A stretch of DNA of 39,321 nt from Nitrospirae bacterium JdFR-81 (GCA_002011735.1 MTOQ01000075.1:1-39321), one strand, 5' to 3'. Counted from the first letter of the stretch, positions 1-39,321 are shown. Notes: a model not told the origin generated them from the letters alone. Translations and numbers: made by a program.

Positions 1-88
1 AGGCTTCTTCTTTATCCCTAGGGACGAAGGGTCTGATATTCCTCCTCTTCCATGGTTTATTATTCGCAGGGTGGATACTATGTCCTAA
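1..88 (+). CDS. Possible C-terminal end of an upstream gene (partial)
   Basis: A frame open from base 2 to a TAA at 86-88 encodes about 28 residues, including P-R-D-E-G-S-D-I-P-P-L-P-W-F. It could be the tail of a protein encoded to the left of the window. The piece is too short to assign to a family, and a random open stretch of this length is quite possible. Confidence 0.3.
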   Translation, partial: GFFFIPRDEGSDIPPLPWFIIRRVDTMS

Positions 89-106
89 CCGGAAAGAGTA
101 ACAGAT

Positions 107-136
107 TTGACAGTGAATAGCCCTCCTGTTTATACT
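107..136 (+). promoter_or_regulatory. Sigma70-type promoter flanked by an 8-bp inverted repeat
   Basis: TTGACA at 107-112 is separated by 18 bases from TATACT at 131-136. The predicted transcription start is near 143, essentially at the ATG at 145. A perfect inverted repeat, ACAGTGAA at 110-117 and TTCACTGT at 137-144, brackets the spacer and -10 box. It lies upstream of the expected transcript, so it is more likely an operator than an RNA hairpin. The promoter would drive the six-gene operon at 145-4147. Confidence 0.65.
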
Positions 137-144
137 TTCACTGT

Positions 145-432
145 ATGAGGAGATTGATCGCCCTTCTGATCGTTTCGATCTTCATATTCTATTCTATCCC
201 CCTTACGCTTTCTGTTGATGTATCCACGGATAGCAGACCGGTGATCCTCACTCTCGACCTCTGCCACAAGGTTGATGCACCGTTAAAGACCGGTGCCGAA
301 TGTTCATGGATCAATGCGCCTGTCTTTGAAACCCCTTTTGTCAGACTCTCATATGCCTTGAGGGAGGCGGCCTTTATATTATTCGATCCCTTCACAGCCC
401 CTCCTGAAGAGAAGCCCCCAAGAGTGGCCTAA
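145..432 (+). CDS. Small exported protein, first gene of the NosL/ABC operon
   Basis: I do not recognise a named family. The 95-residue product has a basic start (M-R-R), a hydrophobic stretch at about residues 4-23 that looks like a signal peptide, and a short mature domain with only two cysteines (C40 in D-L-C-H and C53 in A-E-C-S). These could form a disulfide or bind metal. No Shine-Dalgarno sequence precedes the ATG, while a good promoter ends nine bases upstream, so the mRNA may be leaderless. The nosL-like gene follows after 30 bases with a strong ribosome site, which places both in one operon. A role in copper or metal handling is inferred from that neighbour only. Confidence 0.6.
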   Translation: MRRLIALLIVSIFIFYSIPLTLSVDVSTDSRPVILTLDLCHKVDAPLKTGAECSWINAPVFETPFVRLSYALREAAFILFDPFTAPPEEKPPRVA

Positions 433-462
433 CCCCTCTCAGTCACTATCAAAGGAGGAGGT

Positions 463-954
463 ATGGATATGCAGAAGGGATGTGCTGTGGTGATCGCATT
501 TGTTGTCCTCTTTTTTATAGGTACATCATCCGCCTTTGAGTTCATAAGGCCAACCAAGAGGGACAAGTGCCCTGTCTGCGGGATGTTTGTATATAAGTAT
601 CCACAGTGGACTGCCGAGATAGTCTTTAAGGATGGTACATATGTGGTCTTTGATGGGCCAAAGGATATGTTCAAGTATTACTTTAACATCAATAAGTATG
701 GCAGAGACAGGGAGGAGATAGATCATGTGTGTGTCATGGACTATTATACGACCAATCCGGTGGATGCGAAAGAGGTCTATTTTATCAGAGGCAGTGATGT
801 TTATGGCCCGATGGGAGAGGAGCTTGTGCCTGTAAAGGGTGAGAGGGCAGCAGAGATGTTTATGAAGGACCATAAGGGGAAGGAGATACTCAGGTTTGAT
901 GAGGTTACCCCTGAGGATATACCCGGTATGCAGATGCATGAGCACAGGATGTAG
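463..954 (+). CDS. nosL: NosL-family copper-binding accessory protein
   Basis: NosL proteins bind Cu(I) and help metallate nitrous oxide reductase; relatives occur in other metal-delivery operons. The 163-residue product has a signal-peptide-like N-terminus (hydrophobic to about residue 24, then F-E-F). The family hallmark C-P-V-C-G-M lies at residues 36-41, followed by the typical stretch of a W, V-F-D-G and D-M-F-K-Y-Y. Unlike many NosL proteins it lacks a convincing lipobox, so it may be soluble or held by an uncleaved signal. The C-terminus has extra Met/His residues (G-M-Q-M-H-E-H-R-M), possibly metal ligands. The start is chosen from an AAAGGAGGAGG site just upstream. No nosZ, nosD, nosF or nosY is nearby, so the client protein is unclear. 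Confidence 0.85.
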   Translation: MDMQKGCAVVIAFVVLFFIGTSSAFEFIRPTKRDKCPVCGMFVYKYPQWTAEIVFKDGTYVVFDGPKDMFKYYFNINKYGRDREEIDHVCVMDYYTTNPVDAKEVYFIRGSDVYGPMGEELVPVKGERAAEMFMKDHKGKEILRFDEVTPEDIPGMQMHEHRM

Positions 955-1004
955 GTGGTTTATATTGCCCAGCCTGCCGTTTTTGGGCTCGGAGGATTTT
1001 AAAG

Positions 1005-1319
1005 ATGAGGCACAGGATATTTGTTGTCTTTATCCTTCTTGAGTGTCTCATGTTCATCTTCCTTATTGTCTTCAGCCATATATCCGCCAGAAACAGGGCA
1101 GGGGAGATGGCCTCGATGAGGATGATCGTCAGGGGGCTGATGCTCACGGACATGGCTGTGTGGACGGCTGCGAGGTACACCAGGCACCCCTCACAGGCTG
1201 ACCTCTTTACCCCATTTCAGGACTTCCCAGGGTCTATAGAACACTTTCCGGCTGGCTCTATCATTGCACCACCGGAGTCCGTCAAGGGTCTGGCCGATGG
1301 ATCAGATGATAAGACATAG
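1005..1319 (+). CDS. Single-span membrane-anchored protein of the NosL/ABC operon
   Basis: No family is recognised. The 104-residue product has one hydrophobic segment at about residues 5-26, followed by a roughly 75-residue domain probably exposed to the periplasm, ending in an acidic tail. A GGAGG site lies about 10 bases before the ATG. The 3' end overlaps the start of the ABC permease gene by roughly 14-23 bases, which implies translational coupling. It may be an accessory subunit of the ABC system or a NosL partner. That is inferred from position; the sequence shows no catalytic motif. Confidence 0.6.
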   Translation: MRHRIFVVFILLECLMFIFLIVFSHISARNRAGEMASMRMIVRGLMLTDMAVWTAARYTRHPSQADLFTPFQDFPGSIEHFPAGSIIAPPESVKGLADGSDDKT

Positions 1320-2463
1320 CAAGATACTTGATTTTGCCATTATGTCCATATTCAGAAGGAGGCTCAAGAACCTCTCCATCGTTATTGTCTTCACACTGCT
1401 TACAGCCATCCTCTCTTCCATCCTCTTCTTTACACACTCATTCAAGATGGAGGCCGTGGGACTTTTGGCCGATGCGCCTGAGCTTATAGTCCAGAGGGTC
1501 TCTGGTGGCAGGCATGCACTTATTGCAGAAGACTATATGGAGGTTATCAGGGGGTTTTATGGCGTGAGCGATGTGATCCCCCGTTACTGGGGATACTATT
1601 TTGACAGGGCGACTGATAGCAACTATACCGTTATGGGCATAAACAGGGCGGTCAGTGGTCTTGGATTACTCAGGGGAAGGCTGCCTTCACAAGAGGGCGA
1701 GTGTGCCCTCGGTAGCGGGGTTGCAGAGGTGAAACACCTTGATATCGGCAAAAGGCTATATCTCCTTGACAGCAGGAGGAGGGTGAGGAGCTATCGTGTG
1801 GTTGGTATATTTGATACACTCTCAAGACTCCTTACCAATGACCTGATACTGCTTACAGAAGATGATATAAAGGAGCTGTTTGACATCCCTTCTGGTATGG
1901 CTACGGATATTGTTGTGGCCGTGAATAATGAACTGGAGGTCCCGTACATAGCAGGCAAGATCAAGACCACACTCCCTGATACGAGGCCGATCATGAGGAG
2001 CGAGATACTCCAGACCTATGAGACACTGTTTGGCTGGCGTAGTGGAATGATGCTCAGCATGTTCCTCTCTTCCCTTGTGGCATTCTCCATACTTGCGTGG
2101 GATAAGGCTACCGGGTTGAGTGCCGAGGAGAGGAGGGAGATCGGGATACTCAAGGCCGTTGGATGGGAGACATCGGACATCCTTGAACTCAAGTTCTGGG
2201 AGGGTCTGGTCATCTCACTCACTTCGTTTCTTACAGGCACGATAATCGGTTATGTCCATGTCTTCTTCCTTGGTGCGCCTCTTCTTTCACCTGTGCTCAA
2301 GGGGTGGTCTGTCCTGTTCCCTTCGTTTGACCTGATCCCCTACATAAATCCATATCAGATCATCACACTCTTCTTTCTTATTGTTATCCCATATATAGCG
2401 GTGACCATCATCCCCTCATGGAGGGCTGCCATAATGGATCCTGATGAGGTGATCAGGGGGTGA
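1297..2463 (+). CDS. ABC transporter permease, MacB/FtsX type
   Basis: This is an inner-membrane permease with the MacB/LolC-like layout. A first membrane span at about residues 26-48 is followed by a periplasmic domain of about 200 residues (MacB-PCD-like). Three more spans form an FtsX domain, with the characteristic cytoplasmic E-R-R-E-I-G-I-L-K-A-V-G-W loop between the second and third. The product ends D-P-D-E-V-I-R-G, a common end for this family. ATG 1297 gives 388 residues; ATG 1306 is equally possible, and ATG 1264 would overlap the previous gene much more. The stop overlaps the GTG start of the ATPase gene by four bases. Such transporters act as mechanotransmitters or move lipoproteins and peptides rather than ions, so direct copper transport is not implied. 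Confidence 0.85.
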   Translation: MDQMIRHSKILDFAIMSIFRRRLKNLSIVIVFTLLTAILSSILFFTHSFKMEAVGLLADAPELIVQRVSGGRHALIAEDYMEVIRGFYGVSDVIPRYWGYYFDRATDSNYTVMGINRAVSGLGLLRGRLPSQEGECALGSGVAEVKHLDIGKRLYLLDSRRRVRSYRVVGIFDTLSRLLTNDLILLTEDDIKELFDIPSGMATDIVVAVNNELEVPYIAGKIKTTLPDTRPIMRSEILQTYETLFGWRSGMMLSMFLSSLVAFSILAWDKATGLSAEERREIGILKAVGWETSDILELKFWEGLVISLTSFLTGTIIGYVHVFFLGAPLLSPVLKGWSVLFPSFDLIPYINPYQIITLFFLIVIPYIAVTIIPSWRAAIMDPDEVIRG

Positions 2464-3155
2464 AGGGAGTCCTGATCGAGATAGAGGGTGTATCAAAACT
2501 CTACAATCAGGGGATGCCTGATGAGGTAAGGGCGCTCACTGGGATTACCATGCAGATAATGAAGGGCGAGGTGGTGATCCTTAAAGGGCCAAGTGGCTCT
2601 GGAAAGACCACACTCCTGAGCCTCATAGGCTGTATGGCACGGCCGACAGAGGGCAGGATAGTGGTTAAGGGCAGGGCGGTTTCGAGGCTGCCTGAGAGGT
2701 TTCTCACTGATATAAGGAGGAAGACCTTCGGGTTCGTCTTTCAGGAGTTCAACCTCATAATGGATATAACCCTTATAGAGAATGTCATGCTCCCCCTCTA
2801 TCCAACAGGGATGAGATATTCAGAGATCCGGCTGAGGGCATCCTCGATGCTTGATAGGTTTGGCCTTTCTGAGAAGGCTGATCACCTGGCAAGGTCTCTG
2901 TCAGGTGGTCAGAAGCAGAGGCTTGCCATTGCGAGGGCGATGGTGAATGATCCAGAGATATTGCTGTTGGATGAACCGACTGCCCATCTTGATGCAGGGT
3001 GCTCTGAGGAACTCCTCAATATGCTCTCCTCACTCCGTGACGATGGAAGGACGATCATCATTGCGACCCATGATCCCCTTGTGTATGAAAGGGGGTTTGC
3101 TGACAGGATATTTGAGATGAGGGACGGGATGATCAGAGGGGTGTCAGGGAGGTGA
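2460..3155 (+). CDS. ABC transporter ATP-binding protein, LolD/MacB-like
   Basis: The 231-residue ATPase partners the permease immediately upstream. It has Walker A (G-P-S-G-S-G-K-T-T, near residue 40), a Q-loop (F-V-F-Q-E-F-N-L), the signature L-S-G-G-Q-K-Q-R, Walker B (I-L-L-L-D-E-P-T-A) and the switch His in I-I-A-T-H-D. The F-V-F-Q-E-F-N-L-I segment and short length are typical of the LolD/MacB/FtsE class. Translation starts at GTG 2460 inside the permease stop (GTGA), and the gene ends in the same kind of overlap with the next GTG start, so the three genes are translationally coupled. Confidence 0.92.
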   Translation: MKGVLIEIEGVSKLYNQGMPDEVRALTGITMQIMKGEVVILKGPSGSGKTTLLSLIGCMARPTEGRIVVKGRAVSRLPERFLTDIRRKTFGFVFQEFNLIMDITLIENVMLPLYPTGMRYSEIRLRASSMLDRFGLSEKADHLARSLSGGQKQRLAIARAMVNDPEILLLDEPTAHLDAGCSEELLNMLSSLRDDGRTIIIATHDPLVYERGFADRIFEMRDGMIRGVSGR

Positions 3156-4147
3156 TACTCCATCCTGGTGTTATATCACTCCTTGTGGGCTCTATCGTTG
3201 CGCTCTCCATGCTTCTTTATGCATCGGGCATGGGTGTAAGGATTATATCAAGGTGGGATATCAACAGCACATCATCAGAACAGCTCTCACTGGAGAGGAA
3301 GACATGCCTTATATCCACCATAATGAACTATGCCCTTGGTTTCTATATCCTCTCACTCTTCCTGTTTGTATATACCGCTGATGACCTTCATATGCTCTTT
3401 GTTGGTGCAATGTGTGCAACAGGCTCGTTCAATGCAAATCCGGTAGGCTGGAAGGTCCTTTATCTGAAGATCCTGTTATTTTTCCTCACATCTATCTGGA
3501 TAGCAATAAACCGTGTGGATCAGAGATCTGAGGAGTATCCACTGGTGAAGACAAAATATACGATACTCCTCTTCATAATACCCTTTGCCATGTTTGACAT
3601 CCATCTACAGTTCAGATACTTCATGGGGCTGAGGCCCAATATCATAGTTTCGTGTTGTGGTGCCCTCTTTAACGAAGGTGGTGGGGTGGCATCCGGTCTA
3701 TCATCCCTGCCAGAAGGTCCTATGAGATGGGTTTTTTATATTACAGTAACTCTATTCCTTCTGGTGGCAGGCCTCTCCCTTGTCTTTGAGAGGCCCATAC
3801 TCAGATACATCCATGGCACATCCTCGGTTATGGTCTTCTTTGTGTCCATTGTGTCCATCATATCCTTTATCTCAATCCATTTCTATGAGATACCTACACA
3901 CCACTGCCCATTTGACCTCCTCCAGGGTGATTATCATTATGTGGGCTATGCCATCTACACAACCCTGTTTGGAGGGGTGTTATCTGGGATCATACCTGCT
4001 ATATTCGAGATTATCAAGAGGGATTCAATAGAGGATACGATCAGGGAGGCTCAGAAGAGGTATACAATTGGATCCATCATCCTTATAATCATATTCACCC
4101 TCATCTCCTCATGGCCAATCCTCTTCTCAGGCTTCAGGGTCTCCTGA
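3152..4147 (+). CDS. Polytopic membrane protein with Cys/His motifs
   Basis: No family is recognised with confidence. The 331-residue product has about eight hydrophobic spans. Potential metal ligands or redox thiols sit at span edges: H80-M81 followed by M-C-A-T-G at 87-91, C-C-G at 168-170, and H-H-C-P-F-D at 250-255. It starts at GTG 3152, overlapping the ATPase stop by four bases. It ends inside the convergent napD-like gene, overlapping it by 21 bases. Operon membership with nosL and an ABC pair suggests a metal, heme or thiol transport or insertion role, but that is an inference from context. Confidence 0.75.
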   Translation: MILHPGVISLLVGSIVALSMLLYASGMGVRIISRWDINSTSSEQLSLERKTCLISTIMNYALGFYILSLFLFVYTADDLHMLFVGAMCATGSFNANPVGWKVLYLKILLFFLTSIWIAINRVDQRSEEYPLVKTKYTILLFIIPFAMFDIHLQFRYFMGLRPNIIVSCCGALFNEGGGVASGLSSLPEGPMRWVFYITVTLFLLVAGLSLVFERPILRYIHGTSSVMVFFVSIVSIISFISIHFYEIPTHHCPFDLLQGDYHYVGYAIYTTLFGGVLSGIIPAIFEIIKRDSIEDTIREAQKRYTIGSIILIIIFTLISSWPILFSGFRVS

Positions 4148-4378
4148 CCGTGTATCTTCAAAGCTATAGAAGAGGAGCTGGACATCCCTTACATGCTCGA
4201 TATGTCTCAACCTCTCTATCTCAGACCTCACGATATCCACTGTCTCGGCCTCTATAAGGAAGATGATCTTATCCATATCGATATCATCAACCATTATACT
4301 CCTCTTCTTCAATTCATCCACAACACCATCCACCTTATCCTCTCTATCAACGCTGATAATACCGCTGGCAACGATCAT
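4127..4378 (-). CDS. napD: Second NapD-like maturation chaperone
   Basis: NapD proteins bind the twin-arginine signal of NapA and hold back export until the molybdenum cofactor is inserted. This 83-residue product shows the small alpha/beta NapD pattern: an opening I-V-A-S-G-I-I-S-V strand, a V-D-D-I-D-M-D-K-I-I-F-L-I-E-A middle, and a C-terminal H-V-R-D-V-Q-L-L-F-Y strand. It is the second NapD-like gene here and lies past a predicted terminator behind the octaheme cytochrome gene, with its own AGGGAAAGAG ribosome site. Its 3' end overlaps the convergent membrane-protein gene by 21 bases. Family assignment is by pattern only; the client could be NapA or another Tat substrate such as NapG. 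Confidence 0.65.
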   Translation of the reverse strand: MIVASGIISVDREDKVDGVVDELKKRSIMVDDIDMDKIIFLIEAETVDIVRSEIERLRHIEHVRDVQLLFYSFEDTRSGDPEA

Positions 4379-4401
4379 ACTCTTTCCCTTATGTAGATGT
4401 T

Positions 4402-4449
4402 AAAAAGGGGGGTAACAGGCAACCTTGATGATACGGTTACCTGTCACCC
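4402..4449 (-). terminator. Rho-independent terminator after the octaheme cytochrome gene
   Basis: Read on the minus strand, bases 4449-4435 and 4424-4410 form a 15-bp stem (two G-U wobbles) around a 10-base loop. Three C residues follow, then a run of five T (4406-4402). It lies 10 bases past the cytochrome stop and 24 bases before the second napD-like gene, so it could end the nap operon or attenuate expression of that last gene. Confidence 0.7.
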
Positions 4450-4458
4450 GCTCTGTTA

Positions 4459-5961
4459 CTACTTGATCCCGAGCCTCTCCTTTACTGCCTTCCTTACACG
4501 GAGTTTCTCAAGCCAGTCTGCCATATGGGAACCATCATCAACAACCTCATAGGAGCCTTCCCAGTGCTGCCAGTCCTGTCCCTGCATGAATGCACCCATT
4601 CTCCAGATTCGACCTTCATGATGCCAGATCTCATGCCAGAGGTTGTCGGCCTCGCTCTTACCATTGAACTTGATGTCCTCGTCAAGCCTCTCTTTCTTTA
4701 TCGGGTCATAGTACTTCTTCTTTATGGCCAGGACCACCGCGTTATAGACGTCGATCGTCTTATCAGCCTTCTTGAGATCGCCTTCTGCCCAGCTACGGAC
4801 ATGGCACTGGTTACAGACCTTTATCATATCCTCACGCTTCTCGTCAGGACTCCTCAGCGCATCGCCTCCAAAGGCATCAAGCCTTGTCTCACCCCTGGAC
4901 CACCACTTACCAGGCCCGACGTATGCCTTATATACATCAGGGGCGAATTTCTTTGCAATGGCAAAGGGATTTGGTAGACCTGTCTTGACGGCCTTTAATG
5001 AGCCAGGGGGTAGATTATGGATCTTCTCATACCGTCTTGCGATCTCAGGGTCGATGGGGAACTTCTCCTTGCCGATCCAGTATTTCTTGTCCGTTGGCCA
5101 TGAGAATGCAGGCTCAAGCTCCCACTTCAGCCTTGCACTCACGTTATGTGTGCTCTCTACCGCACCACCGAATCCGCTCATGTGGCAGGTAGCACAGGTT
5201 GGTGCCTCTATGTCTTCAGGGCCCCACTGTCCTGGAGGGACATTCCAGTTCCATTCCTCACCATTTGCCTCATAGAGGTTTCCGTGTTTGCTCTCCTCAT
5301 AGATCTCTCTTTGAGGATGGTCAGGGCCAAGATGGCATTGACCGCAGGTCTCCGGCTTCCTTGCCTGGGCGATACTGAATGTGTGTCTTGTATGACATGC
5401 TGCACATGAACCAGCACTGCCGTCAGGGTTCAGCCTGCCGATGCCCATGTTAGGCCAGTTAATCAGGGTTCCTCCCTTTCCAACCTTTATTACGGTGCCG
5501 TGACAGTCAAGGCAGCCTGCTTCTGCACTCTCACGGGAGAAGTTTGTCTTGTAGTTCTTTGTCTGGCCAAGTGTAATCGTCTCTTCAACCCTTTCTCCAC
5601 TTACTACTCCATAGGCTGACATGGCAAAGAGCGCTGCCTCGTCATGCATGCTCTCACGGAATTCCTTTACCTGTTTTGGATGACAGCTTTCACAGTATCT
5701 TGGCGATACGATGGTTGTAACCCTGAACCCATTGTGTTCAAACCCTGCAGGGTCATCCTCCTTTGCCTTATGGCATACATAACACTTTACACCCACCTTG
5801 CTGTGTTTGCTCTCCTGCCACTGCTTGACGATACCAGGTGTTACAGTGTCGTGACAGTTGATGCATGGTGAGACTGGGGTCAGATCTACTTTTGCTGACG
5901 CAATGACAGGCACTGTGAGGATTGCCACCACTGATATTAATATCAAATGGATCTTCTTCAT
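4459..5961 (-). CDS. Octaheme hydroxylamine oxidoreductase-like cytochrome c
   Basis: The 500-residue periplasmic cytochrome has a signal peptide ending A-S-A (residue 23) and exactly eight C-x-x-C-H motifs, at residues 33, 60, 90, 150, 186, 206, 256 and 383. The uneven spacing, with a long gap before the eighth, and the C-terminal E-I-W-H-H-E-G-R...R-M-G-A segment match the octaheme HAO family. In ammonia oxidisers HAO oxidises hydroxylamine; in nitrate-reducing bacteria related proteins are thought to reduce nitrite. In the segment where I expect the cross-linking tyrosine, the protein reads D-W-Q-H-W (463-467), with Y471 the nearest tyrosine; loss of the cross-link would favour reduction. 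It lies in the nap operon behind an AAGGAGGTG site, 23 bases after napD. The reductive role is inferred. Confidence 0.88.
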   Translation of the reverse strand: MKKIHLILISVVAILTVPVIASAKVDLTPVSPCINCHDTVTPGIVKQWQESKHSKVGVKCYVCHKAKEDDPAGFEHNGFRVTTIVSPRYCESCHPKQVKEFRESMHDEAALFAMSAYGVVSGERVEETITLGQTKNYKTNFSRESAEAGCLDCHGTVIKVGKGGTLINWPNMGIGRLNPDGSAGSCAACHTRHTFSIAQARKPETCGQCHLGPDHPQREIYEESKHGNLYEANGEEWNWNVPPGQWGPEDIEAPTCATCHMSGFGGAVESTHNVSARLKWELEPAFSWPTDKKYWIGKEKFPIDPEIARRYEKIHNLPPGSLKAVKTGLPNPFAIAKKFAPDVYKAYVGPGKWWSRGETRLDAFGGDALRSPDEKREDMIKVCNQCHVRSWAEGDLKKADKTIDVYNAVVLAIKKKYYDPIKKERLDEDIKFNGKSEADNLWHEIWHHEGRIWRMGAFMQGQDWQHWEGSYEVVDDGSHMADWLEKLRVRKAVKERLGIK

Positions 5962-5984
5962 TCCATTTCACCTCCTTTTTTCTC

Positions 5985-6236
5985 TCAGTTTTGAATCTTG
6001 TCCATCTCTTCCTCCCAGTTAATATATGATAGTCTTAGGTCTATCACCTCCTTCCATTGTTCAATCTCTTCTGAAAGTTGCCTGAGTCTGTCCATATCCT
6101 CTGCCTCCATTACAATAGCTATCCCATTCTCACCAATACCATGGACTTCTACCCCCTTTAATGAATTAAGCCTTCCCTTTAATATCTCTTCAAATTCTTT
6201 CCTTACTGGCACAACAACAGCCCCTGCTATTGCCAT
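5985..6236 (-). CDS. napD: NapD-like nitrate reductase maturation chaperone
   Basis: This 83-residue protein has the NapD fold pattern: an opening beta strand (I-A-G-A-V-V-V-P-V), the L-K-G-V-E-V-H-G-I segment typical of NapD, a G-I-A-I-V-M-E-A strand, and a closing strand ending D-L-R-L-S-Y. It is cytoplasmic and should bind the NapA twin-arginine signal peptide. It starts one base after the napH stop, using the GGAGG site at the end of napH, so the genes are coupled. Residues after the fold are acidic (E-E-E-M-D-K), as in other NapD proteins. Confidence 0.8.
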   Translation of the reverse strand: MAIAGAVVVPVRKEFEEILKGRLNSLKGVEVHGIGENGIAIVMEAEDMDRLRQLSEEIEQWKEVIDLRLSYINWEEEMDKIQN

Positions 6237-6237
6237 T

Positions 6238-6639
6238 TTATTTCCTCCTTCCTATAACGTAGGATATGGCCCCTTTAGGACATACATCCCTACAGAGGCC
6301 ACAGTTGTCACATTTGGTCCAATCAAAATCTTCTTCTGTAGCAAGCTTCATGGGATCAATATAGTATGGACATGCATCATTACATCTCGAACAATAGATA
6401 CATCTCTCCTTATTCATCTTTATATGCCATAGCCTCTTTGTGCCGATTAATGATAGTGCACCTCCTGAGGGGCAGAGGCTATTACACCATGCCCTTGATG
6501 TGGAGAAGGTCTCAAAGAGAAGGATACCGAGAAGAAGTCCTGTGCCAGTTAGGCTTATTGACTTATGTGTGAATATATACATCAATTCCCTGCCGAACAT
6601 AATGTGGAGGGTCAAAGATGGATATAAGTGGAAAGGCAA
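6238..6639 (-). CDS. napH: NapH C-terminal part, out of frame with the N-terminal part
   Basis: This frame encodes the second half of the quinol-oxidising membrane iron-sulfur protein NapH. It has a membrane span (about residues 27-44 of the frame), a C-x-x-x-C-P loop (C52, C56) and two ferredoxin-type clusters (C80/C83/C86/C90 and C110/C113/C116/C120). The open stretch begins at a TTG, but the homology-like part starts near I-M-F-G-R-E-L. That segment continues naturally from D-P-P at the end of the upstream frame if one base is skipped around 6600-6606. I therefore read it as one gene with a +1 frameshift, not as an independent gene. The shift may be a sequencing or assembly error, a real mutation or recoding. 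Confidence 0.8.
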   Translation of the reverse strand: MPFHLYPSLTLHIMFGRELMYIFTHKSISLTGTGLLLGILLFETFSTSRAWCNSLCPSGGALSLIGTKRLWHIKMNKERCIYCSRCNDACPYYIDPMKLATEEDFDWTKCDNCGLCRDVCPKGAISYVIGRRK

Positions 6640-7114
6640 AGAAAAAGGAGAATATGAGACTTATTACGAGGATGGTGTATCTGAGGTCTCTCATCCTGAT
6701 CGGCCTGTTCAACCCTTTCATTCTTAGGGCCTTGTTGACCTTTTGGTTCAGTTCCAAAATGAATCCAACAGGACACATCCATGAACAGAAGACCCTCCCA
6801 AAGGTAATAGTTATTACCAAGGGGATGAGGGCCGATATCAAGAAGGGTGTATAGAGCTTCTTTGCCGAGATGGTCTCCTCGATAAAGGCTACGGGATGAC
6901 TCAATTTGAGGCTCCACAGGGTAAGACTCCACAGGTCGCCTGACACCTGGAATATCTTTGGTTGTGGTGACTGTCCAAGGGCGATCCTGGATGGTGACCA
7001 GTGAAAAGGGTTGCTGGTTAAATAGGGTATAATAATAAGCATGGATAACACAGTAAGTTGTGAGGCCCTCCGTAGCGGTTTTATCCTTACTCTTTGTCCT
7101 CCGATTATGTTCAT
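6563..7114 (-). CDS. napH: NapH N-terminal part, frameshifted before the C-terminal half
   Basis: NapH passes electrons from quinol to NapG at the inner membrane. This 183-residue frame supplies the first three spans (about residues 19-36, 88-105 and 145-164) and the C-S-W-M-C-P motif (C110, C114), then P-L-I-S-I-F-D-P-P. After that the frame turns into an unrelated tail and stops. The continuation is in the next frame at 6238-6639, overlapping by 77 bases. Joined, the product would be about 290 residues, normal for NapH. The ATG overlaps the napG stop as ATGA, so napG and napH are coupled. Confidence 0.82.
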   Translation of the reverse strand: MNIIGGQRVRIKPLRRASQLTVLSMLIIIPYLTSNPFHWSPSRIALGQSPQPKIFQVSGDLWSLTLWSLKLSHPVAFIEETISAKKLYTPFLISALIPLVITITFGRVFCSWMCPVGFILELNQKVNKALRMKGLNRPIRMRDLRYTILVISLIFSFFFAFPLISIFDPPHYVRQGIDVYIHT

Positions 7115-7869
7115 AGCCTCTTTATAACCCTTACAGCAGGCAGTCTTACAGCTCCTGCCCGACCAGTGAGATTCCTGACCATCGAGGCATAGCGTTCTTC
7201 AAAATAACTGAGTCTCGCATCCCGAGCCATAACAGATTCAGCAATGTGTCTTTTCACAGGGCAGACATAATTACACATCCCGCATCCGATGCAGTGTTTA
7301 GGATCGACATAGGGTCTTATGCCGGTGTTTTCTCTGAGTGATTCTGAGGGTGGCCTGTCCTTCATTGCCATATCCTTGAGTGGACAGTTATAATAACACT
7401 CTCCACATACGTCATATTGCCAGGCAAGGCAGATATCTCTGTTTATAACAGACACCCCCATCCTTATCTCCTCTGGCACATTGGCGAGTACATCTTTATT
7501 ATTGACAATCTTTTTTAATGCACCCGTGGGACATACCTCACCACACCGTAGATATCTGCTTATTGGTCTGTCCTTTCCATCATGTCCTCTCTGCTGGCAG
7601 AGATAGCAAGGAGTCTTCAGTGGGTCGATGTAGGGTGTGTGGATCATAGCACCTGCTGTAATATCGAGGAATCGTATACTGTCATACGGACATGCTTCAA
7701 GACATTCACCACATCTGATACATCTTGCAAGAAAGTCCCTTCTGGCTCCAGGAGGCCTTATTATCACATCGACCGGATTGATGGGGAGGATGCCTATGAA
7801 CAGGAGAAAGGCCCCAGCCCGTTTTAGAAAATCCCTTCTGTCCATCCTTATCCACTCCATTACTGCCAT
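7111..7869 (-). CDS. napG: NapG, periplasmic ferredoxin-type electron carrier
   Basis: NapG carries electrons from NapH toward periplasmic acceptors. The 252-residue product has a twin-arginine motif (R-R-D-F-L-K, residues 11-16) followed by a hydrophobic stretch. Four 4Fe-4S sites can be read: C50/C53/C56/C60, C88/C91/C109/C113, C147/C155/C158/C162 and C193/C196/C199/C203. The start is uncertain: ATG 7869 overlaps the lipoprotein gene by 10 bases, while ATG 7845, just before R-R-D-F, has GGAG upstream and would remove the overlap. With no napC or napB in view, NapGH is the only visible quinol-linked route for this reductase system. Confidence 0.9.
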   Translation of the reverse strand: MAVMEWIRMDRRDFLKRAGAFLLFIGILPINPVDVIIRPPGARRDFLARCIRCGECLEACPYDSIRFLDITAGAMIHTPYIDPLKTPCYLCQQRGHDGKDRPISRYLRCGEVCPTGALKKIVNNKDVLANVPEEIRMGVSVINRDICLAWQYDVCGECYYNCPLKDMAMKDRPPSESLRENTGIRPYVDPKHCIGCGMCNYVCPVKRHIAESVMARDARLSYFEERYASMVRNLTGRAGAVRLPAVRVIKRL

Positions 7870-8267
7870 CTTTCTATTTCCAGTAGGGCTATTTTGTATC
7901 TTCTACCTTTTATTTGATACGGAATTGAGACCCTTCCCTTTACCCTGATCCATCTTCCCTCTTCAGGCATGGTTCCAGTGGTTATGACCCATATTTGGGC
8001 AGTTCCATCATCAACGAGATAAGGTTGCTCATTCACGAATTCAAAGGGCAGCCCAGGAGATGTCTTCCCAGAAATTATTACGATTCTATCTTTATAAGCC
8101 CATTTTTCTTCTAACAGTGTGGCAATAGATACAATGCCTTCTCCTTCATTCTCTTTCCTGTTTTTCTCCCCTATCGTTTCTTCCTTTTCACATGTAACGG
8201 AACCGATCAGGAGGGCAAGGGATATGATTATCATAGAGATCTTCTTGATCAGTGCAACGTTCATCAT
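7860..8267 (-). CDS. OB-fold-like lipoprotein in the nap operon
   Basis: The 135-residue product begins with a lysine and a hydrophobic segment ending L-I-G-S-V-T-C, a plausible lipobox with C26 as the lipidated residue. A charged linker follows. The rest resembles a small OB-fold of the tRNA-anti/YdeI type: D-R-I-V-I-I-S-G-K, then Y-L-V-D-D-G-T-A-Q-I-W-V, then G-R-W-I-R-V-K-G-R-V. No cysteine or heme motif follows the lipobox. The GGGGG run 5 bases before ATG 8267 supports that start. It lies between napA and napG, where other nap operons usually carry small chaperones or cytochromes. Its role is unknown; docking NapA or NapG at the membrane is a guess. Confidence 0.7.
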   Translation of the reverse strand: MMNVALIKKISMIIISLALLIGSVTCEKEETIGEKNRKENEGEGIVSIATLLEEKWAYKDRIVIISGKTSPGLPFEFVNEQPYLVDDGTAQIWVITTGTMPEEGRWIRVKGRVSIPYQIKGRRYKIALLEIERWQ

Positions 8268-8296
8268 ATATCCCCTGCCCCCCTGCTGATGGAGCT

Positions 8297-10720
8297 TCAG
8301 ACCTTCATTAACTTTACCGCACAGACCTTGTAATCAGGTTCTCCAGCACCTGACCAGCTCTTTGGGTGATCTACCGTCAGGAGGTTTATGAGCTTGTTTT
8401 CATCAAACCATGGGACGAAGACCATACCCTCTCTTGCCCTCTCTGTAACCCAGACAGGCAGCACGATCTCCCCCCTCCTTGAGATGATCTTCAGCCTGTC
8501 GCCGCTTGATACCTTAAGCCTCCTTGCATCTTCAGGGGAAACCTCCACATAGGCGTTTGGATTCATCTCCCTGAGCAGTCTTACACGCATCGTCATTGTC
8601 CCTGAGTGCCAGTGCTCGATCACCCTTCCTGTGTTCAGGACGTATGGGTATTGTGTATCAGGCATCTCAAAATCAAGGCCTGCCTTAAGGACTCTGATTA
8701 TCGCCTTGCCATCCGATCCCTTGTGGAATGGGTGATGGCCATAGTAGTTGATAAGGCCCCTCATACCCTTTGACTCAAGGTGCTGATCATAAAGGGTTAC
8801 ATATCCTGTCCTGTATCGTCTTGTGGTGCTACCAAACACCTTCTGTGCATAGCCCTTGGAGATGTATCTCTTTGCACTGCCACGATTGTTCATCTCGGTG
8901 CTCGGGCAAGGCCACTGGATGCCACCTGCATGCGCCTTGAGCTTCTCGTATGTTGCACCCCAGAGATCGACATCCTGTCCCCTTGTGCAGAGCCTGTATT
9001 CATTCCACGCCTCCTCCTCGGTCTCAAAACCAAGACCATAGACCTCTCTTACCTGTTTGACCCTTCCGGTCATTGGATCTATCACCCTGTATCTGGTCTT
9101 CCTGCCAAGCCTCCTGGCTATCCTCTTTGCAACCTCCTTGATCTGCCAGAAATCAGGCATCGCCTCGCCAGGTGGATCCACGAGCTTGGGTATAAACTGT
9201 GACCGTCTGTCTGTCTGGCCCATTACACCCTCCTTCTCAATCCACATGGCAGAAGGCAGGATGACTGTGGCAAGTTCTGTCGTCCTTGTGGGATATATAT
9301 CACTAACCACCGTAAACGCCTTCTCCATCGCCTTACGATATCTGCCTGCATTCGGGAGGCTCTGCCCTGGATTTGTGGTATTTATCCATATCGCCTTTAT
9401 CTTCCCCTCTTCAAGCCTCATAAACATATTTACTGCAGGGCCTGTCGGCTTCTTTGGTAACCACTCTACCGGCACCCCCCATATCTCTGCGATCTCCTTC
9501 CTGTGTTTTGGATTTGCCACTGCCCTGTGTCCTGGAAGGATGTGGGTGAGCCCCCCTTGCTCCCTTGTTCCACCACAGGCATTTGGCTGCCCTGTGAGGG
9601 ACAGGGAGTCACAGCCTGGTTTGCCGATCTTGCCCGTGAGGAGGTGGAGGTTGTGGACCATACAGTTGAGCTGCACACCCTGGGTTCGCTGATTGAGCCC
9701 CATTGTCCAGAGACTCACTGTTGCGTATCCCTTCCTGCCAAACCACCTTGCCGCCTTTCTTATATCTTCAGCAGGTACGCCTATTTGAGATGCAACCTTT
9801 TCAGGTGCATAATCTGAAAGGAAGGTCTTATAGGCATTGAAATCAACAAAGTCGCCTTTGGTCTTCAGACCCTTCCTGAATGTGCAGAAATTGAGATGTT
9901 CCTCATCCACCATCCCCTCCTCCACTATCACATAGGCCATGGAATTCAGGAGGAAGGTATCATAGCCTGGTCTGAATTTGAGATGCAGATCCGCATATCT
10001 TGCGGTCGGTGTGTATCTTGGGTCAGCAACGATTACCTTTACCTTCTCAGGATAGGCACTCTTGCGGTCTATAACCCTCCTGAAGAGCATGGGATGTTGC
10101 TCTGCCATGTTTGAGCCGATGATGAAGAAGCAGTCTGTCATGTCGAGATCATCATATGTGCCTGCAGGCTCATCTGCCCCAAATGTATTCAGGTATCCCC
10201 CCACAGCAGATGCCATACAGAGCCTTGGGTTGCCCTCAACATTCGCAGTGCCTATGATACCCTTAAATAGCTTATTTGCAGCGAATGCCTCCTGGGTTGT
10301 ATTCTGTCCTGACCCATACCATGCGACACTATCAGGGCCATATTTCTTGACGAGACCTGCAAATTTGTCAGCAATAAGGTCGAGCGCCTCATCCCAGCTG
10401 ACCTCTTTATACCTGCCATTAGGTTGTCTCACCATGGGCTTCTTCAACCTGTCCTTACCATACATGATATGGGGTAGTGAGTATCCCTTCATGCAGAGAC
10501 GGCCAAAGTTGATGGGGCTGTCTGCATCACCCTTGACAGCAACCATCTTCCCATTCTTTATCCCCGCCAGCACCGTGCATCCCGTACCGCAGAACCTGCA
10601 TTGTGCCCTTCCATATTTAATGGAGCTATCAGCAAACACCTCAACAGGCAGTCCTGCCATTGCCATGGCAGTGGCTGCTGCTGATGCCTTGATAAAGTCC
10701 CTCCTTGTCACCCTTGCCAT
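8297..10720 (-). CDS. napA: Periplasmic nitrate reductase catalytic subunit NapA
   Basis: NapA reduces nitrate to nitrite in the periplasm using a bis-MGD molybdenum cofactor and one 4Fe-4S cluster. The 807-residue product has a Tat signal (T-R-R-D-F-I-K-A-S-A near residues 5-14), cluster ligands C41, C44, C48 and C76, and the family-typical I-M-Y-G-K-D-R-L-K-K-P. The molybdenum ligand is C168 in R-L-C-M-A-S-A-V. The C-terminal cofactor-binding domain contains G-R-V-I-E-H-W-H-S-G-T-M-T and ends A-V-K-L-M-K-V, as in NapA. Length is close to the E. coli protein. AAAAAAGGAGGTG precedes the ATG. It heads the nap operon, 172 bases below the response-regulator gene, with a likely regulator site between. 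No NapB partner is encoded here. Confidence 0.96.
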   Translation of the reverse strand: MARVTRRDFIKASAAATAMAMAGLPVEVFADSSIKYGRAQCRFCGTGCTVLAGIKNGKMVAVKGDADSPINFGRLCMKGYSLPHIMYGKDRLKKPMVRQPNGRYKEVSWDEALDLIADKFAGLVKKYGPDSVAWYGSGQNTTQEAFAANKLFKGIIGTANVEGNPRLCMASAVGGYLNTFGADEPAGTYDDLDMTDCFFIIGSNMAEQHPMLFRRVIDRKSAYPEKVKVIVADPRYTPTARYADLHLKFRPGYDTFLLNSMAYVIVEEGMVDEEHLNFCTFRKGLKTKGDFVDFNAYKTFLSDYAPEKVASQIGVPAEDIRKAARWFGRKGYATVSLWTMGLNQRTQGVQLNCMVHNLHLLTGKIGKPGCDSLSLTGQPNACGGTREQGGLTHILPGHRAVANPKHRKEIAEIWGVPVEWLPKKPTGPAVNMFMRLEEGKIKAIWINTTNPGQSLPNAGRYRKAMEKAFTVVSDIYPTRTTELATVILPSAMWIEKEGVMGQTDRRSQFIPKLVDPPGEAMPDFWQIKEVAKRIARRLGRKTRYRVIDPMTGRVKQVREVYGLGFETEEEAWNEYRLCTRGQDVDLWGATYEKLKAHAGGIQWPCPSTEMNNRGSAKRYISKGYAQKVFGSTTRRYRTGYVTLYDQHLESKGMRGLINYYGHHPFHKGSDGKAIIRVLKAGLDFEMPDTQYPYVLNTGRVIEHWHSGTMTMRVRLLREMNPNAYVEVSPEDARRLKVSSGDRLKIISRRGEIVLPVWVTERAREGMVFVPWFDENKLINLLTVDHPKSWSGAGEPDYKVCAVKLMKV

Positions 10721-10794
10721 GTGGCACCTCCTTTTTTGGATACATAGATTATTTGTTTGTAAGGATCCACCTGATAAAACATAACATGGGATGA

Positions 10795-10832
10795 TGTAAA
10801 TGTGATGTTAAAGTCTGTAAAGATTCTGTAAA
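10795..10832 (-). promoter_or_regulatory. Four direct TTTACA-like repeats upstream of napA
   Basis: On the plus strand TGTAAA occurs at 10795-10800, 10816-10821 and 10827-10832, and TGTTAA at 10806-10811. Steps are 11, 10 and 11 bases, one helical turn, all in the same orientation. OmpR/PhoB-family regulators typically bind tandem direct repeats with about 11-bp spacing, and such a regulator gene ends 61 bases away. The block sits 75-112 bases before the napA ATG. It is therefore a strong candidate activator site for the nap operon. A clear -10 box below it is not evident. Confidence 0.65.
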
Positions 10833-10892
10833 ATTGTGGTGGGGCTCAAGTGGCTGGATGACGGGTTATGGATCATATATTACAAATTATAA

Positions 10893-11576
10893 TCACGATT
10901 CAGCAAACATATAGCCAGCCCCAGGGACGGTGATGATGTACTGGGGATTGGAAGGGTCCCTCTCTATCTTCTTTCTCAAGTGCTGGATGTGGACATCTAT
11001 GACCCTGCTCCAGGAGTATATCCTTGTGTCCTTCCAGAGGTGTCTCCTTATCCTTTCTCTACTGATCACCTCTCCTCTGTTTTCAATAAAGAAACAGAGG
11101 ATCTCATATTCCTTTGGCGTAAGTTCAATCCTTTTCCCCCTGACCCTTACCTCTCTCTTTCTGTAATCGACAGTGATATCACCAACAGCAATCCGTTCTT
11201 CCCGGTGTGTTGGACTCGTTCTTCTGAGGCATGCCTTTATCCTTGCCACGAGCTCAATGGTCTCAAAGGGCTTTACAACATAATCGTCTGCGCCGCTTTC
11301 AAGCCCTATAACCTTGTCAGAGACCTTGTCCCTTGCTGTCAGCATTATTATGGGCAGGTCAGGCATCCTCCTCCTCAGCTCACGGCATATCTCCATCCCG
11401 TCTCCGTCAGGAAGCATGATGTCAAGGAGGATGAGGTCCGGCGGGTATTGTAGCAGGAGGTCCTCTGCCTTCTTCCAGGAGTCTGCGGTGATCACCTCAA
11501 AATCGTGCAGCTGGAGATTCGCCTTCAAGACCATTAGGATGTCTCTGTCATCATCTACTGCCAGTATCCTGCTCAT
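10893..11576 (-). CDS. OmpR-family response regulator of the nap region
   Basis: The 227-residue protein has an N-terminal receiver domain with acidic pocket D8-D9-D10, phosphoacceptor D52 (L-L-D-I-M-L-P-D-G-D-G), T80 and K102. It is followed by a winged-helix DNA-binding domain (E-L-T-P-K-E-Y-E-I-L through V-P-G-A-G-Y). It starts 9 bases after the sensor-kinase stop, so the pair is one operon. Position just upstream of napA and the direct repeats between them suggest it activates napA. The signal is likely redox, nitric oxide or nitrogen-oxide related, given the heme motif in the kinase. Confidence 0.92.
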   Translation of the reverse strand: MSRILAVDDDRDILMVLKANLQLHDFEVITADSWKKAEDLLLQYPPDLILLDIMLPDGDGMEICRELRRRMPDLPIIMLTARDKVSDKVIGLESGADDYVVKPFETIELVARIKACLRRTSPTHREERIAVGDITVDYRKREVRVRGKRIELTPKEYEILCFFIENRGEVISRERIRRHLWKDTRIYSWSRVIDVHIQHLRKKIERDPSNPQYIITVPGAGYMFAES

Positions 11577-11585
11577 AAGGGATCT

Positions 11586-13247
11586 TTAAGTTACAGCATA
11601 TTGGTGACTCTTTGGTAAGGTGAAGCAGAATGTACAGCCCCTTGAGGCCTTATTGCATGAGGCCATGATCCTTCCACCATGGGCCTCTACTATGGCCTTG
11701 CATATAGCCAGGCCAAGTCCTGTGCCATCAGTGGTGCTTCTTGTGTAAAACCTGTCGAATATCCTTTCGATCTCATCCTCCGGTATCCCAGGCCCCTCAT
11801 CACTGATGGAGAAGGTGACATCATCGGCTGAATCACTGATATCGATTCTTATCTCAGAACTGGGTGGACTGAACTTGAGGGCGTTTGATATGAGATTTAT
11901 TATAACCTGCCTTATCCTGTCTTCGTCAGCTATTATCATGCTCTCAGGGTTTCCATTGAGCTTGAATACAATCCCCTTCTCAGAGGCCAGTGTGTAAAAA
12001 CTGTGTATCACCTCTTTGGTAAGCTGGAGGAGGTTGAATTCGTCTCTGTGGAGGTCAAAGACTCCGGACTCTATCTTTTCGAGATCAAGGGTATCATTCA
12101 CCATCCTTATCAACCTCTCGGTATTGCTCCTGATGAGGTCCATAAACCTGCGAATCTCTTCCTGATCGATCCTTCTGTGGTCGTTTGAAGATAGCATGGC
12201 AGAGATGTATTCCATTGCACCCTTTATGGATGTGAGCGGTGTCCTGAGTTCATGCGATACCTTTGCGATATAGTCTGATTTCCTCTTATTCAACTCAGCA
12301 AGCCTTGCGTTTGCCTCCTCAAGTGATCGGGTGGCAGAACGCACCATCTCTTTGAGATTGTCCTGATAGTTCTTGAGAGCCTTTGACATCTCCACAAACG
12401 ACCTGCTCAATTCCTCGAGCTCGTCCCCTGTCCTTATGACCGATGTTTCCACCTTCTCGTGTCTTGACAGCCTCTTCATTGATGCCTTTATATGGGACAC
12501 AGGGTTGAGCACGAGCACCTTCATCATGAGGTAAAGGATCATGGTCAATAAACCTGCACTCATAAGGCCTGCAAAGATTATCGCCCTTCTTTCTGAACGC
12601 AGTGTATGGAGCACATTGTCTACGGGGATGATTACACTTATAGCACCCCTTACATCTCCGACCTTGTATCCCTGATGTCCATGACACCTTAGACAGGCCT
12701 CTTCCACATAAAGGGGTGCGATGTATCTATAGAAATGGGAGCCGTCCATCTCGTCTATCTTTGATAGCTCCTTTGCCTCACCCTTCTCAAAGAGTATGAG
12801 GGCCTTTCTCTCGAATTCATCCGGTGCATTCTGTGGGTTGACGAGTTTCAGACTCGTTATATGAAACCAGAATAGTCCCTCCTTCTGGGCATATTTTGAT
12901 AACTCCTTGGTTACCATGGCAGGGCTCTCTTTTATGTATCTCTTGCCCTTTATATCGGTAATCTCGGCCTCTTTTAGATAGGGGTTTGGCTCCTTCCATG
13001 GCAGTTTCTCCACAAATACACCGCCATGATCAGCAACCCATCTCCTTGTGAGTAATATCTGCTTGAATAACGCCTTTGCCTGAACATTTACCTGTTCCAT
13101 TACGAGCTCCTTGTGTTTATTCGAGATGAGGTAAAGGGAGAGGCCCATCGTTATGGCAAGGATCGTGATGACCCCGATGACAAACTTGTGGCTGAGGCTG
13201 ATCTTCAGCCTCCTGAACTCTCTCAAAGGCCTTTTGATAGTCTGCAT
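11586..13247 (-). CDS. Sensor histidine kinase with periplasmic c-type heme motif
   Basis: The 553-residue inner-membrane kinase has spans at about residues 22-42 and 222-242 enclosing a periplasmic domain. That domain carries a single C-L-R-C-H (185-189), followed by V-G-D-V-R-G-A-I-S-V, the pattern of the DUF3365/Tll0287-like heme-binding sensory domain. A HAMP-like linker and a coiled coil (about 285-325) lead to HisKA with H332 in S-H-E-L-R-T-P. The ATPase domain has the N-box near N455, D-E-G-P-G-I-P at 483-489 and G-T-G-L-G-L at 508-513. The natural reading is a redox or gas sensor acting through the adjacent regulator on the nap operon. The heme is inferred from the motif. Confidence 0.9.
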   Translation of the reverse strand: MQTIKRPLREFRRLKISLSHKFVIGVITILAITMGLSLYLISNKHKELVMEQVNVQAKALFKQILLTRRWVADHGGVFVEKLPWKEPNPYLKEAEITDIKGKRYIKESPAMVTKELSKYAQKEGLFWFHITSLKLVNPQNAPDEFERKALILFEKGEAKELSKIDEMDGSHFYRYIAPLYVEEACLRCHGHQGYKVGDVRGAISVIIPVDNVLHTLRSERRAIIFAGLMSAGLLTMILYLMMKVLVLNPVSHIKASMKRLSRHEKVETSVIRTGDELEELSRSFVEMSKALKNYQDNLKEMVRSATRSLEEANARLAELNKRKSDYIAKVSHELRTPLTSIKGAMEYISAMLSSNDHRRIDQEEIRRFMDLIRSNTERLIRMVNDTLDLEKIESGVFDLHRDEFNLLQLTKEVIHSFYTLASEKGIVFKLNGNPESMIIADEDRIRQVIINLISNALKFSPPSSEIRIDISDSADDVTFSISDEGPGIPEDEIERIFDRFYTRSTTDGTGLGLAICKAIVEAHGGRIMASCNKASRGCTFCFTLPKSHQYAVT

Positions 13248-13264
13248 AAATGGCTTCTACTGGT

Positions 13265-13293
13265 ATTGTAAATTTAATGATATTACAAGTCAA
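13265..13293 (-). promoter_or_regulatory. Promoter for the sensor kinase/response regulator operon
   Basis: On the minus strand TTGACT (13293-13288) is 17 bases from TACAAT (13270-13265). The predicted start lies about 10 bases before the kinase ATG. An inverted repeat, TTGTAA at 13266-13271 and TTACAA at 13283-13288 with 11 bases between, covers the -10 box and spacer and could be an operator. The divergent acyltransferase gene begins within 45 bases. Confidence 0.6.
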
Positions 13294-13300
13294 ATGAATC

Positions 13301-13329
13301 TTGACTTAAGAGACGCGATTTGAGAAAAT
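13301..13329 (+). promoter_or_regulatory. Possible weak promoter for the acyltransferase gene
   Basis: TTGACT at 13301-13306 is followed after 17 bases by GAAAAT at 13324-13329 (four of six matches to the -10 consensus). The ATG at 13335 is five bases further on, so the transcript would be leaderless. There is no Shine-Dalgarno sequence, which agrees with this. Confidence 0.4.
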
Positions 13330-13334
13330 CTTTT

Positions 13335-14099
13335 ATGCCCCCGCTTTTTACCATAGAGAAGGTTACTAACGAGGCACAGTTGAGAAAGGTCTACAGGCTG
13401 AGGTATAAGGTCTACTGTGAGGAATGGGGATTTGAGAGGAAGGAGAATCATCCTGACGGCCTTGAGATCGATATTTATGATAAGAACGCCGTCCACTACC
13501 TCGTTCTGGATACAGAGAAGAAGGCCGTCGGCACCATAAGGCTGATATTTGACTCAGAGGATGGGTTTCCTGTGGAGAGATATTGTGGAGTGGATATCGA
13601 TAGCACGGGCATTGACAGAAAGAGGTGTGCCGAGATATCGAGGCTCGCGATAAGCAAGAGCTACAGGAGGAGGGCAGAGGATAGATACATCTACGGGCCT
13701 GATGAAGAGAGGAGGATCATAGGCAGTTTTGAATATGATGATCTTATATACCGGAGGAGATTCACCGACAGGTTCAGAAACGGATATATTTATAATAAGA
13801 CCAGCAGGAATAGTGACAGAAGGAAGAGGCATGAGGTGTTGATGAGCCTCTGCAAGGCTGTATACCTCGAAAGCAAGGATAGAGGACTGACACACTGGTA
13901 TGCTATAATGACAAAAGGGCTTCACTCCTTGCTTGGGCGATATGGGATCCATTTTGAGCCTTCCGGAGAGCCTGTTGATTATCATGGCATCAGGACACCT
14001 TACAGGGCAGAGATAAAGGCCATAGAGGAGAGTGTGTCAAGATGTGATCCCGAGCTTTATGAGGAATTTACAAGGGAACTGATGGAGAAAAAATCATAG
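13335..14099 (+). CDS. PEP-CTERM/exosortase-associated acyltransferase-like protein
   Basis: The product (254 residues from ATG 13335) resembles the GNAT-like, acyl-homoserine-lactone-synthase-related acyltransferases that accompany exosortase/PEP-CTERM systems. It has the early L-R-Y-K-V-Y-C-E-E-W-G-F-E segment (about residues 22-34), a central A-V-G-T-I-R-L-I and C-A-E-I-S-R-L-A-I, and a C-terminal L-L-G-R-Y-G-I-H-F. Family members are thought to transfer an acyl chain, possibly to an amino acid; the substrate is unknown. TTG 13320 is an alternative in-frame start. Five codons later the ATG has no ribosome site but a possible -10 box. No exosortase or PEP-CTERM protein is visible in the window, although an exopolysaccharide locus lies 9 kb away. 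Confidence 0.7.
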   Translation: MPPLFTIEKVTNEAQLRKVYRLRYKVYCEEWGFERKENHPDGLEIDIYDKNAVHYLVLDTEKKAVGTIRLIFDSEDGFPVERYCGVDIDSTGIDRKRCAEISRLAISKSYRRRAEDRYIYGPDEERRIIGSFEYDDLIYRRRFTDRFRNGYIYNKTSRNSDRRKRHEVLMSLCKAVYLESKDRGLTHWYAIMTKGLHSLLGRYGIHFEPSGEPVDYHGIRTPYRAEIKAIEESVSRCDPELYEEFTRELMEKKS

Positions 14100-14113
14100 A
14101 GAAGGGAGGAGAT

Positions 14114-14938
14114 ATGACACCAGAGGAGAGGGAGAGATTGATGGGCTTAAGCCTTGACGAAAAGGTGGAGCAATCAAAGAGGATTATAAGGGAGGCGCTT
14201 GAGAGGTTTGGATCCGAGAGGATGGCCATTGCATGGACAGGGGGAAAGGACAGCACCACATTGACATGGCTGTTCAGGGAGGTTTGTAAGGAGACCGGTG
14301 CAAGGATGCCTGTCTGCATGTTTATTGATGAAGGGGATGTCTTTGACGAGATATGGGATATTGTCAACAGGCTGAAGAAGGAGTGGAACCTGGATGTCAG
14401 GATTGCAAAGAACACGGACGTGAGCAGCAAGGCAGAGAGGCTTGGTGATATGATAAAGGTCAGCGAGCTCAACGAGCGTAACAGGAGGGAACTGGAGAAG
14501 ATCGGATTTGAGGGTGAGGAGTTTCCATTTGAGCCTGAGTCATTTGTCGGGAATCACCTCATGAAGACGGTTGCGATGAATATGTTTCTTGAGGACAACG
14601 GTATAGAGGCCCTTGCCACGGCTATAAGATGGGATGAGCAGGCTGCAAGGGTGGAGGAGGAGTATTTCAGTCCCAGGGAGAATCCACCTCATACAAGGGT
14701 GCAGCCGATACTCCATTTCAGGGAAAGGGACATATGGGATAATATCCACAAGAACAAGATACCCTTCTGTGAACTGTATAAATACGGCTACCGTTCACTC
14801 GGTGCTAAGAGCACCACCTATAAGACATCCGACATCCCTGCATGGGAACAGGACCTTGAGAATACCGTAGAGAGGGCGGGCAGGGGACAGGACAAGGAAG
14901 AGGTGATGGACAAGTTAAGGTCTCTTGGGTACATGTAG
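14114..14938 (+). CDS. PAPS-reductase-fold ATP pyrophosphatase, CysD/CysH-like
   Basis: The 274-residue protein belongs to the adenine-nucleotide alpha-hydrolase group of PAPS reductases and sulfate adenylyltransferase subunit 2. The PP-loop W-T-G-G-K-D-S-T is at residues 41-48. The C-terminal half has H-F-R-E-R-D-I-W-D-N-I-H and a conserved L-Y-K-Y-G-Y-R-S-L-G-A segment. In true APS/PAPS reductases the last part reads R-S-I-G-C; here the catalytic cysteine is alanine, so thiol-dependent sulfate reduction is unlikely. Adenylylation of some acid or sulfate is more plausible. A GGGAGGAG site precedes the ATG, and the acyltransferase gene ends 14 bases upstream, suggesting one operon and perhaps one pathway. 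No CysN partner is present. Confidence 0.75.
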   Translation: MTPEERERLMGLSLDEKVEQSKRIIREALERFGSERMAIAWTGGKDSTTLTWLFREVCKETGARMPVCMFIDEGDVFDEIWDIVNRLKKEWNLDVRIAKNTDVSSKAERLGDMIKVSELNERNRRELEKIGFEGEEFPFEPESFVGNHLMKTVAMNMFLEDNGIEALATAIRWDEQAARVEEEYFSPRENPPHTRVQPILHFRERDIWDNIHKNKIPFCELYKYGYRSLGAKSTTYKTSDIPAWEQDLENTVERAGRGQDKEEVMDKLRSLGYM

Positions 14939-14940
14939 TT

Positions 14941-15029
14941 GCCGGAGTGGCGGAATTGGCAGACGCAAGGGACTTAAAATCCCTCGGGTGGCGACACCCG
15001 TATCGGTTCGAGTCCGATCTCCGGCACCA
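14941..15029 (+). tRNA. tRNA-Leu (anticodon UAA)
   Basis: The 89-base gene includes an encoded CCA. The acceptor stem GCCGGAG (14941-14947) pairs with CTCCGGC (15019-15025), the discriminator is A, and CCA is at 15027-15029. The anticodon stem AGGGA/TCCCT encloses loop CTTAAAA, with anticodon TAA at 14975-14977. A long variable arm (CGGGTG...CACCCG) is the type II structure expected for leucine. TTCGAGT forms the T loop. It starts two bases after the preceding gene and ends three bases before the convergent hpt stop. Confidence 0.96.
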
Positions 15030-15032
15030 TCA

Positions 15033-15554
15033 CTATATACTCTTCTTGAAGATTGCTATGTAGGGCAGGTTCCTGAACTTGTTTTCATAATCCAGCCCAT
15101 AGCCAACCACATATTCATCGGGGATTTGAAACCCCACGTAGTCCAGCTTTACATCCACCTTTCTGCAGGGTTTTTTATCCAGAAAGGCACAGGTCTTTAA
15201 AGAGGCAGGTGATCTGCTCAACAGCATCTCCTGGATGTACTTCAATGTTAAACCTGTATCCACGATGTCTTCTATTAACAGGACATTTCTGTCTTTGATG
15301 TCCTCCCTCAGGTCAGCGTGTATCTTGACCTCTCCTGTGCTTTCTGTCTTCACATAGCTTGACGCTATTAAAAAGTCTATCTCAAGGGGTGTGTTTATGT
15401 TTCTCACAATGTCTGAGAAGAACATAAAGGCCCCCCTGAGGATACCTATGGCAAGGAGCTCCTTACCCATGTAGTCCTCTGTTATCTCGTCGGCAAGCTC
15501 CTTGATACGTTTCTGAATTTGCTGGGCGGTAAAGAGTGGTTTGCCAATGACCAT
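15033..15554 (-). CDS. hpt: Hypoxanthine phosphoribosyltransferase
   Basis: This enzyme salvages hypoxanthine (and often guanine) to IMP/GMP using PRPP in the cytoplasm. The 173-residue product has normal length, an early I-L-R-G-A-F-M-F-F segment (PPi-binding loop), the PRPP motif L-L-I-E-D-I-V-D-T-G-L-T-L and the base-binding C-terminal V-G-Y-G-L-D-Y-E-N-K-F-R-N-L-P-Y-I. GAGGAGG lies a few bases before the ATG. A promoter at 15590-15619 fits the start. The gene stands alone, divergent from mazG. Confidence 0.93.
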   Translation of the reverse strand: MVIGKPLFTAQQIQKRIKELADEITEDYMGKELLAIGILRGAFMFFSDIVRNINTPLEIDFLIASSYVKTESTGEVKIHADLREDIKDRNVLLIEDIVDTGLTLKYIQEMLLSRSPASLKTCAFLDKKPCRKVDVKLDYVGFQIPDEYVVGYGLDYENKFRNLPYIAIFKKSI

Positions 15555-15589
15555 TGCATCCTCCTCTTTATTTTTAACTAAGCCTATAA

Positions 15590-15619
15590 ATAATAATAAT
15601 TTTAATATTTTTCCATCAA
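15590..15619 (-). promoter_or_regulatory. Promoter for hpt
   Basis: On the minus strand TTGATG (15619-15614) is 18 bases from TATTAT (15595-15590). The predicted start near 15583 gives a leader of about 28 bases containing the GAGGAGG ribosome site. The surrounding sequence is very AT-rich, so other -10 registers are possible. Confidence 0.5.
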
Positions 15620-15674
15620 TAGAGAGATCCGAGATCCGTCAAAAGAGATTCTTTAACAAGTTAGGGTCAAAATC

Positions 15675-15683
15675 TGATATACT
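15675..15683 (+). promoter_or_regulatory. Extended -10 promoter for mazG, leaderless
   Basis: TGATATACT matches the extended -10 form TGnTATAAT with one mismatch. The mazG ATG begins five bases after it, so transcription should start at or next to the ATG. No ribosome site precedes the ATG. A matching -35 is poor (TTAACA is 19 bases upstream), as is usual for extended -10 promoters. Confidence 0.6.
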
Positions 15684-15688
15684 TTGTT

Positions 15689-16504
15689 ATGCCTTTTGAG
15701 GAACTGGTGAGGATTGTTGAGAGGCTGAGGGGGCCTGATGGGTGTCCGTGGGACAGGGAACAGACAAGGGAGACACTCACCCCTTTCCTTATTGAAGAGT
15801 TATACGAACTCCTTGATGCCTTCAATAAAGGCGATTATGAGGAGATGAAGGAGGAGCTGGGTGATCTGCTCTTCCAGATAGTGCTTCACTGTCAGCTTGC
15901 AAGGGAGGAGGGAAGGTTTGATATAGAGGATGTTATAAAGGGGATTACTGATAAGATGATCAGGAGACATCCTCATGTGTTTGGTGGCAGGGAGTTTAAG
16001 TCTTCTGAGGAGGTGCTTGAATGGTGGAGGGAGCACAAGGAGAGGGAGGGGAAGGTCTCTGGATCTGTACTCGGCAGATTGCCGAAGGGCCTGCCGGCAC
16101 TGCTTAAGGCACAGAGGATTCAGGAGAGGGCATCGAGGGTTGGTTTCGACTGGTCCAACATAGATGATGTCCTCAAAAAGCTTGAGGAGGAGATCGACGA
16201 ATTCAGGACTGCGCTGAGGAGGAAAGACACGAGAGAGATAGAGGCCGAACTCGGAGATATCTTTTTCGTTCTTGTCAGGATATCAAACTTTGTTAATGTC
16301 AATCCCGAATATGCACTCCAGAAGACCATTGATAAGTTTATTGATAGGTTCAGACACATAGAGAGGGAGGCAGAGAGACAGGGCAGGAGTGTCTCAGAGA
16401 TGACCCTTGAGGAGATGGATGCTATATGGGGGCAGGCAAAGGGCAAGGAGGAAAAGGGTCTACCACCTTATCCCCCCAAGGCCGATGAATTCAATACCAA
16501 ATGA
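15689..16504 (+). CDS. mazG: Nucleoside triphosphate pyrophosphohydrolase MazG
   Basis: MazG hydrolyses NTPs to NMP and pyrophosphate, a house-cleaning activity that can also lower ppGpp. The 271-residue product has the full-length two-domain form. It opens with L-R-G-P-D-G-C-P-W-D-R-E-Q-T. The first domain has E-E-L-Y-E-L-L-D and E-E-L-G-D-L-L-F-Q, with R-R-H-P-H-V-F-G-G after it. The second repeat contains L-E-E-E-I-D-E-F and E-A-E-L-G-D-I-F-F. The 3' end overlaps the convergent lptD gene by 45 bases. Its mRNA seems to be leaderless. Confidence 0.95.
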   Translation: MPFEELVRIVERLRGPDGCPWDREQTRETLTPFLIEELYELLDAFNKGDYEEMKEELGDLLFQIVLHCQLAREEGRFDIEDVIKGITDKMIRRHPHVFGGREFKSSEEVLEWWREHKEREGKVSGSVLGRLPKGLPALLKAQRIQERASRVGFDWSNIDDVLKKLEEEIDEFRTALRRKDTREIEAELGDIFFVLVRISNFVNVNPEYALQKTIDKFIDRFRHIEREAERQGRSVSEMTLEEMDAIWGQAKGKEEKGLPPYPPKADEFNTK

Positions 16505-18556
16505 TACCTGGTATTCCTCTGGCTTCTTGATAAGGGATGCCGTCAATGCCCAGCACTGCCTCTTGTAGATTGCAGAGATCACGGATTCCTGTACCACCCT
16601 GTCCTTCATGTCATACCATATCTTGCCCGAGACGGTAAGGGGCAGAGGATTGTTATAAAAGGGCACGGGACCGTTGAACCTGCCTTCAAGTGTATATTGA
16701 TCAACATCCGTCTCTCTACGGAAGTCCTTCCCTATCCCTATATATCCTATATTGCCCTTTATCCTGATGCTTGTGAAGAGCTCATCAGACCGCTCATCAT
16801 ATAGGTCATAGGCAGCATTTATGTTGAAGTCCACCCTCTTGCTCGAAAGTCCTCCCTCCAAGAGTAGGGATGTAAAGGGTCTGTCATCCTCAAGGAGGTC
16901 ATATCTCTGCGAAAGCCTGAGGCGGGAGCTCAGGTCTCTGTGACCTATACCTTCAAATCTATTTGTTATCGAATAAATTATGGTGTTTGTCTCTTTAATG
17001 GCCTCGATGAAGTCATATACAGGGATGTTACCGTTATTAAGTATCATGGTGTATCTGTATTCAATGGAGGGTTCTATGGTGTGTAAAAAGGAGGCGTAGT
17101 GTTTGAGGAGCCTTGTTGAGATGGTTGAGCTTGTATCAATCAGTGTTACCGCCTCATCCTCTGAAGGGTCATCAAGGAGGTAGGCGGTCTCTCTTATACC
17201 CACTCGCTGGGTTATGTTAATCATCCTCCCGTAACTCAGGTAGAGGTTCGGGTTTATATCAATCCTCTGGGCCTCCCGCCCCTCGTCCCTTAAGAAGTTG
17301 TCTGACTTCATGGTGATATTTAGAGATGCCCTGCCCCTTGAGAGGTTATAGATGACGATGCCAACTTCAGGTAGTGGCTGTGGGATCTCTCTTGAACTGC
17401 CCTCCAGGCTCTGCCTGAACTGTCCAAGGAGATAAGCCCTTCCTCTTCTGAAGGGCCTTGAAAGATAGAGGTTGGATTCAAGATACTTCCTGAGCCTCTC
17501 GGCCCTGTCTATGTCGAAGACGAGCGATTCGATCCCGGAGAGGTTTATGATATTTAAAGATGAAGGGCCTGACCCCCTCAGGGATGTTGACCCAAGTATC
17601 CTGTAGTAGTCGGATGTGTTTGTCGCTTCCACCTTTAAGTAGCCTGAGATGTCTGACGGTAGCCTCAGACTGTGGTTGGTCTTGAACTCAACGAAATCCC
17701 TGTTAAGCTCATTGTCCCTCAGATGATATATCCAGAGGTTGCCTTTGATCTCGGGTGTGATTATGTAACGATATTCAAGCCCCTTACCTATACCCTTTTT
17801 GCTGAAGTAGTCTATGTAGATGGTGGTGTCCATATCGTCCCTCATTGCCCAGAAGAAGCCCTGTTTATAAAAGAGGCCCTTTGTTGTACTTGAACCAATG
17901 GATGGGACGAGGAATCCTGTCTGACGCCTCTTTGTCAGGGGCATCCAGAAATAGGGGGTATAGAAGAAAGGGAAATCCTTTATATAAAAGGTCACGTCCC
18001 TTGCTATCAGGTGTTTATGCCTTACTGCCTTTATATCCCTTCCGGAGATGTGCCATGGTGGTGGTATGGCGTCACAGGTGGTTACGGTTGCCGTGTCCAG
18101 ATAATAGCTCTTCTTATCGAGCCTCTTAAGATCTCCACCGCGGATGTGATAGTTATTTTTTTTGTAAAATATATCACTCTTGTATATCGTGCCGAGCCTT
18201 GTCCTGAGATTGAGCTCTATCCTTTCAGCCCTTATAACCGTCTCACTATCTTCATAATATACATCTCCTGTGGCCACTGCATCAGAGGTGTTCCTGTTGA
18301 GGACTATCTCATCTGCCCTGAGAATGGCATCCTCAGTGACCACCCTTGCAGAGCCCCTGGCTGTGTATGTGTTGGTCTTTGCGTCATATTCAAGTAGATC
18401 AGCAGAGATGTCTATTGATGCGGATGCATGAAGTAAAGGAACGAGAAACAGATGGCAGAGGGTAAATAGCAGGCAATAGAGCAAAGGCCTCTTAATCGAT
18501 ATCGATGAGAAACCCTTCTGATCCTTTTTATATCGCCTGTCCACTCCCCTTATCAC
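16460..18556 (-). CDS. lptD: LPS-assembly protein LptD
   Basis: LptD is the outer-membrane barrel that, with the lipoprotein LptE, inserts lipopolysaccharide into the outer leaflet. The 698-residue product has a signal segment at about residues 23-46 and an OstA/LptA-like N-terminal domain (D-I-S-A-D-L-L-E-Y-D... E-I-V-L-N-R). The conserved W-M-P-L-T-K-R-R-Q-T-G-F-L-V-P begins a large beta-barrel that ends in aromatic G-I-R-W. Only a few cysteines are present (near residue 160 and near the C-terminus), fewer than in the E. coli disulfide scheme. It starts at GTG 18556, overlapping the folC stop by four bases (GTGA). It indicates a genuine LPS-bearing outer membrane. Confidence 0.93.
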   Translation of the reverse strand: MIRGVDRRYKKDQKGFSSISIKRPLLYCLLFTLCHLFLVPLLHASASIDISADLLEYDAKTNTYTARGSARVVTEDAILRADEIVLNRNTSDAVATGDVYYEDSETVIRAERIELNLRTRLGTIYKSDIFYKKNNYHIRGGDLKRLDKKSYYLDTATVTTCDAIPPPWHISGRDIKAVRHKHLIARDVTFYIKDFPFFYTPYFWMPLTKRRQTGFLVPSIGSSTTKGLFYKQGFFWAMRDDMDTTIYIDYFSKKGIGKGLEYRYIITPEIKGNLWIYHLRDNELNRDFVEFKTNHSLRLPSDISGYLKVEATNTSDYYRILGSTSLRGSGPSSLNIINLSGIESLVFDIDRAERLRKYLESNLYLSRPFRRGRAYLLGQFRQSLEGSSREIPQPLPEVGIVIYNLSRGRASLNITMKSDNFLRDEGREAQRIDINPNLYLSYGRMINITQRVGIRETAYLLDDPSEDEAVTLIDTSSTISTRLLKHYASFLHTIEPSIEYRYTMILNNGNIPVYDFIEAIKETNTIIYSITNRFEGIGHRDLSSRLRLSQRYDLLEDDRPFTSLLLEGGLSSKRVDFNINAAYDLYDERSDELFTSIRIKGNIGYIGIGKDFRRETDVDQYTLEGRFNGPVPFYNNPLPLTVSGKIWYDMKDRVVQESVISAIYKRQCWALTASLIKKPEEYQVSFGIEFIGLGGIRW

Positions 18557-19860
18557 TCCCTCAGGTCTGAGAGGATGGCCTCCTGCCCAAGGAGTTCCTT
18601 TACCTCTCCGGTGGTATAAAAGGAACCTGTTACGAGGATCAAGGAGTCATCACTCCAGTGTCTCCTGGCAGTGGTTAACGCCTCTTCCACACTGTATGTA
18701 ATGATGCCCTTCATATTAGAACCCTTCAGATATCCATTGAGCTCCTCAGGCGGGGTTGCCCTGTCGCCCCTTGGACAGGTCAATATGATGGTCTCTGCAA
18801 TCCTGGATATGCTCCTTAATATACCTTTTGCATCCTTGTCTTTTAATATCCCGATGATAACTATACATCTCCTGTCAGGGAAGACCTCCCTTATCGTTCT
18901 ACAGAGCGTATCAACTGCCTCTGGGTTGTGGGCACCGTCGATGATCATTAATGGGTTTGATGATATGATCTCAAACCTCCCCTCAACCTGTACATTCCTT
19001 ATTCCCCTCTGTATAGCCGTCCCTTCAATCCTGTTATTTATTATTTCGCACGCCCTTAATGCAAGAGAGGCGTTGTATAGCTGGTGCCTCCCTGTAAGGG
19101 GGAGGAAGAGGTCCCTGTAATCTCTATATCCATGATAATCGAATCTGATCCCCTCTGCGTTCATTGACAGGAGTTCAGATCTGAAGTCCCTGTTATATAG
19201 GTGTATGGCAGAACCCTTTCCCTCGGCGACCTCTGATATCCTCCTGATGGCATCAGGGTTGCTTGATGCTGTTACCACAGGCACCCCCTGTTTGATTATC
19301 CCTGCCTTCTCAAAGGCTATCTCAGAAATGCTCCTCCCAAGGAACTCCACATGGTCAAATCCTACATTTGTTATAATGCTCACCTCTGGATAAATCACAT
19401 TTGTTGCGTCAAACCTTCCACCCATCCCTGTCTCGACCACGGCCCAGTCCACCCTTTTCATTGCAAAATAATAAAAGGCCATGGCGGTTACAAATTCAAA
19501 GAAGGTAGGATTTAAATCCCTGTCTTTTATAAGGCCGTTGATATGGGTGGTGAGTTCGATCACCTCGGCTTCACTTATCTTCTTGTTATTCACCTTAATG
19601 CGCTCTGTGAAGCTTGCAAGGTGGGGAGATGTGTACAGACCAACGCAGAGACCGTTTTCCATCAGGATTGATGCCACTATAGAGGCCGTTGAGCCCTTTC
19701 CATTTGTCCCTGCGATATGGATGGACTTGAACCTCCTCTGTGGCTGTCCAAGGATGGCCAGCATGGCCCGTATATTTGAGAGGCCGAGCTTTATCCCGTG
19801 CTTGCGGAGGTTATAGAGGTAATTTATCGTTTCATCATAGGTCCGTGGTGTTGAAGGCAT
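18553..19860 (-). CDS. folC: Dihydrofolate/folylpolyglutamate synthase FolC
   Basis: FolC adds glutamate to dihydropteroate and then to folates, using ATP. The 435-residue protein shows the Mur-ligase-like P-loop G-T-N-G-K-G-S-T (51-58), the F-T-S-P-H-L-type segment (here Y-T-S-P-H-L-A-S-F-T-E-R-I), G-G-R-F-D-A-T-N and the C-terminal domain motif D-G-A-H-N-P-E-A. It follows accD after six bases and is coupled to lptD. The accD-folC order is common in bacteria, often next to trp genes, as here. Confidence 0.95.
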   Translation of the reverse strand: MPSTPRTYDETINYLYNLRKHGIKLGLSNIRAMLAILGQPQRRFKSIHIAGTNGKGSTASIVASILMENGLCVGLYTSPHLASFTERIKVNNKKISEAEVIELTTHINGLIKDRDLNPTFFEFVTAMAFYYFAMKRVDWAVVETGMGGRFDATNVIYPEVSIITNVGFDHVEFLGRSISEIAFEKAGIIKQGVPVVTASSNPDAIRRISEVAEGKGSAIHLYNRDFRSELLSMNAEGIRFDYHGYRDYRDLFLPLTGRHQLYNASLALRACEIINNRIEGTAIQRGIRNVQVEGRFEIISSNPLMIIDGAHNPEAVDTLCRTIREVFPDRRCIVIIGILKDKDAKGILRSISRIAETIILTCPRGDRATPPEELNGYLKGSNMKGIITYSVEEALTTARRHWSDDSLILVTGSFYTTGEVKELLGQEAILSDLRE

Positions 19861-19866
19861 AGCGCA

Positions 19867-20715
19867 TTACTCGGTCTTGCTGCTGCCGGCTGTCAATGAG
19901 AGTATCCTGATCAGGGTCTGTTTCAACTCCTTTCTGTCCACAATCATATCTATCATCCCATGGTCAAGGAGGAATTCTGCGGTCTGGAAGTTTTCAGGCA
20001 GTTGCTGTTTTATCGTCTGCTCTATGACCCTTGCCCCTGCAAAACCTATCAGGCTCTTTGGTTCTGCTATGATTATATCCCCAAGCATGGCAAAGCTCGC
20101 AGATACGCCACCGAAGGTTGGATCAGCAAGTATGGTTATGTATGGCATGTGTCTCTCTTTGTATCTTGCAATGACAGCGGATGTCTTTGCCATCTGAACA
20201 AGGGATAGCATCCCCTCCTGCATCCTTGCACCACCTGAGGAGGCGACCGCTATAAGGGGTAGTTCCTCGTCCATTGCTCTTTCGGTTGTGATGGTGAACT
20301 TTTCACCAACCACAGAGCCCATGCTCCCACCCATAAAACCAAAATCAAGCACCGCGAGCATCACAGGGTATCCACCTATGAGGGCCTTCCCGCAACTTAT
20401 GGCCTCCTTCATATTTGTCTTTTGTTGGGCGTCCTTAAGCCTTTCCTTGTAGGGCATCAGGTCCTTGAAATTGAGCGGGTCTATAGATTCCATCTCCTTT
20501 TCGATCTCAACGAAGCTTCCGCTGTCTACAAGCAGGGATATCCTCTCAGAGGCCGAGATCCTGAAGTGGTAGTTACATTTTGGGCACACCTTCAGGTTTT
20601 TTTCGACCTCCTTACGATAGATTATCTCCCTGCAGGAATTACACTTGATCCATAATCCCTCAGGCACCTTCACCTTTTTAGAGGCCGAACCCTTATCCCT
20701 TCTGAACCATGCCAT
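19867..20715 (-). CDS. accD: Acetyl-CoA carboxylase carboxyltransferase subunit beta
   Basis: AccD, with AccA, transfers carboxyl from biotin to acetyl-CoA to make malonyl-CoA for fatty-acid synthesis. The 282-residue product has the N-terminal four-cysteine zinc ribbon (C25, C28, C44, C47) and the crotonase-like core with M-G-G-S-M-G-S-V-V-G-E-K, S-S-G-G-A-R-M-Q-E-G and D-P-T-F-G-G-V-S-A-S-F-A. Length and motif order are normal. It lies 15 bases after trpA and six before folC. Confidence 0.96.
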   Translation of the reverse strand: MAWFRRDKGSASKKVKVPEGLWIKCNSCREIIYRKEVEKNLKVCPKCNYHFRISASERISLLVDSGSFVEIEKEMESIDPLNFKDLMPYKERLKDAQQKTNMKEAISCGKALIGGYPVMLAVLDFGFMGGSMGSVVGEKFTITTERAMDEELPLIAVASSGGARMQEGMLSLVQMAKTSAVIARYKERHMPYITILADPTFGGVSASFAMLGDIIIAEPKSLIGFAGARVIEQTIKQQLPENFQTAEFLLDHGMIDMIVDRKELKQTLIRILSLTAGSSKTE

Positions 20716-20730
20716 AGACCGTAATTCCTG

Positions 20731-21498
20731 TTAAATCGCCTTTCTGAGATTTCTCGCAAAGGTCTTGACTCCTTTGCCCTTGGCGATCAATCTGACTATC
20801 GCACTGCCAACGATCACGCCATCCGCTATCCTTGAGACCTCCTTTGCCTCCTCAGGATTTGATACACCGAAACCCACTGCCACGGGCTTTGTTGTTGATG
20901 ACCTTATCTTTGCCAGCGTCTCCCTCATGGTCCTGTCCATGAGGAGTCTTGAGCCTGTAGTCCCTGTTATCGAGACATAATATATAAACCCAGTGGATCC
21001 CTTTACAACCCTCTTGATCCTCTCGTCAGTGCTCGTTGGTGCAAGCAGGAATATTGTATCAATCCCCTGTCTCCTTGCACTGGCTATTAGCCCTCCTGCC
21101 TCATCAGGGATGAGATCAGGTATTATCAGGCCATCAACCCCTGCCCTTTTTGCGTCTCTGACAAATTCTCCAACACCGTATTTGAAGATAGGATTGTAAT
21201 ATGTCATCAATATAATAGGTATGGTGGTTTTATTCCTTATGTTCATGACGAAACCAAGGACCTTCTTTAGGGTTATGCCCTTTCTGAGTGCCCTTTCATG
21301 TGCCCTCTGTATCGTTGGGCCATCAGCAAGCGGGTCTGTGAAAGGGACGCCCAGCTCTATGAGGTCTGCACCTGCCTCCTCAAGCTCTGTTATGAACCTT
21401 CTTGTCGCGGTGAGCGATGGATCCCCAGCCATTATATATGGTATAAAGGCCTTCCGGCCGTTCTGTCTCAATCTTTTAAAGACCCCTTCTATCCTCAT
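20731..21498 (-). CDS. trpA: Tryptophan synthase alpha chain
   Basis: TrpA cleaves indole-3-glycerol phosphate to indole and glyceraldehyde 3-phosphate and channels indole to TrpB. The 255-residue TIM barrel has catalytic E48 ([11 protein letters not shown]) and D59 (A-D-G-P-T-I-Q), plus phosphate-binding G-F-G-V-S and V-G-S-A-I-V. The ATG overlaps the trpB stop by four bases. A few other changes are seen, but all key positions look intact. Confidence 0.97.
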
Positions 21499-22691
21499 CT
21501 ATCTTCTCCCTTTATCCTTGCCACCTCCTGCACATCCTTGTCCCCCCTGCCAGAAAGGTTTATGATGATGATGGAGTCTTTGGACATATCAGATGCGATC
21601 TTTATGGCCTTTGCAACTGCATGGGCAGACTCGAGGGCAGGGATTATCCCTTCGGTCTTGCTCAATAGCTCGAATGCCTCAAGTGCCTCCTCATCTGTTG
21701 CATAGGTGTATTCAACCCTTTTTATGTCCCTTAAATAACAGTGTTCAGGCCCTACAGAGGCATAATCAAGCCCTGCCGAGACTGAGTGTGTCCCGAGGAC
21801 ATTACCATCATCATCCTGAAGGAGGAAGCTCATGCAGCCCTGAAATACCCCGATGGAGCCACCCGCAAAGCGTGCCGCATGCCTGCCTGTTTCTATCCCA
21901 AGCCCGCCTGCCTCTACACCGACCATCCTCACCTCATCATCCAGAAATGCATAGAAGAGCCCTATTGAATTACTGCCACCACCGACACAGGCAACAAGGC
22001 AGTCAGGCAGTCTACCTTCAATTGCCAATATCTGCCTCTTCGTCTCTCTCCCTATTATTGACTGAAAATCCCTCACCATCACAGGATAAGGATGCGGGCC
22101 AAACACGGTCCCAAGCACATAGTGTGTGTCACGGACGTTGGTTGTCCAGTCCCTTAGCGCCTCATTTATCGCATCCTTTAACGTCCTTGAGCCAACAGGG
22201 ACCTCTGTAACCTTTGCACCAAGGAGCTTCATCCTGAATACATTGAGTGCCTGTCTGCGCATGTCCTCACTGCCCATATATATCTCGCACTCAAGGCCTA
22301 CAAGGGCAGCGCCGGTTGCGGTAGCCACCCCGTGCTGTCCTGCGCCTGTCTCGGCGATAAGTCTGGTCTTGCCCATCTTCTTGGCAAGCAGCGCCTGTGC
22401 AACGGCATTATTGATCTTATGTGCGCCTGTGTGGCAGAGGTCTTCTCTCTTAAGGTAGAGCCTGGCACCACCTATGTGTTCTGTTAGTCTCCTTGCAAAA
22501 TACAGCGGGGTTGGCCTTCCTATGTAGTCCCTCTGCAGGGACTTGAGCTCCGCTATAAATTCCCTGCTCCTGCGATACTTCCTATAGGCCTGTTCTAATT
22601 CTATGAGGGCAGGCATTAGGGTCTCAGGGACAAATCTGCCCCCATAGATACCAAAATGCCCTCTCCTGTCAGGAAGTCTCTTATTCTTCAT
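21495..22691 (-). CDS. trpB: Tryptophan synthase beta chain
   Basis: TrpB condenses indole with serine using PLP. The 398-residue protein has K92 for the Schiff base (H-T-G-A-H-K-I-N-N), the phosphate loop [10 protein letters not shown] and the end motif N-L-S-G-R-G-D-K-D. It has the length and motifs of the standard TrpB1 type. It follows trpF after 21 bases and is coupled to trpA. Confidence 0.97.
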
Positions 22692-22712
22692 GGGAATGTT
22701 TTGTGGTATGTA

Positions 22713-23342
22713 TTATATCACACCCAGTGATGCCCTACGGGCATTCTCGATGAACGACCTCAATTTTTCATGATCCTTCTTGCCCTTTTCCTCGCCTTCC
22801 ACCCCTGAGGCAACATCGACCCCATATGGCTGGACCATCCTTACGGCGTCTCCGATGTTTTCGGGATTGAGCCCTCCTGCAAGGATTATCCTGCCAAATC
22901 TCTTGGCCTCTATGGCGATCTCCCAGTTGAATATGAGGCCTGTGCCTCCGATGGCGTCAGGTGTGTATGTATCAAGCAGGAAAGCCGAGACCCTGTAGTG
23001 TTTTAATGGCTCCAGGTCTGTGAGCTCCTTCACCCTTATCGCCTTTATGACCCTTTTGTCAAGACTCTCACAGTATTCAGGGGGTTCAGAGCCATGAAGC
23101 TGGATTATATCTATCCCTGTATAGTTTGCTATGCCATTTGTCTCGGAGACCTCCTCGTCTACAAATACCCCAACGGTTGTTATGAAGGGAGGGAGAAGGG
23201 ATATTATCTCCCTTGCCTTGTCAGGCTTGATCGACCTCGGACTCCTTGAATAAAACACAAAGCCCAATGCATCTGCACCATATTCAATCGCAGCCATTGC
23301 GTCATCAAGGTTTGTTATCCCGCAGATCTTGATCCTGAGCAT
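22713..23342 (-). CDS. trpF: Phosphoribosylanthranilate isomerase
   Basis: TrpF converts N-(5-phosphoribosyl)anthranilate to the carboxyphenylamino-deoxyribulose phosphate. The 209-residue TIM barrel has catalytic C7 (K-I-C-G-I-T), the D of L-L-D-T-Y-T, and phosphate-binding G-G-L-N-P-E-N and V-D-V-A-S-G-V-E. It is the first gene of the trpF-trpB-trpA-accD-folC-lptD run. The other trp genes (E, G, D, C) are not in this window. No ribosome site is seen before the ATG, and a good -10 box sits nine bases upstream, so the transcript is probably leaderless. Confidence 0.95.
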   Translation of the reverse strand: MLRIKICGITNLDDAMAAIEYGADALGFVFYSRSPRSIKPDKAREIISLLPPFITTVGVFVDEEVSETNGIANYTGIDIIQLHGSEPPEYCESLDKRVIKAIRVKELTDLEPLKHYRVSAFLLDTYTPDAIGGTGLIFNWEIAIEAKRFGRIILAGGLNPENIGDAVRMVQPYGVDVASGVEGEEKGKKDHEKLRSFIENARRASLGVI

Positions 23343-23351
23343 ACAAAATTT

Positions 23352-23382
23352 ATTCTAACATAGTGGGACTATGAGGTGTCCA
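23352..23382 (-). promoter_or_regulatory. Promoter for the trpF-lptD run, probably leaderless
   Basis: On the minus strand TGGACA (23382-23377) is 19 bases from TAGAAT (23357-23352; five of six matches). The trpF ATG starts nine bases after the -10, giving a leader of about two bases. The spacer is longer than ideal. The opposite strand carries the promoter of the polysaccharide locus within 60 bases. Confidence 0.5.
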
Positions 23383-23404
23383 TCAAATTTCTTGTCTTTC
23401 TTTA

Positions 23405-23410
23405 TATAAT
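23405..23410 (+). promoter_or_regulatory. Perfect -10 box before the ligase/TPR gene
   Basis: TATAAT at 23405-23410 is followed by seven bases and then the ATG at 23418. The predicted start coincides with this ATG. The -35 region is weak (nothing better than ATCAAA about 17 bases upstream), so an activator or another sigma contact may be needed. It supports ATG 23418 over GTG 23376 as the start of the next gene. Confidence 0.5.
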
Positions 23411-23417
23411 TAAACTT

Positions 23418-25919
23418 ATGTATGAAGGATTTATCCTCTTTTTATTGATCTTTGCCCCTCTTGCACATGGTGCTGTAGAGGTCTGGTCAATTACAGTCCT
23501 GCAGGCTGCCTCGATTATTGTGCTCATATGGTGGTTGTTTTTGATGGTTTATAGGGGTAGGGTAAGAATTATTCGCACACCTATTGACATGGTGGTTCTT
23601 GCCTTTCTCTCTATTGCCATTCTTTCGATGTTTACCTCTGTATATCCTTATGCCAGCAGGATACAGCTATACAGGATCATCACTTATACAGGGATCTTTT
23701 ATATTGTAATTAATACACTCTATAACAGGAGGCCTCGCCTCTTGATGTGGGGGCTTGTGCTTTTTGGAGGGGGATTTGCAATCGTAGGCCTTGTGCTTCT
23801 GGGGGGAAGGCTTGTTGGCCTTAAGACCACGCTCTCGGGCAACCATTATCTCTCACTTACATTTGTTAATCATAACCATTTTGCAGGCTATATGGAGATG
23901 ATCACGATGCTCACCATAGGTTTTGCAATGGCCCACAGGGGGATGAAACGGGTGGTGTTGATGGGCCTTGGAATTGTGGGATCGATCGCAATAGTTATGT
24001 CCCTCTCAAGGGGCGGTATAATCAGTTTTGCAGGAGGACTCATGTTCTTCTTGATAACCATGGCTATCTGTAGGGCCAGGGTTAAGGATATCCTGATGGT
24101 TGCCAGCTTGATGGTATTTGTACTTATAGGATTATATTCATTGGGTAGTCTCGAGACTGTAATGGAGAGGTTGTATACCCTCGGGACACCGTTAGAGACG
24201 GGGATTGCAAGGATAGCAGTCTGGAAGGACACATTAAAGATGGTATTTGATAAACCATGGCTGGGATGGGGATTGGGCACCTTTGAGTATGTTTATCCAC
24301 GCTATCAGGGGATGGGTGCAGGAGAATACGCTGTTAAGCACGCCCACAACGATTATCTGGAATTGACGGCTGAGCTGGGGATTTTCGGGCTTTTATTGGC
24401 CTCCCTTGGAATAACGGTACTTTTTATGTCCATCCTAAAGAAACTCGTTAAACTTGACAAGAGGCCCTATCAGGCAATAGGGCTTGGAGCACTTTCAGCC
24501 TGTCTTTCTCTGTTGTTACATGGTATGACAGATTTTAACTTCAGGATTCCCTCAAACGCGATTCTCTTTTCAGTATGTGCAGCCCTTGCATTTGTTTACG
24601 CCTGTCCTGAGGATGGTGGAGAGATGCCCGCAAGGATTGATTTTACATCAAAAGGGAGGGCAAAAGGATGGTTTTATGGTGTAATAGCGATTTTGGGCGC
24701 CTTTTCGATGATGGCTACTATATCCCCTTATATAGGGTCCGTCTATCTTAAAAAGGCAGGTCGCTATCAGAGGTTTGGAGAGTACAGGGCCTTTTCAGAT
24801 GCGGTTAAAATGGCCACCTTCTTTGATAGGGGTAATGCCGAGATGTTCGCCAGGATCGGGGATATGTTTGTTGAGATAGCTGAGAGGGTAGGGAGTAGGA
24901 GGGATTTGGCCTTTGAGGAGGCCCTGAGATACTATACCAGGGCAACCGAGGCATGCCCTATCAGGAGCTATTATTACTCAAAGAAGGCCTTTGTATTACA
25001 GCGTCTTGGAAGGACAAGGGAGGCTGAGGAGACTTTGAAGGAGGCCGTCTCTTTCGATCCCATGGATTATCTAAAGCATTATGCCTTGGCGAGATTTTAC
25101 CTTGACCAGGGAAGGCTTAATGAGGCATTTGGAGAATACAGAATATCCATACAGTTGAGGAACTATGAGTATATGCTCAGGGTCCTGGACGAGATCTGGC
25201 AGGTCACAAAGGATTATAATGATCTCAGGCAGGTGGTGCCAAAGGATGCCTTTATGAGAAGGGTATTTGCAGAATACCTCATGAAGAAGGGCAGGGAGGA
25301 TGATGCATTGAGAGAGCTTGCATTTGTTTTCTCTTTGGAGCCTACCATCGGGCATGCCGAGAATCATATCTTCTGGGCCAGGAGGATGAAGAGGTACAGG
25401 ATGGCTCTGGATATTGGGGAGAGATATCTCAGGAGGTTCGGCAGGAGGGTCGCTTTATTAAGGCAGATGGCCCCTGTTTACAAGGCGGTTGGTATGCAGG
25501 ATAAGGCCATTGCAGCCTATCAGGATTTAGCCAGGAAGGATTCAGGCTCCAGGTCACATTATATACTCCAGCTTGCCAATCTCTATCGTGATAAAAGGCA
25601 GTGTTACAGGGCGATTGAGATATTGCAGAAGGAGCTACATGATCAGTCAGAGAACGCCGATTTTTATTATCTTATGGGGAAGTGCTATCGTGATATGAAT
25701 ATGCCTGAAAAGGCCCTCATGGCACAGGAGAAGGCCGTATCCCTGAGGCCAAACAGTGCAGAATTTCGGTTAATGCTGGCCATGGAATATCTGAACAACG
25801 GCCTTAAGTATAAAGCCTATAAACAGTTAAAAAAATGTGTTGAAATCGATCCAGGACACAGGGGTTGCAGGGTCTGGATGAATAGATTAAGAGATAAAAA
25901 ATTTTTACTTGACAATTGA
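23418..25919 (+). CDS. O-antigen ligase/polymerase-like membrane protein with TPR tail
   Basis: The product (833 residues) has about 11-12 membrane spans in the first half, including the Wzy_C/WaaL-type region: a conserved L-S-R-G-G, then P-W-L-G-W-G-L-G-T-F-E and H-A-H-N-D-Y-L-E-L-T-A-E-L-G. The second half (from about residue 430) is soluble and built from tetratricopeptide repeats, ending with clear units such as A-D-F-Y-Y-L-M-G-K-C-Y-R. Such proteins join or polymerise lipid-linked glycans at the periplasmic face. GTG 23376 would add 14 residues but has no spaced ribosome site. It opens the exopolysaccharide locus, divergent from trpF. Whether it acts as ligase or polymerase cannot be told from sequence. 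Confidence 0.85.
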   Translation: MYEGFILFLLIFAPLAHGAVEVWSITVLQAASIIVLIWWLFLMVYRGRVRIIRTPIDMVVLAFLSIAILSMFTSVYPYASRIQLYRIITYTGIFYIVINTLYNRRPRLLMWGLVLFGGGFAIVGLVLLGGRLVGLKTTLSGNHYLSLTFVNHNHFAGYMEMITMLTIGFAMAHRGMKRVVLMGLGIVGSIAIVMSLSRGGIISFAGGLMFFLITMAICRARVKDILMVASLMVFVLIGLYSLGSLETVMERLYTLGTPLETGIARIAVWKDTLKMVFDKPWLGWGLGTFEYVYPRYQGMGAGEYAVKHAHNDYLELTAELGIFGLLLASLGITVLFMSILKKLVKLDKRPYQAIGLGALSACLSLLLHGMTDFNFRIPSNAILFSVCAALAFVYACPEDGGEMPARIDFTSKGRAKGWFYGVIAILGAFSMMATISPYIGSVYLKKAGRYQRFGEYRAFSDAVKMATFFDRGNAEMFARIGDMFVEIAERVGSRRDLAFEEALRYYTRATEACPIRSYYYSKKAFVLQRLGRTREAEETLKEAVSFDPMDYLKHYALARFYLDQGRLNEAFGEYRISIQLRNYEYMLRVLDEIWQVTKDYNDLRQVVPKDAFMRRVFAEYLMKKGREDDALRELAFVFSLEPTIGHAENHIFWARRMKRYRMALDIGERYLRRFGRRVALLRQMAPVYKAVGMQDKAIAAYQDLARKDSGSRSHYILQLANLYRDKRQCYRAIEILQKELHDQSENADFYYLMGKCYRDMNMPEKALMAQEKAVSLRPNSAEFRLMLAMEYLNNGLKYKAYKQLKKCVEIDPGHRGCRVWMNRLRDKKFLLDN

Positions 25920-25948
25920 TGCAATTTTAGATATGTTTTATAAAACAT
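25909..25948 (+). promoter_or_regulatory. Internal promoter overlapped by a 16-bp palindrome
   Basis: TTGACA at 25909-25914, a 17-base spacer and TATGTT at 25932-25937 (four of six matches) form a good promoter whose start would be near 25944. The perfect palindrome ATGTTTTATAAAACAT at 25933-25948 covers the -10 box and start point, as expected for a repressor operator. The barrel gene start follows directly. Confidence 0.55.
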
Positions 25949-25966
25949 GATGTTATGGGAATAATA

Positions 25967-27103
25967 ATGAGAAATTATATATTATTAGGCGTAATTATAC
26001 TGTTACTTTTCTTTGCATCACCAGCTACAGCTGTTATCGAGCTGAAATATGAGGGCTGGGAGATGACGGTGGAGTCAAAGGTCGCACTCCAGTACACGGA
26101 TAATCTTAATTTTGCCAGAGAGGAAGAGAAGAGGGTAGAGAAGTTGATGACAACCTTTTCAGCCACTATGGATCTGGAGTATAGGGGCAGGAGGCGAGGT
26201 TTCGGGTTGAGCGGTGTAGTAAACAGATGGTTGGATAGTGACAATTTTGATGTGATAAGGAAGGCAGAGGATGCTAAGGTAAGATTCAGGCATGAATTTT
26301 CCGAATATGATATTGTGAGATTGAGCGATTCTTTTCATCATTCAAGCTTCCCTGTTGATTTTGAAGAGGAGTTTGGCAGATATACAGCAGAGGAGGATAC
26401 ATATACCAACAGGTTTTCCATTATATATTCAAGGGAATTAAGCGAACATCTTAACATCAATGCCAACTATAGAAATACGCTTTACTGGGCATCAGGTGGA
26501 CGTTCAAAGGATTCCATGGCAAATGGTGTTGGTTTAGATCTGAATTATATCTACAGTGCAGCCACCTCATTTTATATGTCATATGGCTATACTGCAAGAA
26601 AATATGAGGATGATGGAACGGCAACCACAAATTCGATCTCTGCAGGACTCAGAAGATACATAACAAAGCGTCTTTATTTTACTGGACGCGTTGGATATAG
26701 CTTTATCTCATCTGCAGATGGGGATAATTCAACAACAGTTGTGTATTCCCTTTTGGTTACGGATGAGATCGATGAGAGGACCGTGGGTAGATTATCTTTC
26801 AGCAGAAATGTCAGAACCACATGGGAGGCAGATGTATTCAGGAACTGGGAGGTAAACCTGAATATTGATAGGGATCTTATGAAGGATTTAAAGGGCTCTT
26901 TATCAGGATTCTATGGGGAAGGAGAGTATCTCTTGACGGATATAAAGGATAATTTCCTTGGGGCCAGTGCAAGACTTAATTATATATTTGGAAAGCATCT
27001 GAGAGGAAATCTTGGGTACAGGTATTCTCATCTTGACTCGTCAGGCGAGGACAGGGGGTATACAACAAATTCTGTTACAGCAGGGATAACCCTGATCTTC
27101 TAA
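25967..27103 (+). CDS. Outer-membrane beta-barrel protein of the polysaccharide locus
   Basis: The product (378 residues) has a signal peptide ending near A-T-A-V. Many short amphipathic, aromatic-rich strands of alternating pattern follow. It ends I-T-L-I-F, a terminal phenylalanine typical of BAM-inserted barrels. Similar barrels occur in exopolysaccharide and PEP-CTERM-type loci, where they may form the outer-membrane exit or an anchoring pore; I do not recognise a named family with certainty. ATG 25967 is preferred over ATG 25955, because GGGA lies about seven bases before it. It precedes the initiating transferase gene by one base. Confidence 0.75.
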   Translation: MRNYILLGVIILLLFFASPATAVIELKYEGWEMTVESKVALQYTDNLNFAREEEKRVEKLMTTFSATMDLEYRGRRRGFGLSGVVNRWLDSDNFDVIRKAEDAKVRFRHEFSEYDIVRLSDSFHHSSFPVDFEEEFGRYTAEEDTYTNRFSIIYSRELSEHLNINANYRNTLYWASGGRSKDSMANGVGLDLNYIYSAATSFYMSYGYTARKYEDDGTATTNSISAGLRRYITKRLYFTGRVGYSFISSADGDNSTTVVYSLLVTDEIDERTVGRLSFSRNVRTTWEADVFRNWEVNLNIDRDLMKDLKGSLSGFYGEGEYLLTDIKDNFLGASARLNYIFGKHLRGNLGYRYSHLDSSGEDRGYTTNSVTAGITLIF

Positions 27104-27104
27104 G

Positions 27105-28577
27105 ATGATAAATGAGCAGTTCCGATTTTATAGAAGGGTTATTTTCTTTGTAGACCTTCTTATTGTAGCCCTCTCCTTTTTTATTGGATATTTCATAAGA
27201 AACAGGATTCATCATGTCAGTCCTAATATCTTCCTTGAAGGTGGTCTGATCCCCTTTTTGAGACCCTTGCCCTTTTATCTCAATTTTTTGCCTGCCTTCC
27301 TGATAATATGGGGTGTACTCCTCTCTTATTTTGGTATGTATAAATCATTCTATATCAGGCGTATAAAAGAGGTGCTGTTTATAATCTTTAAGACCACTTT
27401 TATAGGGTTCCTTCTCTTTGGAAGCTATATCTTTATACTCAGGATGCAGGAAGACATAAGCAGGATGTTTATAGGGTTTGCATTTATTATAGCCGCTGCA
27501 TTACTGACTGCGGAAAAACTGACCCTAAGATATATATTTAAGCTCATCGGTAAGAGCGGAGAATCCTTTAAGGGAAGTTTAATAATATTCAGGAACATCC
27601 TGATTGTTGGTTCAGGTAAGAGGGTGAGGCGATTTATAGAAATGGTCAAAAAGAATCCCGAGTGGGGAATAAGGATTGTTGGGCTTGTTGATATGGATCC
27701 GTCAAAAAAGGGTGAGATGATAGAAGGCTATAAGATAATAGGTGCCTTTGATGACATACCGGACATAATCCATAAAAACGTGGTTGATGAAGTTGTCTTT
27801 ATAGTGCCCCGTTCGTGGCTTGACAGGATCGAGGAGATTATGCGGTTTTGTGAGAGTGAGGGTTTGACTGTAAATGTTGCAATGGATATATTCAAGCTCA
27901 AGTTTTCAAAGGCAAAGCAGACAGAACTTCATGGGTTCCCCTTACTAACCTTTGAGACCTCTCCTCACAAACTGGAACACCTCTTTATAAAGAGGTTAAT
28001 AGATATACTATTTTCAGGTATCGGCATTTTAATTTTATCCCCCCTGTTTGTTATAATAGCCATTGTGATAAAATTGACCTCACGGGGTCCGGTCTTTTTT
28101 GTCCAGGAAAGATATGGTTTATATGGCAGAAGGTTCAAGCTTTATAAATTCAGGACCATGGTTGTGGATGCTGAGGAGCGCCTTAAGGAGCTCTGGAAGT
28201 ATAACGAGATGAAGGGGCCTGTGTTTAAGATGTCAAACGACCCAAGGGTTACAAAGGTTGGTAAGTGGCTGAGGAGATTTAGTCTTGATGAACTGCCTCA
28301 ATTATGGAATGTGCTTAAGGGAGACATGAGCCTTGTGGGACCGAGACCTCCCCTTCCAAGAGAGGTCGAACACTATGATAGCTGGCAGAGGAGGAGGTTA
28401 AGCATGCGTCCTGGGATTACGTGTCTATGGCAGACAAGCGGCAGGAGCGAGATAAAGGACTTCAATGAATGGCTCAGGCTTGATCTTGAGTATATTGATA
28501 ACTGGTCACTCGGTCTCGATTTTAAGATCCTGCTGAAGACCATCCCTGTTGTATTGTTGGGTGTGGGGGCGAAGTAA
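27105..28577 (+). CDS. Initiating polyprenyl glycosyl-1-phosphate transferase
   Basis: This enzyme starts exopolysaccharide repeat-unit synthesis by moving a hexose-1-phosphate from a UDP-sugar to undecaprenyl phosphate. The 490-residue product has the WbaP/EpsE layout: four N-terminal spans (about residues 10-150), a CoA-binding-like Rossmann domain (I-L-I-V-G-S-G-K-R-V near 165), and a membrane hairpin near 300-325. The bacterial sugar transferase domain has Y-K-F-R-T-M, S-L-D-E-L-P-Q-L-W-N-V and M-S-L-V-G-P-R-P. All core motifs are intact. Sugar specificity (glucose, galactose or an acetamido sugar) cannot be read. The ribosome site is weak and the gene is probably coupled to the upstream barrel gene. 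Confidence 0.93.
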   Translation: MINEQFRFYRRVIFFVDLLIVALSFFIGYFIRNRIHHVSPNIFLEGGLIPFLRPLPFYLNFLPAFLIIWGVLLSYFGMYKSFYIRRIKEVLFIIFKTTFIGFLLFGSYIFILRMQEDISRMFIGFAFIIAAALLTAEKLTLRYIFKLIGKSGESFKGSLIIFRNILIVGSGKRVRRFIEMVKKNPEWGIRIVGLVDMDPSKKGEMIEGYKIIGAFDDIPDIIHKNVVDEVVFIVPRSWLDRIEEIMRFCESEGLTVNVAMDIFKLKFSKAKQTELHGFPLLTFETSPHKLEHLFIKRLIDILFSGIGILILSPLFVIIAIVIKLTSRGPVFFVQERYGLYGRRFKLYKFRTMVVDAEERLKELWKYNEMKGPVFKMSNDPRVTKVGKWLRRFSLDELPQLWNVLKGDMSLVGPRPPLPREVEHYDSWQRRRLSMRPGITCLWQTSGRSEIKDFNEWLRLDLEYIDNWSLGLDFKILLKTIPVVLLGVGAK

Positions 28578-28631
28578 TGGCAAAAGGATTAAAGATTACA
28601 AATATCTCAAGATTGTAAGGGGCGGGGTAAA

Positions 28632-30218
28632 ATGCATAAGGTTAAAGGTCTTCTGTTTCTATTGATAATCGTCTTTATTTGTATCTCACCTTTCATGGCC
28701 TGTGCAGGAGAAAACACATACAGGGTGGGTATTAACGATGTGATTTATATAGAAGTGGCAGGCCATAGGGATTTTAGCGTGGTCGCTCCTGTGTTGATTG
28801 ACGGCACAATCTCCTATCCTTTTCTCGGGTCTATATATGTTAATGGCATGACCCTGTCAGAGATAAAGGATGAGATAACCAGAAGGCTTTCAGAGGGTTA
28901 TATAAAGTCTCCTATAGTTACTGTTTCTTTGAGGAGCTCGGGGAGCAAGAGGATATATTTTTATGGAGAGGTCTCGGGTTCAATTCCCTATACCGAGGAC
29001 ATCACCATTGGAAAGGCTGTGATTCTCAATGGGATAGATAAGGAAAAATATGATTTAAAGATAACAAGGAAGAATAGAAACGGCTCAATACACGAGATAG
29101 AGGTTGATATAAGGGCGGTAATGAAGGGAGAAGACGAGGATGTGCTGCTTGAGCCTGATGATATTATTATAGTTAAGAAGAGAGAGGGATTTTTTATTCA
29201 GGGTGAGGTGGATAAGCCTGGTAGATATATATTAAAAGAGGGGATGACTGTACTTCAGGCTATAACAGAGGCAGGTGGTATTAGGGAGACAGGGCTGTAT
29301 GGTGATGTGATTATAAGACGTGAAAAGGAGGGACACACAGGATATTATGATATAAAGGTTGATATAAAGGGGATAATGAGAGGGGATAAGGAGGATATAC
29401 CTCTAAGACCAAATGATATTATCATTGTGAAGCCTAATAACAAGTTTATAATCTTTGGAGAGGTATATAACCCTGGAGAATATGTACTTGAGGATAATAT
29501 GACAGCAGGCAGGGCTATAGCAAAGGCCGGGGGTGTAAAAGAGGGTGGTTTATATGGGAAAGTTAAGATCAGGAGGATGAGGAAGGATGGAGCAGGATAT
29601 GATGATATAGAGGTGGACCTGCGCAGGATTATAAAAGGGGATGTAAATGAGGATGTTTTGCTTCAACCAAATGACATCATTATCGTGGAAGGGAATAATA
29701 AGTTTCTTGTCCAGGGGGCTGTCCTTAATCCAGGCGAATATGTGCTTGAGGACAATATGACGCTTGGTAAGGCTATTGCCAAGGCAGGTGGTGTCAGTGA
29801 AGAGGGTTTGTACGGGAAGGTAAGGATAAGGCGCATGAGAAAGGACAATTCAGGGTATGATGATATTGAATATGAGCTTCAGGATGTTATTAATGGAAGA
29901 GCTGCGACTGTATCCATTATGCCTGATGATATAATAATAGTGGAAAAGAACAAGACTTTTATGATTTATGGTGAGGTTAAAAGAATAGGCGAGTTCCCGC
30001 TTTCAGATGGTATGACTGTATTCAAGGCCATAACCCTGGCTGGTGGATTCAGCAAATGGGGCTCTCCGAGCAGGATAAAGATACTGAGACCCAAGAAGAA
30101 TAAAAAAGAATTTGATATAATAAAAGTAAATGTAAAGAAGGTTATCGATGGCGATGCCTCCGCAGATGTCCTCTTAAAGCCAGGAGACATTGTCATCGTA
30201 TCTTCAAGCATTTTATAG
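28632..30218 (+). CDS. Wza-like polysaccharide export protein with five SLBB-like repeats
   Basis: The 528-residue product has a signal peptide (about residues 1-25, with F-M-A-C a poor lipobox), then a polysaccharide-export domain (about 28-104, Y-R-V-G-I-N-D-V and G-T-I-S-Y-P-F-L-G). Five repeats of about 85 residues follow, near 106-184, 186-269, 271-356, 357-441 and 442-524. Each resembles SLBB: G-E-V-x-x-P-G-x-Y, then A-I-x-x-A-G-G, ending in D-D-I-I-I-V. The first is the most diverged; the third and fourth are nearly the same. Wza itself has two such domains. It likely forms the periplasmic part of the export channel together with the barrel. AAGGGGCGGGG precedes the ATG. Confidence 0.88.
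   Translation: MHKVKGLLFLLIIVFICISPFMACAGENTYRVGINDVIYIEVAGHRDFSVVAPVLIDGTISYPFLGSIYVNGMTLSEIKDEITRRLSEGYIKSPIVTVSLRSSGSKRIYFYGEVSGSIPYTEDITIGKAVILNGIDKEKYDLKITRKNRNGSIHEIEVDIRAVMKGEDEDVLLEPDDIIIVKKREGFFIQGEVDKPGRYILKEGMTVLQAITEAGGIRETGLYGDVIIRREKEGHTGYYDIKVDIKGIMRGDKEDIPLRPNDIIIVKPNNKFIIFGEVYNPGEYVLEDNMTAGRAIAKAGGVKEGGLYGKVKIRRMRKDGAGYDDIEVDLRRIIKGDVNEDVLLQPNDIIIVEGNNKFLVQGAVLNPGEYVLEDNMTLGKAIAKAGGVSEEGLYGKVRIRRMRKDNSGYDDIEYELQDVINGRAATVSIMPDDIIIVEKNKTFMIYGEVKRIGEFPLSDGMTVFKAITLAGGFSKWGSPSRIKILRPKKNKKEFDIIKVNVKKVIDGDASADVLLKPGDIVIVSSSIL
29442..29954 (+). repeat. Tandem SLBB-coding duplication within the export gene
   Basis: Residues 271-356 (29442-29699) and 357-441 (29700-29954) of the Wza-like protein are far more alike than the other repeats, sharing N-P-G-E-Y-V-L-E-D-N-M-T and K-V-x-I-R-R-M-R-K-D. 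The DNA has matching blocks, for example around G-A-G-G-A-T/C-A-A-T-A-T-G-A-C. This points to a recent in-frame duplication of one repeat unit. Confidence 0.7.
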
Positions 30219-30231
30219 AAAGGACGCCAAT

Positions 30232-31824
30232 ATGGAATATCAGGTTAATATTGAGAGTCTGCGAGATTTTTTGAGGGTTCTCTATAAGCACAGACTTATG
30301 ATCATAATTGTGTTTATTACAGTGATGTCAAGTGTCTATATCGGGGTTCAGATGAAGACCCCTACTTATCAGGCATCTGTAAAGATGCTTGTCACAGGAA
30401 AGATGCCGAAAGGCTTAGAGTACCAAAAACTTGTAGGCTCGGGCTCTCTGACTGACACGCATATGGAGCTTGTGAAGTCTAAGAAGGTTATAGAACGTGC
30501 GGCCATTGCATTAAAATTATATGAGAGACCACTTGATTATGAGAAGAAATACGCATCATGGCTTAAGAGAATTTTAATTGAGAGGAAGGTGAAGAGGGTA
30601 AAGAAGGAGCTTGAGAAGATGAGCCCTGAAGGAAGAAGGTTGTTCTACTTTAATAGAGCTGTTTCAATATTAACAAACAGTATCTACACGTCAAAGACAA
30701 AAGACCAGTCCTCCATATTTCTTATCACCGCAAGGGACTTCAATCCTCGAGAGGCTATAAGGATGGCGAATGTGGTGAGTCGTTCCTATGTTATCTTTGA
30801 CCTTGAAACGCAGATTGCCGAACTCAACCTTATATACGGAGAGATGAATCCCACCATACTAAAGCTGAGGAGTTTTATAGATAAACTCAAGGAATCTCTT
30901 GATGGAAGGCTTCTGTCTGACCTTGATGCCCTTGGCCCTGCCAGCGTCAAGATAATCTCCCAGGCTGAATCAGCACAGTTGGTTAAGACAAGGGGAAAGT
31001 TCAATCTATATATAGTGGGCTTAATTTTTAGTATAATCTCAGGCATTGTGCTTTCGTTTGGGCTTGAGTATATAGATCAGACGGTTAAAGGTCCTAAGGA
31101 TGTGGATAGATTCTTTAAGATTCCATTTATTGGATCCATCCCTAAAAGGAAGAAGAAGGATATCCTTATTATGAATACCCCTTCAGGGTCTGACAAGTTA
31201 GAATGTGTGAGGGCATTTCAAAGGGTTGGTGATAAAGTTTCGATTTATTTAAAGGAGCAGAATATAAAATCTGTCCTTGTGAATTCACTTACAAAGCCTC
31301 TTGATGCGGCTTCTGTGACGGCCAACCTTGGTATCTATCTGGCCCGTGACACGGGAAAGAAGGTATTAATAATCGATAGCAACCTTGGCTCTCCATCCTT
31401 ATCCAGTATCTTTGGCATAAATGGTAACCCTGATATAGCCGATGTATTTGAGGGAAAATGCACCTTGAATGAGGCCATCAAGGATCTGGGGGATAATCTG
31501 TATCTTCTGCCATCAAGGGCTGTTCAATTCAGGCCTATTAAACTCATAGATTCCCCTTTTATGGCCAACCTGATAAGGGGGGTGAAAGACCAGTATGACT
31601 TCGTCTTCATCGACTGTCAGGCAAACCTTCTACATGACGCCAGTCCTCTGATATTATCTTCATATGTTGATGCTGTTATGATGGTGTTGTCTGAAGGAGA
31701 AGACAGGTATTATCAGGTCAGACTTGCAATTAATACATTGAAGCAAAAAAATAACCTTAAGATATTTTCCGTTCTCAATAATCGTAAGAAAGACCTGCCC
31801 AAGATACTCCAGAGGATTGCTTAG
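30232..31824 (+). CDS. Wzc-like chain-length protein with degenerate kinase domain
   Basis: The product (530 residues from ATG 30232, preceded by GAAAGGA) has the Wzz/Wzc architecture: a span at about residues 21-38, a periplasmic region to about 257, a second span at 258-278, and a cytoplasmic domain resembling bacterial tyrosine kinases. In that domain Walker A' (V-L-I-I-D-S-N-L-G-S-P-S-L) and Walker B (F-V-F-I-D-C) remain. The Walker A position reads V-N-S-L-T-K-P-L-D-A-A-S-V-T, without G-K-S/T, and there is no C-terminal tyrosine cluster. It probably controls chain length with the Wza-like protein without kinase activity. ATG 30190 would overlap the upstream gene and lacks a ribosome site. 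Confidence 0.85.
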   Translation: MEYQVNIESLRDFLRVLYKHRLMIIIVFITVMSSVYIGVQMKTPTYQASVKMLVTGKMPKGLEYQKLVGSGSLTDTHMELVKSKKVIERAAIALKLYERPLDYEKKYASWLKRILIERKVKRVKKELEKMSPEGRRLFYFNRAVSILTNSIYTSKTKDQSSIFLITARDFNPREAIRMANVVSRSYVIFDLETQIAELNLIYGEMNPTILKLRSFIDKLKESLDGRLLSDLDALGPASVKIISQAESAQLVKTRGKFNLYIVGLIFSIISGIVLSFGLEYIDQTVKGPKDVDRFFKIPFIGSIPKRKKKDILIMNTPSGSDKLECVRAFQRVGDKVSIYLKEQNIKSVLVNSLTKPLDAASVTANLGIYLARDTGKKVLIIDSNLGSPSLSSIFGINGNPDIADVFEGKCTLNEAIKDLGDNLYLLPSRAVQFRPIKLIDSPFMANLIRGVKDQYDFVFIDCQANLLHDASPLILSSYVDAVMMVLSEGEDRYYQVRLAINTLKQKNNLKIFSVLNNRKKDLPKILQRIA

Positions 31825-31887
31825 CGAGCCGTTAAACCTTTTTTCAGATTTAGAATACAGGTGCAGACCGAAAGGCAGTTGCTATAG

Positions 31888-32823
31888 ATGAAGGTTCTTG
31901 TTACAGGAGGGGCTGGCTTTATAGGTTCCCACATAGTGGATATGTTGATAGGAGAGGGTCATGATGTAATAGTCGTTGATAATCTCTCCACAGGAAAGGA
32001 AGAGAATCTCAATCCTGAGGCAAGATTCTATAAGTTAGATATCCAGGATCCATCCCTTGAGGATATTTTTAAAAAAGAAAATCCTGAGTATGTTAGCCAT
32101 CAGGCAGCCCAGATTGATGTCCGACGTTCTGTAACTGACCCTGTTCTTGATGCAAAGATAAACATACTTGGCACCATAAATCTACTTGAGAAGTGTGTTA
32201 GTTATAAGGTCAAAAAGGTGGTATTTGCCTCCTCAGGTGGTGCAATATATGGTGAGCAGGAGATATTCCCAGCGCCAGAGATTCATCCAATGAGACCTGT
32301 CAGTCCTTACGGGATAACAAAGCTTGCTGCCGAACACTATCTCCGTTACTATAAAGCCACTTATGGACTGGATTATGTCTCTTTGCGTTATGCAAATGTG
32401 TATGGTCCAAGACAGGACCCATTTGGTGAGGCAGGCGTTGTGGCGATATTTATACACAAAATGCTTGATGGTGATCAGCCTATTATAAACGGTGATGGCG
32501 AACAGACCAGAGACTTTGTCTATGTAGAGGATGTTGCCAGGGCAAACATCCTTGCATTGAAGAGCAATACAGATGAGAGGGTCTTTAATATAGGTACAGG
32601 TATCGAGACCTCCGTCAATCAGATATTCTATAATCTCAGGGAGATTATAGATCCCTCTATTAGGGAGGTTCATGGTCCACCAAAGAGGGGGGAGCAGAGG
32701 AGGAGTGTGATAGATCCCTCAAAGGCGAAGGAGTTTTTACAATGGGAACCAAGGACTTCGCTTATAGAAGGGTTGAAGAAGACATGCAGATATTTCAAGG
32801 AAAGAGATAAATCCACATCATAA
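31888..32823 (+). CDS. galE: UDP-glucose 4-epimerase-like SDR
   Basis: The 311-residue short-chain dehydrogenase/reductase has the NAD site T-G-G-A-G-F-I-G-S (6-14), S115/S116 and the Y141-x-x-x-K145 catalytic pair (S-P-Y-G-I-T-K). It also has R-Y-A-N-V-Y-G-P-R-Q-D-P and F-N-I-G-T-G, as in the short bacterial/archaeal GalE group. It would supply UDP-galactose or UDP-GalNAc, or act on a related UDP-hexose. 63 bases separate it from the chain-length gene. GalE and WecB side by side point to acetamido sugars in the polymer. Exact substrate is inferred from family resemblance. Confidence 0.85.
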   Translation: MKVLVTGGAGFIGSHIVDMLIGEGHDVIVVDNLSTGKEENLNPEARFYKLDIQDPSLEDIFKKENPEYVSHQAAQIDVRRSVTDPVLDAKINILGTINLLEKCVSYKVKKVVFASSGGAIYGEQEIFPAPEIHPMRPVSPYGITKLAAEHYLRYYKATYGLDYVSLRYANVYGPRQDPFGEAGVVAIFIHKMLDGDQPIINGDGEQTRDFVYVEDVARANILALKSNTDERVFNIGTGIETSVNQIFYNLREIIDPSIREVHGPPKRGEQRRSVIDPSKAKEFLQWEPRTSLIEGLKKTCRYFKERDKSTS

Positions 32824-32853
32824 AAAATCTATTTTTATTAATATTCCAGTGGA

Positions 32854-33960
32854 ATGCGTCGCATAATCATTGTTGCAGGAGCGAGACCCAATTTTATAAA
32901 GATTGCCCCCCTTATATCTGAATTCAAAAGATACAGGAACCATTTTGAGACATTGCTTGTTCATACCGGTCAACATTATGATTTCGAGATGTCTCAGATC
33001 TTCTTTCAAAACCTCAACATCCCAAAACCTGATGTCTTTTTAAACGCTGGTTCTGGCTCACACGCTATCCAGACTGCAAGAATAATGGAGTCATTTGAGA
33101 AGGTGGTGCTGAAGAAGAGGCCTGATCTGGTCATGGTGGTTGGTGATGTGAATTCCACACTTGCCTGCTCAATAGTTGCTGCTAAGTTAAATGTTAAAAT
33201 TGCCCATGTTGAGGCAGGACTGAGGAGCTTTGACAGATCAATGCCTGAAGAGATCAACAGAGTGGTTACAGATTCGCTCTCTGATTTCTTGTTTGTTAGT
33301 GAACCGAGTGGAATAAGGAATCTGCGAAGGGAGGGTATAGATTCAAAACGAGTTTATTTTGTCGGTAACATAATGATAGATACCCTCCTCTCTAATATGA
33401 AAAAGATAGATGGATCAAATATCCTCAAAAGATTGTCTCCGGTACCTGTAAGGCCAGGGAGCTATTCTGTATTAACCCTTCACAGACCAAGTAATGTTGA
33501 CTCTAAAGAATCCCTTTTAGAGATGTACGAGATTCTCAGGTCTATAGCTGAGAAGATAAGGGTGGTTTATCCTGTTCATCCCAGGACAAAAAAGATGTTG
33601 AGGGCTCATAACTTCCTGTATAAATTTGAAGAATTAAGGAACCTTATAATGATTGAACCTGTTGGATACATTGATTTTATCAAGTTGGTAAAGGAGTCCT
33701 GTTTTGTTCTGACCGATTCAGGCGGGATACAAGAAGAGACGACAGTGTTAGGAATTCCCTGCCTTACTTTGCGTGAGAATACAGAGAGACCCATTACCAT
33801 TAAAAAAGGAACGAATTATCTTGTTGGCAGGGATAAGGGCAGAATCAAGAAGTATCTAACCTGCATCCTTAATGGACGAGCCAAGAAAGGGCAGAGACCA
33901 AAATTCTGGGATGGAAAGACAGCAGAGAGGATAGTACAGATTCTTTACAGGAATATATGA
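32854..33960 (+). CDS. wecB: UDP-N-acetylglucosamine 2-epimerase (non-hydrolysing)
   Basis: This enzyme interconverts UDP-GlcNAc and UDP-ManNAc. The 368-residue product opens with G-A-R-P-N-F-I-K-I-A-P-L, then H-T-G-Q-H-Y-D. It contains V-V-G-D-V-N-S-T, H-V-E-A-G-L-R-S-F-D-R-S-M-P-E-E-I-N-R and L-T-D-S-G-G-I-Q-E-E, all family hallmarks. Length is usual. It overlaps the next gene by four bases (ATGA). The ManNAc product would probably go into this locus's polymer. Confidence 0.93.
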   Translation: MRRIIIVAGARPNFIKIAPLISEFKRYRNHFETLLVHTGQHYDFEMSQIFFQNLNIPKPDVFLNAGSGSHAIQTARIMESFEKVVLKKRPDLVMVVGDVNSTLACSIVAAKLNVKIAHVEAGLRSFDRSMPEEINRVVTDSLSDFLFVSEPSGIRNLRREGIDSKRVYFVGNIMIDTLLSNMKKIDGSNILKRLSPVPVRPGSYSVLTLHRPSNVDSKESLLEMYEILRSIAEKIRVVYPVHPRTKKMLRAHNFLYKFEELRNLIMIEPVGYIDFIKLVKESCFVLTDSGGIQEETTVLGIPCLTLRENTERPITIKKGTNYLVGRDKGRIKKYLTCILNGRAKKGQRPKFWDGKTAERIVQILYRNI

Positions 33961-35891
33961 GGACACAATCCCCCCCTCTTAAGAGACTTCCTTCCAAGAT
34001 ATTCAGCAAGATACGAGAAGGCCGGGAATATTTATATTATCGATTTCTACATTCGAGGCCTAAGATAGATATGGACTACAGTTTAAGTAAATACATGGTT
34101 TGTGGTGTGGATTCCCTTGAAGATATTTCCGTTATTTATCGAAATCTATTCCCTGCAAAGGCAAAGGATAAACTCAAGGAGGCTGATCTGATCTGTGACC
34201 ATGTCTTTGATCTTTTAGGCAGTGGTGACAAGAGATTAAGCGGTGAAGGGTCAGGTTATCAACCTATAGAATGGCATATGGATTTTAAAAGTGGTTATGT
34301 CTGGGATTCAAAGACCTTCTATCGTAAGATTCGTTATGGTCATGTAAAAGGCGTTGATATAAAATTGCCGTGGGAGTTGTCCCGTTTTCAACATCTAATT
34401 ACACTTGGACAGGCATACGCCTTAACCAAGGATAAAAAATATCCAGATGAATTCACCAATCAGATAACAGACTGGATCATGAATAATCCGGTTGGGTTTG
34501 GCGTTAACTGGAGATGTACAATGGATGTGGCTATTCGTGTTGTTAACTGGCTGGTGGCGATGGAATTCTTTGCGGATAATGATTTGTTTACAAGGGGCTT
34601 TCTGGATGACTTTTATATTGCTATTTATGAACATGGAAGATTTATAGAGGATCATCTCGAAAGTGCTTCGGGATGGACTACTAATCATTATCTGGCCAAT
34701 ATAGCTGGGTTATTCTTTATTGGGGTATATTGTCCCTTCTTCAGGGAGAGTACAAAATGGCGTGATTTTGCCTTTCGGGAATTACATAGGGAGATAGAAA
34801 AACAGGTCTATCCCGATGGATGTAGTTTTGAATCTTCCACCTCTTATCACCGCCTGGCATTGGAGATGCTCTTCTATTCGATGTTACTTGGTGACCGCGC
34901 TGGTATAATATTCAGTGATGATTATAAAAAGAAGATGCGGAAGATGTTCGAATTCTCTTTATATTGTATCAAACCGAACGGTTTGATACCTCAGATTGGA
35001 GACAACGACAGCGGAAGATTCCTAAGATTTTCGAGGATGCCTGCCGTAGAACATAAATATTTGTTGAATCTGGCCACCATTTATTTCAAAGACAGCAGTT
35101 TCAAGATCGAACAATTTGGCTTAGGGGAGGAGGCCTTTTGGATCTTTGGGGTTGAGGGGAAGGACATCTATGATAGTTTACCCTTCAGGCGAGAGGCTAT
35201 TGCCTCCAGGGCCTTTACAGATGCAGGATGGTATATAATCAGAAGGGATAGAGATTACTGCTTTATCTCCTGTGGTATAAATGCTGGCGAAGGATGGCAT
35301 GCCCATAATGATAAGTTGAGCTTTGAATTAATGCTTGAAGGGCAGGATATAGTTGTTGACCCAGGGACATATGTGTATACCTCCTTACCAGACGAAAGAA
35401 ACAAATTTCGTTCTACCGGATATCATAATACCGTGAGATTCAATGGTTATGAACAAAACAGTATCAATGATAGAGGCGTTTTTAGCCTGCCTGATAGTGT
35501 TAAAATTGAAGATGTAGAATTGATTGAGGACGATAAAAAGGTCACCTTTTCAGGGCAGATTCGATATTCAAATGTTGCACACAAAAGGGTAATAACATTT
35601 GATAAAGATAATGGCGAGTGGCAGATAATGGATAATCTGTTCTGTTCAAAGCCATTAAATGCAAGATTGCTGTATCACCTGTCTCCTGATTTAACCTATA
35701 AAAATAACTCTATTCATTCCAGGAAGACAGGAAGGAAGATAGCCTTGATAGAGGTGGAAGGGTATGAAATCAAGAAGTGCAATTATGATTACTCACCCGA
35801 ATATGGAGTAAAGATGAATGCAGAGTGTTTGATTGTTGATATCCCCGTTAAGGATGAGGAGACCATAATTACTTATATTAAAAAGGCTTAG
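33957..35891 (+). CDS. Heparinase II/III-like polysaccharide lyase
   Basis: The 644-residue protein has the alpha/alpha-toroid plus beta-sandwich layout of this lyase family. N-terminal motifs include W-T-T-N-H-Y-L-A-N (N243-H244) and F-E-S-S-T-S-Y-H-R (E292, Y297, H298). The C-terminal heparinase domain has W-H-A-H-N-D-K-L-S-F-E (H448, H450) and V-V-D-P-G-T-Y. I see no signal peptide, although such enzymes often act outside the cytoplasm; homologues in exopolysaccharide loci lacking one may act in biosynthesis or on imported oligomers. Its overlap with wecB and location inside the synthesis locus suggest it trims, cuts or edits the polymer. Confidence 0.85.
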   Translation: MRTQSPPLKRLPSKIFSKIREGREYLYYRFLHSRPKIDMDYSLSKYMVCGVDSLEDISVIYRNLFPAKAKDKLKEADLICDHVFDLLGSGDKRLSGEGSGYQPIEWHMDFKSGYVWDSKTFYRKIRYGHVKGVDIKLPWELSRFQHLITLGQAYALTKDKKYPDEFTNQITDWIMNNPVGFGVNWRCTMDVAIRVVNWLVAMEFFADNDLFTRGFLDDFYIAIYEHGRFIEDHLESASGWTTNHYLANIAGLFFIGVYCPFFRESTKWRDFAFRELHREIEKQVYPDGCSFESSTSYHRLALEMLFYSMLLGDRAGIIFSDDYKKKMRKMFEFSLYCIKPNGLIPQIGDNDSGRFLRFSRMPAVEHKYLLNLATIYFKDSSFKIEQFGLGEEAFWIFGVEGKDIYDSLPFRREAIASRAFTDAGWYIIRRDRDYCFISCGINAGEGWHAHNDKLSFELMLEGQDIVVDPGTYVYTSLPDERNKFRSTGYHNTVRFNGYEQNSINDRGVFSLPDSVKIEDVELIEDDKKVTFSGQIRYSNVAHKRVITFDKDNGEWQIMDNLFCSKPLNARLLYHLSPDLTYKNNSIHSRKTGRKIALIEVEGYEIKKCNYDYSPEYGVKMNAECLIVDIPVKDEETIITYIKKA

Positions 35892-35910
35892 AGTTGCTAC
35901 AGCTGGGAAA

Positions 35911-37197
35911 ATGATTCAAAAGGCAATACAGTTTATAGAGGATATTGTCAAGACCAACCTGTTCAGACATATCTTGACGGTCTTTGTATGGGACAATATA
36001 GCAAAGGCCCTTGGGATTGTGGTGACAATCATTCTTATAAGGGTGCTTTCCAAGGAGGATTATGCCCTATATACGTTTTTCTGGGCATCAGCGATGTTCT
36101 TTGTAGGTCTCATATCAAATGGGATAGACATGGCCTATGTGAGGTTTGCTGCTGAGGAATATTCGGCAACAAAGAGGATGCCACACGATATCTATCTTTT
36201 CTCTATTATCCTATGCCTTTCTATCTTTATTGTTTTGTCACCCATGGTACTGAACTACAGAGAAGAATTATCGCTCTTAATGTTTAAAAACAGTTTATAT
36301 GATAAACCGCTTTTTCTTGGTTTTATCGCCGCTGTGGGTTTATTCCTCACAGGGATGATATCGAGGTATTATCAGGTCCAGGAGAGATACAAGAAGGCCG
36401 GTGTGTTTATAGCGCTTGAGAAGGTGATGTTTTTTTTGCTCATCCTGTTGATATTTTTCTTGTGGGAATTGAATTTTCTAAGGGTGGTCTTACTCAGAAT
36501 AATCCTCCTCTCATCTCTTGCTCTATTCTTTATTATAATGATACTGAAGGATGTATTATCTAATAGTGAGTTAAACCTGAATTTTGGCCGTTTTTACGCT
36601 TTTATCCGGGCATCTTTCTGGTTGATTCTTTATTTTGTAACACAGTCGTTTTTCTCATACATGGACATCTTTATGATTTCAAGATTGACCACACCAGAGG
36701 ATCTGGCGAATTATGGTGTAGCATATAAATATTTCTCGCTTTTATTACTACTATATCCCACTCTAAAGACCGTGCTCAAGGTGAGGACATCAAAGATTGA
36801 TATGGTGGAGAGTATCGATAAACAGAGGCAATTCTTAAAAAGATGGCTGAAGACCTCTTCCATATTCTTCGTACCAGGTGCAGTGGTGATTGTCCTCGTG
36901 GCTGATGTCATCATGAATCTTCTGAATGGCCCAAGATATGCCGCTTCGATTATGCCTTTTAAGCTCCTTGTTTTAACTGCCATGTTATATTACATATTTT
37001 CAGCCAATATAGATATCTTCAGGGCAAAAAAGAGATACTTTCAACTGTTTTGTTTTGGCTTAGGTGCTGTAATTATGAATTTCATATTGAATCTGAAGTT
37101 AATCCCGATCTACGGTATCTCTGGGGCGGCATTTGCCACCCTGCTATCAGAGCTTATATTCGAAGGTTCTGCAACTATTTATATCCTGTATAGATAG
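35911..37197 (+). CDS. Wzx-type lipid-linked oligosaccharide flippase
   Basis: The 428-residue integral membrane protein has about 12 spans and the MATE/MVF-like pattern of polysaccharide transporters: an amphipathic N-terminus, V-L-S-K-E-D-Y-A-L-Y in the first loop, the S-x-L-x-x-P-E-D-L-A-N-Y-G segment near residue 265 and a C-terminal G-I-S-G-A-A-F-A-T-L-L-S-E. It should move the undecaprenyl-linked repeat unit to the periplasmic face, where the ligase/polymerase acts. A GGGAAA site precedes ATG 35911. Confidence 0.9.
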   Translation: MIQKAIQFIEDIVKTNLFRHILTVFVWDNIAKALGIVVTIILIRVLSKEDYALYTFFWASAMFFVGLISNGIDMAYVRFAAEEYSATKRMPHDIYLFSIILCLSIFIVLSPMVLNYREELSLLMFKNSLYDKPLFLGFIAAVGLFLTGMISRYYQVQERYKKAGVFIALEKVMFFLLILLIFFLWELNFLRVVLLRIILLSSLALFFIIMILKDVLSNSELNLNFGRFYAFIRASFWLILYFVTQSFFSYMDIFMISRLTTPEDLANYGVAYKYFSLLLLLYPTLKTVLKVRTSKIDMVESIDKQRQFLKRWLKTSSIFFVPGAVVIVLVADVIMNLLNGPRYAASIMPFKLLVLTAMLYYIFSANIDIFRAKKRYFQLFCFGLGAVIMNFILNLKLIPIYGISGAAFATLLSELIFEGSATIYILYR

Positions 37198-37210
37198 ATC
37201 TGGATTGAGA

Positions 37211-38050
37211 ATGAAGGAGCCAGTGAAGATCATCAAACACAAGGAGAAGATTGAGCATCTTTATGAAAATTCAAGATACAAGAATGCTATAGATCCATGG
37301 ACTTCCTTCTTTGCGCAGTCTGAAGACGATGTGGTTTATTCGAACTGGAGATACTTAAACAAGAAAAGACAGAGCATCGAGAATGCCATCTGGAAGGAAT
37401 GGTTAAAGGATGGGATATCCATCCTGGAGATAGGATGTGGTAAAGGCTACTTCTTAAAGAGGATTAACGATTATCTGCAAAAAGAGATTAAATATTATGG
37501 GCTGGACATATCATTGAGGGTTATTAATATCGCAAAGGATTATTTTCCATTAGCCCACTATGTTGTCTCTTCTGGTGAGGATTTGCCTTTTCAGGATAAC
37601 TATTTTGATTATATACAGATCATTGCAACTTTAGAACATGTGGTAAGTCCTGGCAGGGTGATAAATGAGGCTGTGCGTGTACTTAAGCCGGATGGAATAC
37701 TTTATATTGTTATACACAAACGGGCTATTGACCCATTAATATTCCCTACATACTATCAGAGAGTAAGAAATAGATTAAAGAAGATCTTTGATAGAAAAAA
37801 GACTACTAAGAATGTCAGTTACTCACTAAAATTGTCAGATTGCCGTAGAGAGGTTTTTGATTCGTTAAGAACAAACAGGGTGGTTTTTATAAAGAAGGGC
37901 TTTCTTGTTGGACATATAGATAGTTCATTCTATAAAGGTATGGGTCTCAGCTCAAACTGGTATATAAATTTAGCCCGATTAGCCAATATCCTCCCCTTCG
38001 GTGTATTTAAGGATCTTGAGTATTATCTATATAGGAAGGAGAGGTTATAG
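37211..38050 (+). CDS. SAM-dependent class I methyltransferase
   Basis: The product (279 residues) has the class I Rossmann motifs: I-L-E-I-G-C-G-K-G-Y-F-L, L-D-I-S after the second strand, L-P-F-Q-D-N-Y-F-D-Y-I and A-T-L-E-H-V. Members in polysaccharide loci usually methylate sugars. ATG 37211 is taken as the start because ATG 37133 would overlap the flippase gene by 65 bases and read its coding sequence out of frame. GAGA precedes it. The acceptor sugar is unknown. Confidence 0.85.
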   Translation: MKEPVKIIKHKEKIEHLYENSRYKNAIDPWTSFFAQSEDDVVYSNWRYLNKKRQSIENAIWKEWLKDGISILEIGCGKGYFLKRINDYLQKEIKYYGLDISLRVINIAKDYFPLAHYVVSSGEDLPFQDNYFDYIQIIATLEHVVSPGRVINEAVRVLKPDGILYIVIHKRAIDPLIFPTYYQRVRNRLKKIFDRKKTTKNVSYSLKLSDCRREVFDSLRTNRVVFIKKGFLVGHIDSSFYKGMGLSSNWYINLARLANILPFGVFKDLEYYLYRKERL

Positions 38051-38052
38051 CT

Positions 38053-39147
38053 TTGATTATTATAATTTTAACTGTTGACTATGAAATATTTGGGGATGGT
38101 AGCGGAGATGTCCAGAAATGTCTAATAGAGCCAACAGACTCTTTATTGAAGGTCTGCGACAGATACGATGTTCCTATAACATTCTTTTTCGAGGTCTGTG
38201 AATATTGGGCCTTTAAAAAAGAGGAGGACGCAGGTAATCTTCCACAGAACTATAGGCCTGCAAGATGTATTGAAGACCAAGTAAGGAGGGTGATAAAGGC
38301 TGGCCATGACCTTCAGCTCCATATTCATCCACAATGGCTGGAATATAGATACTTACCAGATAAAGGTTGGATAGTAAATTTTGATTTCTGGAGATTATCA
38401 CAACTTCCCACTGATGTATTATATAATACATTTAAAAGGGGTAAGGATACATTAGAGCGGTTGATACGACCATACAGAAATGACTACAAGTGTTTTGTTT
38501 TTCGTGCAGGTGCATGGTGTATTCAGCCCGAAAAAGACATTCTCAATATCATGCAGGAGATTGGGTTTCTTATTGATTCTACTGTGGTTCCAGGGATTAC
38601 CAGAGATGATGGACTTACGGTTTTCGATTTCCGAGAGGCTCCCCTTGACCTTCCTGCATGGCGTGTAAAGGATGATGTCTGTGTGCCAAGAGAGGATGGC
38701 AGGATATGGGAGGTGCCCATATTTACTTATAAATACGGATTGATAGAGCGGGTATCAAGAAGGGTTATGAAGAGGTCTTCTACAAAATCGCCTCCAGGAT
38801 GCAGAGGCAGTTATGTAAGGGGGGAGGTAACAAGAAGAAAGGACTGGTTATATTACCTGAATAGATTCAAATCCTATACCATGATGGATTTCTGTGCTAT
38901 GACAGCAAGGGATATGATGAAAGGTGTTGAAATCGCGAGAAAAAGGTTTTCAGGGAGAAAGGGATTCCCCTTAGTGATGATCGGACATTCAAAGGCTTTT
39001 GCCAATGGATCAGAATTGTCAATCTTCTTTGAATCATGCCTATCGAATTTTAAAGATGAAGTGATATTTGGAACATATTCAGACTGGTTAAATACCACAT
39101 CAGGGAATAAAGATAGCGTATTCTGCCAGACTCAGGGAGAAAGATGA
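38053..39147 (+). CDS. NodB-like polysaccharide deacetylase family protein
   Basis: The 364-residue protein has an early I-L-T-V-D-Y-E (with an aspartate where the NodB family has T-F-D-D), then L-Q-L-H-I-H-P-Q-W, which resembles the metal-binding H-x-x-x-H region, and C-F-V-F-R-A-G-A-W (R...G-A-W motif). It could remove acetyl groups from sugar residues of the polymer, though the metal triad is unusual. It starts at TTG 38053, with GGAGAGG about eight bases before. The 3' end overlaps the next gene by four bases (ATGA). No signal peptide is seen. Confidence 0.75.
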   Translation: MIIIILTVDYEIFGDGSGDVQKCLIEPTDSLLKVCDRYDVPITFFFEVCEYWAFKKEEDAGNLPQNYRPARCIEDQVRRVIKAGHDLQLHIHPQWLEYRYLPDKGWIVNFDFWRLSQLPTDVLYNTFKRGKDTLERLIRPYRNDYKCFVFRAGAWCIQPEKDILNIMQEIGFLIDSTVVPGITRDDGLTVFDFREAPLDLPAWRVKDDVCVPREDGRIWEVPIFTYKYGLIERVSRRVMKRSSTKSPPGCRGSYVRGEVTRRKDWLYYLNRFKSYTMMDFCAMTARDMMKGVEIARKRFSGRKGFPLVMIGHSKAFANGSELSIFFESCLSNFKDEVIFGTYSDWLNTTSGNKDSVFCQTQGER

Positions 39148-39321
39148 GGTTTATTGTCCAGTTAGTCCAGCTTGTGATGGTCTTTTACTTTGCGAGGTTT
39201 GTTGCGGCTCAGGTGCTTGGTAATAATTATGCCCTTCTCGTTGCCCTGTATTTAGGGGTTTTAGTCTGGGTCTTTCTGTCCTGGGAGAAGAAGTTTCTAT
39301 TATTTTCATTCACGGTCTTTT
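39144..39321 (+). CDS. Membrane protein, cut by the window end
   Basis: The start codon ATG 39144 sits in the stop of the deacetylase gene and follows GGGAGAAAG. The 59 residues visible contain two hydrophobic stretches (about residues 4-21 and 27-46) and a basic W-E-K-K between the second and what follows. It may be another polymerase, ligase or flippase-type protein of the polysaccharide locus, but the piece is too short to assign. Confidence 0.6.
   Translation, partial: MRFIVQLVQLVMVFYFARFVAAQVLGNNYALLVALYLGVLVWVFLSWEKKFLLFSFTVF

Follow-up and report, generated by a model that had tools for sequence, protein, structure and literature searches.

A conserved NosL–ABC–membrane protein cassette in Nitrospirota and other phyla, a candidate for periplasmic copper handling

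Gene organization of the locus

The window, that is, the whole stretch of DNA analysed here (39,321 nucleotides from Nitrospirae bacterium JdFR-81), contains six open reading frames on the plus strand, g1 to g6. All of them had been listed in a preliminary description of this DNA and are indeed present, with the following features.

107..136, plus strand: sigma-70-like promoter site TTGACA-18-TATACT, a consensus match only (11 of 12 positions), ending 8 bases 5' of g1
145..432, plus strand: g1, 95 amino acids, small exported or anchored protein with an ILTLDLC motif and a PP-rich C-terminal end
463..954, plus strand: g2, NosL family (PF05573, E 9.6e-31), 163 amino acids, with an N-terminal signal sequence and CPVCGM
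568..585, plus strand: CPVCGM codons of g2, likely Cu(I) ligands
1005..1319, plus strand: g3, 104 amino acids, a single transmembrane (TM) helix followed by a conserved periplasmic tail
1306..2463, plus strand: g4, LolC/MacB-like ABC permease (FtsX and MacB_PCD), starting at the ATG at 1306 as in homologues
2460..3155, plus strand: g5, ABC ATPase of the FtsE/LolD/MacB class (ABC_tran, 1.4e-33)
3152..4147, plus strand: g6, 331 amino acids, eight-TM protein of an undescribed family (AlphaFold2 model)
3410..3415, plus strand: Met87-Cys88 of g6, predicted periplasmic loop TM2-3, in 56/56 sequences and shared with the distant type II family described below
3653..3658, plus strand: Cys168-Cys169 of g6, predicted periplasmic loop TM4-5, in 55/56 and 56/56 sequences
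3899..3907, plus strand: His250-His251-Cys252 of g6, predicted periplasmic loop TM6-7, in 56/56, 54/56 and 56/56 sequences

The identities first given to NosL and the MacB/FtsX-type ABC pair were borne out by Pfam domain matches, and g1, g3 and g6 matched no Pfam or NCBIfam family. The genes had also been described as coupled by 4-base overlaps, which holds for the g4/g5 and g5/g6 junctions only, whereas g3 and g4 overlap by 14 bases, given the g4 start at 1306, and gaps of 30 and 50 bases separate g1 from g2 and g2 from g3, respectively. A nap-type cluster on the opposite strand adjoins directly, with a napD-like gene (4127-4378) overlapping the end of g6; since this cluster is convergent, the cassette is a separate unit.

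Components of the cassette

The g2 protein scored 107.3 bits against PF05573 (cut-off 24), with the NosL structures 7og7 and 7osf as its nearest solved relatives, and it is the sole NosL in the window genome. NosL proteins of nos clusters typically bear a lipoprotein anchor through a lipobox cysteine; g2 has no lipobox, and the pattern was found in only 6 of 66 cassette NosL reading frames. The CxxCGM motif was present in all of the 58 cassette NosL proteins compared, and the CPVCGM of g2 contains what would be the Cu(I)-binding C-x-M motif, NosL being an established Cu(I) chaperone with such a CxM motif (PMC6530538, PMC7558416). Nearly every cassette genome has a NosL, as do 3 of about 20 genomes with neither of the two cassette types.

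In g4, both the FtsX (8.9e-10) and MacB_PCD (2.7e-7) domains were detected above the Pfam cut-offs, and LolC is its closest curated as well as closest solved relative. LolCDE, MacB and FtsX-type ABC complexes transmit the stroke of the ATPase to periplasmic domains. The cassette thus resembles LolCDE and MacB in its FtsX plus MacB_PCD permease, its FtsE/LolD-class ATPase and LolC as the nearest PDB sequence, but it falls far below the LolCDE equivalog cut-offs (51.5 against 362.5 bits for g4 with LolC/E, and 191.4 against 307.8 bits for g5 with LolD), has one permease and neither MacA nor LolA, and has NosL and g6 as partners. It also differs from MacAB-TolC, as ATPase and permease are separate rather than fused as in MacB, and the MacA adaptor gene is absent from the cassette.

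The part of the cassette with the most novelty is g6. Its AlphaFold2 model is confident (pLDDT 89.5, pTM 0.88), with eight TM helices; a sequence search of the PDB with g6 matched no chain, and a fold search of the PDB gave nothing at E<=0.001. Since the only fold matches lay at E>=0.33, a fold relative in the PDB was dropped. The motifs noticed at the outset, M-C, C-C-G and H-H-C-P-F-D, lie at codons 87-88, 168-170 and 250-255, and their conservation, then put forward as a check, was clear in an alignment of 56 sequences, in which M87, C88, C169, H250 and C252 never vary and C168 and H251 hardly do. These residues persist, barring single losses, even in a family as distant as 20-25% identity. 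The loops of the motif-bearing side contain 1.9% Lys+Arg as against 15.2% on the opposite side, so that, by the positive-inside rule, all three motifs are predicted to face the periplasm. A possible CxxC (CPFC/CIYC) has Asp in place of the second Cys in the g6 of the window, as in 52 of the 56 sequences, and a thioredoxin-like CxxC is therefore not the conserved feature of g6. By their nature the invariant residues would be soft-metal-type ligands.

The tail of g3 after the TM helix, with the consensus LTD..T.ARYTRHPSQAD.F..FQD.P.S.EHFPAGS, is the most conserved part of that protein among 46 sequences, in which D49, A56, R57, Y58, R60, D66, F71, Q72, P82 and G84 are invariant. Outside the TM helix the structure model is poor (pLDDT about 50-60), which suggests that the tail is probably unstructured on its own, and these features would suit a segment that binds a partner. 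As for g1, which had been described as a two-cysteine protein, both cysteines are present but only that of 'L-x-L-D-x-C' is common to its relatives. These are short proteins with a hydrophobic start, this motif and a PP-rich C-terminal end. In several loci of the Nitrospirota type (among them L052, L054, L060, L063, L076 and L079) their genes lie a short distance upstream of NosL, and in the same genomes they also adjoin ABC modules of the FtrD type. Thus, g1 probably is a true accessory in this lineage, outside the widespread core.

Distribution and gene order

Among 296 genomes of the phylum, taken to be Nitrospirota, g6 matches were found in 55 and were strong in 46; the latter number (46/296) is that of the cassette genomes, hereafter type I, used for the co-occurrence counts. 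An alignment-based scan of the contig database genome_contigs yielded at least 564 relatives, and a single-sequence scan of the same database yielded none. The 80 loci examined among these relatives are spread over Nitrospirota, Acidobacteriota, Desulfobacterota (with Desulfuromonadales and Desulfobulbaceae, among others) and Gammaproteobacteria (with Chromatiaceae, among others). Across about 100 distinct loci of at least four phyla, the order NosL-g3-g4-g5-g6 recurs in the majority, and was mostly retained in the loci not truncated by a contig end, a recurrence far above chance. The order is thus shared well beyond one lineage, to which it might have been confined, and the six-gene set of the preliminary description stands as a conserved five-gene core, whereas g1 is lineage-specific, g1-like proteins having turned up in Nitrospirota-type loci alone. 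A tree of g6 shows Gammaproteobacteria and Acidobacteriota interspersed with Desulfobacterota and Nitrospirota, a pattern that suggests transfer between phyla. Some Nitrospirota (L062, L067, L105 and L109) carry a solitary g6 apart from the other cassette genes.

Neighbouring genes

The 150 nearest directon neighbours at 95 loci included 19 further NosL-family, 13 SCO1/SenC and 7 FtrD-like genes. When 169 near and 772 far genes of the same loci were compared, counts that come from mutually related loci and are not independent, SCO1/SenC was the most enriched (13 near and 1 far; odds ratio 64), and the corresponding numbers were 21 and 15 for extra NosL, 8 and 1 for FtrD-like (PF10080) and 4 and 2 for TlpA, while PCuAC, COX2 and CusA gave no significant enrichment in this comparison. 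Extra NosL paralogues lie beside the cassette in 20 loci. Two loci of Desulfuromusa, L102 and L108, have genes for a CuA-type oxidase subunit II and for a CtaB-like prenyltransferase of the UbiA type upstream of the cassette, and L102 has the remaining oxidase subunit genes there as well. In L073 and L043 the cassette is preceded by Cu-type P-ATPases or a DsbD_2 protein; PCuAC, CusBA and Cu-type P-ATPase neighbours are single cases. In all, 32 of the 95 loci have at least one copper-related near neighbour, and two thirds have none. A link to nap/HAO genes did not recur in the neighbourhoods read and was dropped.

Co-occurrence with copper enzymes

We then compared the gene contents of the 296 genomes, with counts that ignore phylogeny. 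COX1 (E<=1e-40) was detected in 38/46 cassette genomes and 92/250 others, by a profile (PF00115) that also captures cNOR, an enzyme without copper; SCO was detected in 18/46 and 43/250, and nosZ in 9/46 and 13/250, respectively. At this threshold COX1 is without a match in eight of the 46 cassette genomes, and an exclusive tie to copper oxidases was accordingly dropped. Among these eight, G130 and G282 have Cu-oxidase_3, and G130 and G136 a plastocyanin-like protein, while G107, G240, G254, G270 and G274 gave no match for COX1 (E<=1e-40), Cu-oxidase_3, NosZ or a plastocyanin-type protein; a partial COX1 is present in G274, and NosL is missing as well from G240.

In the window genome (2.05 Mb, 96% complete), no nosZ was found at 1e-30, the best partial match reaching 21 bits against a cut-off of 625. 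The nos_propeller profile PF18764, silent in this genome but also in all of the controls, was not used as evidence, and TIGR04246 was taken instead. The absence of nosZ, noted earlier for the locus, therefore extends by profile search to the whole genome, in which the cassette does not accompany nosZ as part of a normal nos system; beside its NosL gene, moreover, lie g3, the FtsX-type permease, the FtsE/LolD-class ATPase and g6 instead of NosD, NosF and NosY, in keeping with a distinct NosL/ABC/membrane system. SCO, plastocyanin-type protein and Cu-oxidase_3 profiles were also without match in this genome, and NirK is thus absent, since Cu-oxidase_3 is. As read from the sequence, it encodes a cbb3 oxidase with its own Cu P-ATPase (L156) and a cNOR (L157), and the cbb3 oxidase would be the only candidate client found there.

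A second cassette type linked to nosZ

A diverged cassette, type II (L044-L050), consists of two NosL proteins, the first of the lipobox type, together with a small anchored protein, an FtsX permease, an ATPase and a g6-like protein. It occurs in 11 genomes, 8 of which have nosZ, as against 14 of the 285 others. On three contigs (G156:C23, G116:C33 and G207:C1) it lies 12-17 kb from nosZ, and on these contigs nosF- and nosY-like genes adjoin nosZ. Because nosF and nosY are present there, type II adds to the usual ABC pair, and the earlier suggestion that the cassette ABC pair replaces NosFY is not supported. Furthermore, most nosZ genomes that have the type I cassette contain a second, nos-linked NosL with a higher Pfam score, and the type I NosL is therefore a separate paralogue.

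Literature searches for a described NosL-FtsX/LolC cassette found none. The nearest case is the nos cluster of Sulfurospirillum cavolei, where a five-gene insertion between nosL and nosY is listed as hypothetical, ABC permease, ABC ATPase and two hypotheticals (PMC4794192), a layout like that of the type II cassette as far as the published gene list goes. The cassette is thus real, conserved and undescribed in the literature searched.

Discussion

Copper handling in a wide sense is a likely role of this cassette, and within it we lean towards a periplasmic machine, formed by genes 2 to 6, for Cu(I) handling and metallation in the service of copper enzymes. It probably serves respiratory copper enzymes apart from NosZ, haem-copper oxidases foremost, and only tentatively do we name haem-copper oxidases as the main client. 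More tentative still is the fullest form of the proposal: a widespread ATP-driven periplasmic copper-metallation machine for haem-copper oxidases, with a diverged form for N2O reductase, in which g6, of a fold not in the PDB, might bear a new type of Cu(I) relay site at the membrane surface. Delivery is supported by the CxxCGM of the NosL family, the invariant putative ligands of g6, the SCO, oxidase and extra NosL neighbours and the co-occurrence with COX1 and SCO, and also by the link of type II to nosZ, itself a copper enzyme, and by the cbb3 oxidase with a Cu P-ATPase in the window genome. It is weakened by the five cassette genomes without the copper enzymes searched for, the window genome without SCO, the cbb3 operon of the window genome with a Cu ATPase of its own, the majority of loci without copper neighbours, the enrichment nearby of FtrD-like genes, which are tied to iron uptake, and the lack of enrichment of PCuAC, CusA and COX2. 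The preliminary description had offered copper or haem delivery, perhaps to a copper oxidase; copper is indeed the likeliest metal and copper oxidases are among the likely clients, given the SCO enrichment, the Desulfuromusa oxidase operon and the positive COX1 co-occurrence.

From these features, we infer copper binding, a direction of transfer, a client and a role for the ABC pair as follows. NosL would hold Cu(I) in the periplasm through its CxxCGM and deliver it, and the conserved tail of g3 may tether or recruit a partner, or present Cu(I). Rather than pumping copper across the membrane, g4 and g5 would use ATP to move the periplasmic domain of g4 by mechanotransmission, as in LolCDE, MacB and NosDFY. 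The thiol/His/Met site of g6 (M-C, C-C and H-H-C), at the periplasmic membrane surface, would receive, hold or redox-condition Cu(I); alternatively, g6 might condition a client's cysteine pair, or keep it reduced, during transfer to the apo-enzyme. The nearest parallel is NosDFYL, which assembles the copper sites of N2O reductase with the Cu(I) chaperone NosL and a membrane ABC machine, where ATP likewise probably acts mechanically. However, the cassette has no NosD, no NosF/NosY-type permease and no NosZ, its NosL mostly has no lipobox, and it adds g3, the eight-TM g6 and a LolC/MacB-type permease with a periplasmic core domain. The SCO1/SenC-PCuAC route of CuA assembly probably belongs to the same task area, SCO genes being the most enriched neighbours, but SCO is missing from the window genome, and the cassette is predicted to be an ATP-driven membrane complex.

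Copper insertion into periplasmic copper sites is understood in few systems, and NosL has so far been called a dedicated N2O reductase chaperone. If the proposal is true, NosL works more widely than on N2O reductase, as part of a cassette shared by hundreds of genomes, most of them from anaerobes and microaerophiles, mechanotransmission ABC complexes serve metallation beyond NosDFY, and the g6 family of membrane proteins, with its invariant soft-metal site, awaits a function.

The main rivals to copper delivery are copper export and a Fet-like role in iron or redox chemistry. For export or detoxification of copper or other soft metals, NosL and g6 would collect Cu(I) and the MacB-like pair would expel it together with CusBA-type efflux. 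Such a role would fit the MacB_PCD domain of g4 and the CusBA-like genes directly upstream of the cassette in L136 and L143 and near it in L039, and would account for cassette genomes without an evident copper enzyme; nevertheless, we regard it as unlikely, since the cassette has no MacA-type adaptor or outer membrane factor, CusA is not enriched nearby (2 near and 4 far, p 0.29), and the SCO and oxidase links favour delivery.

We rate next, again as unlikely, a redox or iron-acquisition helper like the Campylobacter FetABCDEF, in which the ABC pair and the Cys-bearing eight-TM protein would supply thiol reducing power for iron, and also copper. FetA has been described as an eight-TM Cys protein acting with the ABC transporter FetBCD, whose substrate is unknown (PMC10783030), and by this description it resembles g6. 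The cassette shares with the C. jejuni p19/FetMP iron system and with FtrD modules a Cys-bearing polytopic protein, an ABC pair and neighbouring thioredoxin genes; such FtrD modules adjoin some cassettes, the enrichment of FtrD-like genes given above points the same way, and TlpA-like thioredoxins occur in four loci. However, the FtrD link was observed in Nitrospirota loci only, and the window's cassette has no FtrD, P19 or FetM gene. Its distinguishing protein is NosL, in place of P19 or FtrD, and the g6 ligands lie in loops connecting TM helices, with no DUF2318; indeed, none of the six cassette genes matched FtrD-like DUF2318 (PF10080).

Service to the adjoining nap/octahaem cytochrome (nap-HAO) island, considered in the preliminary description, is improbable, whether as maturation through haem, thiol or lipoprotein handling. 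Physical neighbourhood in the window speaks for it, as does LolC as the nearest solved relative of the permease, but the island is transcribed convergently and separately, nap and HAO are not copper enzymes, and related cassettes lie in widely different, unrelated surroundings. The cut-offs for LolCE and LolD are also far from reached (51 against 362 and 191 against 308), and the cassette NosL as a rule has no lipobox. Least probable is a remnant or variant of the nitrous oxide reductase assembly set, which would fit the presence of NosL, the tie of type II to nosZ and the nosZ of 9/46 type I genomes, but 37/46 have no nosZ, those with nosZ mostly hold the separate, better-scoring nos-linked NosL, and the cassette is intact and conserved where nosZ is absent, including in the window genome.

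The cassette is also carried by cultured organisms, Desulfuromusa kysingii, Malonomonas rubra, Imhoffiella purpurea and Pelovirga terrestris, which make the NosL-ABC cassette testable.

Respiratory context of the cassette

The nap-type cluster beside the cassette encloses the gene for an octahaem-type cytochrome and also holds NapG/H-like ferredoxins. The features concerned lie in the window as follows.

4127-4378 and 5985-6236, two NapD-like ORFs of the nap-type cluster
4459-5961, minus strand, octahaem-type cytochrome with eight CxxCH motifs, matching the hydrazine dehydrogenase/HAO family weakly and far below the cut-off
8297-10720, NapA-like ORF of the nap-type cluster
10893-13247, minus strand, sensor kinase whose sensor part carries a CxxCH haem-type motif

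A response regulator gene adjoins that of the sensor kinase, and the pair lies upstream of the cluster.

Elsewhere in the JdFR-81 genome, we found a cbb3 oxidase operon with a Cu P-ATPase (G000:C36, L156) and a cNOR (norCB; G000:C83, L157), and neither a NirK-type enzyme nor nosZ was found in this genome. The diverged type II cassette (L044-L050; G156:C23, G116:C33 and G207:C1), comprising two NosL, an FtsX permease, an ATPase and a protein like that of gene 6, occurs in addition to nosF/nosY, and nosZ was present in 8 of the 11 genomes carrying it.

Gene 1 and variant arrangements

At 107-145 of the window, a promoter-like site read from the sequence lies so near the start codon of gene 1, with a clear ribosome-binding site lacking, that the mRNA translated for this gene may be leaderless. 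Short exported 'LxLDxC...PP' proteins are also encoded next to FtrD-type FtsX/ATPase modules of the cassette-bearing genomes (L052, L053, L060, L063 and L079), several times accompanied by a beta-propeller-like protein.

Gene 6, encoding the eight-TM protein, was separated from the remaining cassette genes at four loci (L062, L067, L105 and L109); there it adjoins scpB in three cases and, in two, a nucleoside-transporter-like gene. Another locus carries an insertion.

L053:12194-13327 (genome G254), additional FtsX-type permease between genes 3 and 4

SCO and the cassette are repeatedly accompanied by a gene for a protein of ~570 aa (L035, L075, L090, L093, L107, L123 and L145), which combines a weak cytochrome c region with a periplasmic-binding-protein-like region.
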